From positions 1 through 64,000 of the forward strand of contig NZ_JACJQY010000024.1 in the NCBI RefSeq assembly GCF_014696925.1: a stretch of 64,000 nucleotides of DNA, written 5' to 3'. The DNA is from Phormidium tenue FACHB-1050 (lineage in GTDB: Bacteria; Cyanobacteriota; Cyanobacteriia; Pseudanabaenales; Pseudanabaenaceae). Position 1 is the stretch's first letter, and the number at the start of each line of letters is the position of its first letter. Made by a program: the position numbers and the translations under genes. Below the pieces are notes generated by a model. That model saw only the letters and a program-made list of their open reading frames with translations. It was not told the DNA's origin and made no database searches. Below are positions 1 through 64,000 of the stretch, one piece after another.

Positions 1-37
1 CCAGATGGTCTATGTCTTGTACGTCTATCTCTGGCAT
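1..37 (-). CDS. Possible transposase N-terminus, cut by the window edge
   Basis: The minus strand has an ATG at 37 and stays open for the 12 codons left in the window (MPEIDVQDIDHL). From memory, cyanobacterial DUF4277 transposases (IS1634/IS4-like) often begin with a similar stretch ending in DIDHL, so I read this as the first codons of an insertion-sequence transposase. Twelve residues are too few to prove it. If it is right, the end of the IS should lie within the next 150 bases, which contain no other gene. It would support the view that the block to its right is accessory DNA. Confidence 0.35.
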   Translation of the reverse strand, partial: MPEIDVQDIDHL

Positions 38-199
38 TTGGCTATTTTGATTGCTCTTTATTAAAAATACCTTATTTCAAATTTAACCTGCTGAATCTAG
101 GATATATTCCAATTCCAAATTATTAAAGTTCACTTTCCCGCACCTACAGATAACTTTTACCCCTTGTCCTATAGATCAAGTTACCCATTTTTCGGAGAT

Positions 200-781
200 T
201 TAAACCTCTCCAAAATATTCCAAAATATTAAGAATTCTCGTTTTTAGATTGATCACATCTCGCGCATTACAAAACACATTAGTCTTGAGACGGCGATCGC
301 TACATAGCCCAATCACTAAAACATTAATATGCTCAATATATGCAGCATTAAGAGCAGCCTTGCCCACCTCATACACAAGCGGGATACCTGGTTGAATGAT
401 GGCGAGTTTTTGAAAAAATTGATTGGTACTAGCAAAACAACGATCTATGTATTGACTTAGCAAATTAAAATCCACATCGGTCTTGCCTTGAATATCGCCG
501 AGGGTGTAGGCAATCATGTCAATTGGGGTGCGATCGCTAATAAAAGGGCTAGCCGATTCTTGCCAAACCTGCTCGGCAGCATCCAAAACATGATTCTGCA
601 CAAACAGTCTTGTTTGAAAGTCCATTGGTTCGGCAGGATCTAAGCCAAGCTGGGCAAAAACTTGGCTGGTCGTAGTGCGGACAAAGGGGATATTTAGGTG
701 CGAGGATATCGCGATCGCTAATGTTGTTTTGCCAGTCCGATGTGCGCCACAGAGTCCCAGATTGCCTTCAAGTTTAAACAT
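200..781 (-). CDS. P-loop NTPase (AAA/kinase-like, unknown substrate)
   Basis: This is a 193-residue soluble protein. A Walker A motif, GAHRTGKT, covers residues 12-19, so it binds a nucleotide triphosphate. Downstream are helical segments, and a DRTPIDMIAYTLGD stretch near residues 83-96 looks like a lid or Walker-B/substrate region of small deoxynucleoside-kinase-like or AAA_28-type ATPases often found in phage and accessory regions. The start codon lies inside the 3' end of the Uma2 gene (8-nt overlap), so the two are probably translationally coupled. I do not know the substrate. It could be a nucleotide kinase or a small regulatory ATPase. Confidence 0.7.
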   Translation of the reverse strand: MFKLEGNLGLCGAHRTGKTTLAIAISSHLNIPFVRTTTSQVFAQLGLDPAEPMDFQTRLFVQNHVLDAAEQVWQESASPFISDRTPIDMIAYTLGDIQGKTDVDFNLLSQYIDRCFASTNQFFQKLAIIQPGIPLVYEVGKAALNAAYIEHINVLVIGLCSDRRLKTNVFCNARDVINLKTRILNILEYFGEV

Positions 782-1637
782 CGTCTGGATCGATACCTAA
801 AGCTCGTAAACGCTCAGCAAGACGATTAGCACGTAGGCTTTCCTGCTTAGCACGTAGACTTTCTTGCTCAGCGCGTAGGCTTTCTTGCTCAGCGCGTAGA
901 CTTTCCTGCTCAGCACGTAGGCTTTCTTGCTCAGCACGTAGACTTTCTTGTTCAGCGCGTTGCTGTTGTGTTTCCGCACGTCTACGCTCTTGGGCGGTGC
1001 GTTGCTGTTCTTGCCAGACTTGGATTTCTGATTGCTGCAAACGTTGGCTTAGTTCCACAGGCGACAAAAATCTCTGACCGTCGGGACGCGAGATAATTAA
1101 ATCCTGTCCCATTGCCCAATCAAATCTAATTCCTAACAATGGACTGACCCAATTCAGCATTGATGGAATTTGGACGAGGCGATCGCCAACTCGCTGCCAG
1201 CCTTCTAAGATCAAATCATCAGGATCGTAAATGTAATATTCCTGAACCCCATAGGTTTGATAAAAGTCAAACTTATCTTCAAGGGAATCTTGCCCACGCC
1301 GATCTTTATTACTGGGTGACAGGATCTCAAAAACTACTTGTGGCGCAATATTATCCTCTAGCCATTGTTTATAAGAGCCTCTGCGACCTTTGGGACGACC
1401 TAGCGCCACCATCACATCAGGTGCAACTCGTTTTTGAGTACGGCGCACAGGATACCAAAGTAAATCTCCCGCTACAAATACATTTGGGTCTTCGGCATAC
1501 ATGATCTCTAGATTTTCTTTGATGATCACAATCCAGCGATATTGTTCGGTATTGTCAGCCATAGGATTGCCGTCACTGTCAGGATAATCGATCTCTGGAG
1601 CGATCTCTTCTTCAGATGTTAGAGGTTGCAGAGTCAT
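774..1637 (-). CDS. Uma2-family putative restriction endonuclease with coiled-coil tail
   Basis: This is a Uma2 (DUF820) protein with a PD-(D/E)XK nuclease fold, a family much expanded in cyanobacteria and of unproven function. The signature pieces are APDV at about residue 72, VVFEILSPSNKD at about 101-112 and EYYIYDPD at about 133-140. The C-terminal third is a charged coiled coil of AEQESLR heptads. I chose the ATG at 1637 (287 aa) because a TGAGGG Shine-Dalgarno lies about 8 nt ahead of it. A longer frame to 1724 would read through the hairpin that follows the GH19 gene. It overlaps the downstream P-loop gene by 8 nt. Confidence 0.85.
   Translation of the reverse strand: MTLQPLTSEEEIAPEIDYPDSDGNPMADNTEQYRWIVIIKENLEIMYAEDPNVFVAGDLLWYPVRRTQKRVAPDVMVALGRPKGRRGSYKQWLEDNIAPQVVFEILSPSNKDRRGQDSLEDKFDFYQTYGVQEYYIYDPDDLILEGWQRVGDRLVQIPSMLNWVSPLLGIRFDWAMGQDLIISRPDGQRFLSPVELSQRLQQSEIQVWQEQQRTAQERRRAETQQQRAEQESLRAEQESLRAEQESLRAEQESLRAEQESLRAKQESLRANRLAERLRALGIDPDDV
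828..953 (-). repeat. Six tandem 21-bp repeats inside the Uma2 gene
   Basis: Six head-to-tail 21-bp units, about 90% alike, encode the heptad AEQESLR. Units alternate between two versions (GTAGGCTTTC and GTAGACTTTC), which suggests that a 42-bp pair was duplicated. Being an exact multiple of seven codons, copy-number change would lengthen the coiled coil without a frameshift. Confidence 0.9.
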
Positions 1638-1687
1638 GGATTTACCCTCACCGAAACCTGTGCATGATTTATCCATTAAAACATAAT

Positions 1688-1732
1688 CGCTAAACATGAA
1701 AGACGATGTTTTGTCGCCTTTCATGTTTAGCG
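1688..1732. terminator. Hairpin downstream of the GH19 gene
   Basis: Fifteen-base arms (CGCTAAACATGAAAG and its complement) face each other across about 15 nt and touch the GH19 stop codon. It can end minus-strand transcription from the GH19 gene. No long T-run follows, so it may instead be an mRNA 3'-end stabiliser. Confidence 0.5.
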
Positions 1733-2998
1733 TTAAGCACCCAATACCCGCTTAGCTCTGGCTAAATAGGACTGACGATCAGCTAAGCCATTTGTGCCGC
1801 CGTTGATGATACGGGTAATAGTAAGGACATCATCGCGATCAGCATGTCCATTAAGTTTCCGAGTATCCCAAAACCAGCCTGCACTGAGACAGGCTAGATC
1901 GAAATCTCCTAAACGCTGAGGATTGTTGATCAAATCCACGCCCAAGGCTCGACCACAATCAAGATAGTTGGCTCTTCCAGTAACTTGGATCAAGCCACGC
2001 CCCTTAAACCTCACACCGTCACCAGCCTGAGTATTACCAAGATCCCTCCTTCCTTCATAGGCTGCACCAGAGGCATATTCCTCGTTAGTGTTAAATCCAT
2101 CGCTTTCATGACCCAATTGAGCGAGGAAATGCGCTTTACGCAGGGGTGTCGTGATTGCATAACGCTGCATTGTGTTATTCAAGTGGGGCAGGAGCTTCTC
2201 AAGGCGATCGCGTCGGGAATAGGGGGCGATCGCACTCAGTTGTTCTTGAGTAATCAACCCAGAAGCTTTAGTTAGATTGGTCTCAGTAGTTCGGGGATAT
2301 AAGCCCTCATATGGCTCTTGATCGAGACGACGTGGAGGCAGATTATTGAGAATCCGAATCGTGCTATCAACTAGTACATCCTTGGGGTTGAAATCATCTT
2401 TAAGTCCAGTAATCAATTGATCTAAGCGCCGCGCTGCTAATTTGCGGTGCTCAGTCAGATTTGGCGCTTGGTAAAGCCCTTCATAGGGCTTTCGTAAGAT
2501 AGGGCGCAAAGTTAAGCCACTCATCACCCTGATTAAGTCATCAATTCGACCATCAGCACTATTATGTTTTGGATCGGTGATCTGACCGATCGCTGCTACT
2601 AAGGTCTGAGCCGCTTGTTTGCGCCATGTTGATAAATCCGCCGCAGGGAAAAGTCCCGCATAGGGCGATCGCCCTGTCGGACGTGCGGGTAAATTACGTA
2701 AAAAACGGATCAAATCATCGATCGCCCCATCAAAAACGCTACCTTCAACATCGGGAATCTTGGGCACGGAAGCCTGAAGAGTTAATGCCGCCCGACTGCG
2801 CCATGTTGGTAAATCGGCCGCAGGAAGAATACCTGCATAGGGCTGACGAGTTTCTGGACGTGCGGGTAAGTTGTTTAAAACGCGCACTAGATCGTCTACC
2901 AGTCCATCTTTTTCATTGATCGTACTGCCAACAATTTTGGGAACCAGAAATCCAAGGGTTGCGGCTGCTTGCGATCGCCAAATCTCAACTTGTTTCAT
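1733..2998 (-). CDS. GH19 chitinase/endolysin with four N-terminal repeats
   Basis: This 421-residue protein ends in a glycoside hydrolase family 19 domain (about residues 245-421) of the phage-lysozyme type, which cleaves chitin or peptidoglycan glycan strands. HFLAQLGHES (catalytic Glu 298), a second acidic cluster at 307-315 and GRGLIQVTGRANY are visible. Residues 7-236 hold four repeats of about 59 aa, each with a W/H-R-(x)-AA-(x)-TL start, a DDLIR core, LPARP and PY-(A/E)-GL(Y/F). I do not recognise the repeat; it may bind cell wall. There is no signal peptide, so release would need lysis or a non-Sec route. The membrane protein gene lies 37 nt upstream. Confidence 0.85.
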   Translation of the reverse strand: MKQVEIWRSQAAATLGFLVPKIVGSTINEKDGLVDDLVRVLNNLPARPETRQPYAGILPAADLPTWRSRAALTLQASVPKIPDVEGSVFDGAIDDLIRFLRNLPARPTGRSPYAGLFPAADLSTWRKQAAQTLVAAIGQITDPKHNSADGRIDDLIRVMSGLTLRPILRKPYEGLYQAPNLTEHRKLAARRLDQLITGLKDDFNPKDVLVDSTIRILNNLPPRRLDQEPYEGLYPRTTETNLTKASGLITQEQLSAIAPYSRRDRLEKLLPHLNNTMQRYAITTPLRKAHFLAQLGHESDGFNTNEEYASGAAYEGRRDLGNTQAGDGVRFKGRGLIQVTGRANYLDCGRALGVDLINNPQRLGDFDLACLSAGWFWDTRKLNGHADRDDVLTITRIINGGTNGLADRQSYLARAKRVLGA

Positions 2999-3035
2999 TG
3001 CCTTGATCGGGTAATTTCCACTTTGCGTAACACCA

Positions 3036-3977
3036 TCATCTTATGAAACGCCCAAAAATCAATTTAACGAAGAAAGGATAACGGAAAAAGATTTTGCCTA
3101 ATCCACTGACAATCCATTGGCGTAAACTAATGATCGCCACAGGCAAATATGGCTCTACTAAAGACTCAAGGGTAACGATGAAGCTATTTGCCCTTGCCTC
3201 GATAGGTATAGCAACTCTGATCGTAATCCAACAAAAAATTAAAATGATAACTACCGCGATCGCCACCAGTTGAAAAACTTTACTTTCTAGAAGACCGAGT
3301 AAATTTGTGAAAAATTTCTGGCTAGATTTTGGTAGCGATGGCAAGGTCAGATTGAGTTTGGAATAAATCCACCAAATCATTAAGACCACAATCGGAGCAG
3401 CGCTCGCCATCGCCCAGCATTGATTAGATAAATAAGCAGTTAAATCGGCTGAGAAACTAAATCTTTTCCCCAGATTTTGCAACGGATCACACCATGTGAT
3501 TGTTGTTGTAAAAGATACAGTGGCGATCGCAAATGGACGTAATTTTTGCTCAACATAATCAGTGATCGCAGTTAAAAATTGCCGCGAAATTTGACTAACC
3601 ACAAAACTATGGGTCATTAAAATGCGATCAGCGCGAGGATGATACAAGATCTCTTCACAAACCTTTTGACTAAGATCGCCATCTATATGTATCAAAGTCC
3701 GCAATATGAGTGAATCTGTCTCTGTCGTAGACAAATTACCCAAACTACCAATTTTATCTGTGTAATAAGTCCAAATGGCGATCGCCCCTTGTCGTTTTGC
3801 TGCCATGCCCACACTAGAGGCTAATACTTTTAGTAAGTCCCGACTATTAACTCTATAAATAATCTCATTAGCCTTAGCTAAACCCTTTGTATCCAGATAA
3901 ATCTGGTCAATAACAGTGGGATTTAGCCACAAACTAATTTCGTCATCAATAACAGCCAACCAATCAGGCATAGCCAC
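3036..3977 (-). CDS. Unknown membrane protein, DGD-motif paralogue C
   Basis: I do not recognise this 313-residue protein. The N-terminal 185 residues look soluble and helical; two clear membrane segments follow at about 190-207 and 234-256, and a hydrophobic stretch near the C-terminus may make a third. The soluble part contains LRTLIHIDGDLSQKV (DGD at 99-101) and a histidine 22 residues later (H123). The same spacing occurs in the gene at 4989-5432, and a related motif occurs in the gene at 4100-4948, so the three look like divergent relatives. This one would be the membrane-anchored member. The cluster order and shared strand suggest they act together. Confidence 0.6.
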   Translation of the reverse strand: MAMPDWLAVIDDEISLWLNPTVIDQIYLDTKGLAKANEIIYRVNSRDLLKVLASSVGMAAKRQGAIAIWTYYTDKIGSLGNLSTTETDSLILRTLIHIDGDLSQKVCEEILYHPRADRILMTHSFVVSQISRQFLTAITDYVEQKLRPFAIATVSFTTTITWCDPLQNLGKRFSFSADLTAYLSNQCWAMASAAPIVVLMIWWIYSKLNLTLPSLPKSSQKFFTNLLGLLESKVFQLVAIAVVIILIFCWITIRVAIPIEARANSFIVTLESLVEPYLPVAIISLRQWIVSGLGKIFFRYPFFVKLIFGRFIR

Positions 3978-4099
3978 CTTAACTATAAATTATCTGAATT
4001 TATAAAGCTTCGTCTCATGGGGACGTAACTTTATAAATTTGAGTTTGGAATTAATTATGTTTATCTACTTACTTAACGGCGCAAAGCGTTGCCACATGA

Positions 4100-4948
4100 T
4101 TATTTTGGTCGAAATTGCATCAAGTCTTTGACCAGACTGACGCAAGTTAGGATCAATCCTGACCATTGTTTCTCCGCATTTTCGACCGCTTGATGGTGCA
4201 AATCAAAAACCAACTTTGCCATCTTTGGATCAATTTTGCTTCTAGCTGGTACAAATAAATCATCCAAAAATCGATTGGTCAAATCACCATCAAGTTGAAA
4301 CCTAGTCTGAGCATAGACACGTTCACCATTCAAAATTGATTGCTCAAATTCCCATAACTTGCGGAAGTAACGAATCATTGGCGCATCAGGAATTATTCTT
4401 CCTTCGGCATCCTTAGCAATATCTAATTGCAATACCTTGTCCGCTAGTTCCTCATAACAAGCTTGTTCAATCTCAAATTGTTCCTTTTGCCTAGGATCAG
4501 TCAAATTTTGACGATTGTTAAAAGATCGCTCTGCTCGTTTATAAATTTCTAAATCACGGTTATATCGATCAAGTTCAGTCTGAGAAGCTGCCGATCCTTG
4601 CTTTTGCAGTTCCTTACTACGGTCAAGGAGAGATCTTCTGATGTCTTGCAGCCCCTCCTCTGTTTTGTACATGATGTTTTCAAGCAGATCAGAGTAAAAC
4701 TGTCTTGCATCAAATCTGGTGATTGGAATGTGGCTGACAATCATGGTGTTGACTTCCAACACCGTAATTTCTTCTAAAACATCTTTGATCGTTTCTCGAA
4801 ATTTATTAAGGGTAGTACTTTCACCAGCACCATCTTTCTTTGTCGGTGTTGCAGGCTCATTATTGTTAGCAAGTTTTACGCGCCCAGATTTGATCCGAGT
4901 CGGTTCATTTTCGGCATTAACTTTGTTGTTTGTAGCCAGATCTTGCAT
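4100..4948 (-). CDS. Unknown coiled-coil protein, DGD-motif paralogue B
   Basis: This is a 282-residue soluble protein of no family I recognise. Residues 1-45 are polar and probably disordered. Residues 48-70 (KFRETIKDVLEEITVLEVNT) resemble residues 27-46 of the next upstream gene product. Residues 85-180 are strongly charged helix, likely coiled coil. Residues 213-252 carry QTRFQLDGDLTNRF (DGD 220-222) and a His pair at 251-252, like its two neighbours. It reads as the neighbour domain split by a long coiled-coil insertion. The upstream gene ends 40 nt before its start, so the two are probably co-transcribed. Confidence 0.6.
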   Translation of the reverse strand: MQDLATNNKVNAENEPTRIKSGRVKLANNNEPATPTKKDGAGESTTLNKFRETIKDVLEEITVLEVNTMIVSHIPITRFDARQFYSDLLENIMYKTEEGLQDIRRSLLDRSKELQKQGSAASQTELDRYNRDLEIYKRAERSFNNRQNLTDPRQKEQFEIEQACYEELADKVLQLDIAKDAEGRIIPDAPMIRYFRKLWEFEQSILNGERVYAQTRFQLDGDLTNRFLDDLFVPARSKIDPKMAKLVFDLHHQAVENAEKQWSGLILTCVSLVKDLMQFRPK

Positions 4949-4988
4949 ACAGATTCCCTTAGCGACAGGTCGAATAAATTAGACAGGA

Positions 4989-5432
4989 CTAGACTCGACT
5001 GAGAAAGCGATCGCTGCTACTGAAATCAACCGCATCTTCTGTCTCTGGCTCACTTTCTCCATTTAACAAACCTGTTACCTTTTGTCCAATATCGACTAGA
5101 GTTTTGAGATTATTGGCGATCGTCTCTGCACCCTTCTCCACTTGAATCTCATGGAAGCCACGTAGCTCTGCATAGGGAGAACCCTGCAAAAAGTCTGCTC
5201 CCAACTCATTTTCAATATCACCATCAATCAGATTAATCGTTGTTTTTAAGCGATTACCTGCTCTATGGGTCATATCACCTTCATGGGCTACCCAAGTCAC
5301 AATTTCTAACTGTACAAGGTCAGAGAATATCTCTACCAAAGCATCACCGAAGTTTTTGGTTTCTTTGAGCTTACTTTGAAAACGTACTGACGCTGTGGCT
5401 GTAACGGATACCGAAGAACTTGCATACGTCAT
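4989..5432 (-). CDS. Unknown small protein, DGD-motif paralogue A
   Basis: This 147-residue protein appears to be the minimal form of the domain shared by three adjacent genes. It has an amphipathic helix with a LEIVTWVAHE end (42-51), then TTINLIDGDIENEL (DGD at 70-72), a His at 94 and a helical C-terminal half, then an acidic tail. There are no cysteines, signal peptide or membrane segment, so it is cytosolic. It is first in the likely three-gene run 5432 to 3036. Its function is unknown. Confidence 0.6.
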   Translation of the reverse strand: MTYASSSVSVTATASVRFQSKLKETKNFGDALVEIFSDLVQLEIVTWVAHEGDMTHRAGNRLKTTINLIDGDIENELGADFLQGSPYAELRGFHEIQVEKGAETIANNLKTLVDIGQKVTGLLNGESEPETEDAVDFSSSDRFLSRV

Positions 5433-5632
5433 AACTAATACCTATAAGAATTTGAATGATTTCTGAGTCAAGGCAAATGGCTAGCTAAAATATTAATCAC
5501 TTAAACAATAAACTTTATTCACAATAAAGTATTTTATAAATCAATTTTTATAAATATCTTATAAATTAGTTTGAGCCAAAGTAACTTAAGCCACTTGAAT
5601 TTAATATTCATTAAACAGGCATTAAAGCAAGT

Positions 5633-5896
5633 TTAATGATAATCAGATAGCTCTATTAATTCCATTGGGACAAAGCTCTCTTGTGGTAGCAAAATCAGTT
5701 GGGAGTAAATAAGTTTGCCAGTCATATCTATGCGATTGATCGCTATGCCCATCGGACGTGGCAGTTGTGCTGCATAGGAATCAGCATAGTAGCGATAAAT
5801 CTGCTTCGCAGCTCTGATAATCATGGGATCGACTTTTTTAGCTACAGGTTCTGACTGTCGCTCTGGATATTCGAGGCGTTGGGCGGCATATGACAC
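5633..5896 (-). CDS. Hypothetical protein (87 aa)
   Basis: This is a small soluble protein I do not recognise. It has a basic N-terminus, a helix with KQIYRYYADSYAAQL at about 31-45, then a strand-rich end containing RIDMTGKLIYSQLILLP. It lies between two other unknown genes on the same strand, with about 200 nt of AT-rich DNA before the DGD cluster and 155 nt after the next gene. Codon use looks like that of its neighbours. Its conservation cannot be judged from the sequence alone. Confidence 0.5.
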   Translation of the reverse strand: MSYAAQRLEYPERQSEPVAKKVDPMIIRAAKQIYRYYADSYAAQLPRPMGIAINRIDMTGKLIYSQLILLPQESFVPMELIELSDYH

Positions 5897-6051
5897 AATG
5901 TAAACCCCTTAAATTTGACTGTTCTTTTGCCTTATAAAAAGCTGCATCAGGACTTTAGCTGACTTTGTTTTTTTTAGCAAGATTTGAGCTTAGGATTATA
6001 CATGAGTTGATATTTTTTGGGTTGCTATATGAGCAAAAATTAGTAAAAAAT

Positions 6052-6444
6052 TTAATTGCCTTCAGCACTAGCTAATTTGAGTCGAAATAACTTGCTGTAA
6101 AAAATTTGTGGAAAATCGACATAGCCTTTGTCGCGAATATTGGAGACAACATCAATTAAATAGCCAACAAATTCTGAATTTTCTAATGTCATTTCATAGC
6201 TCATGTCAGCATCACCCTCAAAGGTTAAGCGACATAAAGCCAGATCCGAGGGCAAGTTTGCCACGCGCCATACTGCCATAAAAGAAACCGCTGGACTTCC
6301 TTCGATATGCCGTTCACCCGTGATTTCGCCTTGTTTGTATAGGGAAATAGCATAGGGGAGAGCTTGACGCTTGTTTGGCTCTCGGTAATAGGGCATGTAG
6401 ATGGAAACTTCTTGTGGAGCAGCAGCTTTAAGTTCGATCGCCAT
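6052..6444 (-). CDS. Hypothetical protein (130 aa)
   Basis: This 130-residue soluble protein has alternating strands and short helices and no motif I can name. It begins MAIELKAAAPQEVSIYMPYY and has an acidic middle (FEGDADMSYEMTLEN at about 75-89). The length, clean start and lack of overlapping alternatives make it a credible gene. It is the most upstream member of the minus-strand run of unknowns (6444 to 3036), but a 155-nt gap separates it from the next gene, so it may have its own promoter. Confidence 0.55.
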   Translation of the reverse strand: MAIELKAAAPQEVSIYMPYYREPNKRQALPYAISLYKQGEITGERHIEGSPAVSFMAVWRVANLPSDLALCRLTFEGDADMSYEMTLENSEFVGYLIDVVSNIRDKGYVDFPQIFYSKLFRLKLASAEGN

Positions 6445-6558
6445 AGATATTGCGTCTCTATATGTTAGGTAAAGGCGGAGATTTTTACAGAAAGATTAGC
6501 AGATTTTTTGTCTAAATTTAGAGAGAGCGCAAAGCGACCTCTCTAATTTAGTTGATAG

Positions 6559-6665
6559 TTATACCAAAACACAAAATGGCATAGCCATTTTGTGTTTTTA
6601 AAACCCTTTCTGGGTTTGGTTTTTAATTCATAAAAGTGTGACAACACTTTTGTGAATTGGTATTA
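6559..6665. repeat. Composite inverted-repeat element, copy 1 (TATACCAA family)
   Basis: About 107 bp bounded by TTATACCAA and TTGGTATTA contain three parts in order: a hairpin built on ACACAAAATGGC, an AAACCC..GGGTTT spacer, and a hairpin built on TTCATAAAAGTG. Copies in the other orientation are at 12720-12824 and 48588-48709, with single-hairpin remnants at 40923-40968, 43716-43748 and 44757-44809. It reaches into the stop codon of the ABC binding-protein gene. Confidence 0.85.
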
Positions 6666-7985
6666 AGGAGAAACGCGATCAATTACAGTGATTTTGCCGT
6701 CAGGTTGGACTTCCCAAACGTCATAGCTGCCTTTAACATCGCCATATTCATCTAGATCAACGTTGCCGCTTGCACCTTGATAGTCAATGTCTGTGCCAGC
6801 TTTGACTAGCTTGATCGCTTCACAAACATCACTGACTTCTTGCCCTGGGGCATTGGCTACTTCACGGATTTTACTCTTGATACCATCGCCAGTGCCATCT
6901 TTGGCAGCTTCAGCAGCGATCGCCACTAGAGCTGCTGCGTCATAGGAATGAGGTACAAAAGCGCCTAGATCTTGACCTGTCTTTTCTTTGAATCGCTTGG
7001 TAAATGTGTCAAGTGATTTTCCATCAGCACCAGGAACCGTACCGATCGCACCTGCCAAAATCAATTTACCTTCAGGGGTACTACCAATTAACTTAGGAAA
7101 GTCCTCGGTTTTTACACCATCGGTGAGCAAAATCTTCACATCTTTGGTTAAGCCCTGTTCAAAAGCTGCCTTAATTACCGCACCGCCAGAATCGGGATAG
7201 AGAATTGCAGCAACTGCATCAGGTTTACTACCAAATGCGCCTTTAGCCTCAGCTTCAAAAGTGGTTGCCTTAGGATCGTAGCGAGTTGGGTTGCCTTTGT
7301 TGACAATTGTGCCGCCGAGTTTTTCAAAGGCTTCGACAAAAGCTTTTTCAAAACCTACGCCATAGTCGTTGTTAATGACGAGGGTGGCAACTTTTCGCGC
7401 ACCTTTTTTATAGGCAAGATTTGCTAGAGCTAAAGCTTGATAGGTATCAGGGGGAGCGGTGCGATACCAGTAGCCATTAAATTCGCCTTTTTTCGCACGT
7501 TCGGTAAAGACGGGACTAGTACTACCTGGAGAAATCATCACGACTTTATTAGGAACAGCGATCGCTAGAGCCGCCGTAGAAACACTGCTAGCAAACGCGC
7601 CAACCACCGCACCGACGTTATCAACCTTCACCAGTTTTGTCATGGCTTCAGCACCTGCGGGTGGATCGGTGCGATCATCTTCCTTAAAGAAAGAGATGGG
7701 TTTGCCTAGTACACCGCCACATTGATTGACGGTTTCCACCAGAAAATCAATGGATTTGATCATCGGTGCGCCTATTGATGATAGGTCGCCTGTTGCAGGC
7801 AGAACTGCGCCTAAACGGAGAGTATCTTTAACGCCACCAGATCCTGAACCTGTTACGGGTGCTGTGGTATTAGCAGTGGGTTTAGAGTCTGTAACTGTAG
7901 TACTGGGCTGACAAGCCACAATCCAAATCGTTGTCACTGTTGCCAGCAAGGCTAGGCAGAGTGTAGAGAAAAACCTTTTAGTCAT
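6663..7985 (-). CDS. ABC transporter substrate-binding lipoprotein (LivK/urea type)
   Basis: This is a 440-residue periplasmic binding protein of the Leu/Ile/Val-binding (Peripla_BP_6) family. A signal peptide with lipobox IVAC (Cys 25) anchors it to the membrane. A threonine/glycine-rich linker follows, then the two-lobed binding domain with LRLGAVLPATGDLSSIG at about 56-72. These proteins feed amino acids, urea or related small molecules to Liv/Urt-type permeases. No permease or ATPase gene is adjacent, so the substrate cannot be assigned. The stop codon falls inside a repeat element, so the last residues may have been changed by that insertion. Confidence 0.88.
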   Translation of the reverse strand: MTKRFFSTLCLALLATVTTIWIVACQPSTTVTDSKPTANTTAPVTGSGSGGVKDTLRLGAVLPATGDLSSIGAPMIKSIDFLVETVNQCGGVLGKPISFFKEDDRTDPPAGAEAMTKLVKVDNVGAVVGAFASSVSTAALAIAVPNKVVMISPGSTSPVFTERAKKGEFNGYWYRTAPPDTYQALALANLAYKKGARKVATLVINNDYGVGFEKAFVEAFEKLGGTIVNKGNPTRYDPKATTFEAEAKGAFGSKPDAVAAILYPDSGGAVIKAAFEQGLTKDVKILLTDGVKTEDFPKLIGSTPEGKLILAGAIGTVPGADGKSLDTFTKRFKEKTGQDLGAFVPHSYDAAALVAIAAEAAKDGTGDGIKSKIREVANAPGQEVSDVCEAIKLVKAGTDIDYQGASGNVDLDEYGDVKGSYDVWEVQPDGKITVIDRVSP

Positions 7986-8055
7986 GGTTACGATGGACTA
8001 CGATCATATTTACAAAGTTGCTGTAATTGTATCCGTAACTGTAATTTTAAGACAG

Positions 8056-8077
8056 ACAAGGGGCTTAAGCCCCTTGT
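8056..8077. promoter_or_regulatory. Perfect 22-bp palindrome between divergent genes
   Basis: ACAAGGGGCTT is followed directly by its complement, in the 116-nt gap between the divergent binding-protein gene and rnc, ending 24 nt before the rnc start. It could be an operator or a 5'-UTR hairpin that RNase III itself could cleave. The sequence does not distinguish these. Confidence 0.45.
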
Positions 8078-8101
8078 TACTAAATCTCGTTAAAAAGTCT
8101 C

Positions 8102-8833
8102 ATGTCATCTACCATTGATCCACGTCGTCAAAGAGAGTTAGTCCGTTTGTTAGAACAGATGGGACTAGAACAATCAAAACTAGAGAGGATTAATCCTCAA
8201 GGTTTTGATTGGCTATTGATTGATCAATCTTTGGTACATCCCAGTTTTTCCAATACCTACAACAATGATCAGTTGGAGTTTGTGGGCGATAGTGTGCTGC
8301 GTTTATCAGTGAGTTTGTTTTTACAAGAAAGATATGGCGATCGCAAGGTGGGTGACTTAGCGGCTCTGCGATCGCATCTAGTCAGTGACAAAACCCTAGC
8401 CGAAATCGCAGGGATTTACGATCTCCAAAAATATGTTGTGGTTTCTAATGCCGCTCGTAATGACTCGCAAGCTCTGCGATCTCTATTAGCGGATGCCCTA
8501 GAAGCTTTAATGGCAGCACTATACATTAATACTCAAGATTTAGCTTTCATCCGTAAATGGCTCGATCCACATATGCAGCGTTTTGCTGAGGCTTTGTTGG
8601 CGATTCCTGCGCTGGGTAATTACAAAGTGGCTTTGCAAGAATTGACTCAAGGACGATGGAAACGTTTACCTGAATATCGCAATGTTGACACAGCCGCCAA
8701 CAATCCCAGCAACCTCTTTTCCGTAGAAGTATGGTTTGACGATCGCTGCTGGGGTAAAGGACAAGGCAAAAGCATTAAAGCGGCTCAACAGGAGGCGGCG
8801 GCGATCGCCCTTCAAGCAATGTCTCAGCTATGA
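8102..8833 (+). CDS. rnc: Ribonuclease III
   Basis: This 243-residue protein has the RNase III signature NDQLEFVGDSVL at 55-66 and the second acidic cluster LLADALEALMAALY around 130. A C-terminal double-stranded-RNA-binding domain (from about 165) ends in GKGQGKSIKAAQQEAAAIAL. It cuts structured RNA, including rRNA precursors and hairpins in mRNA. Length and domain order are normal for the family. It is monocistronic and is followed by a strong terminator. A palindrome in its short leader could allow self-cleavage control, as known for rnc in other bacteria; here that is inference. Confidence 0.95.
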   Translation: MSSTIDPRRQRELVRLLEQMGLEQSKLERINPQGFDWLLIDQSLVHPSFSNTYNNDQLEFVGDSVLRLSVSLFLQERYGDRKVGDLAALRSHLVSDKTLAEIAGIYDLQKYVVVSNAARNDSQALRSLLADALEALMAALYINTQDLAFIRKWLDPHMQRFAEALLAIPALGNYKVALQELTQGRWKRLPEYRNVDTAANNPSNLFSVEVWFDDRCWGKGQGKSIKAAQQEAAAIALQAMSQL

Positions 8834-8834
8834 A

Positions 8835-8865
8835 CAAAATAGGGGCGCAAAGCGCCCCTATTTTG
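8835..8865. terminator. rnc terminator
   Basis: A perfect 14-bp stem with tip GC-AAA-GC is followed by a T-rich tract (TTTTTTTTT at about 8866-8874), the classical form of an intrinsic terminator on the plus strand. Confidence 0.9.
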
Positions 8866-9032
8866 TTTTTTTTTTAAGATTTACGGAATAGGTGTATAAA
8901 TACTTAGCGTCAAATCGTAAATTTTTCTACAAATACAGGATAAGCGTCGTAATATTTCTTAGTGTACTAATTTCGTTCGTCTGATCAATTTTTAAGATTA
9001 GTGCTTCGTGTGGTAAGAAGGAGTCAAGAGTC

Positions 9033-10700
9033 ATTCTGATACTAATATCGATCCTAGCCGCCCTAAATGCTGTGGCAGCAATGTGGCTATTACTTTATGG
9101 GCTAAATGCTTATTGGCTCACTGCTGTCCATAAGCCTAAGCTTTCTCTACGGAAAAAACTTGTTTTTCCGCAACTTAATCCTGCACGAGAATACCAAGTT
9201 GCTCAAGCCGCAACATCATCACCCAGTTCAGGTGCGATTGCTGTCAATAATTTTGATAACTTCGATCAATTTCGCCTCGACAAACCGCTAATCAATAGCT
9301 TTTCCAGTTATGTGTTGGCAGTCGATCCATCTGAGTATCATGCGATCGCCTTAGAAGATTTACCAATTGTCACCATCCAGTTACCAATTTTTAATGAGCG
9401 CTATGTTTCGCGCCGATTGGTAGATGCAGTTTGTCAGATGGACTACCCACGCGATCGAATGCAAATTCAAGTACTTGATGACTCCATTGACGACACTCAA
9501 GCGATTCTCAGCGAAACTGTCCAAGAATACCAAAATCAGGGCTTTTGGATTGAATACGTCCATCGTGTCAACCGCTCTGGATTTAAAGCAGGCGCTTTGC
9601 AAGATGCAATGCCACTCGTTCAGGGAAATTATATTGCCATTTTTGATGCGGATTTCATCCCTTCAGCAAACTGGCTCAAGGATACAATTCGTCATTATGT
9701 AGAAAATCCCGATGCTAAGGTTGCCGTTGTCCAAACCCGTTGGGGACATATCAATTCTGAATATTCGTTACTTACCAAGTTGCAATCGACTGGGATTGAC
9801 GGACATTTTGCGATCGAGCAGCAAGCTCGATCGCAAAATGGCTATTTCCTAAATTTCAACGGGACTGCGGGTATTTGGAATCGTCAGGCAATTATTGATG
9901 CTGGTGGCTGGCACGCTGACACCTTAGCCGAAGACATGGACTTAAGTTATCGCGCTCAACTTAAAGGCTGGCAGGTTGTTTATGACAATAATATTGTCGC
10001 GCCTGCGGAGTTACCTGTTGCTATGCTTGCCTTCAAATTGCAGCAATTTCGCTGGGCTAAGGGCAGCATTCAATGTGCAAAGAAGTTAGTTGCTCAAATC
10101 TGGAAAGCTGATCTGAGTCTGGCTGTAAAATTTCAAGCCACCATGCATTTGACGGGATATTCGGCACATCCTTTAATGCTGCTCTTGGTTTTGCTCTCAA
10201 TTCCCTTGATGCTGCTTACGCCTGTTCATGCGAACGCCATGCGGATTTCCTTTGAGAGCATTTGGGTGATTTTTATGCTCCCTGCCACCTTTGGCCCCCC
10301 ATTTCTGTATTTCCATGCACAGCGCGAGTTATATCCTAAGTCTTGGCAGCGCCGCCTTGGTCGGATTTTCCTATTAGCTGTCCTTGGTACTGGTATTTCT
10401 TGGAGCAATAGCCGTGCAGTATTTGCTGGTTTATCCAATACAGGAGCAAATTTTCGACGCACACCCAAGTTTGATATTAAGCATAAAAGCGATCGCTGGG
10501 AAAATAAGGCTTATAAGATCCCCCTTGATGCCACTGCTGCGATCGAGATTTGCCTATCTGTTTACAGTACGATCGCCGCAATATTGGCACTTAGCAAAGG
10601 GCTTTATATAACCCTTCCATTTATGGTTTTGTATGCATTGAGTTATGCCTATGTTGGCGGACTTACTCTCTGGCAATCTTGGCAACAATCCCGTAATTAA
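9033..10700 (+). CDS. Membrane family-2 glycosyltransferase (cellulose-synthase-like)
   Basis: This is a processive GT2 enzyme. Counting from the GTG at 9072 (542 aa), the UDP-binding Asp pair is at 136-137, DAD at 192-194, EDMDLSYRA near 288 and QQFRW near 323; several membrane segments follow. It should build a beta-linked glycan or glycolipid at the plasma membrane. The first in-frame GTG (9072) cuts through a hydrophobic helix that continues upstream without a stop. An AAGGAG Shine-Dalgarno at 9018-9023 points to an ATT codon at 9033 (or CTG at 9036) as the real start, so I extended the gene by 13 codons. Confidence 0.85.
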   Translation: MLILISILAALNAVAAMWLLLYGLNAYWLTAVHKPKLSLRKKLVFPQLNPAREYQVAQAATSSPSSGAIAVNNFDNFDQFRLDKPLINSFSSYVLAVDPSEYHAIALEDLPIVTIQLPIFNERYVSRRLVDAVCQMDYPRDRMQIQVLDDSIDDTQAILSETVQEYQNQGFWIEYVHRVNRSGFKAGALQDAMPLVQGNYIAIFDADFIPSANWLKDTIRHYVENPDAKVAVVQTRWGHINSEYSLLTKLQSTGIDGHFAIEQQARSQNGYFLNFNGTAGIWNRQAIIDAGGWHADTLAEDMDLSYRAQLKGWQVVYDNNIVAPAELPVAMLAFKLQQFRWAKGSIQCAKKLVAQIWKADLSLAVKFQATMHLTGYSAHPLMLLLVLLSIPLMLLTPVHANAMRISFESIWVIFMLPATFGPPFLYFHAQRELYPKSWQRRLGRIFLLAVLGTGISWSNSRAVFAGLSNTGANFRRTPKFDIKHKSDRWENKAYKIPLDATAAIEICLSVYSTIAAILALSKGLYITLPFMVLYALSYAYVGGLTLWQSWQQSRN

Positions 10701-10734
10701 AAGAAAAGGACGCGCAAGCGTTCTTTTTTAGTTA

Positions 10735-10767
10735 AAAAGTAGAGGACGCTTAGCGTCCTCTACTTTT
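10735..10767. terminator. 15-bp hairpin between two glycosyltransferase genes
   Basis: This is a perfect 15-bp stem with tip GC-TTA-GC; a weaker hairpin (10700-10730) precedes it. Its right arm ends 3 nt before the ATG at 10771, which leaves no visible ribosome-binding site for that gene. Confidence 0.75.
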
Positions 10768-10770
10768 ATA

Positions 10771-11697
10771 ATGATCAGTATGTGGTCAATTGTTATCCCA
10801 ACTTATAATCGCTTACCAATCTTGCAGAAATGTTTGCAAGCTATGGAAGCACAAAACTTTACTCAATCCTATGAGATTGTGGTGGTTGATGATGGCTCTA
10901 CCGATGGCACGGTAGAATTTTTGCAAAGCCATGCTGATGAATTTCCTCACGTTCGTTTATTTCTGCAAAACCATGAAGGGGCGGCGATCGCTAGAAATAC
11001 AGGTATAGACTTAGCAAAAGGTGACACCATCGTATTTATTGATAGCGATCTTGTCGTTACGCCAGTATTTTTGTCAGCCCATGCTAAAGCTTTAGAAAAA
11101 GCTTCTAAAAGTGGTGATCGCGCCTTTACTTACGGGCTAGTAATCAATACCAGCAACTTTGACAATCCCACCTCTGAGAAAATTAAAATTCAAGATATTT
11201 CCACTGCTTTTTTTGCAACGGGTAATGTGGCGATCGCTAAGCATTGGTTACTTGAAGCAGGGAAGTTTGACACTAGCTTCCGTCAGTATGGCTGGGAAGA
11301 TCTAGAGCTAGGTGTGCGCCTCAAAAAATTGGGATTAAAACTAATTAAGTGTCCTGAAGCCGTTGGTTATCATTGGCATCCCGCCTTTACGATTGAGCAA
11401 TTACCACGCCTTGTTGATGTCGAAGCCCAACGCGGACGAATGGGGGTCGTCTTTTATCAAAAACATCCAACATGGCAAGTCAGGTTGATGATTCAGATGA
11501 CATGGCTCCATGTCATGCTTTGGGGCGTATTGTCGTTAGGTGGTCTGCTGAATGAGCGATCGCTACGTCCCTTACTTACATGGCTAATCTCACAAGGCAA
11601 GCCCCAACTCGCCCTCGAAATCGCTAGAATTTTCTTAAATTGGTACAACGTCAAAGGCGTATACGCCGCCTATCGAGAGGCACAGCACAGCCTATGA
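10771..11697 (+). CDS. Family-2 glycosyltransferase
   Basis: This is a 308-residue GT-A fold enzyme. It begins MWSIVIPTYNRLPILQKCL, with VVDDGSTDGT at about 36-45, NTGIDLAKGD at about 73-82 and a DSD metal motif at about 88-90. A GWEDLELGVRLKKLG helix near residue 175 is the usual GT2 acceptor-loop signature. It transfers a sugar from a nucleotide donor; the acceptor is unknown. It follows the membrane GT2 on the same strand, which suggests a shared envelope glycan pathway, but a terminator-like hairpin separates them. The start could also be the ATG at 10780, because no Shine-Dalgarno is visible. The stop overlaps the next start (ATGA). Confidence 0.88.
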   Translation: MISMWSIVIPTYNRLPILQKCLQAMEAQNFTQSYEIVVVDDGSTDGTVEFLQSHADEFPHVRLFLQNHEGAAIARNTGIDLAKGDTIVFIDSDLVVTPVFLSAHAKALEKASKSGDRAFTYGLVINTSNFDNPTSEKIKIQDISTAFFATGNVAIAKHWLLEAGKFDTSFRQYGWEDLELGVRLKKLGLKLIKCPEAVGYHWHPAFTIEQLPRLVDVEAQRGRMGVVFYQKHPTWQVRLMIQMTWLHVMLWGVLSLGGLLNERSLRPLLTWLISQGKPQLALEIARIFLNWYNVKGVYAAYREAQHSL

Positions 11698-11897
11698 AAG
11701 TTTCCCTCGAGTTTCTTTATCACTTTCATTGCGATCGCTGTCGTAAATGGTGGAGTCGTGCGGACATCGAGCCACAAGTTGGTGAACAGGTTTATTGTCC
11801 CTACTGCGGTCATGTGAATACTGTCGAAGTTGTGCAAACTTTTCGCAATGCGGCGCGTGGTGGTAGTTGCCTGAGTCAACGCCCTGACGAAAAGTAA
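11694..11897 (+). CDS. Small zinc-ribbon protein (67 aa)
   Basis: A CxxC...CxxC zinc ribbon (CDRCRKWW near residues 13-20 and CPYCGH near 38-43) makes up most of this protein, followed by a basic tail. Its ATG at 11694 overlaps the glycosyltransferase stop in an ATGA junction, so it is translated with that gene. The longer open frame starting at 11640 lies inside the glycosyltransferase and is unlikely. Such ribbons bind zinc and may contact nucleic acid or protein; the role here is unknown. Confidence 0.75.
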   Translation: MKVSLEFLYHFHCDRCRKWWSRADIEPQVGEQVYCPYCGHVNTVEVVQTFRNAARGGSCLSQRPDEK

Positions 11898-11930
11898 TAT
11901 ATAAAAAGTGCAAAACACTTTTTATATATT
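11896..11930. terminator. Terminator after the zinc-ribbon gene
   Basis: An AT-rich 15-bp stem (AATATATAAAAAGTG and its complement) with a CAAAA loop begins right at the stop codon. It lacks the GC-NNN-GC tip of most hairpins in this window. Confidence 0.7.
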
Positions 11931-11953
11931 CGAGTATACATTTTGGGCTTTAT

Positions 11954-12628
11954 ATGACTACTACCAATATTATTCTGGCGGGATATCTTGCAGGTGCATC
12001 TGATTACATACCGATCGCTAAGAAATTAGAAAAGAAGAATTTAGCGGCTACCGTCGTACCCTTGAAATGGTGGGACTGGGTTCCGACGGTGGGCGGTCGG
12101 TCAATTGCCCCTATCTTAGAGAAGCTTGACCAAACTGTAAATCTAGAATTAGAAAAATCAGGTGCATCGAAAGTAAATATCATTGCTCATTCCGCAGGGG
12201 GCTGGCTCTCACGGATTTATCTAGGCGATCGCCCCTATTACGACAAAGTTTGGAATGCGCGTTCTAAGGTAGCCAAGCTCGTTTGCCTAGGAACTCCCCA
12301 ACGTAGCCTCGAACCTTGGTCACTGCCAAATTTAGGCTTTGTTAATGACAATTATCCTGATGCCTTTTACGACGATATTGAATATATTTGTGTCGCGGGA
12401 AATGCGGTGCAGGGCAAAAAATATACACCAAAAAAATGGCTTGCCTATAGTAGTTATGAACTCACCATCGGTCAAGGGGATGTATGGGGCGATGGCATAA
12501 TTCCGATTGAGGCTGCTTATTTGGATGGAGCGAAGAATATGGCGATCGATGGTGTGTATCATTCACCGCGATCGGGTAAATGGTATGGCTCACAAGAAGT
12601 AGTTGATATCTGGGCAGAGTATCTATAG
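11954..12628 (+). CDS. Alpha/beta hydrolase, lipase-like
   Basis: This 224-residue protein has the serine-hydrolase elbow AHSAGGW at about 75-81 (Ser 77), preceded by an oxyanion-hole region near ILAGYLAGASDYIP. A late Asp (GDVWGDGIIP near 177-186) and His (GVYHSPRSG near 202-210) can complete the triad. It resembles plant and cyanobacterial PGAP1-like/triacylglycerol-lipase-type hydrolases. There is no signal peptide, so it is probably cytosolic or membrane-associated. The substrate is unknown. Its stop codon TAG lies in the TATAGC that begins a repeat element downstream. Confidence 0.8.
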   Translation: MTTTNIILAGYLAGASDYIPIAKKLEKKNLAATVVPLKWWDWVPTVGGRSIAPILEKLDQTVNLELEKSGASKVNIIAHSAGGWLSRIYLGDRPYYDKVWNARSKVAKLVCLGTPQRSLEPWSLPNLGFVNDNYPDAFYDDIEYICVAGNAVQGKKYTPKKWLAYSSYELTIGQGDVWGDGIIPIEAAYLDGAKNMAIDGVYHSPRSGKWYGSQEVVDIWAEYL

Positions 12629-12720
12629 CAAAGCAAGGTTTGGTTAGGACATAAACCCAGAAGATGAGTTGCGGCGCTTCGCGCCGCAACTCATCTTCTG
12701 GGTTTGGGTTTGTACTGGCT
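12624..12720. repeat. TATAGC-type element with a perfect 25-bp hairpin
   Basis: TATAGC at 12624 opens the element, followed by a TTAGGACATAAACCCA arm like that of the copy at 44605. The hairpin core at 12653-12705 has 25-bp arms with no mismatch and tip GC-TTC-GC. It directly follows the hydrolase gene and can act as its terminator, although there is no long T-run. Confidence 0.8.
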
Positions 12721-12824
12721 AATACCAATTCACGAGAGTGTTGTCACACTTTTGTGGATTGAAAACCAAACCCAGCAAAGGTTTTAAAGCTCAACATGAC
12801 GTAGCCATTTTGTGCTTTTGTAGA
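12720..12824. repeat. Composite inverted-repeat element, copy 2 (TATACCAA family)
   Basis: TAATACCAATTCAC starts this copy; it carries the GTGTTGTCACAC hairpin, the AAACCAAACCCAG spacer and a decayed GTAGCCATTTTGTG hairpin. Together with the element to its left it fills the 300-nt gap between the hydrolase and glk; no gene is visible there. Confidence 0.8.
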
Positions 12825-12928
12825 ATTTAGAGCGCTATTTGATGATCGCTGATTAAAAAAAATCGCCAGAGAGAATTAATCAAGTATTTCCATTACCTGT
12901 AGGCAATAAGATAAGATCCTCGATCGCC

Positions 12929-13978
12929 TCAAACAAAACTAGCGGCGTAAAGCATTGCCCCAATTAGTCCAACTTCAGGATTAAGCACAATATGGATGGG
13001 AATATCTTCTAAAACCGAGCTAACTCTTCCCTTGTTTTTCAGTACCTGTAAAAACGTTCCCTCCTGTAATAAAGGCAATATTTTGGGAGCAATACCACCC
13101 GCAATATATAAGCCCCCATTAGGAATTAGTTTCAATCCTAAATTGCCAACTTCGGCAGCATAAGCCTCTACAAACATTTGCATCGTTTGCGTGGCTAGGT
13201 GATCAATATTAGTCTCACTATTAACTCCACAATTTGTTAATGCTGCCTCGGCGATCACAGAAGCTGCACCAGAGGTGAGATCCCCTGCTTCCCATAGGCG
13301 CACCTTCTCAGCAATTTCTGCCGACTCGGGCGGAGAAACTTGGCGATCGCGTAAAAACTGATAAATCGCCACAATTCCTGTCCCTGAAGCCACGCGCTCT
13401 ACTGATACTCGATCATGGCGCTTGAGCAGATATTGCAATAATTCAATTTCTAGCGCATTCCTTGGGGCAAAATCAGTATGTCCACCTTCAGTGGGATACA
13501 CCTCATAGCGATCGCCATTCCATCCCAAATATGCCTCGCCCAAACCTGTACCTGCACCAATCACCCCAATCGGCGCTCTCTCTTTTACTTTCCCTTCTTG
13601 CAAAGTATATAAATCATGGGGATGTAATCCTAAAACCCCATAACCAACTGCCACAAAGTCATTAATTAAACTTACTTTGTCAATCTTGAGTTCCTCGGCA
13701 AGGCGATCACTATCAAAAAACCAACCGAGGTTAGTTAATTGCGATCGGCGATCGTTCACGGGGCCAGCAATCCCAAAACAAGCTGCTGTTATCTCTAGCC
13801 CTACACCTAAATTTATTTTGGCAGTTTCATTAAATTCGCGTAAAACATCTGAGAAATTAGCATAATTAGCACTAGCAAAGCGTTGTTCATATAAAACTCT
13901 AAATCCGTCAGCATTTTTTTCAGCAACCCGCACAAGGGTTTTTGTACCGCCAATATCTCCAGCCAAAATTATCGTCAT
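12929..13978 (-). CDS. glk: Glucokinase
   Basis: This 349-residue protein is of the bacterial Glk type (ROK/hexokinase superfamily) and phosphorylates glucose with ATP at entry to glycolysis and the oxidative pentose phosphate path. The phosphate-1 motif LAGDIGGTKT (4-13), the catalytic loop SLINDFVAVGYGV near 103-115, GAGTGLGEAY near 140-150 and the adenosine motif IAGGIAPKIL near 293-302 are all present. Length is normal. It stands alone on the minus strand. In cyanobacteria it matters mainly for dark or mixotrophic sugar use. Confidence 0.93.
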   Translation of the reverse strand: MTIILAGDIGGTKTLVRVAEKNADGFRVLYEQRFASANYANFSDVLREFNETAKINLGVGLEITAACFGIAGPVNDRRSQLTNLGWFFDSDRLAEELKIDKVSLINDFVAVGYGVLGLHPHDLYTLQEGKVKERAPIGVIGAGTGLGEAYLGWNGDRYEVYPTEGGHTDFAPRNALEIELLQYLLKRHDRVSVERVASGTGIVAIYQFLRDRQVSPPESAEIAEKVRLWEAGDLTSGAASVIAEAALTNCGVNSETNIDHLATQTMQMFVEAYAAEVGNLGLKLIPNGGLYIAGGIAPKILPLLQEGTFLQVLKNKGRVSSVLEDIPIHIVLNPEVGLIGAMLYAASFV

Positions 13979-14028
13979 TGCTTATTATTTCCTTGCCTAG
14001 TCATCTGAGCGTTCTGCTATTTAATTTT

Positions 14029-14085
14029 AAAGAACCAAATTTTTAGTAGCGCGGTTTTGCCGCGCTACTAAAAATTTGGTTCTTT
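14029..14085. terminator. 26-bp perfect hairpin between glk and the HEAT-repeat gene
   Basis: The arms 14029-14054 and 14060-14085 match completely around TTTTG. The sequence (AAGAACCAAATTTTT at the base, GCGCGG near the tip) belongs to the same family as 63796-63857 and 45805-45843. It could end transcription of the minus-strand gene that starts upstream at 14917. Confidence 0.75.
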
Positions 14086-14091
14086 ATTTTA

Positions 14092-14180
14092 GGACTTACG
14101 CAAAAGGACTTGAAGCTCTCATTTTATCGTAGGTGCAATTCATGAATTGCACCTACGATAAAATGATTTTGCGTAAGTTC
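14092..14180. repeat. Inverted-repeat element (MITE-like) with a 46-bp palindrome
   Basis: Terminal repeats GGACTTACGCAAAA and TTTTGCGTAAGTTC enclose a perfect 46-bp palindrome at 14120-14165 centred on CAATTCATGAATTG. The ends match the TTTTTGCGTAAGTCC seen at 53075-53089, so it looks like a small non-coding mobile element. No ORF is present. Confidence 0.8.
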
Positions 14181-14236
14181 TTTATTTTACGAATCGGCTG
14201 TAAAGCAATAAATTAAACCGCTTTACAGTTTCTGTA

Positions 14237-14917
14237 CTAATTAGTTGCCAACTGATCGATCGCATATTGAGCTGCTGCTGCTACCTGTGGATGGGCATCT
14301 TTAACTAAATAGTTCAAAGCAGAGAGGCTCTTTTCACAATTCAGATGTCCTAAAGCTTCCGCCAAACGTTGTCTGGTTAGCCAATCATCAGACTGGGCAA
14401 ACCGCAAAATTTGATCGACACAGCGTAAATCGCCTACTTCACCTAAAGCCGCGATCGCTGCTTGATGCAGCATAGTCTCAGGACTATCCAATGCTTGCAT
14501 TAGAGCATCATAGGCTCGCACATCCCCCAAATTTCCCAATGACACAGCCGCACTAAAACGGACTAGCCACTCAGTGTCTTCATAAAAAGCGCGTAACAAT
14601 GGCTCAACGGCTCGATTATCTTGCAAATAACCCATTGCTCCAGCCGCATCAGCCCGAATCCCATAGTCATTCTCAGTTTCTAGAATCCTTGCCAACACAG
14701 GGAAGCAGTCTTCTGTATGCTTTAAACCTAGCGCAAATACCGCCATCGAGCGAATCTGTAAGTTTTCATCATCAATTACCTTTAAAATCAATGGCACTGC
14801 TTCGTCAGGCGACAAATCTCGTAAAGATACCAAGGCGCGAAGGCGATCTCGTGAGTTTTCACTATCCAACTGTTGAGCGATATTGCTTAAATCTGGGATT
14901 TGATTGGAGGAAGACAT
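14237..14917 (-). CDS. HEAT-repeat protein (NblB / phycobilin-lyase-like)
   Basis: This 226-residue soluble protein consists of six or so HEAT/PBS-lyase repeats, recognisable by recurring (V/I)R..AA..LG.L.D units such as TEWLVRFSAAVSLGNLGD at about 117-134. In cyanobacteria such proteins include CpcE/F-type bilin lyases and NblB, which takes part in phycobilisome turnover. The length and the TEWLVRFS repeat fit NblB best from memory, but sequence alone cannot separate it from generic HEAT scaffolds. An nblA gene and the apc operon lie 17 kb away; the link is suggestive only. Confidence 0.8.
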   Translation of the reverse strand: MSSSNQIPDLSNIAQQLDSENSRDRLRALVSLRDLSPDEAVPLILKVIDDENLQIRSMAVFALGLKHTEDCFPVLARILETENDYGIRADAAGAMGYLQDNRAVEPLLRAFYEDTEWLVRFSAAVSLGNLGDVRAYDALMQALDSPETMLHQAAIAALGEVGDLRCVDQILRFAQSDDWLTRQRLAEALGHLNCEKSLSALNYLVKDAHPQVAAAAQYAIDQLATN

Positions 14918-15173
14918 AAAAAGCTCGTATTAAAATTCTAAGTATAGCGATCGCCCTTAACCAAAAGTAACAGAATCCTCCAAAACATTGCTAAAGAATA
15001 GCTTGCTGTCAAGATAGCCCGATCGGATGACAAAATATTTAAACTAAGTATGCTAGGATACATTCAGATTGGAATTTTATGTAGCTAATCTAGCAGTATC
15101 TAAAGCGATAGACAGTTATTTTGGGTAAGATCGATCCCATGTATCTGCCAAAGTTGTATAGAATTGTATAGAC

Positions 15174-15179
15174 TATAAT
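15174..15179 (+). promoter_or_regulatory. Candidate -10 box of the porin gene
   Basis: TATAAT lies 87 nt upstream of the porin ATG, after two TTGTATAGA-like copies (15154-15170). No well-spaced -35 box is obvious. The rest of the 348-nt gap 14918-15265 shows no gene. The start is set by GAGGAG at 15253-15258, 7 nt before the ATG at 15266. Confidence 0.35.
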
Positions 15180-15265
15180 CGATAGCGTAAGGGTCGATAA
15201 ACTCTACACTAACTGCATAAGCCAAACACACAAACTTAAAATTTACTCTCGTGAGGAGTGGAATA

Positions 15266-16882
15266 ATGAAAAAAGTATCTTTGAATCTAGCTGGCAGCCT
15301 AAGTCTCTTAGGTGTTATTGGTGCAGTCGCCGCAACCCCTGCATTCGCAGAAACCACTACAAGTGTTTCTCAAGTTAGCCAAGCTATGAGCAGCGATCCA
15401 GTTGCTCAAAATGTAACTTCAGTATCTCAACTTAGCGATGTTCGCCCTACTGACTGGGCTTTCACCGCATTACAATCCTTAGTAGAGCGTTACGGTTGTA
15501 TCGCTGGATATCCTGATAGCACTTTCCGTGGTAGACAAGCAACTAGCCGCTTTGAATTTGCTGCTGGTTTGAATGCTTGCTTAGACAAGATCAACGAAAT
15601 CATCTCCGCAGGTTTGGCAGACAAGGTATCCAAAGAAGACCTCGCCACCTTGCAAAAGCTACAAGAAGAGTTTGCTGCTGAACTCGCAACCCTTCGTGGT
15701 CGTGTAGATGCTCTTGATGCTAAGACCGCTAAGCTCGAAGCTCAACAGTTCTCCACCACCACTAAGCTTTCTGGCGAAGCAATCATGTCCGTACAGGGTG
15801 CTAGTGGTAATCCTGGCACTCCTAGCAGCTCCAATGTTTTTGTCTCTAGTCGTGTTCGTTTAGACCTCAACACCAGCTTCACAGGTAGCGATCTGTTGAA
15901 AACAAGACTAGAAGTCGGTAATGGCGGTTCTAGTATTCCCACTGCTTTCGGTGCTGGTTCAACTACTCAAAATAGCTTTGCAGGTAATCCTAATTCGAGC
16001 AATATTGGCTTCCAAACCTATGGACAAGATTACACTGGCTTAGGTTCAACCTTTACACTTGCTAAATTGCGTTATGACTTTAACCTTGGCGATGCTCGTA
16101 TCTCTGTTGGTCCCGTAATGCACGCTTACGACCACATTGATACCAATAGCTACGCTAACAACGAAGCTGTTGATTTCGCATCTACATTCTTTATCAACAA
16201 TCCTCTGATGGTTTTGGTGAATGGTCAAACAGGTGGTGCGGGTGCAGCTTTTGATTGGAATCTTGGCAAGAGCGCATTCAGTGTACGTGGTCTTTATTTA
16301 GCTGCTAGTGGCAACCAACCTACCGCTATTAATGGAGTTAACCGTGGTCTATTTGGTGATGCTTATCAAGCTTCAGCCGAATTAGAATTCGCTCCTAAGA
16401 ACGATGCTGGTGAAAAGCCTCTTGCAATCAAGCTTCAGTACACCAATGGTGCTGTCAACAACGCCAACATTAATGCAGGTGGTGTAAACGTTGAGTGGAA
16501 GTTTGCTAAGGGTATCGCCATCTTTGGTCGCTATGGCTTTGGTACAATTGATAACCGTGGTGTTGTTCCTGGTGCCTTCACAAGCGGACTATTTGGTGCT
16601 GCTCCAGCTACAGCAGGCAACTTGAGCCCTCAAACTTGGATGGCTGGTTTTGCTTTCCCTGATTTGTTTAAGGAAGGAGCAATGGCAGCAGTTGCTGTTG
16701 GTCAACCTTTTATTGATCGCTTTGTTGGCAACGCAACTCAAACCAACTTGGAATTGTTCTACAACTTCCCAGTTACCAACAATATCCGTATCACTCCTGA
16801 TGTTCAATTTATTTTCAATCCTAACAATACAACTGGAAGCACCATCTTCGTTGGTACTTTGAGAACTGTATTCTCGTTCTAA
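15266..16882 (+). CDS. Iron-uptake-type outer-membrane porin (SLH + OprB)
   Basis: This major cyanobacterial porin type has 538 aa from ATG 15266. A Sec signal peptide ends at ATPAFAE. An SLH domain (DVRPTDWAFTALQSLVERYG and CIAGYPDSTFRG) anchors it to peptidoglycan, then comes a coiled coil (about 115-165). A beta-barrel of the OprB/carbohydrate-selective type ends in a terminal Phe (TVFSF), the usual outer-membrane targeting residue. Homologues (SomA/SomB, Slr1841) pass inorganic ions, including iron. Codon use is biased to highly expressed codons compared with its neighbours, which fits an abundant protein. An earlier GTG (15251) overlaps the Shine-Dalgarno and was rejected. Confidence 0.92.
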   Translation: MKKVSLNLAGSLSLLGVIGAVAATPAFAETTTSVSQVSQAMSSDPVAQNVTSVSQLSDVRPTDWAFTALQSLVERYGCIAGYPDSTFRGRQATSRFEFAAGLNACLDKINEIISAGLADKVSKEDLATLQKLQEEFAAELATLRGRVDALDAKTAKLEAQQFSTTTKLSGEAIMSVQGASGNPGTPSSSNVFVSSRVRLDLNTSFTGSDLLKTRLEVGNGGSSIPTAFGAGSTTQNSFAGNPNSSNIGFQTYGQDYTGLGSTFTLAKLRYDFNLGDARISVGPVMHAYDHIDTNSYANNEAVDFASTFFINNPLMVLVNGQTGGAGAAFDWNLGKSAFSVRGLYLAASGNQPTAINGVNRGLFGDAYQASAELEFAPKNDAGEKPLAIKLQYTNGAVNNANINAGGVNVEWKFAKGIAIFGRYGFGTIDNRGVVPGAFTSGLFGAAPATAGNLSPQTWMAGFAFPDLFKEGAMAAVAVGQPFIDRFVGNATQTNLELFYNFPVTNNIRITPDVQFIFNPNNTTGSTIFVGTLRTVFSF

Positions 16883-16892
16883 GCTCGTAAAA

Positions 16893-16961
16893 AAGAGGTG
16901 TTGCAAAAGTAACACCTCTTAAAAAAATAAGGCTAGCGCATTGCGCTAGCCTTATTTTTTT
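16893..16961. terminator. Two consecutive hairpins after the porin
   Basis: A 10-bp stem (AAGAGGTGTT, 16893-16920) is followed by a perfect 19-bp stem at 16921-16961 with tip GC-ATT-GC and A-runs/T-runs at both ends. The second can stop transcription from both the porin and the convergent minus-strand gene. Confidence 0.85.
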
Positions 16962-17382
16962 ATCTGATACCAATTAGTGATTTTGCCATTGGGAAATAGG
17001 TCGCCCATATTTTAGGATCAGGACGACTTGCCCAGTCGCGACGGGAGACAATCAGTTGCAAGATAATTGCAGCTTGATCCTGATTTAGATTTTGAGCAGT
17101 AACTTTGATCGATACATCCGAAACTAATACCTCACGATCAAATGTACGCTGCGCCGCTGATCGTGCCAGTATTTCAGCCTTACGGGTCATTACTGTAAAC
17201 CCCTCATCTTGGTTGACAAGTAACCGAATATCGACCTCACGACGCTCTGCAACAGCACTACCAGCGATCGCTATGGTTGTTAAAGTAGCGATCGCTGAAA
17301 CAAGTAAGTAGTTAGTTAATCGACGAAATGGCTGAACCATCGAAAAAGTCGGAGAAACATGCGATTTGTTTTTCATAGTCAT
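16960..17382 (-). CDS. Exported hypothetical protein
   Basis: A signal peptide (LLVSAIATLTTIAIAGSAVA) is followed by about 100 residues of mixed alpha/beta structure with no cysteines and no motif I know. It should be periplasmic. The start is uncertain: ATG 17382 or 17376 gives a long basic n-region and ATG 17340 gives a classic signal peptide; an open frame to 17553 would place 70 unlikely residues ahead of the signal. No clear Shine-Dalgarno decides it. It converges on the porin gene and shares its terminator. Confidence 0.6.
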   Translation of the reverse strand: MTMKNKSHVSPTFSMVQPFRRLTNYLLVSAIATLTTIAIAGSAVAERREVDIRLLVNQDEGFTVMTRKAEILARSAAQRTFDREVLVSDVSIKVTAQNLNQDQAAIILQLIVSRRDWASRPDPKIWATYFPMAKSLIGIR

Positions 17383-17699
17383 CTTCGCCAGAAACTCACA
17401 AAAAAATTTATAGAAAATCGCCAAGATATTAGCAAAAAACTGGGAAAGATGTGTGCTATTGTCTGCTAACAAATTTGGCTTTAGAGTGTAGCTCATTTGA
17501 GAGTCAATTTGCCCACCAATTTTCGTGATCTTGGGATTTACGTACCTCAGCATAATTAAAAAACAGACCTAAGAGCTATGCCGACCACGCATCAGCCTGC
17601 AAGGCTTTTGGGTTTTATGTTTAGTTTTTTTGCTTACCTACTTACTAATCCTCAAGATCATCCCTTATCTATTGCTATGGAGGTCTTACAGGGGGCGCT

Positions 17700-20600
17700 A
17701 TGTCAAAAGTTCTGATTACTAATTTGATCGATCAAATCAATACATTGCTGAGCCGTCCTGTGGGATCAGTATCGAGGAAACCATCCCCAGATACCATTCA
17801 CCAGAGAGAGCAGCTAAAACAGTTGCGATCGCACCTTGAGAGCCTAGCTGATGACTCACTTCTAGGTAATTTAGAGCAGCAGTATCAAGCTTTAGTAACG
17901 CGCTTACAAGGACAAAATCACCCCAATAATGATCTAAGCAATCATCAGGGTAACGAACAGTCTCATCAAAATGACTTAAAAACAAAAGAAGTCAATACAG
18001 ACAATTTTAAAACGGATAAACTAGAGACATTGCCACCCCTATTAGTTAGCCCAGTAAGCAACTTATTTGGCGCTGAATCTTACTTGACAAAGGAGACTAG
18101 CACAATGACGAATGGCACACCTGAACCCAACTCTACATTTGTCAACGATCGCATGATTGCTTCGCTCCAGCAAGCAATTCAACAGACATTGCAGCAGGTT
18201 GTCAAAGATTCAGTACAGCAATCCGTGCAGCAGGTGGTCAGCCAAACTCTCGCTGTCGAAAGAGCGCTCATGGTAGGAGAAATTTCGGCGAGTTTAAATA
18301 AAATTGTTGAATCTCAGCAGCGATCGCAAATAAGTCAAGAATTAATTACTCTAAATCAACAAAAGCAAAAGTTAAATGCTGAAATCTCTCAGCTAGAATC
18401 CGATCGCGCGACTTGGATGAGACAATTTCAAGAGTTTCAAACTACTCAACAAGAAGCTTTAGATCGATCATTAAGCTCGGTAAATAACTATGTGCGAGAT
18501 CAAATTTCTGACTCGTTACAACAAACAGTACAGCAAACTATGGCAGGAACAGTTGCCGATAGTGTCAATCAAACCGTGGTACAGACGCTCCAAGACAACT
18601 TAGCCAATCTTTCTGCGAGTAATTCAGGGCTCTCTAACTTAGAGCCACCACAAGAAGAGTTTGTAAATAAAGTACAAGAACAAACTGATCGCTTTTTGCT
18701 ACATCTTGATGAAATGTTTAGTACTACATTTCGATCGCTAGAGCAGGAAATCCAAGAATATCAGACATCGATCGCCGCCAAACTTGGTCATATGGAAACC
18801 CTTGAACAAAAGGGAGAGGCGTTAATTAACGCTTTAGTTAATCGGATTAGTCAACAAACTCCCGAAGCACCAACAAGCTCAGATGAAGTAACTTCATCGT
18901 CTGCCAACATATTGCCTGAATTACCAGATGATATTCCAATCCGCTATCTAGAGACTTTTACAGAACCTGCTGATGAAAATTTGATCAATGCTTTGTTAGC
19001 GGGTAATGAGTTCGGTGAAGCGATCGCTGAGGTTCAAACACCCGAAGCCCAAATTATTGAAGTCGAGATAAGTCCTTTAGAGGTACAAACTGATAGTGAA
19101 GATTTAGTCCTATCAGCCGCTAAAGCAGAGGATCATACTGAAAGTAATTTAGATGCAAATGCCCTAAATAACACCGAAGAGTCTATAGACTTAAGAGTTT
19201 CTGATCTGGAAAGTATATTAGGAGCGTCTGCTGACAGCCTATTTGAAGAAACAGTTGCAGAAGAAATACAGGCTAATCCATTAAGTGATTTAGCTGGTTT
19301 CGGCACAAGCATCATTCTCGATCCTCAAAGTGCGCTCGCGGCTCGTGAGTTAAATCCTGATTTTGATTTAGAAGCTGCTACTCAAATCGTCGAGATATTT
19401 GATACGCCGCAGGAGCGAATGGAAGAAACTGGAGAAGAAGATAATCCTCTTGAATTACTATCATTAAATTTTCCTGTATCAGAGCAAGTCAGCGAATCTG
19501 GCGAACTAATTGATGATCCTGAACTTTTAAAATGGCTAGAGGAGAGTAACAATCGCCCTAGCCCAACCACAAATATTGCTGATGTTTCCCCCGATGAGGA
19601 TTTATTGTCATGGTTAGGCAATGAAGCTCTGGACATGGCTAAACTACCTACCCAAAGAGAAGAGCAATCCTCCTCAATGTTCAACAGTTCACCATCTGAG
19701 CTAGAAGTTTTTAATCCTTCTCAGATTGCTCCTATGATTGCCTCAGCTAATATCAGTTCGCAGGCAAATTCGGACAATCCAGATAGTATAGAGTCCAAAA
19801 TTGAACAGTTTTTAAATAGCTCTCATAGTGATCAAGCTGTTGATTCTGACGAATCACTAATTCTACTTACTAGTAAAAGTTCTGACGATTTTGCATTTCC
19901 AGAATGGGAAGATTCATTAGTTGATGATCTTAATTCGGATTTAGACCGCCTTGATGCTGGGGTTGCCTCAGATCCGCAAATAGCGGCTAAACTTGATCAA
20001 TTTATTCGCAATACTCCCTATGCCCTAACCAATTGGGAGACTGAAGAATCTCAAGCTTATCCTACGATCATTGAGGTGTCAGCTCAATCATCAAGCAGCA
20101 AAAAAGTTAGTCCACCCTCAGAAATCGATGAATTAGAAGTTCCACAGATTATTGAGAACCCCAACACCTTATTTATTGATCGATTTGCTGATTCTTTTAC
20201 TGATCATGACGAACAGTCAGAAATTGCCGTAAATAACGTTGACTTACAGCAATCTCCCTTTACAACTGAAGTCAATGATATTCCTGAGATTTTTGATGAC
20301 GAGGATTCGCTATTTGATATAAAACCAGAGGATCAGATTTCAGAAATAGATTTACCTCGATCTTCTACATCTTCATCCAAATCGTCCTCATCAAAGATTG
20401 ATGAAATGGATGCAATTTTTGCAGAAGTAATTGCCGAAAATGCTGCTAAATATTCTCAACCAACTCCATTTGCAGCTAGTGATGAACTGGACGAACTGTT
20501 TGAAAAATCTCCCCAAGTCAGTAAGCAGGAAATAAGTAGCAATCCAAATCCAGATCTAAATTTAGACGATGAAAGCGATCTTGATACACTTCTATTTGGT

Positions 20601-23051
20601 TTTGATCCTGCAACTGAATTAGAAGAACCAGATACAGTTATGCAAGTTCTACCACAAGTAGACCATAGCAAAATTGACTTTCGTAGAGATACTATCAAGG
20701 AGCCTGTTGCTCTCCCAGAAACAAGTTCATCTATCGAAGAACAATTAGATACGATTATGCAAGGCTTTGTTCAGGAAGAGTCGTTCGATACTTCAGCAGT
20801 AACTGGGGTTGCAGAAATCGAAAAAGTCCCCACAATATTAGAAGGTTCAAATGTTACTCCAGCAGAAGATGATGATTGGAATATAGCTCTAGAAAAGCTT
20901 GAATCTAAGCTATTACAGCCAATTGATAGTAAAGATAATAGTTTTAATACTGAATCTTTAGAGTTGTCTGCTGATGAATTTTTTGCTTCTTTAGAATACG
21001 ACAAATTGAATAGCTTCGCAGATACCAGCGAAAAGGCTACGCTACCAAAATTGTCAGAGAAAGGAACATCTGAAGCGATCGCTGATTTTATTGATTTAGA
21101 AAATAATGCTGAGATTGAGGAAGAAGAATTATTACTCAATGAGTTTGCCGATGCTCAAGGTGATGCTCCTAGTAATGTTACTGATAATGAGTGGGATAAT
21201 TTACTCAAGAATTTGAACTCATTTAATTTTAATAATCCTTTACTTGATGATCGGCGAGAGCAACTTGGGCTGTCATCGGTAGCACCGATTAGCGACACCA
21301 GTGAAAATGTTTTCGATATAGACTCGCTCGTATTGGAATCACGAAGCATGGCGCTAATTCCCGCTCCACCTGAGAAAGAAGTCTATAGCCTCGATGATAC
21401 TTGGGTCTTAGGGATTGATTTTGGAAGTACTGCTATTAGAGCTAGCTTACTAAATGCTGATACTGGTCGCGTGTATGCTCTGTATCTTGATGATGTTGAG
21501 GAAATGCCATGCAAAGTCGTGTGGACTGAGGATCATCATAGTCTGGATGACCCGATCGCTAAAGATATTAGGATTCTTACTAAGCGATCGCAAAATGCTG
21601 GGCTTGAAACTGGTGAAGTAGCTTTTGTCCATTTCAAACAGTTCCTTAAACTGGGCTTACCCTATCGCGGTGTGAGTGCTTGGCAGCCAATTATTCAATG
21701 GTCAGATTCTCGTCAAGTGAGTCTGAGGTGGTTAATTGCAGCTCTCAAAAATTTACTAGAGCAGATCCAAACTAGGGCAAATCATCCCAAACTTCCCGAT
21801 GTTGGTTTGATTTTACTGAAGTTGAGTGGCGTTGTATTTGGATATCCTGCTGACTGGTCAGACACTTATATTCTCAATGTCCGTGAAGCTATTCTTAAGG
21901 CAGGATTAGTTAATCAAGCTGAGCAGGTAATGGCTGTCGATCAGGCGATCGCGCCAGTTTTGTCGCTGCTTCATGATCAAAAAATTTCTCAGGAAATCAC
22001 GCTTTTAATTGATGCAGGTGCGGTCACTACCAATCTCTGTCTGACTAAGGGACTGAGTGAGACAAAAGATCGATCCAAGCTTCATATTCGCAGCCTTGAC
22101 TATGCGGGTGTCAGCATCAGTCAAGATATTGTTGTCCAACTGTTCTATCCACACTGGCAGCTAATCACCAATCCTAACCGCCATCTCTGTAATTTCGAGC
22201 ATCTCAGTTTGCCAGAGATTGGAGCTTCTGCACCTCAGCAACGGATTCTCCTTCAGCAATATTTATTGAGTTCCCATCTTGGACAACAAATGTTGGAACT
22301 AGCTGATCGCGTCAAAGTCACATTTGGTAGCGATGTGGGCGTAGATAGTTGGAATGAAGAGTTGATGGGACAACCAATAGTCGTCCTGCGACGGGAATTG
22401 GAGAACTTGATTTTGCAACCATTTATCCAACGCCTCAATCGTGAACTCAATACCATCCTCAGTAATGCGGGCATTCTTGGTGAAGATGTACACCAAGTTT
22501 TGCTACTCGGTAGCACGATGCATATTCCCTTACTATCGCGTTGGCTAGCCCAAAAGCTCCCTAATGCCAAGATCGATCCCTTAGCTACTTCGGTGGTAGC
22601 CAATGGCTTAGCTGTATCGCCGCTCTATCCCAATTTACAAGATGTCGCACGTCAGCAATACTCTGATTACTTCCTCTTACAAGAGATTTGCCGACTCAAC
22701 CTGACTAAGGCTATTAATCCCAATCAACTGCTTCAACAATTACAAATGCGTGGCATTAATATCAAAACCTGTCGCGATCGCATTTTGAGCATTTTACAAG
22801 GTGATTTACCTGAAGGGTTATTTCCTTGGCAAGAACCAGAAAGCTCAGTAATTTTAGAAGATCCGACTCTCAGTAGTGATTTATTTGCAGGTAGATTATT
22901 TGAACTGGAAACTGATGGCACGTATCAGCCCAATGTGACCAAGTTCCAGCAATTACGTGTGTATCTACAGGCGATTATTGGCAACATGAGTCAAACTCTG
23001 AACGAGCCACTAGTTTTTCCTGAGATTAAAACTATGGCGATGTCTAAATAA
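17700..23051 (+). CDS. Giant Hsp70-like protein with coiled-coil and acidic disordered region
   Basis: This 1783-residue protein has three parts. Residues about 1-400 carry coiled coils, including two Q-rich stretches of the type SVQQSVQQVVSQTL (about 175 and 275) that look duplicated. Residues about 400-1225 are very acidic, Ser-rich and probably disordered. Residues about 1230-1770 form an actin/Hsp70-like ATPase: phosphate-1 LGIDFGSTAIRASLL near 1236, phosphate-2 LLIDAGAVTTNLCL near 1434 and the adenosine motif LLLGSTMHIPLLSRWL near 1599. A typical Hsp70 peptide-binding domain is not evident. It may be a scaffold or specialised chaperone. The Shine-Dalgarno AGGGGG precedes ATG 17700. hisF follows on the same strand after two terminators. 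Confidence 0.8.
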   Translation: MSKVLITNLIDQINTLLSRPVGSVSRKPSPDTIHQREQLKQLRSHLESLADDSLLGNLEQQYQALVTRLQGQNHPNNDLSNHQGNEQSHQNDLKTKEVNTDNFKTDKLETLPPLLVSPVSNLFGAESYLTKETSTMTNGTPEPNSTFVNDRMIASLQQAIQQTLQQVVKDSVQQSVQQVVSQTLAVERALMVGEISASLNKIVESQQRSQISQELITLNQQKQKLNAEISQLESDRATWMRQFQEFQTTQQEALDRSLSSVNNYVRDQISDSLQQTVQQTMAGTVADSVNQTVVQTLQDNLANLSASNSGLSNLEPPQEEFVNKVQEQTDRFLLHLDEMFSTTFRSLEQEIQEYQTSIAAKLGHMETLEQKGEALINALVNRISQQTPEAPTSSDEVTSSSANILPELPDDIPIRYLETFTEPADENLINALLAGNEFGEAIAEVQTPEAQIIEVEISPLEVQTDSEDLVLSAAKAEDHTESNLDANALNNTEESIDLRVSDLESILGASADSLFEETVAEEIQANPLSDLAGFGTSIILDPQSALAARELNPDFDLEAATQIVEIFDTPQERMEETGEEDNPLELLSLNFPVSEQVSESGELIDDPELLKWLEESNNRPSPTTNIADVSPDEDLLSWLGNEALDMAKLPTQREEQSSSMFNSSPSELEVFNPSQIAPMIASANISSQANSDNPDSIESKIEQFLNSSHSDQAVDSDESLILLTSKSSDDFAFPEWEDSLVDDLNSDLDRLDAGVASDPQIAAKLDQFIRNTPYALTNWETEESQAYPTIIEVSAQSSSSKKVSPPSEIDELEVPQIIENPNTLFIDRFADSFTDHDEQSEIAVNNVDLQQSPFTTEVNDIPEIFDDEDSLFDIKPEDQISEIDLPRSSTSSSKSSSSKIDEMDAIFAEVIAENAAKYSQPTPFAASDELDELFEKSPQVSKQEISSNPNPDLNLDDESDLDTLLFGFDPATELEEPDTVMQVLPQVDHSKIDFRRDTIKEPVALPETSSSIEEQLDTIMQGFVQEESFDTSAVTGVAEIEKVPTILEGSNVTPAEDDDWNIALEKLESKLLQPIDSKDNSFNTESLELSADEFFASLEYDKLNSFADTSEKATLPKLSEKGTSEAIADFIDLENNAEIEEEELLLNEFADAQGDAPSNVTDNEWDNLLKNLNSFNFNNPLLDDRREQLGLSSVAPISDTSENVFDIDSLVLESRSMALIPAPPEKEVYSLDDTWVLGIDFGSTAIRASLLNADTGRVYALYLDDVEEMPCKVVWTEDHHSLDDPIAKDIRILTKRSQNAGLETGEVAFVHFKQFLKLGLPYRGVSAWQPIIQWSDSRQVSLRWLIAALKNLLEQIQTRANHPKLPDVGLILLKLSGVVFGYPADWSDTYILNVREAILKAGLVNQAEQVMAVDQAIAPVLSLLHDQKISQEITLLIDAGAVTTNLCLTKGLSETKDRSKLHIRSLDYAGVSISQDIVVQLFYPHWQLITNPNRHLCNFEHLSLPEIGASAPQQRILLQQYLLSSHLGQQMLELADRVKVTFGSDVGVDSWNEELMGQPIVVLRRELENLILQPFIQRLNRELNTILSNAGILGEDVHQVLLLGSTMHIPLLSRWLAQKLPNAKIDPLATSVVANGLAVSPLYPNLQDVARQQYSDYFLLQEICRLNLTKAINPNQLLQQLQMRGINIKTCRDRILSILQGDLPEGLFPWQEPESSVILEDPTLSSDLFAGRLFELETDGTYQPNVTKFQQLRVYLQAIIGNMSQTLNEPLVFPEIKTMAMSK

Positions 23052-23113
23052 ACAAAAGGAGTGCTTAGCACTCCTTTTGTTTTCAAAGCCTTGCTTTGCA
23101 AGGCTTTGAAAAC
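23051..23113. terminator. Double terminator after the Hsp70-like gene
   Basis: A 14-bp perfect stem (23051-23081, tip GC-TTA-GC) and a 16-bp perfect stem (23079-23113, tip GC-TTT-GC) share three bases. The first overlaps the stop codon and ends in CCTTTTGTTTT. Confidence 0.85.
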
Positions 23114-23189
23114 AACCTAAGTTTGCGTAAGGCTCAAAGCGCTGTAAAATATTCTCTCTTGCTGTGATTGTGGAAAAATTAAAGAGCTT

Positions 23190-23978
23190 ATGCTAGCGAA
23201 ACGCATTTTGCCTTGTCTAGATGTGAAAGCAGGTCGAGTCGTCAAAGGGATCAACTTTGTTGATCTTAAGGATGCTGGCGATCCTGTCGAACTAGCACAG
23301 GCTTATAATCTCGCAGGAGCCGATGAATTAGTATTTCTAGACATCACTGCTACCCATGAAGATCGCGGTACTATTTTGGATGTGGTCTATCGCACTGCCG
23401 AGCAAGTATTTATTCCGCTTACAGTGGGCGGCGGTGTCCGCAATGTAGACAATATTCGTGAGCTTTTGCGGGCTGGAGCAGATAAGGTAAGCATGAATTC
23501 CGCAGCAGTGCATGATCCAGATTTGATTAATCGCAGTAGCGATCGCTTTGGCAATCAGTGCATTGTGGTGGCGATCGATGCTCGACGTAGAAATGATCCT
23601 CAAAATAGCGGCTGGGATGTATATGTACGAGGAGGTCGAGAAAATACTGGTATTGATGCCCTCTGGTGGGCGCAGGAAGTGGTCAAACGTGGTGCTGGCG
23701 AAATTTTACTGACAAGTATGGATGCTGATGGCACAAAGGCTGGCTACGATCTGGAGCTAACCCGTCAAGTTGCGGATTTAGTTGAAGTTCCTGTGATTGC
23801 TTCGGGTGGTGCGGGAAATTGCGAACATATTTTGCAAGCAGTGACTGAAGGTAGAGCGGAAGCAGCGTTGCTGGCTTCTTTACTGCATTATGGCGAACTG
23901 ACGATCGCAGAAATTAAGGATTATCTCTCTGCAAACCAAGTCCCTGTGCGATCGCTGACTTCCTCAAATAAGTGCTAA
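23190..23978 (+). CDS. hisF: Imidazole glycerol phosphate synthase, cyclase subunit HisF
   Basis: This 262-residue TIM barrel works with HisH to make imidazole-glycerol phosphate and AICAR in histidine synthesis. It begins [20 protein letters not shown] with the catalytic Asp at residue 11. The second catalytic Asp is in VVAIDARR near 130, and the phosphate loops TVGGGVR near 80 and ASGGAGN near 210 are present. Length and motifs are normal. The gene stands alone, as his genes usually do in cyanobacteria. The next gene is unrelated and is separated by a 27-bp hairpin. Confidence 0.97.
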
Positions 23979-24033
23979 TTACAAAACCGTAAAGTTGCGC
24001 CCCGCAGGGGCGCAACTTTACGGTTTTGTAATT
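23977..24033. terminator. 27-bp perfect hairpin after hisF
   Basis: Arms 23977-24003 and 24007-24033 match completely with loop GCA and base AATTACAAAACCG. It starts at the hisF stop codon. Confidence 0.8.
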
Positions 24034-24080
24034 AATTATGTCCATTCTTGCCAAAATTTCAAAAGAGATAGAAAAACTTT

Positions 24081-25061
24081 ATGATCCATAATTTCCCAAA
24101 TACTAAAGTAAGTAAACGAACTCAACCCGATGATTGGCTGTACGATCGCTCAGTTTTAGGATGGATACTCAATCCAAATCTGAGGAAGCAATTACCATTT
24201 CTATATCGCATCTTTGGTTGGTACTGCAAATTGTATTTCAGTCTCACTGGCAAGAGCTACCTCATCGGTGGACGAGAGTTATTTAGATTTCTATCAAATA
24301 TTTTCTATCGACTTTCACCTGATCAATATCTAGAACTCCAACTATCGGGCTATCAAGTATTTTTGAATCCGACAGATATGCGACTTTTTCAAGTTGTTAA
24401 TGAACTAGCTAGTGAAGAAACCGACACGCGAGTTTTATCAGGATTACTGTCTGAGGGTGATACTTTCCTCGATGTTGGCGCAAATCATGGGAGCTTTGCG
24501 ATCGTGGCAAGCAAGATGGTTGGCGAGAAAGGTTTTGTCCTCGCGGTGGAGCCACAGCCTCGTTTAGCCAAGGCTTTAGAAAAATCCCTAACTGCCAATG
24601 CAATCTGCAAATTCCAGATTTATAATCTTGCCGTTGGTGATACTGACGGTGAAATAGAGCTATTAGTACCCATTGGTACATCTGGCTCAGCAGGTATATT
24701 TCCAGAACATTCCGCAACCCATCAATACAAGACCTTCACAGTTCCACTCAAACGGTTTGATGAATTGGTCGATTGGCAAAATTTTACTGGCAAAGTTGTA
24801 CTAAAACTGGATGTGGAAGGTAGTGAATGTGCTTTTCTCTCAGGGGCTAGGAAAATGATTACGGCTTTAAAACCAACTCTGATCATTGAAGTCCATCCCA
24901 CCAGTCTTAGAGCCGCAGGAGCAACGGGAGATCAACTTAAGAAACTATTGCAAGAGCTTGGTTATAAATACTATGCAGAGATAGCCGATCGCGATCGCAC
25001 TTTTGCTCTAGAAGACTTAAACACCAATATCCAACGAAATGTAGTGATGATGATGGCATAG
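24081..25061 (+). CDS. FkbM-family methyltransferase
   Basis: This 326-residue protein has a SAM-binding Rossmann fold in its C-terminal two thirds: FLDVGANHGSFAIVASKMVG near 132-151, VLAVEPQPRL near 157-166 and VVLKLDVEGSE near 246-256. FkbM-type enzymes O-methylate sugars or secondary metabolites. The N-terminal 110 residues contain aromatic-rich helices (LYRIFGWYCKLYF) that could touch the membrane. No biosynthetic partners are adjacent; two glycosyltransferases lie 13 kb away. The substrate is unknown. Confidence 0.85.
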   Translation: MIHNFPNTKVSKRTQPDDWLYDRSVLGWILNPNLRKQLPFLYRIFGWYCKLYFSLTGKSYLIGGRELFRFLSNIFYRLSPDQYLELQLSGYQVFLNPTDMRLFQVVNELASEETDTRVLSGLLSEGDTFLDVGANHGSFAIVASKMVGEKGFVLAVEPQPRLAKALEKSLTANAICKFQIYNLAVGDTDGEIELLVPIGTSGSAGIFPEHSATHQYKTFTVPLKRFDELVDWQNFTGKVVLKLDVEGSECAFLSGARKMITALKPTLIIEVHPTSLRAAGATGDQLKKLLQELGYKYYAEIADRDRTFALEDLNTNIQRNVVMMMA

Positions 25062-25063
25062 TT

Positions 25064-25093
25064 AAAAAAAAGAGCGCTTAGCGCTCTTTTTTT
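25064..25093. terminator. Bidirectional terminator, FkbM gene / ndhD
   Basis: A 13-bp stem AAAAAAAGAGCGC with tip GC-TTA-GC has A- and T-runs on its two sides, so it can work for both convergent genes. Confidence 0.9.
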
Positions 25094-25116
25094 ATCTGTA
25101 CAGAATTTATTCTTGA

Positions 25117-26733
25117 CTACTCAACTATTCCCAAAAGAGTTTGAGGCTTGGGGTGAAATAGCTTTGGAGCAAGCAAACCTGATGAGTAAAGATGTGGATT
25201 AGTCTGAGCAACTAAACTAAAAGCTCCACGCGCTTGTTCAGTTACCGCTACAGTTTTTACATCATAGGTCTGAGTTGCTAATTTCGGATAAAGCCCGATC
25301 GCAACAATCGGCACAAGTAAGCAAGCGGCAATAAATACTTCGCGAGGTTTAGCATCGCTGACGTACTTATCAAAGTGCAAAGCAGGGTTTGGCTGACCGT
25401 AGAAGACTTGACGCAAAGTTGAGAGTAGATAAATTGGCGTGATAATTACGCCAACGGCGGCTAAACCAATCATCACAACCTTGAAATTAGCGGCATAGAC
25501 ATCACTGGTGGTAATGCCAAGGAAAATCTTCAACTCACTCACAAATCCACTCATTCCAGGTAGAGCTAAAGAAGCCATAGCCGAAGCGGTCATCAAAGCG
25601 AAAGCCTTAGGCATGATTTTAGCAATACCGCCCATTTCATCCATCATTAAAGTATGGGTGCGATCGTAGGTAACCCCTGCTAAAAAGAATAGAGCTGCGG
25701 CAATCAAGCCGTGAGATAGCATTTGTAAAACCGCCCCACTTACTCCCAAATCATTGAATGACGCTAATCCCACCAGAATAAAGCCCATGTGTGAAATCGA
25801 AGAATAGGCTAAGCGACGTTTGAGATTTTGTTGCGCGAAAGCTGCCATTGCTCCATAAACAATGCCGACTACACCGAGAACTGCTAATAAAGGCGCAAAG
25901 TAAACATGGGCATTGGGCAACATTTCAATATTGAAACGGATTAAGGCATATCCACCCATTTTCAATAAGACACCAGCTAGTACCATCGATACTGGCGCAG
26001 AGGCTTCCCCGTGAGCATCTGGTAACCATGTATGTAAAGGGAAAATCGGCAATTTCACACCAAAGGCAATCAAGAAACCAGCATAGGCAAGTAGCTCAAA
26101 AGCGATTGGGTACTGCTTCATTCCCAGTTCTGCCATATTAAAGGTAGTGGTATCCCCGTAAAAAGCCATCGCTAACCCAGCGACAAGGATAAAAATTGAA
26201 CCTAATGCTGTGTAGAGAATAAACTTGGTTGCTGCGTAAAGACGCTTTGGTCCACCCCAAATCGAAATCAACAGATAAACGGGAATCAGTTCTAATTCCC
26301 ACATAAAAAAGAATAGTAATAAATCTTGAGCTGCAAATACGCCAATCTGAGCGCTATATAAGCAAAGCATCAAGAAATAAAATAGACGGGACTTATGCTT
26401 TACATTCCAACTAGCGAAAATTGCTAAGGTGGTGATTAAGCCTGTCAATAAAATAAGCGGCATTGACAATCCGTCAACCGCTAATGACCAGTTCAATCCA
26501 AGCTGAGGAATCCAAGCGTATGTCTCTGCCATTTGAAACGATGCTTCATGCAAATTGTATTGACTCCAAAATGCATAGATCATTAATGACAATTCAATAA
26601 AACCTACTGCCATCGAATACGATCGCACATTCTTAGCATTACCGTATTTGTCAGGAATAAAAGGAATTGCGAAAGCTGCTACAAGGGGTAACAAAAGAAT
26701 TGTGGTAAGCCAAGGAAATTCTGCAACAGACAT
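25117..26733 (-). CDS. ndhD: NDH-1 subunit 4 (NdhD, D1/D2 type)
   Basis: This 538-residue membrane protein is a proton-pumping antiporter-like subunit of the thylakoid NDH-1 complex, used in respiration and cyclic electron flow. It has about 14 membrane helices, the family motifs [15 protein letters not shown] near 141-155 and [11 protein letters not shown] near 236-246, and a conserved Lys/Glu set. Length fits NdhD1/NdhD2. The NdhD3/D4 forms for CO2 uptake normally sit beside ndhF and cup genes, and none is here. The gene is single. Its upstream region 26734-27110 carries no other gene. Confidence 0.93.
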
Positions 26734-27110
26734 GATGAGGATAAATACTTACTCGTTGATCCAATTGTATTAAGAATTTGTAAACTTGTGTTAAGTCTTT
26801 TGATATAAAAGTTAACAAATTGTCAAATCATCAAGATAGGCTCAATTCTATATCCACACTTGTTTTCTGGGATTTAGATTGATATGCATCTATAAATTGT
26901 CATCCAAATAATGAATATCATCGCTTTATTACTATCGTTAAACCTTAAAACTAGAAACAACACTTTGTCCTCTTGCTAGTTTCTTGATCGCAAGTGCGAT
27001 CGCGAGACAATTTCTATTAAGATCGAATTTCTATAACAACACCAGTTGAGTTGTTGTAGCGTAGCTACAACAACTACATCCATTCACCCTTATACGTTCT
27101 CACAACACAA
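26734..27110. other. Divergent intergenic region, ndhD / aminotransferase
   Basis: This is 377 nt of AT-rich sequence with no gene visible on either strand. It must hold both promoters. A perfect 12-bp hairpin AGTTGTTGTAGC / GTA / complement (27049-27075) lies 35 nt before the aminotransferase ATG. It is probably part of that 5' leader, since it is on the wrong side of the gene for a terminator. Confidence 0.6.
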
Positions 27111-28292
27111 ATGAAGACTTGGCTCAAACCTGCTCAACGACTAGGAAAACTACCTCCATACGTTTTTGCACGTCTAGATGAGTTGAAGTTACGAGCGAAA
27201 GAGCAAGGTCTCGATTTGATCGATCTGGGGATGGGCAATCCTGATGGACCTACCCCTGAACCCGTAGTTGAAGCAGCGATCGCTGCTTTAAAAAACCCCA
27301 AAAATCATGGCTATCCTCCCTTTGAAGGCACGGCAAGTTTTCGTCGCGCGATTACGGATTGGTACAAACGCCGTTACAATGTCCAGCTTGACTCTGAAGG
27401 TGAAGCATTACCTTTAATTGGCTCTAAGGAAGGTTTAGGACATTTAGCGATCGCCTATATCGATCCCGGTGATCTTGTGCTTGTACCAAGTCCCGCCTAT
27501 CCCGCCCATTTTCGAGGTCCCTTGCTAGCTGGTGGCGAAATCTATGAAATGATCCTTAGTCCAGAAAAGGACTGGCTAATTGATTTAGATGCGATTCCCG
27601 AAGATGTGGCAAAACGTGCCAAGGTGATGTATTTCAATTACCCAGCCAATCCCACAGGAGCGATCGCTCCCCGTGAATTTTTTGAAGAAGTAGTTGCCTT
27701 TGCTAAGAAATACGAGATTTTATTAGTTCACGATCTCTGCTACGCCGAGCTTGCCTTTGATGGCTATACACCTACCAGTTTGCTAGAAATCGAAGGCGGC
27801 AAAGATGTGGGTGTAGAATTTCATACCCTTTCCAAAACCTATAATATGGCGGGCTGGCGTGTGGGCTTTGTAGTCGGCAATCGTCATGTGATTCAAGGTT
27901 TACGCACCCTCAAAACTAACCTCGATTATGGGATCTTCTCCGCAATTCAAGTAGCTGCCGAGACTGCCCTGCAACTGCCAGACAAATATCTTGAAGAAGT
28001 CTGCGATCGCTACAAAGAGCGACGTGATTTCTTGATATCAGGATTAGGCGAACTAGGTTGGAATATTCCCAAAACCTATGCCACGATGTATCTCTGGATT
28101 CCTGTACCTGTAGGCATGACTTCCGCCGACTTTGCTCTTAAAGTATTGGAGAGTACAGGCGTAGTATTTACTCCTGGTAGTGCCTTTGGACAAGGCGGTG
28201 AAGGCTATGTCAGAATCAGTTTGATCGCGGACTGCGATCGCTTGGGCGAGGCACTGAATCGTCTTAAGCAAGCAGGAATAAGGTTCAAGTAA
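27111..28292 (+). CDS. PLP-dependent aminotransferase (AspC/AlaC/DapL-like)
   Basis: This is a 393-residue fold-type I class I/II aminotransferase. The PLP lysine lies in [15 protein letters not shown] (about 243-257), with [10 protein letters not shown] near 177-186 and DLCYAELAF near 208-216. It resembles cyanobacterial proteins annotated as aspartate or alanine aminotransferase and is related to the LL-diaminopimelate aminotransferase branch. The exact amino donor cannot be set from motifs alone. lgt follows after 17 nt, so co-transcription is likely, though the pathways differ. Confidence 0.88.
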
Positions 28293-28309
28293 AAAGGAAA
28301 AAGGAAAAA

Positions 28310-29161
28310 GTGTTTAATCTGTTGCCTCTTGCTTTTGAATTTACATCTCCAGGTCCGATCGCCTTTGAGATTGGACCACTTTCGATCCGTTGGTATGGAC
28401 TGTTGATTGCCTCGGCAATTATTTTGGGGACTGTTTTGGCGCAGACTCTAGCCCAAAAACGTAATGTTGATCCTGAGCTAGTTGGCGATTTGGCGATTTG
28501 GCTCGTAGTTGGAGCGATTCCCTGCGCCCGTTTTTACTATGTCCTATTTGAATGGCATCGCTTTCAGACTCAAGAATGGTACAAAGTTTTTGCGATCTGG
28601 GAAGGTGGGATTGCGATCCATGGAGCCATTATCGGTGGGGCGATCGCCGCAACCATCTTTTGTAAGCGTCAAAAAATTTCCACATGGATGATGGCTGATA
28701 TCATCATGCCTGCGGTAATTTTGGGACAAGCGATCGGGCGTTGGGGCAACTTTTTTAATTCTGAAGCTTTTGGTAGTCCCACGGATTTACCTTGGAAATT
28801 ATTTATTCCGATCAATCGTCGCCCCCCTAAATTGGTAAATGAGGCATACTTTCATCCCACATTTTTATATGAATCCCTGTGGAATCTTGGTGTGTTTGCA
28901 ATTTTAATCTTTGCCTTCTTGCGATTTCCGAAACTGAGGACTGGCACGATTACGATGATCTACGCGATCGCCTATAGTCTCGGTCGATTTTGGATTGAGG
29001 GTTTACGCACTGATAGTTTAATGGTGGGCGGGCTTCGTACAGCCCAGATGATTAGTCTTGCCGCGATCGCCGCAGGTATTTTTGGTTTAGTGTGGCTATA
29101 CGGATTGCGTCGGCGTTTTCCTGATACCACCCCCAAAGAAATCCCGTCCGAAAATCTATGA
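28310..29161 (+). CDS. lgt: Prolipoprotein diacylglyceryl transferase
   Basis: This 283-residue membrane enzyme moves diacylglycerol from phosphatidylglycerol to the lipobox cysteine of pre-lipoproteins, such as the binding protein at 6663-7985. About seven membrane helices and the signature [13 protein letters not shown] near 144-156 are present, as is IRWYGLL near 27-33. The start is GTG 28310, preceded by AAAGGAAAAAGGAAAAA. It overlaps the next gene by 4 nt (ATGA). Confidence 0.95.
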
Positions 29162-29784
29162 CCAAATTGCCCCATACCGATCCGCGTGAAATGGTAGAAA
29201 CTGCATTTCTGGCAAGTACTACCGCCATGTTGTTTTTAATTAACTTTTACTTTCCTTTGGGTCCGTTACTACGAATGCTATTTCCTTTGCCCACAGCTTT
29301 AGCCTACCTACGGTGGAATAGTCGGGCTGCATGGATGGCGATGGTTGTAACCGCCCTGCTTTTGGCAATTCTGATGGGACCAACCCGCAGCATTCAGTAT
29401 ATTGTTCCCCATGGTTTAGTCGGAGTGACATTGGGATATTTATGGAAACGGGATTTTCCTTGGTCGGGTTCTCTGAGCATTGCGACGATGATTGGCTCAA
29501 TTGGTACAGCTTTTCAATTTGCTTTTTTATCAATTTTATTAGGTGAAAATGTTTGGAATTATTCAATTGTGCAGGTTACAGGACTACTCAATTGGCTACT
29601 ACAACTTTTTGGTTCATTAGAACAACCAGATTTTGCTGCCATCCAAACCTTTGCGATCGCCGCAATTATCTTTAGTAATTTTGCATATCAATTACTTGTG
29701 CATCTAGTGGCTTGGATTGTGCTAGATCGACTTGGCAATCCTATACCCAGTCCCCCAAAATGGATCGAATCTTTGTTAGCTTGA
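29158..29784 (+). CDS. DUF2232 membrane protein
   Basis: This 208-residue protein has five to six hydrophobic helices and little else. Size and pattern ([21 protein letters not shown] near 37-57) fit the DUF2232 family of cyanobacterial inner-membrane proteins, some of which resemble energy-coupling S components. It is translationally coupled to lgt through an ATGA overlap. No substrate can be given. Confidence 0.75.
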
Positions 29785-29787
29785 TCT

Positions 29788-29838
29788 AAACCCAATAGAG
29801 AGTTGCGGCGCTTCGCGCCACAATTCTCTATTGGGTTT
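29788..29838. terminator. Hairpin after the lgt-DUF2232 operon
   Basis: This is a 24-bp stem with tip GC-TTC-GC. Its only two mismatches are positions where G faces T, which would still pair as G-U in RNA on the plus strand. The right flank continues to GCTATAAAA, the end motif of the TATAGC element. Confidence 0.8.
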
Positions 29839-29950
29839 GACTGACTACAGCTATAAAATAACCACTTAAACGATTTTTTATTCCATGCATGAGCATAGCT
29901 AAGACAATCTTGGGAAAAACTTAATTAATTGACACAATCTCGAATAAGAA

Positions 29951-29987
29951 ATTATACTCATTAGTTAACCGCCAGAATGAGTATAAT
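29951..29987. promoter_or_regulatory. Perfect 12-bp inverted repeat upstream of the PedR-like gene
   Basis: ATTATACTCATT (29951-29962) and AATGAGTATAAT (29976-29987) are exact complements 13 nt apart, ending 33 nt before the ATG at 30021. AT-rich symmetry and position suggest an operator for a dimeric regulator, possibly self-regulation. TATAAT within the right arm could also serve as a -10 box. Confidence 0.55.
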
Positions 29988-30020
29988 TCTGAAATATTGG
30001 CGCAAATCATCTTCGTTACC

Positions 30021-30353
30021 ATGACCAACCCTGCCGAATCAAATCAAACTGTAATTACAAATTCATCAATTGCTCTATCTGAAAGAGAATTGCAAGTGAT
30101 TGAACTAGTAGCTGCGGGCTTAACCAATCAAGATATCGCTGTCAAACTAGCGATCAGCAAACGTACTGTCGATAATCACATCAGCAATATTCTCACTAAA
30201 ACTAAAACTGACAATCGAGTTTCCTTAGTACGTTGGGCTTTGCAATGGGGAAAGGTATGCATTGACGAAGTTAATTGCTGCATTCTCGGCACTCATGTAG
30301 TCGGTAATGTTTTAGAAGCAAAAGATTTAGAACAGGAATTAGAAAGTGCCTAG
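30021..30353 (+). CDS. pedR: PedR-like LuxR-type regulator
   Basis: This small regulator (110 aa from ATG 30021) is almost only a GerE/LuxR helix-turn-helix: LSERELQVIELVAAGLTNQD, then ISKRTVDNHISNIL as the recognition helix. It ends with ALQWGKVC and NCC cysteines. In Synechocystis, PedR (Ssl0564) is a small regulator of this type that switches with photosynthetic redox state through a cysteine disulfide reduced by thioredoxin. The extra C-terminal 25 residues here are longer than I remember for PedR. An earlier TTG at 29997 is possible. The start of the next gene overlaps the stop. Confidence 0.75.
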   Translation: MTNPAESNQTVITNSSIALSERELQVIELVAAGLTNQDIAVKLAISKRTVDNHISNILTKTKTDNRVSLVRWALQWGKVCIDEVNCCILGTHVVGNVLEAKDLEQELESA

Positions 30354-30636
30354 TGGTAACTTAGAGCTTAATCGCTACAGGATTGTTTACAGTCCCGATA
30401 TTGCTTTAGCTATGTATCGAGAGTTAGCATCCCATCTCGAACAAATTGACGAAAATATTAATGCTGAATTATTTTGGCAAGAAAGTACTGAATTTAGTTA
30501 CTTAGGTAGTCAAATTGGAGGATTGTGGCTTACATACCCGCAATCTTTTCCTGAACAATTCCAAGTTTTAATCAAAAAAATTTTGAACCACTATGGGGTT
30601 TGGGTTTCTGAACCAAATTTAGCTATTAACTCTTAA
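30346..30636 (+). CDS. Hypothetical protein coupled to the PedR-like gene
   Basis: This 96-residue soluble protein is one I do not recognise. It has a Tyr- and Leu-rich helical N-terminal half (YSPDIALAMYRELASHLEQI) and a mixed C-terminal half with WLTYPQSFPEQFQ. Its GTG start lies inside the last codons of the regulator gene (8-nt overlap), so it should be made with it and may act as a partner or target. The stop codon lies inside the next hairpin. Confidence 0.6.
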   Translation: MPSGNLELNRYRIVYSPDIALAMYRELASHLEQIDENINAELFWQESTEFSYLGSQIGGLWLTYPQSFPEQFQVLIKKILNHYGVWVSEPNLAINS

Positions 30637-30688
30637 AAGCCAATAATTAATACTGCGCTTCGCGCATTATTAATTATTGGCTTTTAAG
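30632..30688. terminator. 27-bp hairpin after the PedR-like operon
   Basis: Arms 30632-30658 and 30662-30688 differ at a single position, with tip GC-TTC-GC. The left arm contains the stop codon of the 96-residue protein. Confidence 0.8.
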
Positions 30689-30702
30689 TTATTTTTAAAA
30701 CT

Positions 30703-31389
30703 ATGAAAAAACGCATATTTACTGATTTCGACGGTCCAATCATGGACGTATCAGAGCGCTATTACCAAGTTTATTTATATTGCTTAGACAAAATCCGCAA
30801 ACCTCACCAAGTAGTTACAACCTTACCTAAAACTGAATTTTGGGAATTAAAGCGATCGCAAGTCCCAGAAAAAGAAATTGCTAAAATCTCAGGCTTTGCA
30901 GATGAGAAGCAATCCATTGCCTTTGCTCACCTGCGTCGTGCCACAGTCCATACAGATCCATATTTTGAGCATGATCAGCTCATCGAAAGTGCCATACCAG
31001 CCCTAGAAAAAGCTAAACAGTCAGGAGTCGATCTTGCGGTCATGACCATGCGTCGCCGTCGCGAGCTAGAACCTGTTCTAGATAAATACGATTTAAGACG
31101 CTTTTTTGCCAGCGATCGCATTTTTTGCCTTGATGACGACTACATAAAAACTGTCGATACTCAAGACAAGCCCAAATTAATGAAGCTTGCTCAAGCTAAT
31201 CTGCCAGAAGTCCAGCAACAATGGATGATTGGCGATACTGAAGCGGATATTATCGCAGCCCAAACCTATGATGTTCCTGTAATTGGTGTTTTAAGTGGCA
31301 TTCGTAATCAAGCACAATTAGAAAAGTACAAACCTAATCAAATACTTCCTAACTTACTATCATCAATAACCAAGATTCTAAACCCATAA
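30703..31389 (+). CDS. HAD-superfamily hydrolase
   Basis: This 228-residue phosphatase-like protein has motif I FTDFDGPIMD (nucleophile Asp 8, acid Asp 10), an alpha-helical cap, motif II VMTMRRRRE near 114, and motif IV WMIGDTEADIIAA near 173-185. It hydrolyses a small phosphate ester; phosphoglycolate-type and nucleotide substrates are both possible. PIMD in place of the common TLxD in motif I is slightly unusual. It stands alone. Confidence 0.85.
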   Translation: MKKRIFTDFDGPIMDVSERYYQVYLYCLDKIRKPHQVVTTLPKTEFWELKRSQVPEKEIAKISGFADEKQSIAFAHLRRATVHTDPYFEHDQLIESAIPALEKAKQSGVDLAVMTMRRRRELEPVLDKYDLRRFFASDRIFCLDDDYIKTVDTQDKPKLMKLAQANLPEVQQQWMIGDTEADIIAAQTYDVPVIGVLSGIRNQAQLEKYKPNQILPNLLSSITKILNP

Positions 31390-31437
31390 ATCATAGAAAA
31401 GCCGCGCAATGCGCGGCTTTTCTATGATTTATGGGTT
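31381..31437. terminator. Bidirectional 27-bp hairpin, HAD gene / nblA
   Basis: A perfect 27-bp stem with tip GC-AAT-GC overlaps the HAD stop codon and ends 6 nt before the stop of the convergent nblA. Confidence 0.85.
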
Positions 31438-31442
31438 TCAGA

Positions 31443-31616
31443 TTACATTCCCCCTAAAAACTCTTGCTTAGCAATTTTCACCATAACAGCTTGTTGACCA
31501 AGATAAAGCATGTGCAACTCAGTGAGGAGTTGCTTAGCTGCATCCAGATCTATGTTTTGGATCTGCTGGCAAAACATCATGTGGGTAAATTGCTTCTCGA
31601 TAGGTAAGTCACTCAT
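31443..31616 (-). CDS. nblA: NblA-family phycobilisome degradation protein
   Basis: This is a 57-residue ORF on the minus strand. It matches the NblA pattern: LPIEKQF at 4-10, then F..QIQNIDL..A..LL.ELH.LY and a basic end (VKIAKQEF). NblA is a small alpha-helical adaptor that binds phycobiliprotein alpha/beta subunits and brings Clp protease to the antenna during nutrient stress. The usual C-terminal Trp is replaced by Phe. It lies just downstream of apcC on the same strand but behind a strong terminator, so it should have its own control. It is easily missed because of its size. Confidence 0.75.
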   Translation of the reverse strand: MSDLPIEKQFTHMMFCQQIQNIDLDAAKQLLTELHMLYLGQQAVMVKIAKQEFLGGM

Positions 31617-31838
31617 AAGTACCTCTTTTACGAATCAACCAATGACACTAAACTATGACAATAACTAAGGCATTGAAGTTGCTTAACAGTAGATATTAGT
31701 CACCGTGTCAACATAACGTAACAATACTTTAAAGTTATTAAAAAAACTGTATCATGATAAACATTTTTTCTAGATATACCCAAAGAAACATTTTCGACAA
31801 AAAGTCATAAAAGTATTCCTTATGACAATCATAAGCAA

Positions 31839-31887
31839 ATCCCCAAACAAAAAAGGCTCGCTTAGCGAGCCTTTTTTGTTTGGGGAT
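31839..31887. terminator. apcABC terminator
   Basis: A perfect 23-bp stem with tip GC-TTA-GC and T-runs inside both arms lies 10 nt after the apcC stop. It separates the apc operon from nblA. Confidence 0.9.
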
Positions 31888-31897
31888 AAGAAAAAAA

Positions 31898-32101
31898 CTA
31901 AAGTAAGCCAGTATTTGTGCCTTGCTTGCCCGTAGCTAGTTCAACTTTTACAATCTTGCCACCCATTTTCATAATGCGTTGCTGTTCAGCGAACCAGTTG
32001 TCATAGGACACTAACTTCGTGAAATAGGTATTTTGCAACTCTCGTTGTGTACGAATGCGAGTTTGGCTAGGTACACAAGCAGTGATTTTAAAAGTCCGCA
32101 T
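31898..32101 (-). CDS. apcC: Phycobilisome core linker, 7.8 kDa (ApcC)
   Basis: This 67-residue protein of the CpcD-like linker fold begins MRTFKITACVPSQTRIRTQR, the standard ApcC start. It caps and organises the allophycocyanin trimers of the phycobilisome core on the thylakoid surface. Length and sequence are typical. It is the last gene of apcA-apcB-apcC, 194 nt after apcB, with a hairpin in that gap that may lower its level compared with the major subunits. Confidence 0.97.
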   Translation of the reverse strand: MRTFKITACVPSQTRIRTQRELQNTYFTKLVSYDNWFAEQQRIMKMGGKIVKVELATGKQGTNTGLL

Positions 32102-32186
32102 AGCGGCGATCTCCTTCAGAGCCAGTTATTTAAAGATTAATTAGAAGTTAATTTCAAAGAAATATTTCTAGACTGATATAAGCGTT

Positions 32187-32227
32187 GGCGGCGAGATAGG
32201 AAGCTCAAGCTAACCTACCTCCGCCGC
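32187..32227 (-). promoter_or_regulatory. Hairpin in the apcB-apcC gap
   Basis: GGCGGCG and CCGCCGCC arms, extended by an imperfect TAGG/CCTA pairing, form an imperfect GC-rich hairpin without a T-run. In apc and cpc operons such structures are known to cause partial termination or mRNA processing that gives less linker than phycobiliprotein. Confidence 0.5.
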
Positions 32228-32295
32228 CTTAGTAAATATTAATTAATTTAGAAATTGAATTAATAAATAGATAGCAACCAACGCTATATCGGTAA

Positions 32296-32781
32296 TTAGC
32301 TCAAGCCAGAGCTGATGTAATCGAGGTATACACCCAATTCCTTACCAGCGTCAGAACCAACGATGCTAGCAGCAACTTCTTTGATTGCTTGGATAGCTTG
32401 AATGGTGGAAACTACAGGTACTCCAAGGGAGTTGTAGGTTTCTTTCAAGCCATTGAGTACGCGCTCATCAAGGATCGAAGCATCACCAGCAAGCATTGCA
32501 TAGGTTGCATAGCGAAGGTAGTAGTCGAGGTCGCGGATACATGCAGCATAACGACGGGTGGTGTACATGTTGCCGCCGGGACGGGTAACATCTGAGTACA
32601 ACAAGGACTTAGCAACAGCTTCTTTAACGATGGTTGCAGAGTTAGCAGCGATCGCAGCAGAAGCACGAACGCGAAGTTCGCCAGTTGCAAAGTAGCTCTT
32701 TAGCTTTTCTAGAGAAGCGGCATCAAGGTACTTGCCTTGAACGTCAGAAGAATTGATGACGGAAGTAATTGCGTCTTGCAT
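32296..32781 (-). CDS. apcB: Allophycocyanin beta subunit
   Basis: This is a 161-residue globin-like phycobiliprotein. The bilin Cys is in [23 protein letters not shown]-type sequence (Cys near 81), and the methylated Asn site N-(S/A) lies near residue 71 before it. Paired with ApcA it forms the trimers of the phycobilisome core, which pass excitation to photosystem II. Length and motifs are standard. It sits 135 nt after apcA in the operon. Confidence 0.98.
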
Positions 32782-32916
32782 TTTTGTATATCTTTTAGGT
32801 TTGCAATTAGTTTTTTGAATTACGGATTCAGAATTCTGAATAGCTTAAATTCTGTTTTTAAATACAATCGATTTGAGAACAATCCGATAACAATCTAAGA
32901 GAGTTCGGAAATCGCC

Positions 32917-33402
32917 TTACTGCATTGCACCGATGACGTAGTCAAAGTAGTAACCAGCTTCGGCTGCATCTTCACCAGACAACAAGGAAGCTGCTGCATT
33001 CTTAAGACCACGAACACCTTCAACAACACCAGGAATAGGAGTGCCTAAAGAGTTGTACATTTCCTTAACGCCAACTAGACCGATTTCTTCGATAGGGGTG
33101 ACATCACCAGATACAACTCCGTAGGTTACTAGGCGGAGGTAGTAGTCGAGGTCACGTAGGCAAGTTGCGGTCATTTGTTCACCGTATGCATTTCCACCAG
33201 GAGAAACAACATCAGGACGCTTTTGGAAAAGTTGATCGCCAGCTTGCTTAACGATGCGCTCGCGGGATTCGGTCAAAGTTTGGGCAATGCGAAGACGGCG
33301 CTCGCCAGAGCTTACAAAGCCCTTAATGCGATCTAGTTCACCAGGGCTGAGGTAACGTGCTTCAGCATCTGCATTCACGATGGACTTCGTGACTACGCTC
33401 AT
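32917..33402 (-). CDS. apcA: Allophycocyanin alpha subunit
   Basis: This 161-residue phycobiliprotein begins [20 protein letters not shown]. The chromophore Cys is in [21 protein letters not shown]-type sequence near residue 81. It binds one phycocyanobilin and dimerises with ApcB in the antenna core. It is first in the operon; the 251-nt region upstream carries the promoter and no gene. The expected apcE neighbour is not in the window. Confidence 0.98.
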
Positions 33403-33653
33403 TTAATTTTTTCTCCAATCAAAAATGTGAATAAAAACGATTGATGTGATGCCGTACCATGCAGAAATTCCTTTGCTTTAGCTATGTCCTAGGGACAATT
33501 ACTAAAAGGTTGGGGCTGATCTGACATGGAGGGTTTCTTTGTCAAAGCAATGATTACCAAAACATTTTGAAGCATTGCGTTGTCCACAAGCTTTTCTTCA
33601 TCACACTTCTTAACATTTCATATGTTATCACTAGAGGTGAAAACCGAGATCAA

Positions 33654-33968
33654 TTAGGCTGAAAGTATTGCTACTCCAAGGGTTGTGACACCTCCAAGGA
33701 TCATTAAGCCTGCTGGCATAAATTTTTTGGTTTTGATGAGCCGCACGATGAAGACGATCACTAGCAAAACTGTGATGGCCATGCCAGTTATTTTTCCCCA
33801 CTCTTGGTTTTGCGCGGCGGCGGTTCCTGCGACAAGTAATCCAAGCCCGCTAATACTGCCTGAGATGATCGATGCTTTGCTTTGACTTTTGGCAAAACCG
33901 ATGATGCCGCCAACAATCGCGATAACTCCATAAATAAATAGGGCAATGGTGCTTGGGGAAAAGGTCAT
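33654..33968 (-). CDS. TMEM14-family small membrane protein
   Basis: This 104-residue protein has four hydrophobic helices with small residues (IYGVIAIVGGIIGFAKSQS near 12-30, then GSISGLGLLVAGTAA). It fits the TMEM14/UPF0136 family, small membrane proteins related in plants to plastid fatty-acid export (FAX). Its role in cyanobacteria is not established. It lies upstream of apcA but on its own; the gap between the two is 251 nt. Confidence 0.8.
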   Translation of the reverse strand: MTFSPSTIALFIYGVIAIVGGIIGFAKSQSKASIISGSISGLGLLVAGTAAAQNQEWGKITGMAITVLLVIVFIVRLIKTKKFMPAGLMILGGVTTLGVAILSA

Positions 33969-34020
33969 AGTTATGTTTAATAAGTTTTCAAACTAATGAA
34001 TTACAGCAGCTACTGAGCAA

Positions 34021-34081
34021 CAACCCAAGTAATTTTGTGAAAGTGTTGCTTTGCAACACTTTCACAAAATTGCTTGGGTTG
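34021..34081. repeat. 29-bp hairpin plus a TTGAGCGCAAAGCG repeat
   Basis: Arms 34021-34049 and 34053-34081 have one mismatch and tip GC-TTT-GC. The next bases (TTGAGCGCAAAGCGTTGTA) recur with small changes at 35466-35485 and in part at 23129-23139, so a longer interspersed repeat is present. Confidence 0.7.
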
Positions 34082-34184
34082 AGTTTGAGCGCAAAGCGTT
34101 GTAAGAAATATTAAAAACCATGCTAGCGAAATGCATTTCTGGATGATCGCTGACACAAAACTTTAGTTACATACCGTTACAATC

Positions 34185-34225
34185 AAAAAAGGAGGGGATG
34201 CGCTTAGCGCATCCCCTCCTTTTTT
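34185..34225. terminator. Terminator of the M23 peptidase gene
   Basis: A perfect 19-bp stem (AAAAAAGGAGGGGATGCGC) with tip GC-TTA-GC lies 23 nt after the minus-strand gene and carries A/T runs at both bases. Confidence 0.85.
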
Positions 34226-34248
34226 AAAACTTACATTGCCATGTTTGC

Positions 34249-35208
34249 TTAAAGCGCAAATAAATTAGTCATAGAAGCAGCAATCCGATTGAGATATGGG
34301 GCTGGGTCAAGAGCTACCCAACCATCTCCTGATGAGACCATGATCTCAAAGTGCAGATGAGGCCCAGTAGAGCGTCCTGTTGAACCGACAATGCCTAGTT
34401 GCTGACCTTGAGCAACACTTTGACCTTGATAAACGTAAATGGCTTCTAGGTGGGCATACCTTGTGCCTGTAGAGCCATGATCGAGTTCAATAAGATTGCC
34501 ATAACCATCGCCCCAGCCTGCATATTCGACACGACCTGATTTGGCGGCGAGTACGGGAGTGCCAAAAGGTGCGCCGAGGTCAATGCCGCTATGAAAAGAC
34601 CAAATACCTGTTACAGGATTAATGCGCCAGCCATAGTTGGAGGTAACGGGCACGGCGTAGGGTAAGGGATATCCTCCTGTCTGGAAGATAACATCGGGAT
34701 TGCCTGAGCCTCTAGAAGCGATCGCAGGATTGAAAGGAACTGGATCGGGCTTCCAGATTGCCCCAGGAACGAATACAACTTTGGGCTTACGTTGACAGCC
34801 ATTACGCTCGAACAGGACATCAGCACGAATCTTAAATTTTTTAGCAACAGTGGTGTAGTTCTCGTCATTTTGGAAACGATAGGTCAAGCCATCTAGAGGC
34901 GGAATTGATAGGGTTTGACCAACCTTGACTTCACCATTACGAACTTCGGGGTTCAGCCCCATCAGGGTTGCAGTTTTAAGTTCGTATTGCTTGGCGATCG
35001 CTTCAAGAGTCTCACCTTGCTTAACCTTGTGCTGAGACAGATCGTCAAGGGTTGGCTTGCCACAAAGTTCTTCCGCCTCTTTCGCATTGGATTGATCAAT
35101 GGGGGTAGATGGGGGTGAGGTAGTTGCGTGTACGACTGAGGGAAATAAACTAGCGATCGCACTGGCGATTAGGACTGGGAGCAGGGATATTTTCCAAGAC
35201 GGCTTCAT
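34249..35208 (-). CDS. LysM-M23 peptidoglycan endopeptidase
   Basis: This is a 319-residue exported protein. A signal peptide (to about 29) is followed by a LysM domain (HKVKQGETLEAIAKQYEL near 60-77), a second LysM-like segment (about 110-150) and a C-terminal M23/LytM domain with HSGIDLGAPFGTPV (metal His and Asp) and GRSTGPHLHFEI (HxH). It either cuts peptide cross-links in the wall or, as in EnvC/NlpD-like proteins, activates amidases. Zinc ligands look complete, so catalysis is likely. It is monocistronic. Confidence 0.9.
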   Translation of the reverse strand: MKPSWKISLLPVLIASAIASLFPSVVHATTSPPSTPIDQSNAKEAEELCGKPTLDDLSQHKVKQGETLEAIAKQYELKTATLMGLNPEVRNGEVKVGQTLSIPPLDGLTYRFQNDENYTTVAKKFKIRADVLFERNGCQRKPKVVFVPGAIWKPDPVPFNPAIASRGSGNPDVIFQTGGYPLPYAVPVTSNYGWRINPVTGIWSFHSGIDLGAPFGTPVLAAKSGRVEYAGWGDGYGNLIELDHGSTGTRYAHLEAIYVYQGQSVAQGQQLGIVGSTGRSTGPHLHFEIMVSSGDGWVALDPAPYLNRIAASMTNLFAL

Positions 35209-35592
35209 GGAGTGTTACTTGAGAGATATGTGAGATATATGTGGGACAGTAAGAGGCTAAATTTGTGATTTGATAAAAAAGTAACAAAAGATGAAGAATT
35301 GCGACAAGAATCTTCACAAAAGAAATGCTTAGATATTCTCGCAGCGATCGTCCCCTTATAGACACCACCGATCTGGTGAAATTACAGCAATTACCGATCA
35401 AACAAACCAAGATTTTCTTGGAAAGAGTTGCAAAGCAGTACCTCCCAAAAATTTCTTGGTTCAGGTTTGAGCGTAATGCGCTGTAGATAGTTATGTATCA
35501 TTCGCTAATTTTCTGGATTGGCGACATGAATGCTCACAATTACAAGTCTAATCTTTATCTGAAATTACTCAAACAACACACTTTTTAAGATC
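35209..35592. other. Divergent intergenic region, M23 peptidase / IMPase
   Basis: This is 384 nt with no convincing gene. It holds the two divergent promoters and, at 35466-35485, a TTGAGCGTAATGCGCTGTAG copy of the short repeat also found at 34082. An open frame 35150-35410 on the minus strand overlaps the peptidase start and has no Shine-Dalgarno. Confidence 0.5.
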
Positions 35593-36438
35593 ATGACAAA
35601 TTCACTGGCTTCTGTTAGTAAAGAGCAACTACAAACATTCTTAGATATTGCTACTGAAGCAGCTTGTGCAGGAGGCGCAATTCTAAGATCCTATTGGGGA
35701 AATCTTAAAGAAATCGAAGAAAAACGCCCAGGGGATTTGGTGACGATCGCTGACAAAGAATCAGAAGCAATAGTTCTCTCTATTTTGCAAAGACATTTTC
35801 CTGATCACGGAATTTTGGCAGAAGAATCGGGTGTATTGGGAAATACCGAAAGTCGATATTTATGGGCGATCGATCCTTTGGATGGCACAACTAACTATGC
35901 TCATCAATATCCATTTTCATCGGTGTCGATCGCTTTATTGATTGATGGAATTCCTGCCGTAGGTGCGATTTATGATCCTTTTCGTGATGAAATATTTCGA
36001 GCAGCCACAGGCTTAGGCGCAACTCGTAACCGTTTACCAATTCATGTTTCTAGAACCACAGAACTTAGTCGGAGTTTGCTCGTAACTGGTTTTGCTTATG
36101 ATCGAACTCTCGTTGAGGATAATAACTATGCGGAGTTCTGCCATTTCACGCACATCACTCAAGGTGTGAGGCGTGGAGGCTCGGCGGCGATGGACTTAGC
36201 CTATGTAGCATGTGGTCGTTTAGATGGCTATTGGGAGCGTGGTTTATCGCTATGGGACTTGGCGGCGGGTGTGGTGATTGTGCGTGAGGCTGGTGGAGTT
36301 GTCACTGCTTACGATGGCAGTGAGCATATTCCCAAGTCTGGAAGGTTACTTGCCACCAATGGTCATTTGCATGAACAAATGATTGCAGAGTTAGCATTAA
36401 TCAAGCCTTTACCATTTAAGTTTCCCTTTGGACGTTAG
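35593..36438 (+). CDS. Inositol monophosphatase family protein
   Basis: This is a 281-residue lithium-sensitive, Mg-dependent phosphatase of the IMPase/FIG superfamily. Metal ligands are visible in LAEESGV near 76-82 and WAIDPLDGTTNYAHQYP near 91-107, and the late motif GGSAAMDLAYVACGRLDGYWE near 196-216 includes the Asp ligand. Substrates could be inositol phosphate, histidinol phosphate or PAP; in cyanobacteria and plants some members act as histidinol-phosphatase. The gene stands alone and ends near a hairpin. Confidence 0.9.
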   Translation: MTNSLASVSKEQLQTFLDIATEAACAGGAILRSYWGNLKEIEEKRPGDLVTIADKESEAIVLSILQRHFPDHGILAEESGVLGNTESRYLWAIDPLDGTTNYAHQYPFSSVSIALLIDGIPAVGAIYDPFRDEIFRAATGLGATRNRLPIHVSRTTELSRSLLVTGFAYDRTLVEDNNYAEFCHFTHITQGVRRGGSAAMDLAYVACGRLDGYWERGLSLWDLAAGVVIVREAGGVVTAYDGSEHIPKSGRLLATNGHLHEQMIAELALIKPLPFKFPFGR

Positions 36439-36466
36439 CTTTATAGCGCTGTGCGCTCTAAAAAAA

Positions 36467-36509
36467 CAGAATAAAAAAGCTGGTGCTTTGCACCAGCCTT
36501 TTTATTCTG
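36467..36509. terminator. Bidirectional terminator, IMPase / aspartoacylase-like
   Basis: A 20-bp stem with one mismatch and tip GC-TTT-GC, with A- and T-runs, lies between convergent genes and overlaps the minus-strand stop. Confidence 0.85.
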
Positions 36510-37530
36510 GGGTTGGGAAACGTTCCATCAAATAACAGAGGCAATCTTGACGCACAATGTCAGTATTGAGAGTGAGCATTGACGGCATTACAGGCGCTTT
36601 TAAAAGAATTTCGCCATTTTCGATTTGGAAATAGCGATCGCCTTTTTCTTCACCCTCTTCGCTCACAGCAGATAAATAGGCTTTCTCCGTTTTCGCTATA
36701 CCGAAGTTTGTGCCACTTGGTAATTCGCAGAAATTCAAACAATCCATCTCGGTAGGAAAAGTGATGTCATCGTCAGGTTCACCAGTGAAGCTGAAATTAA
36801 TCTGTTCGGGGACTTTAACGATCGCCACTGTGTGAAACAAATCAATATCGGCGATCGCCGAATCAGGCAAATCATCAAAACTATCGAGATTCAAACAAGT
36901 CTCTACATATTCCAGTGCATGAGCCGTGCCATCGGGCATGTCAGGCTGTCCACATTCCAAAACGATTGCAGGGCAAAATTTACTAAAGGCAAAGGATTGC
37001 ACTGTTTTGGGATTGGTGTAGTACACCACCGTTTTATTGAATAGCCGCGCTAAGTGTCGAGAATGCTTATCTAACTGAGTAATACAGCCATAGTGAGGAT
37101 TTTTGCCCGTATTGTTGTGAATATCGATGCTGGCGAATACTCCCCGCGATCGCATTTCAGCAATTACCTTTTGCGCCATGATTTGCTCTGGTAATGGCTC
37201 AGATGCATCCCCAATTTGCCAGATGCGATTGTAGTCAGGCTGATGAGCCAAATGCCTTTGGCGATATCTCGCACCTTCAATATTGCCAATAAACAAAGAA
37301 AGCGATCGCGGCAGCTTTTTGTGTTGATATTTGCGAAGTAACTCGCGCATCGCTAACCAACTAGTTGTTTCATTGCCATGTAACAAAATCGAAACAAATA
37401 ATGCTGGTTGGCGATCGCCTTCTAGGTGGATCAGTGTGGGGCGATCGAGTAATTGCCAAAGTTGCGTAGATTCAAGCTCTAGTAAGCCATTGGGTAGGTA
37501 GTCAAAAATATCAAGCATAAAAATATTCAT
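36502..37530 (-). CDS. Aspartoacylase / succinylglutamate-desuccinylase-like zinc protein
   Basis: This is an M14-like zinc hydrolase-fold protein. LHGNETTSWLAM (HxxE, first zinc ligands) and SIDIHNNTGKNPHYG (third His) are present, then a beta-rich C-terminal domain. Relatives remove acyl or peptide groups; this member is unassigned. I chose ATG 37530 (342 aa). The frame runs to 37578, but that extension would translate across two hairpins. ATG 37518 is also possible. Confidence 0.8.
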   Translation of the reverse strand: MNIFMLDIFDYLPNGLLELESTQLWQLLDRPTLIHLEGDRQPALFVSILLHGNETTSWLAMRELLRKYQHKKLPRSLSLFIGNIEGARYRQRHLAHQPDYNRIWQIGDASEPLPEQIMAQKVIAEMRSRGVFASIDIHNNTGKNPHYGCITQLDKHSRHLARLFNKTVVYYTNPKTVQSFAFSKFCPAIVLECGQPDMPDGTAHALEYVETCLNLDSFDDLPDSAIADIDLFHTVAIVKVPEQINFSFTGEPDDDITFPTEMDCLNFCELPSGTNFGIAKTEKAYLSAVSEEGEEKGDRYFQIENGEILLKAPVMPSMLTLNTDIVRQDCLCYLMERFPTPE

Positions 37531-37634
37531 ATAGAGACGGCGCGTAGCGCCGTCTCTATTAAACCAAAAGGCACGCATAGCGTGCCTTTTGGTTTTTTAA
37601 AACAATTTAGGCGCACCAATTGGTACGCCTAAAT
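37531..37634. repeat. Three adjacent hairpins between psaC and the M14-like gene
   Basis: Stems of 13 bp (37531-37559, tip GC-GTA-GC), 16 bp (37561-37595, tip GC-ATA-GC) and 14 bp with one mismatch (37607-37634) lie side by side. The second has a T-run suited to ending minus-strand transcription from psaC. The first would lie in the leader of the downstream gene. Confidence 0.8.
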
Positions 37635-37720
37635 CTAAATGCAGGATAAAGAATAATTGCACTTAATGAAAAATAAACAAGAATCTTATCTAACTAAAAA
37701 TAATTATAAAAACTATAAAA

Positions 37721-37999
<279 letters not shown>

Positions 38000-38132
38000 T
38001 TAGGCACGGGATGTTTAAAACCAAGTTTATCGTAGAGGTTTACATTCGACGCTTAGATTGTGAGATAACTTAAAACAAATTAATATTTGAGCCTAGGATC
38101 AAGTTTTTGTCACAATTTCATATAACTGGAAC

Positions 38133-38187
38133 CAAAATATAAAAAGTTGGGGCAGCGCATCGCGCTGCCCCAACTTTTTATATTTTG
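38133..38187. repeat. 26-bp perfect hairpin between psaC and dxr
   Basis: Arms 38133-38158 and 38162-38187 match fully with tip GC-ATC-GC. It lies between divergent genes, so it cannot be an ordinary terminator for either. Confidence 0.85.
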
Positions 38188-38256
38188 ATCGCGATCGCTC
38201 AAAAAACTATGCAAGACTTTGACTATTAAATAATCAATATTAATAAGCTTCATCCT

Positions 38257-39420
38257 ATGAAACGCATTACCCTGCTTGGCTCCACTGGCTCAATTGGCAC
38301 ACAAACATTGGATATCGTCGCGGAGTATCCTGACAAATTTCAGGTTGTGGGAATGACATCAGGGGGAAATATTGATCTTTTGGCAAAACAAATTCGCCAG
38401 TTTCAACCTGAGATTGTGGCGATCGCTAGCGAAAAAAAGCTTTCTGAACTAAAAGAGGCGATCGCCGATCTAGCCGTAAAGCCAATCATGTTAGCTGGAG
38501 CCGAGGGCGTAGAAACTGTGGCAGCCTATGGAGACTCGGAGGCAGTGGTGACGGGAATTGTTGGCTGTGCAGGATTATTACCAACAATTGCAGCAATTAA
38601 AGCAGGTAAAAATATTGCATTGGCAAATAAAGAGACTTTGATTGCAGGTGGTGAAGTGGTTGTGCCATTGGTGAAAAAACATGGCGTGAAGTTATTGCCT
38701 GCGGATTCTGAACATTCAGCAATTTTTCAATGCTTACAAGGTGTTCCTGAAGGCGGACTACGACGGATTATTCTCACGGCTTCAGGTGGTGCATTTCGCG
38801 ATCGCCCAACAGAGGAGCTAGCATCTGTCACCGTCGCCGATGCACTCAAGCATCCTAATTGGGCAATGGGTAAGAAGATCACAATCGACTCAGCAACCCT
38901 GATGAATAAGGGATTGGAAGTCATCGAAGCCCATTATCTCTTTGGTGTGGATTATGACCAGATCGAGATTGTGATTCATCCCCAAAGTATTATTCATTCT
39001 CTAATTGAATTGGAAGATACTTCTGTACTCGCGCAACTAGGGCTTCCTGATATGCGCTTGCCCCTGCTCTATTCCCTCTCCTATCCCGATCGCATTCCTA
39101 CCCAATGGGAACGCCTTGACCTTGTGAAATGTGGCACTCTCACCTTCCGAGCTCCCGATCATCAGAAATACCCCTGCATGGAGCTAGCCTATGCCGCAGG
39201 TCGTGCAGGTGGAACTATGCCTGCGGTACTAAATGCAGCCAATGAGCAAGTAGTGGAACTATTCCTCCAAGAGAGAATTCGGTATGTCCAGATTGCGGAT
39301 TTGATTAAATATGTATGCGATCAGCATAAATGCGTTTCTAAGCCAGAGCTTGAAGATATTCTCGAAGCTGATAAATGGGCGAGAAATGCAGTAATTGAGC
39401 AAGTAATGCTTAAGGTCTAG
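38257..39420 (+). CDS. dxr: 1-deoxy-D-xylulose 5-phosphate reductoisomerase
   Basis: This 387-residue NADPH enzyme carries out the second step of the MEP isoprenoid pathway, DXP to MEP, feeding carotenoid, phytol and quinone synthesis. The NADPH loop [13 protein letters not shown] (6-18), the flexible loop region SGGAFRDRP near 174-182 and the metal/substrate motif [20 protein letters not shown] near 205-224 are all present. Length is normal. It is followed after 78 nt by the glycosylase gene. Confidence 0.97.
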
Positions 39421-39498
39421 ATAACTTGAGGTTCAATATATTGCTGACACAGGTAAGATATTAGCAATAAGTATTGATTTGGGGCGCATATCCTGTCT

Positions 39499-40278
39499 AT
39501 GACTGACAAAGAACAAATGAGCCTGTTTGATCTGACTCCATCGGAGGTTCCTTTGGTGGATCTTCCCCACGCCGAGGGAACTACCGATGCTCCACCTGCG
39601 AAAAAAACTGCGCGTTCTGCTAAAAATGCTACCCCCCTACCTGCCGCCACTGTACCAGTAAGTGAGCAGTTTGCCAGTCTTGATGCATTGCGCGAAGTTG
39701 CTTGCAGTTGTCAAAAATGTCCCCTTGCCCCAACGCGGACTAATGTGGTGGTCGAAAGAGGCGATCGCAACGCCAAAATCCTGATCATCGGTGAAGCCCC
39801 TGGGGAGCAGGAAGATCTATCAGGATTACCCTTTGTCGGTAAATCAGGGCAGCTTTTAGACAAAATCTTAGAATCAGTGGGATTTGACACGAGCAAAGAT
39901 GTTTACATTTGCAATACGGTCAAATGCCGTCCGCCCAATAATCGTGTTCCTACCGAAGTAGAAACAACAACCTGTAAGCCTTACTTGCTGGAACAAATTC
40001 GTCTCGTTGATCCTAAAATTATTTTGTTGACGGGAGCCACATCACTCAAGTCAATATTGGGTGAAAAATTAGGCATTACTAAAGTACGTGGTAAATGGTA
40101 CGAGTGGGAAGGGCGATTAGTGATGCCAATATTCCACCCTTCTTATTTATTGCGAAATCAAAGCCGCGAACAGGGCAGTCCGAAGTGGTTAACATGGCAA
40201 GATGTTAAAGCTATCAAAGCTAAGTACCTAGAAATTATCGGTACTGATAACGTAATTGGTGATGACGAGGAATTTTAG
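39499..40278 (+). CDS. Type-4 uracil-DNA glycosylase (4Fe-4S)
   Basis: This 259-residue protein has a disordered 55-residue N-terminus and a family-4/5 UDG domain. CQKCPL (first Fe-S cysteines, about 73-78), IGEAPGEQEDLSGLPFVGKSG (the GEAPG active-site motif), TVKCRPPNNR, a fourth Cys in TTCKPY, and the HPSYLLR motif near the end are visible. It removes uracil from DNA at the start of base-excision repair. The DUF2288 gene starts inside its stop codon. Confidence 0.93.
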   Translation: MTDKEQMSLFDLTPSEVPLVDLPHAEGTTDAPPAKKTARSAKNATPLPAATVPVSEQFASLDALREVACSCQKCPLAPTRTNVVVERGDRNAKILIIGEAPGEQEDLSGLPFVGKSGQLLDKILESVGFDTSKDVYICNTVKCRPPNNRVPTEVETTTCKPYLLEQIRLVDPKIILLTGATSLKSILGEKLGITKVRGKWYEWEGRLVMPIFHPSYLLRNQSREQGSPKWLTWQDVKAIKAKYLEIIGTDNVIGDDEEF

Positions 40279-40565
40279 TGAGTAATTCAAGAAAAGATTT
40301 AGAAGAAATGGTTGATGTAGCGCAGTGGGAATGGTTGTCCCCCCATGCAGCTAGAGCTAGAGTAATTTTGGTTGGGGCAAAGCTGGATCTTGTCGATGTG
40401 GGGATTGCGCTGACTGAGGACAATACGAAGTTAGTACAGTCATGGATCGAAGATGGTTGGTTGCGTCATCCGACCGCAGATGAGCTTAGCGCTTGGAATG
40501 CCAATAAAGAAAAAGAATTTACTAGTCTTGTTGTGCCACCCTTTGTTCTTGCAAGGATAGACTAA
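40278..40565 (+). CDS. DUF2288 protein
   Basis: This 95-residue soluble protein has the DUF2288 pattern: AQWEWLSPHAARARVILV, LDLVDVGIALTEDN and VQSWIEDGWLRHPTADELSAW. Its function is unknown. The GTG start shares a base with the TAG stop of the glycosylase gene, so the two are coupled. The pairing hints at a link with DNA repair, but this is inference. Confidence 0.85.
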   Translation: MSNSRKDLEEMVDVAQWEWLSPHAARARVILVGAKLDLVDVGIALTEDNTKLVQSWIEDGWLRHPTADELSAWNANKEKEFTSLVVPPFVLARID

Positions 40566-41156
40566 TAAGCAAAGTACTCGCACTGCGAGTGTTTTGCTTA
40601 CAAATGTGTACAAAAAAAGAGAGATCAGCTTTTAACTGATCTCTCTTTTTTATTAACAGTAACCAAAAGAAAAAGCCTAGGTTACTTTCCCTGTTTCGTT
40701 CCTAGGCTTTTTCTTTTGTTCGCTCCTCACACCTCTATACTATACATCCCTCTTTCTAAAATGTCTACTAGTTTGTCGAGCAATATTGGGATTTTTCGTA
40801 AGCCTTTTGGCTGATGTTTGCACTTTTATTCGTTGTTTATCGCGATCGCTACCCATTTAGGTGAGGCGCAAAGCCTTAATTTGTATAGTGATCCGCAGGA
40901 GTAACCTCAATAGACCTCCCTTTATACCAATTCACAAAAGTGTTGCCACACTTTCGTGAATTGGTATCTAAACCCCTTAGGACAAATCAAAACCACAAAG
41001 ATGAATGGCGACGCTTCGCGCCGCCATTCATCTTTGTGGTTTTGATTTGTCCTAGCTATCTCTTGCGTTGCTGTAGGCTTTTGGACTCTTACATTTTTTT
41101 AGCTTTTAAAACGCACTTGGTTCCATAATTAAAGCTGCTATTGCTTACCTGTAAAA
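40566..41156. other. Gene-free 591-nt region packed with five hairpins
   Basis: In order it holds an imperfect 14-bp hairpin (40568-40598), an intrinsic terminator (AAAAAAGAGAGATCAG, 40612-40651), a 17-bp stem with a 19-nt loop built on AAAAAGCCTAGG (40665-40717), a single-hairpin remnant of the TATACCAA element (40923-40968) and a 36-bp hairpin (40979-41053). An open frame at 40940-41128 only reads through the last two. Confidence 0.8.
40979..41053. repeat. 36-bp hairpin upstream of the histidine kinase gene
   Basis: Arms 40979-41014 and 41018-41053 differ at one position, with tip GC-TTC-GC; the base AGGACAAATCAAAACC resembles the arm of the 43627 copy. It is the longest stem in the window. 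Confidence 0.9.
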
Positions 41157-42479
41157 ATGGAAATTTTTTGGTTGCTTGTCGGAATTGCCATTGGCGCGAT
41201 CGCTACTAGTGCTTGCTGGTTTAGTTGGAACTATGCCAAGCTAAGAAACAATCACCGATTTCGTAAGCGATCGCGTCATGTGTTTAAAGCAAAATCAATC
41301 CACAGTCTCAAATCTTGGGCGCAGAAAGTTCAACAAAATATACGCCAAGAAGTTACTGAATCCATAGAGGAAGGTAGCGAACGCTTACTTTGGGGGAAAA
41401 TTGTCGAATTATCTCCCATTGGTTATATTCAAGTCGATCAAGATAATCGTTTAGCTGTATGTAATCAAAAAGCCGCCACCATGATGGGGATCGCTAACCA
41501 CCAACAGGGATTAATCCGTAAGCCCTTTTTGTTACAGCTAATCCGTTCCTATGAACTTGATCACTTAGTCGAACAAACACGAACACGTAAACAAGGCTCT
41601 CAAGTAGATTGGGTCTTTCATCCTGCAATTCCTGATCCTGTCGATCCTGTACCACAGATTGGGAGACCGACTAGAGCCTATAGTATCTACCTAGGAATGG
41701 GGCAGATTGGCATTTTTTTGGTAGATCGTCAAGAGGCGGTAACGATCACCCAACAACGCGATCGCTGGACATCGGACATTGCCCATGAGTTGAAAACACC
41801 ACTAACCTCGATTCGTCTGGTTGCGGAGACCCTCGAACCCCGCGTTGAGCCTGCGGCAAGAATATGGGTAGAACGTCTACTGGGCGAAATAGAGCGGATT
41901 ACCAAACTTGTCCAAGACTTGCTGGAATTAGGTCAGATGGATGTGGGCATAGAGTCAGTTCTGCACCTAAGTGAAGTAAATGTTGCGTCAATAGTGCGAT
42001 CTGTTGAGGCAACCCTTGAGCCGTTAGCCAATCGCAAACAAGTCAAGCTTAAACATATCGGTGATGAACAATTAATTTGGCAGCTTGATGAGTCACGCAT
42101 TTATCGGCTTTTGCTTAACTTATTGGACAATAGTATTAAGCACAGTCCATCACTTCAGTCGATTACAATCAAAACCAGCGTGGTAGACTCAAATTTACAA
42201 ATAGAAACAATTGACGCTGGAGAAGGTTTTCCTGAAGAAGCTTTACCCCATGTTTTTGATCGCTTTTATCAAATCGATCCATCACGGACAAGATCGGGAC
42301 TTGATCGTGGTGGTAGCGGCCTAGGATTAGCGATCGCCCGTCAGATCGTCACACTTCATAAAGGAGCGATCGCAGCCAGAAATCATCCTGAAACTGGCGG
42401 AGCATGGATTACGATCACCTTACCTTATCCAAATCCTGCAACAGAAAAATTGCAAGGCTCTGAGCAACTTCGTAACTAA
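41157..42479 (+). CDS. PAS sensor histidine kinase (SphS/PhoR-like)
   Basis: This 440-residue kinase has one N-terminal membrane segment (4-25), a PAS domain (about 80-190, ELSPIGYIQVDQDNRLAVCN) and a histidine kinase core. H210 lies in DIAHELKTPLTSIRL, the N box is LLNLLDNSIKHS and the G box is GGSGLGLAIARQIV. The layout is like SphS, the cyanobacterial phosphate sensor. No response regulator is adjacent, so it is an orphan here and the signal is not proven. The pentapeptide gene starts 3 nt after its stop, so both are on one message. Confidence 0.88.
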   Translation: MEIFWLLVGIAIGAIATSACWFSWNYAKLRNNHRFRKRSRHVFKAKSIHSLKSWAQKVQQNIRQEVTESIEEGSERLLWGKIVELSPIGYIQVDQDNRLAVCNQKAATMMGIANHQQGLIRKPFLLQLIRSYELDHLVEQTRTRKQGSQVDWVFHPAIPDPVDPVPQIGRPTRAYSIYLGMGQIGIFLVDRQEAVTITQQRDRWTSDIAHELKTPLTSIRLVAETLEPRVEPAARIWVERLLGEIERITKLVQDLLELGQMDVGIESVLHLSEVNVASIVRSVEATLEPLANRKQVKLKHIGDEQLIWQLDESRIYRLLLNLLDNSIKHSPSLQSITIKTSVVDSNLQIETIDAGEGFPEEALPHVFDRFYQIDPSRTRSGLDRGGSGLGLAIARQIVTLHKGAIAARNHPETGGAWITITLPYPNPATEKLQGSEQLRN

Positions 42480-42482
42480 ACC

Positions 42483-43475
42483 ATGAGCGCAGAAAAACTC
42501 CTGAAAGACTATGCTGCTGGTCGGCGTGACTTTGCTAGCTTAAATCTAGCTAATGCCAATTTGTTTAACAGCGATTTAATCGGCGTAAACTTGACCAAGG
42601 CTGACCTGCGGCGGACTAATCTTGTCTTTGCTTACCTCAACAAAGTCACCTTTAATCATGCCAATTTATCAGGTGCAAAACTTGGTGGAGCAACTCTGAA
42701 CCAATCAATCATGATGAGTGCAAACCTGAGTGAGGCAGACTTGCATGGAGCTATGTTGCAGAGGGTAAATCTCTTCGGCTCAAATCTTTCCTTTTCTAAC
42801 TTAATGGATGCTAACCTGACGGAAGCAGATTTACGCAGTGTCAATCTCCGTGGCGCAAATTTACGCTGTGCGATCTTGAGTGCTACGCTCATGCGAGAGG
42901 AGCGCGGCTATCCACCCACAACAATGAGTGGGGCAAATTTACGTAAAGCTGATTTGCGCGGCTCAAATTTGAGCGGTGCTGATCTTACAGGAGTTGATCT
43001 TTCTGGCGCAAATCTGAGTGAAGCGACTCTCTCAAGGGTGAACTTACAGGGAGCCAATCTGAGTGGCGCGATCGCGATCGGTACAATTTTTACTGAAGCA
43101 AATCTGGGTAATGTTAATCTCACAGAAGCTAATCTCAAAGGTGCAAACCTAACTAAGGCTGATCTCAAAAACGCCAATTTGCGACTTGCAAACTTATTTG
43201 GAGCGAATCTAACTAAAGCGAATATGACTATGACAACTTTAAGTAACGCAGGCTTAATTCAAGCCATACTTAATGGCAGTGATTTATCGCGATCGCTACT
43301 AGATAAAGCAAATCTGAGTCAGGCTAGTTTAGTTGATGCTTATTTAGTCAGAGCTAATCTGGATGGAGCCGATCTCAGTGATGCGGTGTTAACCAGAGCT
43401 GAAATGAGCGGAGCTAGCACTATTGGCACAATTTTTAGTGGCGCAACTATGCCTGATGGCAAATATCACTCGTAA
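42483..43475 (+). CDS. Pentapeptide-repeat protein (330 aa)
   Basis: From residue 20 to the end there are about 55 A(D/N)LXX repeats, for example SGADLTGVDLSGANLSEATL, interrupted once near 135-145 by REERGYPPTT. It should form a right-handed quadrilateral beta-helix. No signal peptide or membrane segment is seen. Its start follows the histidine kinase stop by 3 nt, a tight coupling that suggests a shared function. Such proteins are common in cyanobacteria and rarely have known roles. Confidence 0.9.
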   Translation: MSAEKLLKDYAAGRRDFASLNLANANLFNSDLIGVNLTKADLRRTNLVFAYLNKVTFNHANLSGAKLGGATLNQSIMMSANLSEADLHGAMLQRVNLFGSNLSFSNLMDANLTEADLRSVNLRGANLRCAILSATLMREERGYPPTTMSGANLRKADLRGSNLSGADLTGVDLSGANLSEATLSRVNLQGANLSGAIAIGTIFTEANLGNVNLTEANLKGANLTKADLKNANLRLANLFGANLTKANMTMTTLSNAGLIQAILNGSDLSRSLLDKANLSQASLVDAYLVRANLDGADLSDAVLTRAEMSGASTIGTIFSGATMPDGKYHS

Positions 43476-43530
43476 ACTCAAAAAGCATGTTCCGCCCTCT
43501 ACACGCGCGGAACATGCTTTTTGAGTTTAC
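43472..43530. terminator. 24-bp hairpin after the kinase-pentapeptide operon
   Basis: Perfect arms (GTAAACTCAAAAAGCATG at the base) with an 11-nt loop overlap the stop codon. The loop does not follow the GC-NNN-GC rule. Confidence 0.8.
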
Positions 43531-43600
43531 TTACTGCCTTAGATCAATTCACTGAAGTGTGTCAAGATTTTTGTGAACTAAAAAATAAAGTAAGAATTTT

Positions 43601-43748
43601 ATAGCAATGCAAAAGTTAGATAGGATAAATCAAAACCCAAAATACAAGTAGCGGTGCGAAGCACCGCTACTTGTATTTTGGGTTTGATTTCCTAAACAAA
43701 CTTTTGTTGGCTATAAAAACACAAAATGGCCACGCCATTTTGTGTTTT
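43601..43748. repeat. TATAGC-type element followed by an ACACAAAATGG hairpin
   Basis: TATAGC (43601) and GCTATA (43710-43715) flank a 30-bp hairpin at 43627-43690 (tip GC-GAA-GC, one bulge). AAAAGTT/AACTTTT pair next to the ends. Directly after it a single-hairpin remnant of the TATACCAA family (43716-43748) has arms AAAACACAAAATGGC. The region 43476-43820 has no gene. Confidence 0.8.
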
Positions 43749-43820
43749 GGCATTAATCTTGACTTAGACTGCCTTCATCAATCAATATGACAACTGAGCA
43801 TTGCAGCGCCTAACAAAAAT

Positions 43821-44531
43821 ATGGAAGATTTAAATCTTCTAGAGGAAGTTATAGATAGTTTGGAGCAAGACAGCAATGTACTTCGCATCAAACGACTGAT
43901 CCTCTTTACCTGTCATGATTCTTGGTCAAATGATGTCAACGAAGTTAAAGCGTTACAGATACGTCAGCTTGTTCGTGACTTAATGATCATGTTTCCTGAT
44001 CTCAATACGCTCAAACACAAGTTAAACAGTCAAGTCAAGCAACTTAGTAAACAGTCTGACTATCTCCTTGCTGCGGATAACATTATTGATAGTCTTGGGT
44101 TTCTCTATACTTTGCGCGATGAAGGAAAGCTACCCCATAGCTTTTTAAATGGAGATAATCCACAGTCTTCTGCGCCTAGCAATGATGTATATGAGAGAAC
44201 CGAAAGTGATACGATTCCCCACAAACATAACCTCAAATATTTAACTAATCTATTTGATTTACGAGCTGATATTTCGAGGAACATTAGTCCTCTTCATGCC
44301 AAGATCCTGCTGTTTTCTAGTCTAAATTATCGTTTTAGTCCCCAAGAACGTGACTGGTCAGCACTTTATACCTACGATATTGATGATTTGATTCAGCTTA
44401 TCTTCCAAACTTACGAAACTGTCGAAGCTCTAGAAGCAAGGTTAACTGAAGTCAGCCTAACGCTAGATCAACCCGAAGATGCTAAACGTGCTTCAGCTGT
44501 AATTTTACAGGCTATAAGACCTTTCTACTAA
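43821..44531 (+). CDS. Hypothetical helical protein (236 aa)
   Basis: This soluble protein is almost all helix, with no motif I can name. It starts MEDLNLLEEVIDSLEQDSNV and contains LQIRQLVRDLMIMFPDLNTL (about 55-74), which resembles small helical-bundle adaptors. The middle (about 118-135) is polar and likely a linker, and the C-terminal half forms a second helical unit. It stands alone between repeat-rich gaps. Codon use looks native. Confidence 0.6.
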   Translation: MEDLNLLEEVIDSLEQDSNVLRIKRLILFTCHDSWSNDVNEVKALQIRQLVRDLMIMFPDLNTLKHKLNSQVKQLSKQSDYLLAADNIIDSLGFLYTLRDEGKLPHSFLNGDNPQSSAPSNDVYERTESDTIPHKHNLKYLTNLFDLRADISRNISPLHAKILLFSSLNYRFSPQERDWSALYTYDIDDLIQLIFQTYETVEALEARLTEVSLTLDQPEDAKRASAVILQAIRPFY

Positions 44532-44571
44532 AGATCAAAAGCCTTGCTTAGCAAGGCTTTTGATCTTTAGT
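44527..44571. terminator. 21-bp perfect terminator with embedded stop codon
   Basis: The stem ACTAAAGATCAAAAGCCTTGC has tip GC-TTA-GC, and the stop TAA of the preceding gene lies inside the left arm. Confidence 0.85.
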
Positions 44572-44604
44572 AATGCAAGTTTTCCTTCAGACATAAAGCC
44601 CAGA

Positions 44605-44705
44605 TATAGCTGTCGCCATTTGTAAACCCAAGACGTGAGTAGCGGCGCTTTGCGCCGCCACTCGCATCTTGGGTTTGTATCCTAACAAGACTGGCGACAG
44701 CTATA
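44605..44705. repeat. Complete TATAGC-type element (101 bp)
   Basis: TATAGCTGTCGCCA (44605-44618) and its exact complement (44692-44705) are the ends. Inside, a hairpin (44624-44676) pairs AAACCCAAGA with its complement and ends in tip GC-TTT-GC. This is the best-preserved copy and gives the family outline; the left end recurs at 51247-51258. Confidence 0.85.
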
Positions 44706-44809
44706 AATAGAGGCGGCAGAGGCGGCGGCGCTTTGCGCCGCCGCCTCTATTTATCTGGGTTTGGTTTTTAAAAACACAAAAGAGTGTAGCTATTTTGTGT
44801 TTTGGTATA
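44705..44809. repeat. GC-rich hairpin and TATACCAA-family remnant
   Basis: The hairpin 44705-44753 has an 18-bp stem but its left arm carries an extra GAGGCGGCA unit, a 9-bp direct duplication. It is followed by a partial TATACCAA-family copy (44757-44809) ending TTTTGGTATAG. Confidence 0.75.
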
Positions 44810-44810
44810 G

Positions 44811-44854
44811 AAGTACAAAATGTCTGAGTCATATGACTCAGACTTTTTGTACTT
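44811..44854. promoter_or_regulatory. 44-bp near-perfect palindrome before the DMT transporter
   Basis: AAGTACAAAATGTCTGAGTC runs into its own complement with one mismatch and no loop. It lies 28 nt before the chosen ATG. It could be a leader hairpin, an operator or another repeat. Confidence 0.6.
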
Positions 44855-44882
44855 TAGTATGACTGTTAAACTTCGAGGCACA

Positions 44883-45773
44883 ATGACTAGTCCGCAAAAT
44901 GAAGAAGTAAATATGGGACTTGTTTATGGGTTTCTTGGAGTAGTAATTTTTAGCGTCACTTTGCCTGCAACCCGTATTGCTCTAACTGCTTTCGATCCTG
45001 TATTTGTGGGGCTAGGTCGAGCGGTAATTGCCTCTGGCTTGTCATTGATTTTATTAATTGCCACTAAGCAGTCGATTCCATCTTGGCGGTTTCTCCCCAG
45101 CTTTGCTATGGTCGTAATTGGTGCTGTGATTGGCTTCCCGTTGTTATCTACGCTAGCAATGCGTGACGCTTCTGCATCCTATGGAGCCGTCATCATTGGT
45201 TTATTGCCCTTAGCAACGGCTCTGTTTGGAGTTTTGCGAGCAGGTGAACGACCGTCATTGATATTTTGGATTTGCGCGATCGCGGGTAGTAGTTTAGTAG
45301 TTGCTTTTGCGCTGATATCGGGAACGGGAAGTATGAGTTTTGCAGATTTGGCGCTACTAGGAGCAGTGGTCGCCGCGAGCTTGAGCTATACAGAGGGGAC
45401 AATTTTGGCGCGTACTTTTGGTTCGTGGCAGGTGGTTTGTTGGGCTTTAGTACTGTCTTTTCCGATGATATTGCCGATTGTATTGCAACATCTGCCTTCT
45501 TCCTTCACAACTATTTCTAGCAATGCTTGGCTCAGCTTTTTGTATATCAGTTGTTTCAGTATGTTCTTAGGCTTTTTTGCTTGGTATCGAGGTTTGTTTT
45601 TGGGTGGGATCGCTCGAATTGGACAACTGCAACTTTTTCAGCCATTTCTGACAATTCTTGCCTCAGCGATATTGCTAGGAGAGCCAATGACTTTTACTAC
45701 CTTGGGTTTTGCTTTCGGTGTATTAGTTTGTGTAGCTTTAGGTAGGAGTGCCCAATTTAAAGCTAATTCCTAG
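44883..45773 (+). CDS. DMT-superfamily (EamA) transporter
   Basis: Ten membrane helices in two EamA halves make this a drug/metabolite transporter, with LRDASASYGAVIIGLLPLA-like and EPMTFTTLGFAFGV-like segments typical of the family. The substrate, often an amino acid or metabolite, is unknown. The open frame extends to 44820, but its first 12 codons lie in a palindrome; ATG 44883 with a nearby GAGG, or ATG 44859 or 44913, is more likely. No regulator is adjacent. Confidence 0.82.
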   Translation: MTSPQNEEVNMGLVYGFLGVVIFSVTLPATRIALTAFDPVFVGLGRAVIASGLSLILLIATKQSIPSWRFLPSFAMVVIGAVIGFPLLSTLAMRDASASYGAVIIGLLPLATALFGVLRAGERPSLIFWICAIAGSSLVVAFALISGTGSMSFADLALLGAVVAASLSYTEGTILARTFGSWQVVCWALVLSFPMILPIVLQHLPSSFTTISSNAWLSFLYISCFSMFLGFFAWYRGLFLGGIARIGQLQLFQPFLTILASAILLGEPMTFTTLGFAFGVLVCVALGRSAQFKANS

Positions 45774-45804
45774 GAATAAGGGCTTCGCTGTAATATAAGG
45801 AACC

Positions 45805-45927
45805 GATTTTTGATGGCGTGGCTTTGCTGCGCCATCAAAAATCAAAAAACCATAAGTGGTGGCGCTTCGCGCCGCCACTTATGGTTTAAATTTTTGAAAG
45901 CAAGCCTGCGGCTTGCTTTCAAAAATC
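45805..45927. repeat. Three hairpins between the DMT gene and the DUF1537 kinase
   Basis: Stems at 45805-45843 (GGAACC-GATTTTTGATGG family, two mismatches near the tip), 45847-45887 (AAACCATAAGTGG, tip GC-TTC-GC) and 45890-45927 (ATTTTTGAAAGCAAGCC, perfect) fill most of this 254-nt gap. Confidence 0.8.
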
Positions 45928-46027
45928 TGATTGTGAGGATTGCTATTTGTGATGCTGAAGATTGGCTATTTTTACATAAATCAAGATAAGCTTCTACAAA
46001 CATTAGTTTGCATTTTATAGAAAAGCA

Positions 46028-47371
46028 ATGGCAGCTACTTCTTCTCGACAGCCTAAAATTATTGTGCTTGATGACGATCCGACAGGCTCACAAACTGTAC
46101 ATAGCTGCCTATTGTTGACTAAGTGGGATACAGACACACTGCGGATTGGACTTGCCGATCCTTCGCCGATTATGTTTGTGTTGACGAATACCCGATCGCT
46201 TACGCCTGAAGATGCAACCAGTGTGACTCGTGAAGTTTGTCGCAATCTCAAACCTGCGATCGCCGCCGAAGGTATTCAAGAATTTATGATCGTTAGTCGC
46301 TCCGACTCGACGCTGCGTGGACATTATCCCGTCGAGACAGATGCGATCGCTGAGGAGTTAGGTGATTTTGACGCGCATTTCCTTGTGCCAGCTTTTTTTG
46401 AAGGGGGACGCTTTACCAAGTCGAGTGTGCATTATTTAGTCGTTAATGGCGTGCCAACCCCAGTCCATGAAACCGAATTTGCTAAGGATTCAGTTTTTGG
46501 CTATACCCACAGCTATTTGCCTGATTATGTCGAAGAAAAAACGAAAGGGAGAATCCTTGCTGAAAATGTACAGCGTTTTTTGTTAGGCGATATTCGGGCG
46601 GGCGTGCGTCAGCGCTTAGCAAGAATGCATGACAATCAATGTGGTGTGGTCGATGCCGAGAACCAAGCCGATCTCAATCAGTTTGCCTCTGATATTTTGG
46701 CAGTTGCTTCCACGGGCAAAAGATTTTTATTCCGTAGTGCGGCGAGTTTGCTGACTGCCCTTGCTAAGCTCCCACCCCAACCGATCGCGGCAGAGGACAT
46801 GTCGAAATATATGCGATCGCACAAAGCAGGGGTCGCGATCGTTGGTTCTCACGTCAAAAAAACCACTGAGCAATTAGAACACCTACTCAAAGCACCTAAT
46901 ACTTGCCCCGTAGAGATCGATGTTTCTCGCCTCTTAAGTGATGCCGAAGCTCAATCAGCAATTCTTAAACAGGAAGCTCTAGCACAGGTGTATCAAGCCC
47001 ACGGGCTAGGTCAAACCGCCGTAGTGTTTACCAGTCGTAAAGAACTGGAATTTGCGGACATCTCCACGCGCCTTGCCTTTGGGCAGGCTGTGTCAGCTCT
47101 ATTAATGGCGATCGTGCAGGAATTACCCACAGATATTGGTTTTTTAATTAGTAAAGGTGGTATTACTTCCAACGATGTGTTAAGCACAGGTTTAAATTTG
47201 CCTACAGCTAGATTGCTAGGGCAAATTCTCGCTGGTTGCTCCGTCGTGCGTACCCCCGAAGATCATCCCCGTTTCCCCGATTTACCCGTAGTCCTATTCC
47301 CTGGTAATGTCGGCGATGCCAATGCTCTAGCAACTGTATATACAAGGCTAGCGATCGGTATCGAAGAATAA
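46028..47371 (+). CDS. Four-carbon acid sugar kinase family protein (DUF1537)
   Basis: This 447-residue protein has the N-terminal LDDDPTGSQTVHSC motif and the RSDSTLRGHYPVETDAI stretch near 88-104 of the OtnK/DtnK/LtnK kinase family, with the C-terminal nucleotide-binding half (FLISKGGITSNDVLSTGL near 372-389). Characterised members phosphorylate four-carbon sugar acids such as erythronate in catabolic operons. Here there is no aldolase, dehydrogenase or transporter next to it, so the substrate and path are open. Confidence 0.85.
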   Translation: MAATSSRQPKIIVLDDDPTGSQTVHSCLLLTKWDTDTLRIGLADPSPIMFVLTNTRSLTPEDATSVTREVCRNLKPAIAAEGIQEFMIVSRSDSTLRGHYPVETDAIAEELGDFDAHFLVPAFFEGGRFTKSSVHYLVVNGVPTPVHETEFAKDSVFGYTHSYLPDYVEEKTKGRILAENVQRFLLGDIRAGVRQRLARMHDNQCGVVDAENQADLNQFASDILAVASTGKRFLFRSAASLLTALAKLPPQPIAAEDMSKYMRSHKAGVAIVGSHVKKTTEQLEHLLKAPNTCPVEIDVSRLLSDAEAQSAILKQEALAQVYQAHGLGQTAVVFTSRKELEFADISTRLAFGQAVSALLMAIVQELPTDIGFLISKGGITSNDVLSTGLNLPTARLLGQILAGCSVVRTPEDHPRFPDLPVVLFPGNVGDANALATVYTRLAIGIEE

Positions 47372-47442
47372 AGAGTTTTTTGTGGTGCGGCTTTGCTGCT
47401 CCGCAAACCATGGCTAACCATTTTTTATAAATTTCTCTAATC

Positions 47443-48030
47443 CTAGTAACTAGCGTTGTTTAGGGTTGTGCCATCTAGCAGGGCATATTCAAAGTTACTT
47501 TTGAGAAGATTGGCATTGTCTAGATTTGCCTCGGTCAGATTGGTATGTTTGAGATTGGCATAACTCAGATTACAGCCAAAGCAGTTTGCGCCTGTCAAAT
47601 CTGCACCTTCTAGATTGGCAAATTCTAGGCTAGCATTGCTCAAATTTGCCCCTCGTAAATTGGCATTTTGGAGAATTGTACCTCTCAGAATTGCCCCACT
47701 CAAGTCTGCTCCCCCCAGATTTGCTCCTTTTAAATTAGCATTGCTCAAATCGGTATTAGTCAAATTTGTAAAACTAAGGGTCGATCGCTCTAGATTTGCG
47801 CCCCGCAGGTCAGACTCACTCAAGTCAGTTAGGTCAAGATCGGCATTTCGTAAATCTGAGCTAGTCAGATTGATAGCTGACAGCTTACAGCAAGACAATT
47901 TCAGCCCCGAAAAATTTTCTGAATCAAAATCTTTGCGCCCCAGCTCATACATTTTTTTGAGAGCCATTCCCATTGCAAGGGCATTAGTTGTAGGAGAGTG
48001 ATGAAGGTTAGGGTTTTGAGTGGACATCAT
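47443..48030 (-). CDS. Pentapeptide-repeat protein (195 aa)
   Basis: After a 40-residue N-terminal helix (ALKKMYELGRKDF), about 28 A(N/D)LXX repeats run to the C-terminus (for example SDLRGANLERSTLSFTNLTN). They should form a regular beta-helix. Cysteines in the core (CCKLS, CFGCNLSY) are unusual in position but not a metal motif. It is independent of the kinase-linked pentapeptide gene at 42483 and stands alone on the minus strand. Confidence 0.9.
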   Translation of the reverse strand: MMSTQNPNLHHSPTTNALAMGMALKKMYELGRKDFDSENFSGLKLSCCKLSAINLTSSDLRNADLDLTDLSESDLRGANLERSTLSFTNLTNTDLSNANLKGANLGGADLSGAILRGTILQNANLRGANLSNASLEFANLEGADLTGANCFGCNLSYANLKHTNLTEANLDNANLLKSNFEYALLDGTTLNNASY

Positions 48031-48409
48031 GACGATCGCTCTCTAGCTTAGACACGTAGCTGTTTGTAGCTATTGATTTAAATATAAGGCGATCGCCCTT
48101 GATTCTACTTCACCCTAATGGATTGCATAGGATGCTTGCTATTATCAAGAGACTTTCTAAAAATAAAGAAGGAACGCAAAGCGTCCCTTCTTTATTTTTA
48201 GGTTCGATATCTTAACAAGAATAGTAATCTCTGTAACGATGAAGTTTTTCAAAAAAGAAATTCAATTTAATTTAATTTTTTATAATAAACTCATGTTGTA
48301 TTGCTTAAGGGATGAAGATCACAGATTATTTAGAATTAAGGTAGAATAATAGTGATCAGCAGGATTAAATATTGCTGATTCTCGCTTGTTATCGGCACTG
48401 GAGGAAATA
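48031..48409. other. Intergenic region before the lysine-rich micro-gene
   Basis: No longer gene is seen in these 379 nt. A 19-bp hairpin with one mismatch and tip GC-AAA-GC lies at 48159-48199. The remaining AT-rich DNA should include the promoters of the divergent flanking genes. Confidence 0.6.
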
Positions 48410-48505
48410 ATGTCTAAAGAACAAAAGGGCAATAAAGAGGCTAAAAAGCCCAAGAAAGATCCTTCTGAGAAAAAAGAGAAAAAAGACCCTAAAAGATACA
48501 ATTAA
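48410..48505 (+). CDS. Lysine-rich 31-residue protein
   Basis: This tiny ORF has a strong Shine-Dalgarno (GGAGGAAATA just before ATG 48410). The product is 31 residues, of which about 13 are Lys, with Glu and Pro-Lys pairs (KKPKKDPSEKKEKKDPK), no hydrophobic core and a C-terminal RYN. It should be disordered and bind nucleic acid or another polyanion. Similar very short K-rich proteins are found in many bacteria with no known function. The clean translation signal is the main evidence that it is real. Confidence 0.65.
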   Translation: MSKEQKGNKEAKKPKKDPSEKKEKKDPKRYN

Positions 48506-48587
48506 TTTCAACTTTACTCCGTAAAGAAACTAAGACTTTCTATAAAGCAAGATTGACTTAATTAGTTACAAATCCCTAACTGTAAAG

Positions 48588-48709
48588 TTATACCAATTCC
48601 TGAAAGTGTTGTCTCACTTTCAGGAATTAAAAAACAACCCCAGTCAGGGTTTTAAAAACACAAAATGGCTATGCTGTTTTGTGTTTTGCCATTTTGTGTT
48701 TTCGTATTA
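48588..48709. repeat. Composite inverted-repeat element, copy 3 (TATACCAA family)
   Basis: This copy runs from TTATACCAATTCC to TTTTCGTATTA and has all three parts, with the CCATTTTGTGTTTT end duplicated. It occupies a third of the 343-nt gap 48506-48848, which otherwise shows nothing but the start region of the next gene. Confidence 0.85.
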
Positions 48710-48848
48710 CGTTCCTGCGAGGTAAAGCTTTAAAGTTGGGGATAATTCATTTTGGACAATTACTTACCCAAAGGTTAATGCTAGCGTTGGGTAGTACTGC
48801 TAGCATTAACTTTAAAGTATTAAACTAGACCAATGCTCAGAAAATGCC

Positions 48849-49268
48849 ATGTCAACCGAAACTTTAAGTAAAAGTAACAACAAAGATATTACTGAATACG
48901 AGCCTCAAATATTGCAAAGAGCCGAAGTAGCGCTAAGATGTGCGCCCTTTACGACTAAGTTATTCGCGGATATGGCAACACAAGGCGTAAACCTGAGAGC
49001 GATCGCAGGTAATGAGGGCATCAAAAACCAATATTTGACTAGTTCCACAAATTTGATCATTACGGAAAATGCTTTACTATGGCTGATCCAAGTAGGCGTT
49101 CTGCGCCGCGAGGTGGATGGACAGGGTATTACTGATAGTTTTCGGCTGACCCCGATGGGACATTTGTTATTAAATAAATGGCGATCTCAACCAAGATTTC
49201 CGATCGCGAGTTTAGGCGATCGCCTGCAAAATTTCTGGGCACAGATTCAAATATCACGCTTTCTTTGA
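48849..49268 (+). CDS. Npun_F0494-like conserved cyanobacterial protein
   Basis: This 139-residue soluble protein appears to contain a winged-helix-like core: LRCAPFTTKLFADMATQ, then NALLWLIQVGVLRRE and FRLTPMGHLLLNKW. From memory it resembles a conserved cyanobacterial family named after Npun_F0494, of unknown function. The fold would suit DNA or protein binding, but no function is established. It is monocistronic, with hairpins after it at 49293-49327 and 49342-49374. Confidence 0.7.
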   Translation: MSTETLSKSNNKDITEYEPQILQRAEVALRCAPFTTKLFADMATQGVNLRAIAGNEGIKNQYLTSSTNLIITENALLWLIQVGVLRREVDGQGITDSFRLTPMGHLLLNKWRSQPRFPIASLGDRLQNFWAQIQISRFL

Positions 49269-49292
49269 AATTTTTGTATAGTCATCCAAATT

Positions 49293-49374
49293 TTTAGAGA
49301 AGGACAGTGCTTCGCGCTGCCCTTCTCTATTTGATCAGACAACAAAGGCGAACCTAATGGTCGCCTTTGTTGTT
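49293..49374. terminator. Two hairpins after the Npun_F0494-like gene
   Basis: The first is a 16-bp stem with two mismatches and tip GC-TTC-GC. The second is a 12-bp stem CAACAAAGGCGA with a 9-nt loop and a TTTGTTGTTG tail. Confidence 0.7.
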
Positions 49375-49526
49375 GTAATGGAACAAAAAACTTAGTAGAT
49401 CGTCTTTTCTAAGAGACTTCTTTGCCTAATATCGGGACACTATTGTGCGCCTAGCGTGCCATGCGTTACCAATCATAGGTTGACTCTAGCAAATCATGCA
49501 GTAAATCGAGCTAGGAACAAATAATA

Positions 49527-51209
49527 ATGAACATTTTGCGTAAAAGTTTTCAGAAGACATCTCTATGTCTTCTCGCAGCAACTCTGACTACTGCTTCTTT
49601 TCTGAATACTATAGAAGCGATCGCGGCTCCATCTGTTCCTCAAATCGTCGCCCAAGCCCCACAAGGCTGGCAAACAGGTGTGCAGTTATTGCGCTTGCTT
49701 GACAACTCTGGCAACCTTTCAAGTATTGGCATTTTATTAGACATTGCCAATAAGCCTTCGACAACCTACGCGAATGCGGTATATCAACTTTATGTCAGAC
49801 GTGCTGGAGAATGGCGCGAAGTTTATACCAACTCAGGTGCAAGACTACTTTCCAAAAATGCAGGACGACAATCCGCTTTTGTGGAAGTGATTCCTTTACG
49901 CCTGTTGAGCGAAAAAATTTCGCTTGACGATATCTATAATGGCGATCTTAAGGCAGTGACTAGCGTGCGCTACGATCAGTCCAATGGCTTAAAAGATGCC
50001 AGATTTGAGATCGAAGAAATCAGATCCTTTACTTCAATTATCACAGCTAGCGCTTCTGAGGTAAGTTCTGGACGTATTTCTTCGATATACATTAATACAT
50101 CGAATAATTCCTCAAATAACTCATCGAACAATTCCTCGAATAACTCATCGAACAATTCCTCGAATAACTCATCAAACAACTCCTCAAACAATTCAGGACT
50201 TTCTGATCGCGATTTGGGAATTACAACTTCTTCTCAATCAACAAGTTCACAGTCTAGCCAAACCGTAGTTGTGCAAACTACCAATGTCCAGACTGGTAGC
50301 TCTGTTAAACCGATGAAGCCTATCGTTGTCTCTAGAAAAGATGACGATGACGACGACGATGATGATGATCGCCGCTCGAATCGTCAAGATCGCAAGGATC
50401 GTGATGACGATGAAGATGATGATTATGATGACGATCGCCGCTCAGATCGGAAGGATCGCAAGGAACGTGATGGCGTTGAGCTATCAAGAAAGAATCCTCA
50501 TCGTGGGCATTTCAGTCTCGCTGTTTTGCAAAATCAGCCCCGTTTGTCTCAGGTGATTACACGTCTTTCGATCAGATCAAAGCGTTCTAATGGATTTCTC
50601 ACAGAGCGATTCGTCGGTGATTATCGCTTTAATATTAATCAGCGTGCGACCTTTATCCGTGGTCTCAATCCAGGCGATCGCCTAATTGTGCGTTTATTCG
50701 ATTTGAATAATCGTCCCCTAGGCTATAGCGAAGTGCAATTGCTCAAAGACTTCTCAGCTATCAGCTTGATTTTACCCAGCGATCCATCCGCCTATGGAAC
50801 GTTAAGAACTGTATGTGGTATTGATTCTAAGCGTGTTGGTAAGATCGATAAGAATGTCAAAGTCTATGACTACTTCACTCAAATCCAATCGACCAATGTT
50901 CTCAATCAAACAGTTGCTCGTTTTCTGACAACATCGCAAGGTATCCCCATTGGGTTGTTTAATGTTGCTGGGCTACCTCAAGCAACTAATCAATTCACCT
51001 ATACCAACGCTTTTTCCAAGGGGACTTACTCGCTAATTAATCGCACGATTAATATGTTCACTCAGGATATGCCTCCTGTGATGCAAGTGTTACCAGGGCA
51101 GTTAGCTTCTATCATTCCGATTACTAACTCGCAGTCTACATTTGATGTAGTTCGCAAGATTCTAGATTACAAAGATTTGCGTCCAAACGGTATTTCTACC
51201 TTGTTTTAA
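49527..51209 (+). CDS. Secreted low-complexity protein
   Basis: This 560-residue protein has a Sec signal peptide (to about 34). A first domain (about 40-175) has strands and conserved aromatic residues. Next comes a run of Asn-Ser repeats (about 191-222), a Ser/Thr/Gln stretch, and a charged segment in which a block of Asp, RRS(N/D)R and DRKDR occurs twice (about 272-320). The C-terminal 240 residues form a second folded region that I do not recognise, with one conserved-looking Cys in RTVCGID. It is probably periplasmic or surface-exposed; the acidic tract could bind calcium or other cations. Confidence 0.75.
   Translation: MNILRKSFQKTSLCLLAATLTTASFLNTIEAIAAPSVPQIVAQAPQGWQTGVQLLRLLDNSGNLSSIGILLDIANKPSTTYANAVYQLYVRRAGEWREVYTNSGARLLSKNAGRQSAFVEVIPLRLLSEKISLDDIYNGDLKAVTSVRYDQSNGLKDARFEIEEIRSFTSIITASASEVSSGRISSIYINTSNNSSNNSSNNSSNNSSNNSSNNSSNNSSNNSGLSDRDLGITTSSQSTSSQSSQTVVVQTTNVQTGSSVKPMKPIVVSRKDDDDDDDDDDRRSNRQDRKDRDDDEDDDYDDDRRSDRKDRKERDGVELSRKNPHRGHFSLAVLQNQPRLSQVITRLSIRSKRSNGFLTERFVGDYRFNINQRATFIRGLNPGDRLIVRLFDLNNRPLGYSEVQLLKDFSAISLILPSDPSAYGTLRTVCGIDSKRVGKIDKNVKVYDYFTQIQSTNVLNQTVARFLTTSQGIPIGLFNVAGLPQATNQFTYTNAFSKGTYSLINRTINMFTQDMPPVMQVLPGQLASIIPITNSQSTFDVVRKILDYKDLRPNGISTLF
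50097..50190 (+). repeat. 12-bp tandem repeat coding Asn-Ser repeats
   Basis: About eight units of the form TC(A/G)AA(C/T)AA(C/T)TC(A/C) alternate in pairs, giving SSNN repeats. A 24-bp pair is repeated almost exactly. Slippage would change the linker length in steps of four residues. Confidence 0.9.
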
Positions 51210-51322
51210 CTAAAAAAGGGGCGCGAAGCGCCCCTTTTTTAGTTTTATAGCTGTCGCTTTACGCATAAAGCCAAAATAAAAAAAGCTGCGCTTCGCGCAG
51301 CTTTTTTTATTTTGGCTTTATG
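51208..51322. terminator. Two hairpins and a TATAGCTGTCGC end
   Basis: A perfect 17-bp stem (51208-51244, tip GC-GAA-GC) overlaps the stop codon and has T-runs. The sequence TATAGCTGTCGC (51247-51258) is the left end of the element at 44605. A perfect 28-bp stem (51264-51322, tip GC-TTC-GC) follows. Confidence 0.85.
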
Positions 51323-51476
51323 TTTTGGTGTTAAGCATTGTAGCGATCGCTACACAAAATCAACATAATCGCCTTGAAAGTGTCAAGATTAAATTTTAAG
51401 GATAGACAGTGCTTTGCGCGGTAAGAAAGCCCTTTAAAATCCTGCCCTCTTTAGCACTACCTAAAAATTTAATAAT

Positions 51477-52829
51477 ATGAAAAAGATTTTTGTGCTGGAC
51501 ACCAATGTATTGCTATACGATCCCACAGCCATGAGACGCTTTGAGGATAATGAGGTCGTCTTACCCATGACCATTATTGAAGAACTCGATCGCTTTAAAA
51601 AGCAACCTGAGATGATCGGACGCAATGCGCGACAAGTTTCGCGAGACTTAGACGAATTACGAAGTCAGGGGAATATCATCCAAGGGATTGAGTTGGAAAG
51701 TGGGGGATTGCTGCGAGTAGCACTGTGCGATCGCGAAACGTTAAAAACTCTGCCCATTGAACTAGAAGGCGATCGCAATGACAATGCCATTCTCGCAGTC
51801 GCACTCGAACTTAAACGTGGTTGTCAATGTCGGGTGGTCATGGTCAGCAAAGACACCAATCTACGGATCAAAGCTGATGCCCTAGGACTGGAAGCTCAAG
51901 ATTATGAGACGAATAAGGTTGATGTTTCTGAACTTTATACAGGTATTACAGAAGTAATCGTCGATGCAGAAAAGATCGATCTGCTTTTTAAGAATGGCGC
52001 GATTTCTATTGATGGTGAACTTTGCCCAAATCAAGCGGTGATGCTGATCGATCAGTTCAATCCTTCCCATACGGCTTTAGCGATCGCCAGTAGTAGCAAC
52101 CAAGACTCCACAAAACTAGTCGCCATCAATAAGCTCGTCAATTCAGGGGTTGTGGGAATCAATGCACGCAATCGCGAACAAAAATTTGCCCTCGATCTTT
52201 TGCTGAATGATGCTATTCCCCTAGTTACCCTCGTTGGCAAAGCTGGCACTGGCAAAACTTTGTTAGCGATCGCGGTGGGATTGCATAAGGTTGCCGATGA
52301 GCGCGTATATACTAGGCTGCTAATTTCACGCCCCGTAATCCCTATGGGTAAAGACATTGGCTTTCTGCCTGGGGATATTAAGGAAAAACTTACACCTTGG
52401 ATGCAACCCATTTACGATAATTTCGATCTGATTTTTGGCTCTCAATCCCCCAAAGATCCAAAAGAAAAGCGGAGTATGCATTCACATACTCGGCGAGGAC
52501 ATGAGGACTTAATGGAACGAGGTTTACTTCAGATTGAACCGCTTACCTACATTCGAGGTCGGACTATTCCTCAACAATTTCTGATTGTGGATGAAGCTCA
52601 AAACCTTACTCCCCATGAGGTGAAAACTATTCTTACCCGCGCTGGTGAAGGTACAAAAGTGATTCTAACTGGTGATCCAGAACAAATTGATAATCCCTAC
52701 ATTGATGCAGCAAGTAATGGCTTAACCTATGTGGTAGAAAGGTTTAAAAATGACCCATTGGCTGGACATATTACTCTCAGTAAGGGGGAACGCTCGAAGC
52801 TAGCAGAACGTTCTACGGAACTCCTCTAA
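51477..52829 (+). CDS. PIN-PhoH fusion protein
   Basis: This 450-residue protein has an N-terminal PIN RNase domain (1-140, VLDTNVLLYDP with the first acidic residue, NDNAILAVAL further on) and a C-terminal PhoH ATPase (about 230-450) with Walker A GKAGTGKTLLA near 253-263 and Walker B FLIVDEAQN near 367-375. PhoH2-type fusions couple ATP-driven RNA unwinding to RNA cleavage. Catalytic Asp and Walker residues are intact. It stands alone, flanked by hairpins. Confidence 0.93.
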   Translation: MKKIFVLDTNVLLYDPTAMRRFEDNEVVLPMTIIEELDRFKKQPEMIGRNARQVSRDLDELRSQGNIIQGIELESGGLLRVALCDRETLKTLPIELEGDRNDNAILAVALELKRGCQCRVVMVSKDTNLRIKADALGLEAQDYETNKVDVSELYTGITEVIVDAEKIDLLFKNGAISIDGELCPNQAVMLIDQFNPSHTALAIASSSNQDSTKLVAINKLVNSGVVGINARNREQKFALDLLLNDAIPLVTLVGKAGTGKTLLAIAVGLHKVADERVYTRLLISRPVIPMGKDIGFLPGDIKEKLTPWMQPIYDNFDLIFGSQSPKDPKEKRSMHSHTRRGHEDLMERGLLQIEPLTYIRGRTIPQQFLIVDEAQNLTPHEVKTILTRAGEGTKVILTGDPEQIDNPYIDAASNGLTYVVERFKNDPLAGHITLSKGERSKLAERSTELL

Positions 52830-52880
52830 ATTCCAAAAATGAGAGTGGGTGCGAAGCACCCACTCTCATTTTTGGAATTT
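52828..52880. terminator. 25-bp perfect hairpin after the PhoH gene
   Basis: Arms 52828-52852 and 52856-52880 match fully, tip GC-GAA-GC, and the stop codon overlaps the left arm. Confidence 0.85.
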
Positions 52881-52917
52881 TCTTTAGTGGCAGATGTGAC
52901 TTGTGAAAAAGCTAAAC

Positions 52918-53089
52918 TACAGTAGTGGCAATTCATGAATTGCCACTACTGTAAAATAAGAGTTTTAAGTAACTAGGCATAAGTAAACTAAAAACCTAGA
53001 AAGCTGTCCCGCCCGCGCAGCGGGCGGGACAGCTTCTGGTTTTAGGTTTTAATTATGGTGAGCTACTTAAGGCATTTTTGCGTAAGTCC
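52918..53089. repeat. Inverted-repeat element remnants (CAATTCATGAATTG family) plus hairpin
   Basis: A perfect 36-bp palindrome (52918-52953) has the same CAATTCATGAATTG centre as 14120-14165 but different outer arms. TTTTTGCGTAAGTCC at 53075-53089 is the matching element end. Between them lies a GC-rich hairpin (52991-53042, tip GC-GCA-GC), probably a separate insertion. The 306-nt gap holds no gene. Confidence 0.75.
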
Positions 53090-53135
53090 TAAATTTATTT
53101 CCAATGCCCCAATCAATATCCTTGTGTAAATCTTC

Positions 53136-54104
53136 ATGAGCTATCTCGAAACTACCGCCGAATTTTATACGGAAGCAGCAAAAACACCACAGGTTGGGCT
53201 GTGCTGCATTAGTACGCCACCACTGCAATTCCCTAATCTCAAAATACCTAAAATCATTGAGCAGATGAACTATGGCTGTGGAACAACCATCCATCCTACA
53301 GAATTACGTGGTAGTCCAACGGTTTTGTATATTGGGGTTGGCGGTGGTTTAGAAGCTCTGCAATTTGCTTACTTCTGTCGTCGTAAAGGTAGCGTTATTG
53401 CCGTTGATCCAGTAGCCGCCATGCGTGAAGTTGCTAGTCATAATTTGAAATTAGCGGCTCAAGAGAATGATTGGTTTGATCCTGAATTTGTGAACATTTT
53501 AGAAGGAGATGCCTTTGCATTGCCTGTTCCTGATGCTTCGGTTGATGTAGTTGCTCAGAATTGTCTATTTAATATTTTTGAGCCTCAAGACTTACAAAGA
53601 GCTTTAAAAGAAGTCTATCGAGTTCTCAAACCTAAAGGCAGATTGATTATGAGTGATCCGATCGCTACTCGTCCTATTCCTGCAAATCTACAAGCGGATG
53701 AGCGACTACGTGCTATGTGCCTATCAGGAGCCATGACCTATGACGAGTATATTCATTACCTAATTGCCGCAGGATTTGGACAAATAGAAGTCCGCGCCCG
53801 TCGTCCCTATCGCTTGCTGGATACCCATAGCTTTGATTTGGATACGCCGCTGATGTTAGAGAGTTTAGATTCTGTATCATTCAAGGTTCCCATTCCCAGT
53901 GATGGAGCTTGTGTATTTACAGGCAAAACCGCTGTTTATAGTGGGCTGGAGTCATCTCTAGATGATCAAGCAGGGCATGTTTTGCAGCGTGGTAATCCGA
54001 CATCCGTATGTGATAAAACTGCGGCAAAACTTGCTGATAAGTTTCCGCAAGATGTGCTGATCACAGATTCTACTTGGCACTATAACGGTGGTGGATGTTG
54101 CTGA
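53136..54104 (+). CDS. arsM: Arsenite S-adenosylmethionine methyltransferase (ArsM)
   Basis: This 322-residue protein has a class I methyltransferase core (VLYIGVGGGLEALQFAY near 65-81, VDVVAQNCLFNIFEPQD near 139-155) and cysteines for arsenite (LCCIST near 22-27, NYGCGTT near 47-53, C-terminal GGGCC). This is the ArsM type that cyanobacteria use to methylate arsenite on the way to arsenosugars. The last codons overlap a long frame of the next gene. No arsR or arsenosugar radical-SAM gene is next to it in the window. Confidence 0.88.
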   Translation: MSYLETTAEFYTEAAKTPQVGLCCISTPPLQFPNLKIPKIIEQMNYGCGTTIHPTELRGSPTVLYIGVGGGLEALQFAYFCRRKGSVIAVDPVAAMREVASHNLKLAAQENDWFDPEFVNILEGDAFALPVPDASVDVVAQNCLFNIFEPQDLQRALKEVYRVLKPKGRLIMSDPIATRPIPANLQADERLRAMCLSGAMTYDEYIHYLIAAGFGQIEVRARRPYRLLDTHSFDLDTPLMLESLDSVSFKVPIPSDGACVFTGKTAVYSGLESSLDDQAGHVLQRGNPTSVCDKTAAKLADKFPQDVLITDSTWHYNGGGCC

Positions 54105-54181
54105 TGTATAAGAATCCCCCCACCCCTAGCCCCTCTCCCACTAGGAGAAGTGAACAACAGTTTTATATATCTTCTTACTTA

Positions 54182-54892
54182 ATGCGCTTACTTTTTGGAG
54201 CGATCGCCTTTTTAGCAATCAATGCCATCCTAGTTAATCCTGCCTTTGCTCAAGAAACAGCCCCGATCACCAGTTTCAATCCTCAAGAACTACTTCGCTC
54301 ATCCTTGAAATGGGTGGAAAGCTTAGGTTACATCGGTGGGCTTGCTTTTATGCTCATCTATATTGTTGCGACCGTCGCCTTTATCCCAGGTTCCATCTTG
54401 ACCTTAGGTGCAGGTGTGGTATTTGGTGTTGTCCTAGGTTCTCTCTATGTATTCATCGGTGCAACCTTAGGGGCGATCGCTGCTTTTTTAGTTGGGCGGT
54501 ATTTAGCCCGTGATTGGGTTGGTAAAAAGATTGAAGGTAATCAAAACTTTGCAGCGATCGATCAGGCTGTTACACATGCAGGATTCAAAATTGTTCTGTT
54601 AACGAGACTGTCACCAATATTTCCATTTAATTTACTTAATTATGCTTTTGGAATTACTGGAGTTACGCTCAAAGACTATGCAATGGCTTCCGTTGGCATG
54701 TTTCCTGGGACAGTGATGTATGTCTATATTGGTTCTCTAGCTGGAGATATTGCCCGTATCGGTAGCGAGAGTCAACCCACAGATGCCACTATTCAATGGG
54801 TCATTCGGATTGTTGGTTTTATAGCTACAGTTGCTGTAACGCTATATATTACAAGCATTGCCCGTAAGGCGATCGCCGAAATTAGCAATTAG
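54182..54892 (+). CDS. TVP38/TMEM64 (DedA-like) membrane protein
   Basis: This 236-residue protein has about five membrane segments and the SNARE-associated/VTT core FIPGSILTLGAGVVFG and GRYLARDWVGKKIEG, then RLSPIFPFNLLNYAFGITGV. Relatives scramble or transport lipids or ions. The frame is open from 54095, overlapping arsM, but that extension translates a CCCCTAGCCCCTCTCCCA-type repeat; ATG 54182 gives a clean signal-like N-terminus (NPAFAQ). In some bacteria such genes neighbour mercury or selenium genes; a link with arsM here is only positional. Confidence 0.8.
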   Translation: MRLLFGAIAFLAINAILVNPAFAQETAPITSFNPQELLRSSLKWVESLGYIGGLAFMLIYIVATVAFIPGSILTLGAGVVFGVVLGSLYVFIGATLGAIAAFLVGRYLARDWVGKKIEGNQNFAAIDQAVTHAGFKIVLLTRLSPIFPFNLLNYAFGITGVTLKDYAMASVGMFPGTVMYVYIGSLAGDIARIGSESQPTDATIQWVIRIVGFIATVAVTLYITSIARKAIAEISN

Positions 54893-54898
54893 CAAATC

Positions 54899-54939
54899 CC
54901 AAGAGTGAGGGCGGCGTGAAGCGCCGCCCTCACTCTTGG
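54899..54939. terminator. Bidirectional hairpin, TVP38 / GGDEF-EAL genes
   Basis: An 18-bp stem CCAAGAGTGAGGGCGGCG with a TGAAG loop lies 7 nt after one gene and 5 nt before the stop of the convergent gene. The tip is GT-GAA-GC, a wobble version of the usual tip. Confidence 0.85.
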
Positions 54940-54943
54940 AGAT

Positions 54944-57481
54944 CTATTTTAATTGTGCTTGCAGTAATAAAGTCGCTTCATGGGCAGGCACAGGGCGGCT
55001 AAATAGATAACCCTGCACTGCGTCACAATTATGCGATCGCAAAAATTCCAATTGCTCTTTCCGCTCTACACCTTCAGCGATCGCTGTAAGATTGAGATTA
55101 TGAGCCATCGCAATAATTGCTGATGTAATGGCGGCATCATCCTTATTTTGAGGAGTTTCGCGAATAAAGCTAGCATCAATTTTGACCTTACTTACAGGCA
55201 AGAGTCTTAAATAACTCAACGAAGAATAACCAGTTCCAAAATCATCAATCGATACACTCATGCCCCTTGTCTGTAACTGTTTCAGCATCGCAATTGTTGT
55301 ATTTTGGTCTTGCATCACCAAGCTTTCAGTAATTTCCAATTCTAAATATTGTGGGTCTAAATCGGTTTCCACAAGAATTTGCATAATGCGATCGCAAAGA
55401 TCGACAACTTGAAACTGTTTTGCAGAGAAATTTACAGCCATCCGAATCGGAGGTAAGCCTTCTCTTTGCCATAACCGATTTTGGGTACAAGCTGTTCTCA
55501 ATATCCATTCACCCAAGCGCACAATCAACCCATGCTCCTCGGCTGCTGGAATAAATTGATTAGGTGGAACCCATCCTAATTCAGGATGTAGCCAACGTGC
55601 TAACGCCTCCATACAGTCAATCTCGCCTGTAACTAGATTAATTTGCGGCTGATAGAACACCTGAAACTCTGAGCGATCTAGAGCTTGGCGAATCCCATTC
55701 TCGATCGCTACATATTCTTTCACTTTTGCGCCGATCGCATGGTTGTAGAGTTGATAATGGTTACGACCACGTTCTTTGGCGCGAAACATTGCGGTATCAG
55801 CATTTTTCATCAAAGTCTCTTCATCCATACCATCATTGGGATAAAGACTAATACCGATACTCGTACCAATATAAAGAGCCATCTCTTCAACAAAGAAAGG
55901 ACTTTCAAAGGATTGTAAAATTAGTTGAGCAAATTGTTGAATTGATTCTACACTCTGCAATTCAGGCACAAAGATCATAAATTCATCTCCACCCATCCTT
56001 GCTAAAAAGGTATTTTCAATCATGCACTCACTCAACCTTTTAGCAACTTCAATTAGGAGGCGATCGCCTGCGGCATGTCCCATGGTGTCGTTTACTAGCT
56101 TAAAGCGATCTAAATCCAAAAATAGCACCGCTAGTAATGGTGGGATTGCTTTGATTTCAGCGAAGTCATGGTGATCGAGATAGATTTGGAGTTGTACTGA
56201 TGCATTGACTAAAGCCGTTGACAGGCGATCTCGAAACAGCACACGATTCGGTAAATCTGTTAAAGAATCATGAAAAGCAAGATGTTCAATTTCAGCTTTA
56301 GCCCGTTTACCCGCTGTAATATCTTCAACTGTTCCCTCAAAATAAAGAATATGACCAGCTATATCGTAAATTGCATGAACATTTTCCGAAGTCCAAATGA
56401 TGGAGCCATCTTTTCGATAAACTTCAGATTCAAAGAATTTAACTTCCTCTTGTGCTTCTAAAAGTTTGATTAATTCCCAACGACACTGGGGATCGACATA
56501 CAATTGCTCTTTGATATCAGTAAGATTAGCAATCAAATCTTCAGGAGAATCATATCCATAAATTTTGGCGAGCATCGGATTTGACATCAAGAACTTACCA
56601 TCAACGGTTGATTGAAAAATTCCTTCAATCGCATTCTCAAAAATACTGCGATACTTAGCTTCAGCGCGTTTCAGAGCTTCTTCAGCCTGCATTTTTTTGG
56701 TGATATCATTGATCAAAATCAGTTCGCACTTATGATTTTGATAGTCAAGGGTATGGGCTGAAACTTCTACAAAGATCTGTGTGCCATCTTTTTTGCGATG
56801 TCTCCATACTTCAGGTACGCTAAATCCTAGGGATACTTTGGAGAGAGCCTCCAAAAGCATTGGAATATCTTCGGCAGGACGAATATCCTGTAAGGTCATT
56901 GATAGAAATTCTTCTTCGCTATAGCCATAATGATTTATGGCAGCCTGATTCACTGCCAAAAACTTTAGTGTTGCGAGATCATAAATCCACATCGGATTAG
57001 GGTTGTTCTCAAATAGATAGCGAGTTCGGCTCTCAAAATCTTGCTTGTTTTTCGCTGTCTGTTCCCAATCAGTAATATCTTCAAATCGATTCACAAAGTG
57101 AGGTTCCTTTGAGCCTCCAACATCAAGATCAGTACTTTGAAGCACTTGAACAATTTGTCCATCTTCGCGAATATAACGCACATTGATATAACAATGATCG
57201 ATTTCTCCTGACAGTAATCTCTCTTTGAGAAAATAATACGCAGACAAGTCATCGGGATGGCAAATCTGCTGATACTTGAGTTGGCAGACTTGCTCAGCGC
57301 TGTATCCTAACAAATCACAAAAAGATACGCTAATCCCCCGAATTTGATCATCTAGAGTTGTTTCAAAAATACCAACTGTACTATTTTCAATGCATTTAGC
57401 TATTCGCATTAAGTTTTTAAGACGCTCTTGTTTAAGAATGTCTTGATATATGGGATTAAGATTGTGATATCTTTCAGCCAA
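54944..57481 (-). CDS. PAS-PAS-PAS-GGDEF-EAL signalling protein
   Basis: This 845-residue cyclic-di-GMP enzyme has no membrane segments. Three PAS domains (about 22-140, 150-270, 270-390) precede a GGDEF domain with an intact MGGDEF and an EAL domain with MEALARW, NFSAKQF, LEITES and IDDFGTGYSSL. Both active sites look complete, so it may make or degrade c-di-GMP depending on signal. The RxxD inhibitory site expected just before GGDEF is absent (ENTFLARM), so product inhibition there is unlikely. It is monocistronic. Confidence 0.93.
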   Translation of the reverse strand: MAERYHNLNPIYQDILKQERLKNLMRIAKCIENSTVGIFETTLDDQIRGISVSFCDLLGYSAEQVCQLKYQQICHPDDLSAYYFLKERLLSGEIDHCYINVRYIREDGQIVQVLQSTDLDVGGSKEPHFVNRFEDITDWEQTAKNKQDFESRTRYLFENNPNPMWIYDLATLKFLAVNQAAINHYGYSEEEFLSMTLQDIRPAEDIPMLLEALSKVSLGFSVPEVWRHRKKDGTQIFVEVSAHTLDYQNHKCELILINDITKKMQAEEALKRAEAKYRSIFENAIEGIFQSTVDGKFLMSNPMLAKIYGYDSPEDLIANLTDIKEQLYVDPQCRWELIKLLEAQEEVKFFESEVYRKDGSIIWTSENVHAIYDIAGHILYFEGTVEDITAGKRAKAEIEHLAFHDSLTDLPNRVLFRDRLSTALVNASVQLQIYLDHHDFAEIKAIPPLLAVLFLDLDRFKLVNDTMGHAAGDRLLIEVAKRLSECMIENTFLARMGGDEFMIFVPELQSVESIQQFAQLILQSFESPFFVEEMALYIGTSIGISLYPNDGMDEETLMKNADTAMFRAKERGRNHYQLYNHAIGAKVKEYVAIENGIRQALDRSEFQVFYQPQINLVTGEIDCMEALARWLHPELGWVPPNQFIPAAEEHGLIVRLGEWILRTACTQNRLWQREGLPPIRMAVNFSAKQFQVVDLCDRIMQILVETDLDPQYLELEITESLVMQDQNTTIAMLKQLQTRGMSVSIDDFGTGYSSLSYLRLLPVSKVKIDASFIRETPQNKDDAAITSAIIAMAHNLNLTAIAEGVERKEQLEFLRSHNCDAVQGYLFSRPVPAHEATLLLQAQLK

Positions 57482-57606
57482 CTTTTTTTACCTTGTCGGT
57501 CTTATGGAAATTACAGCGCTGAGGTACTTAGAACTTTTGGGCAGGTCAAAATGTAAAACACATGATGATTTAGCTCTAAATCTTATAACAATCTGTCGAA
57601 CATCAG

Positions 57607-58377
57607 CTAAATGAGTTTTAATGCTAAATCTACAATCTGCTCATTCGATAATGGTACAGGTAACTGCTGAATCTGGGTGCGATCGCGATAGAGTTCTAGC
57701 TTATTGGCGATCGCTTCAGTAATTCCACCTTCAGTCAAAAAATATGGCAACACATTAATTTTATGAAAGCCCTGTGCTAATAAATTCTCAATCTGCGTTT
57801 CTATTTTTGGCTCCACTCCCCAATAAGCGGCGATCGCCTGACTCTGGGTTGCCAAGTCCTCAACTACCTGATTTGCCCCAAACCGACGACTGCCATGCGC
57901 CATGAGAATGCGCCCCTGTTTTTCTAAGCCGCTTTCGTCGCTATATTTCTCAAAGTGCTGTAATAGTAGACTCGGAATCTGCTTATCTGTACCTACGTGA
58001 GCCATAAGCCGAAATATCGACCGATCTGAGGATTTATCAGGAAATTTTTCTGCTAATTTATCTGTTAACTTACTTTCCGCGATCGCTATTTGTTCAGGAA
58101 TATCTTCGCTGACATGAACTCCTTCTAGCAAAAACAGAGGCAAAATCACAATTTCAGAAACCCCATCTGGGATCACCTCCGTCGCAAATTGTTCTAATTG
58201 CTGGGATAAACTAAGTTCCTGACCTTCTAGACAACCACCGCTAATATAGCGATTATCATAATCATCGCCATATTTATTTTTTCGCGATCGCGCTACGGCT
58301 ACAAAATTTTGCAAAGCTAACCATGAACGGCGATCGCTACTGCCGTGGGTTACTAAAAAAAGCGCTGTAGCGTTCAT
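57607..58377 (-). CDS. CbiX-type sirohydrochlorin chelatase
   Basis: This 256-residue protein has two CbiX/chelatase halves. FLVTHGSSDRRSW (metal His 10) opens the first and ILMAHGSRRFGANQV near 157-171 opens the second; VLPYFLTEGG near 220 is the family end motif. Such enzymes put Fe or Co into sirohydrochlorin for sirohaem or B12. The VTHGSSD start fits cyanobacterial proteins of this class; the metal cannot be told from sequence. Its 5' flank is filled by an inverted-repeat element. Confidence 0.85.
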   Translation of the reverse strand: MNATALFLVTHGSSDRRSWLALQNFVAVARSRKNKYGDDYDNRYISGGCLEGQELSLSQQLEQFATEVIPDGVSEIVILPLFLLEGVHVSEDIPEQIAIAESKLTDKLAEKFPDKSSDRSIFRLMAHVGTDKQIPSLLLQHFEKYSDESGLEKQGRILMAHGSRRFGANQVVEDLATQSQAIAAYWGVEPKIETQIENLLAQGFHKINVLPYFLTEGGITEAIANKLELYRDRTQIQQLPVPLSNEQIVDLALKLI

Positions 58378-58384
58378 AGTTCTG

Positions 58385-58581
58385 ACTCAGTATAATTGTG
58401 ATAGCTATCTTAGAACCCCTTTAAGAATTATCTAGATCCCCCCCAGCCCCCCTTAAAAAGGGGGGAGAATTTAAATTCTTCCCCCTTTTTAAGGGGGGGT
58501 GAGGGGGATCTCTTAGAGCTTTTGACCGCAATAAGTGATTCTCAATTGGTTTTATAGGCAGTTATCACAATTATACTGAGT
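58385..58581. repeat. 197-bp inverted-repeat (MITE-like) element upstream of hflX
   Basis: Perfect 19-bp ends ACTCAGTATAATTGTGATA (58385-58403) and its complement (58563-58581) enclose an imperfect 76-bp palindrome (58435-58510) of the CCCCCC-AGCCCCCCTTAAAAAGGGGG type. It fills almost all the gap between the divergent chelatase and hflX genes and ends 8 nt before the conserved start of HflX. No target-site duplication is evident. Confidence 0.85.
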
Positions 58582-58588
58582 AACGCAT

Positions 58589-60259
58589 ATCGAAACTATT
58601 TACGGAAAAACCCAAGGACTGAAGGCGCATCAATTAAAGCAATTAGATCGATTGTATCGATCGCGATTGCCTCAAGATAGCCTCACCACGCCTGAATTAG
58701 CTCAACGTCTTGCCGCAGTTAGTGCTGAGCTAAAGGAATCTATCTGCATATATATCAATAGGCGCGGACAGGTGATCCGCGTGGCGATCGGGACACCTAA
58801 TCAAACTAAAATCCCACCCCTTGAATTGCCTCGCTATGGTAGCGATCGCCTCAGTGGATTGCGCTGTATTTGTGCAAGTCCTGATGCTCTGCCGCCTAAC
58901 CCCACTGACTTAACGGCGATGTTGATGCAGCGTCTTGATGCCTTGATAATCTTGCCAGTTAATCCCAAAGGCTATGCTGAGCGGGGATATTTGGCGCATT
59001 TATTACCAGCTACTGATACAGAACTGCCTGAACAGCAGAATGCTTGGCGGGTATCAACGCCGATGACCATCGAGGCACTATCCAAGCAAGATTTCTTGGA
59101 ATTAGTAGAAGGGCTAGAAGAAGAATTTAGCCGCAACTTTGCAGGTCGAGCCACTGATGATGATCGTGATCGCGTAGTGCTAGTCGGGCTAATGCATCAA
59201 AAAGAAAAGTCAGACTCAATGCCCTTTACGATGATTGAACTTGGTCAACTTGTAGAAAGCGCAGGCGGTAAAGTGCTAGATGCACTCTGGCAAAAACGCG
59301 AACGTCCCCATCCTCAGACCGTTCTCGGTGAAGGCAAAGTATTAGAACTCGCGATCGCTGCCCAAACTAAAGGTGCAAATTTGGTCGTATTTGATCGCGA
59401 ACTCACGGCTTCCCAAACCCGCAATATTGAAAGAATGATCGGCTTACGAGTTAGCGATCGCACTGAAGTAATTCTCGATATTTTTGCTCAACGTGCCCAG
59501 TCATCGGAAGGGAAGCTACAAGTTGAGCTAGCTCAGCTAGAATATCGATTACCGCGCTTAGCTGGGCATGGTCAAGCTCTATCTAGACTCGGCGGCGGTA
59601 TCGGTACACGCGGCCCAGGTGAAACCAAATTAGAAACCGATCGCCGTGTAATTCAAAAGCGCATCACCTTCCTTCAGCAGCAAGTTAATCATCTGCAAGC
59701 ACAGCGATCGCGCATTCGCCAAAAACGAGTTGATCAAGAAGTCCCCACCGTCGCGATCGTTGGCTATACTAATGCGGGCAAATCAACTTTGCTGAATGCG
59801 ATGACTAAAGCCGAGGTCTATGCTGCTGACAAGTTGTTTGCAACCCTCGACCCCACCACTCGCCGCCTCACGCTTACGGGTGAGGATGATCAAATGCATA
59901 CGGTTCTACTTACCGACACCGTAGGATTCATTCATGAACTTCCTAAATCGCTGGTTGATGCCTTTCGTGCCACACTTGAGGAAGTCTCAGAAGCCGATGT
60001 ACTAGTACATTTAGTCGATGCTTCTCATTCTGCTTGGGAAGATCAGCTTAAATCGGTGGATAAAATCCTCAAAGATATGCCGATCGCCGTTGGTCCAATC
60101 CTGTTGGTTTTCAATAAAATCGATGCTGTTGAAGATCCCAAGGCAATCTTAGAGAAATATCCTGAGGCGATCGCTATATCTGCGCTTAAACGCCAAGGCT
60201 TTGAGCAGATGAGTAAGTCTTTGCTCAAACTCATCGAATATGCGATCGGTAAACTATAA
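58589..60259 (+). CDS. hflX: GTPase HflX
   Basis: HflX is a ribosome-associated GTPase that rescues or splits stalled ribosomes. The N-terminal HflX domain, a glycine-rich linker (RLGGGIGTRGPGETKLETDRR) and a G domain with GYTNAGKSTLL, DTVGFIHELP and NKID are visible. The first usual start codon is TTG 58652 (535 aa), but the frame continues upstream with ETIYGKTQGLK, which I recall as the conserved N-terminus of cyanobacterial HflX (METIYG...). Here the Met position is ATC (58589). I extended the gene to it as the likely original start; which codon is used is uncertain. Confidence 0.9.
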   Translation: METIYGKTQGLKAHQLKQLDRLYRSRLPQDSLTTPELAQRLAAVSAELKESICIYINRRGQVIRVAIGTPNQTKIPPLELPRYGSDRLSGLRCICASPDALPPNPTDLTAMLMQRLDALIILPVNPKGYAERGYLAHLLPATDTELPEQQNAWRVSTPMTIEALSKQDFLELVEGLEEEFSRNFAGRATDDDRDRVVLVGLMHQKEKSDSMPFTMIELGQLVESAGGKVLDALWQKRERPHPQTVLGEGKVLELAIAAQTKGANLVVFDRELTASQTRNIERMIGLRVSDRTEVILDIFAQRAQSSEGKLQVELAQLEYRLPRLAGHGQALSRLGGGIGTRGPGETKLETDRRVIQKRITFLQQQVNHLQAQRSRIRQKRVDQEVPTVAIVGYTNAGKSTLLNAMTKAEVYAADKLFATLDPTTRRLTLTGEDDQMHTVLLTDTVGFIHELPKSLVDAFRATLEEVSEADVLVHLVDASHSAWEDQLKSVDKILKDMPIAVGPILLVFNKIDAVEDPKAILEKYPEAIAISALKRQGFEQMSKSLLKLIEYAIGKL

Positions 60260-60292
60260 AATTTAGATGGTGCTTTGCACCATCTAAATTTT
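60258..60292. terminator. hflX terminator
   Basis: A perfect 16-bp stem AAAATTTAGATGGTGC with tip GC-TTT-GC overlaps the hflX stop codon. Confidence 0.85.
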
Positions 60293-60384
60293 GAGTGCAG
60301 ATCTTTGTAATTGCCGAACAAGCGATGCAATATGCCAAAATATAGGGAGTTAACTACAAGCTTAGATTTACAAGCTGATCGGCA

Positions 60385-60951
60385 ATGTCTGCAATTTCCA
60401 TAAAAGTCCCCAAACAAAAGCTCAAAAATCCACCACTGCAAGTCCATACCCTAGGCGATCGCGTATTACGTCAGCCAGCTAAGCGCATTAGCAAAGTCAA
60501 CGACGAGATTCGTCAGACTATTGTGGAGATGCTCCAGACCATGTATAGCAACGATGGCATCGGTCTTGCTGCGCCACAGGTGGGGATTAACAAACAATTA
60601 CTTGTCATTGATATTGAACTTAAGGACGAGAGTAAGCCACCTTTAGTAATGATCAATCCTGAAGTAAAGTCTTCGGGTGGTGATCTAATTACTGGTGAAG
60701 AAGGCTGTTTGAGCATTCCTGAAGTATTTCTTGATGTCGTACGTCCTGATCGCGTTGAAGTCTCTTATCGTGATGAAGATGGTAGACCGAAGCATCTTAT
60801 TGCCGATGGATTGCTAGCCAGAGTGATTCAGCATGAAATGGATCACTTGAATGGGGTCTTATTTGTCGATCGCGTTAAGAATCCGATAGCCCTCAACAAA
60901 GAATTAAGCGCCCACGGCTTTGCGCCTAAGGATGTCCAAGCGATCAAGTAA
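60385..60951 (+). CDS. def: Peptide deformylase
   Basis: This 188-residue metal hydrolase removes the formyl group from new proteins. All three motifs are present: GIGLAAPQVG near 58-67, EEGCLSIPE near 111-119 and IQHEMDHLNG near 151-160 (metal Cys, His, His and catalytic Glu). Length is typical of cyanobacterial def. Being next to hflX, another ribosome-linked gene, may be chance; a terminator separates them. Confidence 0.96.
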   Translation: MSAISIKVPKQKLKNPPLQVHTLGDRVLRQPAKRISKVNDEIRQTIVEMLQTMYSNDGIGLAAPQVGINKQLLVIDIELKDESKPPLVMINPEVKSSGGDLITGEEGCLSIPEVFLDVVRPDRVEVSYRDEDGRPKHLIADGLLARVIQHEMDHLNGVLFVDRVKNPIALNKELSAHGFAPKDVQAIK

Positions 60952-61010
60952 TTCTAGAGCGGCTCAAAGTACCGCTCTATTGCTCAGAAAATTTATTTAA
61001 GATTGTTTCA

Positions 61011-61370
61011 ATGTTGATCCAAAAATTGCTGGATTGTCCAGAGTTCATCGCTGGCGATTCGACCATATTGCGCGAATTATTGCATCCTGACAAACAGGCG
61101 ATTAACCTGCGTTATAGTCTTGCCCATGCCATTTTGCCAGTGGGCGAGACTTCGCAGCCACATTCACTGACAACTTCTGAGGTGTATTACATTCTCAGTG
61201 GCAGAGGAGAAATGCACATTGATGAAGAGATTCGTGAGATCGAATCTGGCGATGCAGTATATATTCCACCAGATGCAAAACAATTTCTCAAGAATATCGG
61301 TGATGAGCCAATTGTATTTATTTGTATCGTTGATCCTGCTTGGCGGAAAGAAGACGAAACCATTTATTAA
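61011..61370 (+). CDS. Cupin-domain protein
   Basis: This 119-residue single-domain cupin has motif 1 with PHSLTTSEVYYILSGRGEMHI (the His/Glu metal set) and motif 2 GDAVYIPPDAKQFLKN, where the final His ligand is replaced by Gln. It may be an isomerase, dioxygenase or binding protein. No substrate can be named. It lies 59 nt after def on the same strand. Confidence 0.85.
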   Translation: MLIQKLLDCPEFIAGDSTILRELLHPDKQAINLRYSLAHAILPVGETSQPHSLTTSEVYYILSGRGEMHIDEEIREIESGDAVYIPPDAKQFLKNIGDEPIVFICIVDPAWRKEDETIY

Positions 61371-61448
61371 AAACAGCCATGCAAAGCATGGCTGTTTTTG
61401 CCAGTCTTTTTAAGACGAGAGGCGGCGCTTCGCGCCGCCTCTCGTCTT
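61369..61448. terminator. Double hairpin between cupin and FAD oxidoreductase
   Basis: A perfect 14-bp stem AAAAACAGCCATGC (61369-61399, tip GC-AAA-GC) with a T-run serves the cupin gene. A perfect 17-bp stem AAGACGAGAGGCGGCGC (61412-61448, tip GC-TTC-GC) lies just beyond the minus-strand stop. Confidence 0.9.
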
Positions 61449-61451
61449 TTG

Positions 61452-63506
61452 TTACCAAATTTTCCAATCACTCCAATTGAGATTAAAAATAGAAGTGTCT
61501 GGGAAAGCGATCGCATTATTATTTTTTACTAGCATCTGTTGTAATTGCGAAAGCTTTGGACTCACTCGCGGTAAATCTTCAACTAATTGATAGGGAAGTA
61601 GTCCTTCAGCTAGTGCAAAGGATGCAGTCGTTGCAGCAGCGGCTCCCACTGACCACTCGTAGGAATGGACACGATAACCTGCGGCAACGATATAACTAAA
61701 GGCGATATTCTTACCAGATACGATCAGATTATCGACTTTTTGAGGAATTAGCGATCGCAAAGGAATTTGTCCTGGGAACGCTGGTCCATGACCGTTACGA
61801 ACTCCTGCTCTTTCAGTATTGCCAGCTTTTTCGACGGGATATTCGCTCAGGCAAGGATGGAAATCTAAATAATATTGAGCAATACCGATCGCATCAGGAT
61901 AAATCGTAGAACGAGTGCGGCGAGGAATCTTTTGAGGCTCAGTATTATTTCTAATAGCACTGGCTGACTCTACACCTGCTAGAGCTTTCCATAAACTGCG
62001 ATAGGTTTGCTCAGAGAGATTTTGGCGATAGGTTTCGGTACTAAAATCTACTTGTGATACATCGATTTCAGACATGCTGAAGCCTTCAGAATAGCCATAG
62101 GATGGACGACCGATAATTCTGCGAGACTCGCGAATGTAGGGATATTTGGACAGTCCATGCGAAGTTCCCATTGGCGAATCAAAGCCAGTCAGCAAACGGT
62201 GATTAGGGAAAGGCTTTTTCCAATCAGTTTTTTGCTGTGAGTCGGTTGTGCCTGCTACTAGCCAATAGTAGAAGCCAAGTGCAATTTCTTCACCACTTTT
62301 GAGGGTTTCCGTTCTTAAACCTCCCATCCATCCATTTGGCTCTAATTGCCCTAATTTTTGCAACTGCTCACGCGAATAAATGAGATTGTCTTTGTCAGTT
62401 CCCGGACGATAATCATTACCCCAAACCCAGTTCTGCATGGAGATATCCCCTGCTTTCATAGGCGAAACCCCAAAGGCATTCTTTTTCGGATTTTCAGTAG
62501 CGGCGCTCCAGATGCGTCGATAGGTAAAAATAGTGTCAAAGTTAGCCAGATTGGGCTTAGGGTCAGAGCCGTAATAGGGTAAGTAGCGATCGTAAAAACT
62601 GGGCTTTTGCTGTGGTTGAGCCTCAGCAGTTTGCTCCATGGCAAAGGTGTAGGTAAAGCCTTGTGTGCAGTATGGATCATTCTCGGTGACGGGCGATGAT
62701 GGATTGAGATGCGATCGCGGATCGAGACCCAAACGATAGGGAACATCGGCTAAAGCAATAATTTCCCCTGTTTCCGTCGAATCAATCACAAACCAATCAG
62801 TAGGACGCTTTTCATTACTGGCAAGCGGAATGAACCGAATAATTTGTTTGTTTAATCGTGATGAATTTTCGTAGCGATAAGCATCTTCAATGATTGATGA
62901 AAGTGGCTCAGTATTTAGCGGTGGTGTATTGGGTGCGGGACTATGTTGTATTGCGATCGCGCCATCAATCAGTTTTCCGTCAGTACTCATTTCCAGCTTT
63001 TTAATTACTGTATTCGGAAACCATTTCAATTTACCATTGCCCTTTTGCGCCGCTTCCTGCAACATTCCCACTAATATTTGCTGAGCAGTATTGGGAATGA
63101 AACAAGACACACTTACCCAACAATCTCCCGCGTTCAATTTGCCATAGTTCTGCTCAATCCTCTTGCGAAATTCTGTGTAACCTTGAGGGAAAAACCAGAG
63201 ATTGCGCTGTTTTTTTGCTTCATCTAAAGCCGATGTACCTTGAGCAGTTATCTGTCCACCGACCCAATCCGTAATCTCGGTCATGCAAACAGTACGACCT
63301 GCGAGTAATCCTTCGTAGGCAGTAGCTGTTCCTGCAACGCCACCACCCACAATCAGAATTTCACATTCTTCGCTACGATTTGGGGCTTTAGGAATAGAGG
63401 ACTGGGCGATCGCCTGATCAGTAAATACTGTCGCTAAAGAGACTGAGCCAATCGCAAAGATAAAGATCCGAACTGTAGAAGCGAGATTTTGCAATGATTT
63501 TGACAT
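61452..63506 (-). CDS. Exported FAD-dependent oxidoreductase
   Basis: This 684-residue flavoprotein has a Sec signal peptide (about 1-35, ending in AIAQ). Its dinucleotide-binding motif ILIVGGGVAGTATAYEGLLAG lies near 49-69, and WVGGQITAQGTSALDE near 82-97 matches FAD-dependent oxidoreductase family pfam12831. The C-terminal segment GKNIAFSYIVAAGYRVH completes the FAD site. The substrate is unknown. A periplasmic place for an FAD protein without a Tat motif is unusual. A 38-residue membrane ORF lies 32 nt upstream on the same strand. Confidence 0.85.
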   Translation of the reverse strand: MSKSLQNLASTVRIFIFAIGSVSLATVFTDQAIAQSSIPKAPNRSEECEILIVGGGVAGTATAYEGLLAGRTVCMTEITDWVGGQITAQGTSALDEAKKQRNLWFFPQGYTEFRKRIEQNYGKLNAGDCWVSVSCFIPNTAQQILVGMLQEAAQKGNGKLKWFPNTVIKKLEMSTDGKLIDGAIAIQHSPAPNTPPLNTEPLSSIIEDAYRYENSSRLNKQIIRFIPLASNEKRPTDWFVIDSTETGEIIALADVPYRLGLDPRSHLNPSSPVTENDPYCTQGFTYTFAMEQTAEAQPQQKPSFYDRYLPYYGSDPKPNLANFDTIFTYRRIWSAATENPKKNAFGVSPMKAGDISMQNWVWGNDYRPGTDKDNLIYSREQLQKLGQLEPNGWMGGLRTETLKSGEEIALGFYYWLVAGTTDSQQKTDWKKPFPNHRLLTGFDSPMGTSHGLSKYPYIRESRRIIGRPSYGYSEGFSMSEIDVSQVDFSTETYRQNLSEQTYRSLWKALAGVESASAIRNNTEPQKIPRRTRSTIYPDAIGIAQYYLDFHPCLSEYPVEKAGNTERAGVRNGHGPAFPGQIPLRSLIPQKVDNLIVSGKNIAFSYIVAAGYRVHSYEWSVGAAAATTASFALAEGLLPYQLVEDLPRVSPKLSQLQQMLVKNNNAIAFPDTSIFNLNWSDWKIW

Positions 63507-63538
63507 GTGTTTTTTTTGTTCACTAATATCAGCAGAAA

Positions 63539-63655
63539 TTAGTATTGAGCATACCAGTTACCCTTGGCATTATTAATGACTAGAGTCAGACAGAAAAGAA
63601 TTAATAATCCTGTAATTAGATAGACAAAAATAGAGAGAATCGCAAAACTAAACAT
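63539..63655 (-). CDS. Small single-pass membrane protein (38 aa)
   Basis: The minus strand encodes 38 residues: a hydrophobic helix (about 3-28, SIFVYLITGLLILFCLTLVI) and a polar tail NNAKGNWYAQY. GTAGG lies about 7 nt before ATG 63655. It sits 32 nt upstream of the FAD oxidoreductase on the same strand, so it may be a small partner or an unrelated thylakoid or plasma-membrane subunit. I cannot match it to a known photosystem or NDH small subunit. The helix plus Shine-Dalgarno plus spacing support it, but it is unproven. Confidence 0.5.
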   Translation of the reverse strand: MFSFAILSIFVYLITGLLILFCLTLVINNAKGNWYAQY

Positions 63656-63719
63656 AATTAACCTACCCTACAACAAATTTGTAGACTGAGCGAAGTTTCG
63701 AGCCACTCAATCCCGCTGG

Positions 63720-63857
63720 TATAGCTTTAGTCACTTGCAACAAATCAAAGCCCAAAAAGCGAGTGGCGGCGATTCGTGCCACCACTCGCTTTTTGGACAG
63801 GGAACCAATTTTTGATGGCGCGGCGAAGCCGCGCCATCAAAAATTGGTTCCCCGTCC
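63720..63857. repeat. Two large hairpins, one in a TATAGC-type flank
   Basis: TATAGC (63720-63725) leads to a CCAAAAAGCGAGTGG stem (63752-63796) with a disturbed tip. Directly after it a 25-bp perfect stem (63800-63852, tip GC-GAA-GC), extended by GGAC/GTCC to 63796-63857, belongs to the GGAACCAATTTTT family. Confidence 0.8.
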
Positions 63858-63887
63858 ATAGTTTTACCTTGCCTTAAACTCATGACG

Positions 63888-63930
63888 CTAAAGTTAGAAC
63901 TATCGTCAATCCTCACGAATCTAACTTTAG
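63888..63930. promoter_or_regulatory. 11-bp inverted repeat upstream of the Tat-exported gene
   Basis: CTAAAGTTAGA (63888-63898) and TCTAACTTTAG (63920-63930) are exact complements 21 nt apart and end 15 nt before the ATG at 63946. This is a candidate operator or leader hairpin. Confidence 0.45.
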
Positions 63931-63945
63931 AAAATTATTAAAAAC

Positions 63946-64000
63946 ATGACCATTAAACGCAGAGACTTCCTAACTTTTATCGGTGGAATTGGCGGAGCAA
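63946..64000 (+). CDS. Tat-exported protein, N-terminus only
   Basis: ATG 63946 opens a frame that leaves the window after 18 codons. The twin-arginine motif KRRDFLTF at residues 4-11 and the GG-rich start of a hydrophobic segment mark a Tat signal, so the mature protein is exported folded, probably with a cofactor. Phosphatases of the PhoX/PhoD type often begin this way in cyanobacteria, but nothing here identifies the enzyme. Confidence 0.65.
   Translation, partial: MTIKRRDFLTFIGGIGGA

Follow-up and report, generated by a model that had tools for sequence, protein, structure and literature searches.

Three adjacent cyanobacterial genes encode probable paralogues of one DGD-turn domain, one of them with predicted membrane helices

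Introduction

Three genes that lie side by side in a 64,000-nucleotide stretch of Phormidium tenue FACHB-1050 DNA (the window) raise the question of whether their products are divergent copies of a single domain and, if so, what such a set of proteins might build. An initial annotation had proposed that they are paralogues of an unnamed domain and had suspected a defence, toxin or stress role. What is new here is the family and its architecture; function is not part of that claim. A domain common to all three, a gene order that persists in several bacterial phyla as well as in archaea, and the lack of a named family together amount to conserved cell biology that has gone unread, for which the trio offers a defined and testable set of one membrane anchor plus two soluble proteins, in genera that include laboratory strains.

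Gene organization and the DGD turn

The three open reading frames are present as initially annotated, all on the minus strand. Gene A (4989-5432, 147 aa), which stands alone or duplicated upstream of B in relatives, encodes a minimal DGD-domain protein that is acidic, with a net charge of -11. Gene B (4100-4948, 282 aa) encodes a DGD-domain protein with a helical insertion. Gene C (3036-3977, 313 aa, GTG start), recognized by its reading frame, its profile similarity to B and its membrane segments, encodes a DGD-domain protein with predicted C-terminal membrane helices. On this strand, no gap upstream of the trio exceeds the A+T-rich intergenic stretch at 5433-5632, which, judging by its size, likely holds the promoter of A-B-C.

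The DGD motif starts at residue 70 of A, 220 of B and 99 of C. The corresponding turns are encoded at 5217-5225 (residues 70-72 of A, between strands 2 and 3) and 4283-4291 (residues 220-222 of B), as placed by AlphaFold (AF2) models and conservation, and at 3675-3683 (residues 99-101 of C), as placed by conservation in relatives, again all on the minus strand. None of 20,000 composition shuffles yielded DGD[IL] in all three proteins at once. The longer motif initially read around it, T/R-x(2-3)-I/F-x-L/I-DGD, matches literally in C only, since A has one residue more before DGD and B has fewer between the Thr and the Phe. The LE(V/I)xT stretch is indeed shared, as LEIVT and LEVNT in A and B, and the reported downstream His is found 22 residues after DGD in A (H94) and C (H123) and 29 residues after it in B (H251). 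H123 is not the first His after the DGD of C, yet it is the conserved one.

Among relatives, the Gly of DGD is invariant (85/85 A, 59/59 B and 46/46 C), and the His is kept in 85/85 A, 59/59 B and 43/46 C. The spacing from DGD to His is 22 residues in 82 of the 85 A proteins and 22-23 in 42 of 43 C proteins. Among the 59 B proteins, 39 have a spacing of 22 or 24, so that the 29 residues seen here are a local insertion of Pseudanabaena-type B proteins. Both Asp residues of the motif can be replaced (by E, N, Q or K) while the Gly and the distant His persist, and we accordingly read DGD from these alignments as a presumably structural tight turn between strands 2 and 3 rather than as a catalytic acid pair. 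A ligand site, and with it a binding or enzymatic role, is conceivable for the invariant Thr, His and Asn.

Predicted folds and membrane segments

The AF2 model of A, with an overall pLDDT of 76 that rises to about 90 or higher over residues 41-110, comprises a helix at residues 28-39, strands at 41-47, 61-67 and 73-77, and a second helix at 89-123, so that the core spans residues 28-123 (about 5064-5351, minus strand). In the model of B (pLDDT 85), a helix at 45-60 and a strand at 63-70 are followed by an insertion at residues 81-206, strands at 210-218 and 223-227, and a helix at 241-277. The insertion, placed between strands 1 and 2 (4331-4708, minus strand), is helical and 126 residues long, and its length differs among relatives. 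Outside it, the predicted order is common to A and B: helix, strand, strand, DGD turn, strand and long helix. The two models thus agree in their core, where unrelated folds would have spoken against the proposed kinship.

Within the trio, hydrophobic segments occur in C only, at residues 186-205 and 225-262 (3192-3422, minus strand; Kyte-Doolittle, 19-residue window), in line with the two membrane helices initially ascribed to one of the proteins. Relatives behave similarly, as such segments are found in 57 of 61 C proteins, 2 of 104 A proteins and 1 of 71 B proteins; in one archaeal C, no segment rises above the hydropathy threshold. The picture of minimal, extended and membrane-anchored versions encoded together therefore holds, with a bare A, a B carrying the helical insertion and a C carrying the membrane segments.

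Many cyanobacteria possess a second copy of A with a long tail, in open frames of 352 to 1,944 residues, although none is encoded in this window. Where measured, the tail contains 17-38% Asp plus Glu and 1-5% Lys plus Arg; acidic low-complexity tails of this kind are seen, for example, at loci L129 (1835-7666) and L117 (5878-8637).

Profile comparison of A, B and C

Profiles for the three proteins were built from 46-85 sequences and compared with hhalign; earlier profiles at genus level had been too shallow to decide, and the deeper alignments changed the result. B and C are the closest pair (E 2e-6, probability 89.5%), followed by A and C (E 2e-4, probability below 70%) and by A and B, the weakest pair (E 1.5e-3, probability 16-35%), which nevertheless align in register from the DGD to the long helix. 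Counted over first-sequence columns, the scores are 51.4 for B-C, 35.7 for A-C and 29.0 for A-B, against shuffle maxima of 19-20; for each pair, 0/150 column shuffles came up to the real value, although this null is generous because column shuffling removes secondary-structure periodicity. A reversed-profile control for A-B gave 23 versus the observed 29, which indicates that the A-B relationship rests partly on structure. YbaB, taken as an outside family through the same procedure, scored only 11-14. Moreover, B proteins of more than 20 species are direct hits of the C profile, with E values of 1e-3 to 1e-7.

All pairs hence align beyond every shuffle around the DGD turn, and the predicted fold adds to this for A and B. 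Divergent paralogy of one domain, as initially suggested, is the most likely relationship between A, B and C. That the domain belongs to no named family is likewise upheld, as Pfam, NCBIfam and PHROGs contain no profile match above the curated cut-off. Neither the window proteins nor their distant relatives gave a convincing match in Pfam, NCBIfam, PHROGs, PADLOC or PDB sequences; a sequence search of solved structures returned nothing convincing, and Foldseek found no PDB match below E 0.2. We found no published description of the trio in the open-access literature, where such unnamed genes are hard to search.

Distribution and inheritance

Within 38 genomes of the same cyanobacterial order, A is found in 27, B in 30 and C in 25, and their positions adjoin one another; across the whole phylum (386 genomes), A occurs in 32 and B in 31. 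A scan retrieved 73 loci from Pseudanabaena, Nostoc, Anabaena, Moorena, Symploca, Spirulina, Xenococcus and others, together with one Nitrospirota MAG and one Methanosarcinales MAG. Further searches located A in three Nitrospirota and five archaeal genomes, and A, B and C follow in that order in all three of the former and four of the latter. On Azospirillum megaplasmids, A and B are accompanied by a third gene in the position of C that has a DGD and a hydrophobic segment.

The neighbourhood search that the initial annotation had called for extends well beyond this genome: in 76/76 loci inspected, those of Nitrospirota and Azospirillum among them, the detected members share a strand and follow the order A-(A')-B-C. 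The complete A-(A-)B-C set is present in 61 of these 76 loci, the rest being broken by contig ends or having one member missing or undetected. Gaps within the trio are short, and B and C frequently overlap. The trees of A, B and C give the same major groups, with distance correlations of 0.79-0.86, and the trio thus seems to be inherited as one unit, although vertical inheritance alone would suffice for such congruence. In one archaeal locus (L276, 4120-6816), the trio is preceded, at a distance of about 2.6 kb, by a gene of tubulin/FtsZ-like appearance as judged by eye.

Proposed architecture

We propose that A, B and C form a self-contained three-subunit module, a membrane-tethered hetero-oligomer of related subunits, and we assign this reading a probability of roughly 0.6. 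Behind it stand the paralogy seen by profiles (for A and B also by predicted fold), the conserved gene order, the co-inheritance and the restriction of membrane segments to C; the complex itself and its tethering role are what we infer from them. Each subunit would be a copy of one ancestral alpha-beta-beta-beta-alpha domain, with A as the bare domain, B modified by the insertion between strands 1 and 2, and C fixed to the membrane by its C-terminal helices. The related domains may pair with each other to give the hetero-oligomer, which C would hold at the membrane as a tethering platform. In the many cyanobacteria that have it, the second A could reach into the cytoplasm through its long acidic, putatively disordered tail and recruit or space partners there. 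More tentatively, the trio may represent an undescribed ancient complex of Bacteria and Archaea, in which three subunits, homologous members of a single new domain family, tether something large in the cytoplasm (the nucleoid or an injection machine, for instance) to the membrane; we consider this wider reading possible, at clearly less than even odds.

Likeness to YbaB/EbfC

One specific form of tethering would link the membrane to the nucleoid. The domains would then be distant relatives of YbaB/EbfC (PF02575), and C would fix DNA-bound A and B at the membrane, for example in replicon or nucleoid positioning. This proposal draws on structural comparison with VIA-align, in which YbaB-family chains make up four of the top five matches to A (Z 4.8-5.5, over 64-81 residues of 80-92-residue chains) and align with B over 89-91 of 91-94 residues, spanning the B insertion (Z 6.2-6.6). 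Nearly the whole YbaB chain can thus be superimposed on A and B, with the same predicted alpha-beta-beta-beta-alpha order, but Z values under 8 are common among unrelated folds, and Foldseek rates the likeness at E about 2. In addition, the sequence profiles do not follow the structures. Compared by hhalign with YbaB sequences of the same phylum, the trio scored 14.4, 11.9 and 10.9, values equalled by 17, 37 and 40 of 100 shuffles, and PF02575 is absent from the Pfam matches at E<=0.1, both for the window proteins and for every member of the three alignments scanned. Membership of YbaB/EbfC, which the structure lists had suggested, is therefore rejected at the sequence level; we record a resemblance of fold but do not class the trio as YbaB. 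The DGD turn, the conserved His, the helical insertion, the membrane-anchored paralogue and the strict three-gene order are all foreign to YbaB, and 57 of the 59 genomes sampled, the present one among them, carry a separate, true YbaB.

The nucleoid link also receives some encouragement from Azospirillum, where HTH-ParA and ParB genes lie directly upstream of the megaplasmid trio in 3/3 records inspected (L222, 5874-9916; L223; L224). However, ParA/ParB partition modules adjoin the trio in Azospirillum and nowhere else examined, the trio has no ATPase, and the acidity of A sits poorly with DNA binding. We thus regard a nucleoid tether as unlikely and return to the membrane-tethered module without specifying its cargo.

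Co-occurrence with contractile injection systems

The trio might instead be an accessory part of extracellular or thylakoid-anchored contractile injection systems (eCIS/tCIS; PMC8894136, PMC8213781), serving for example in docking or firing control at the membrane. With Pvc16_N taken as the marker of an injection system, matches occur in 15 of the 31 trio genomes versus 24 of 355 others (odds ratio 13, Fisher 7e-9), in statistics that ignore phylogeny and genome size; the Nitrospirota trio genome likewise has two Pvc16 genes. An injection system is probably present in our genome too, given its two Pvc16_N genes, but these lie on contigs 2 and 47 and the trio on contig 17. No recurrent eCIS neighbour emerged among the 35 loci clustered, and in cyanobacteria the resemblance amounts to statistical co-occurrence of genes that are not co-located and are often present alone: roughly half of the trio genomes lack Pvc16, and 18 of the 25 Pvc16 genomes in the cyanobacterial family with most matches lack the trio. 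Adjacency is seen on one archaeal contig, from a Methanosarcinales MAG (L279, 16943-17197), in which the gene next after an eCIS cluster and two DUF4157-type genes resembles A. This contig stops inside the A-like gene, so that B and C are not visible there, and B was not found in this partial genome. The archaeal case is thus one contig end, and we find an injection-system accessory quite improbable. The eCIS co-occurrence and the Azospirillum ParAB adjacency are retained as leads only.

Genomic neighbourhood and remaining alternatives

The suspicion of a defence, toxin or stress island module can appeal to the patchy occurrence of the trio in cyanobacteria (31/386 genomes) and to the Uma2 gene nearby. 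The accessory location on which it was founded does not withstand comparison, however. Around the trio in Pseudanabaena, ebsA (named by its match to NF045587), an 87-aa gene and an ABC substrate-binding protein are present in 11/11 loci, GH19 and AAA genes in 9/11 and a Uma2-like gene in 7/11. Such retention of neighbours across the genus argues for a stable chromosomal place rather than an island, and no widely recurring partner gene was found among the loci examined outside Pseudanabaena. PADLOC gave only a partial match to one profile (E 0.0034, 14 bits) in one of six proteins, PHROGs gave no match to the trio proteins, no conserved catalytic motif was recognized, and no linkage to defence genes repeats itself. 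A viral origin was also considered and rejected, as phage records and viral contigs (three scans) contain no relatives; a BFVD fold search returned nothing below E 0.06, and plasmid relatives were found on Azospirillum megaplasmids only. We therefore abandon the defence reading as highly improbable.

Least probable of all is that three unrelated proteins acquired a DGD beta-turn by convergence and are kept together by operon function alone, for although the motif by itself is short and the hhalign probabilities of A-B and A-C stay below 70%, the shuffle nulls are exceeded, the C profile matches B directly, A and B have the same predicted topology, and the invariant Gly and His lie at matching spacing.

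The window also contains repeats. A 21-bp tandem repeat at positions 828-960 codes for QESLRAE, the heptad-like tail of the Uma2-like protein, the GH19-domain protein (1733-2998) has about four N-terminal repeats of about 55 residues each, and a 12/24-bp tandem repeat is located at 50098-50195.
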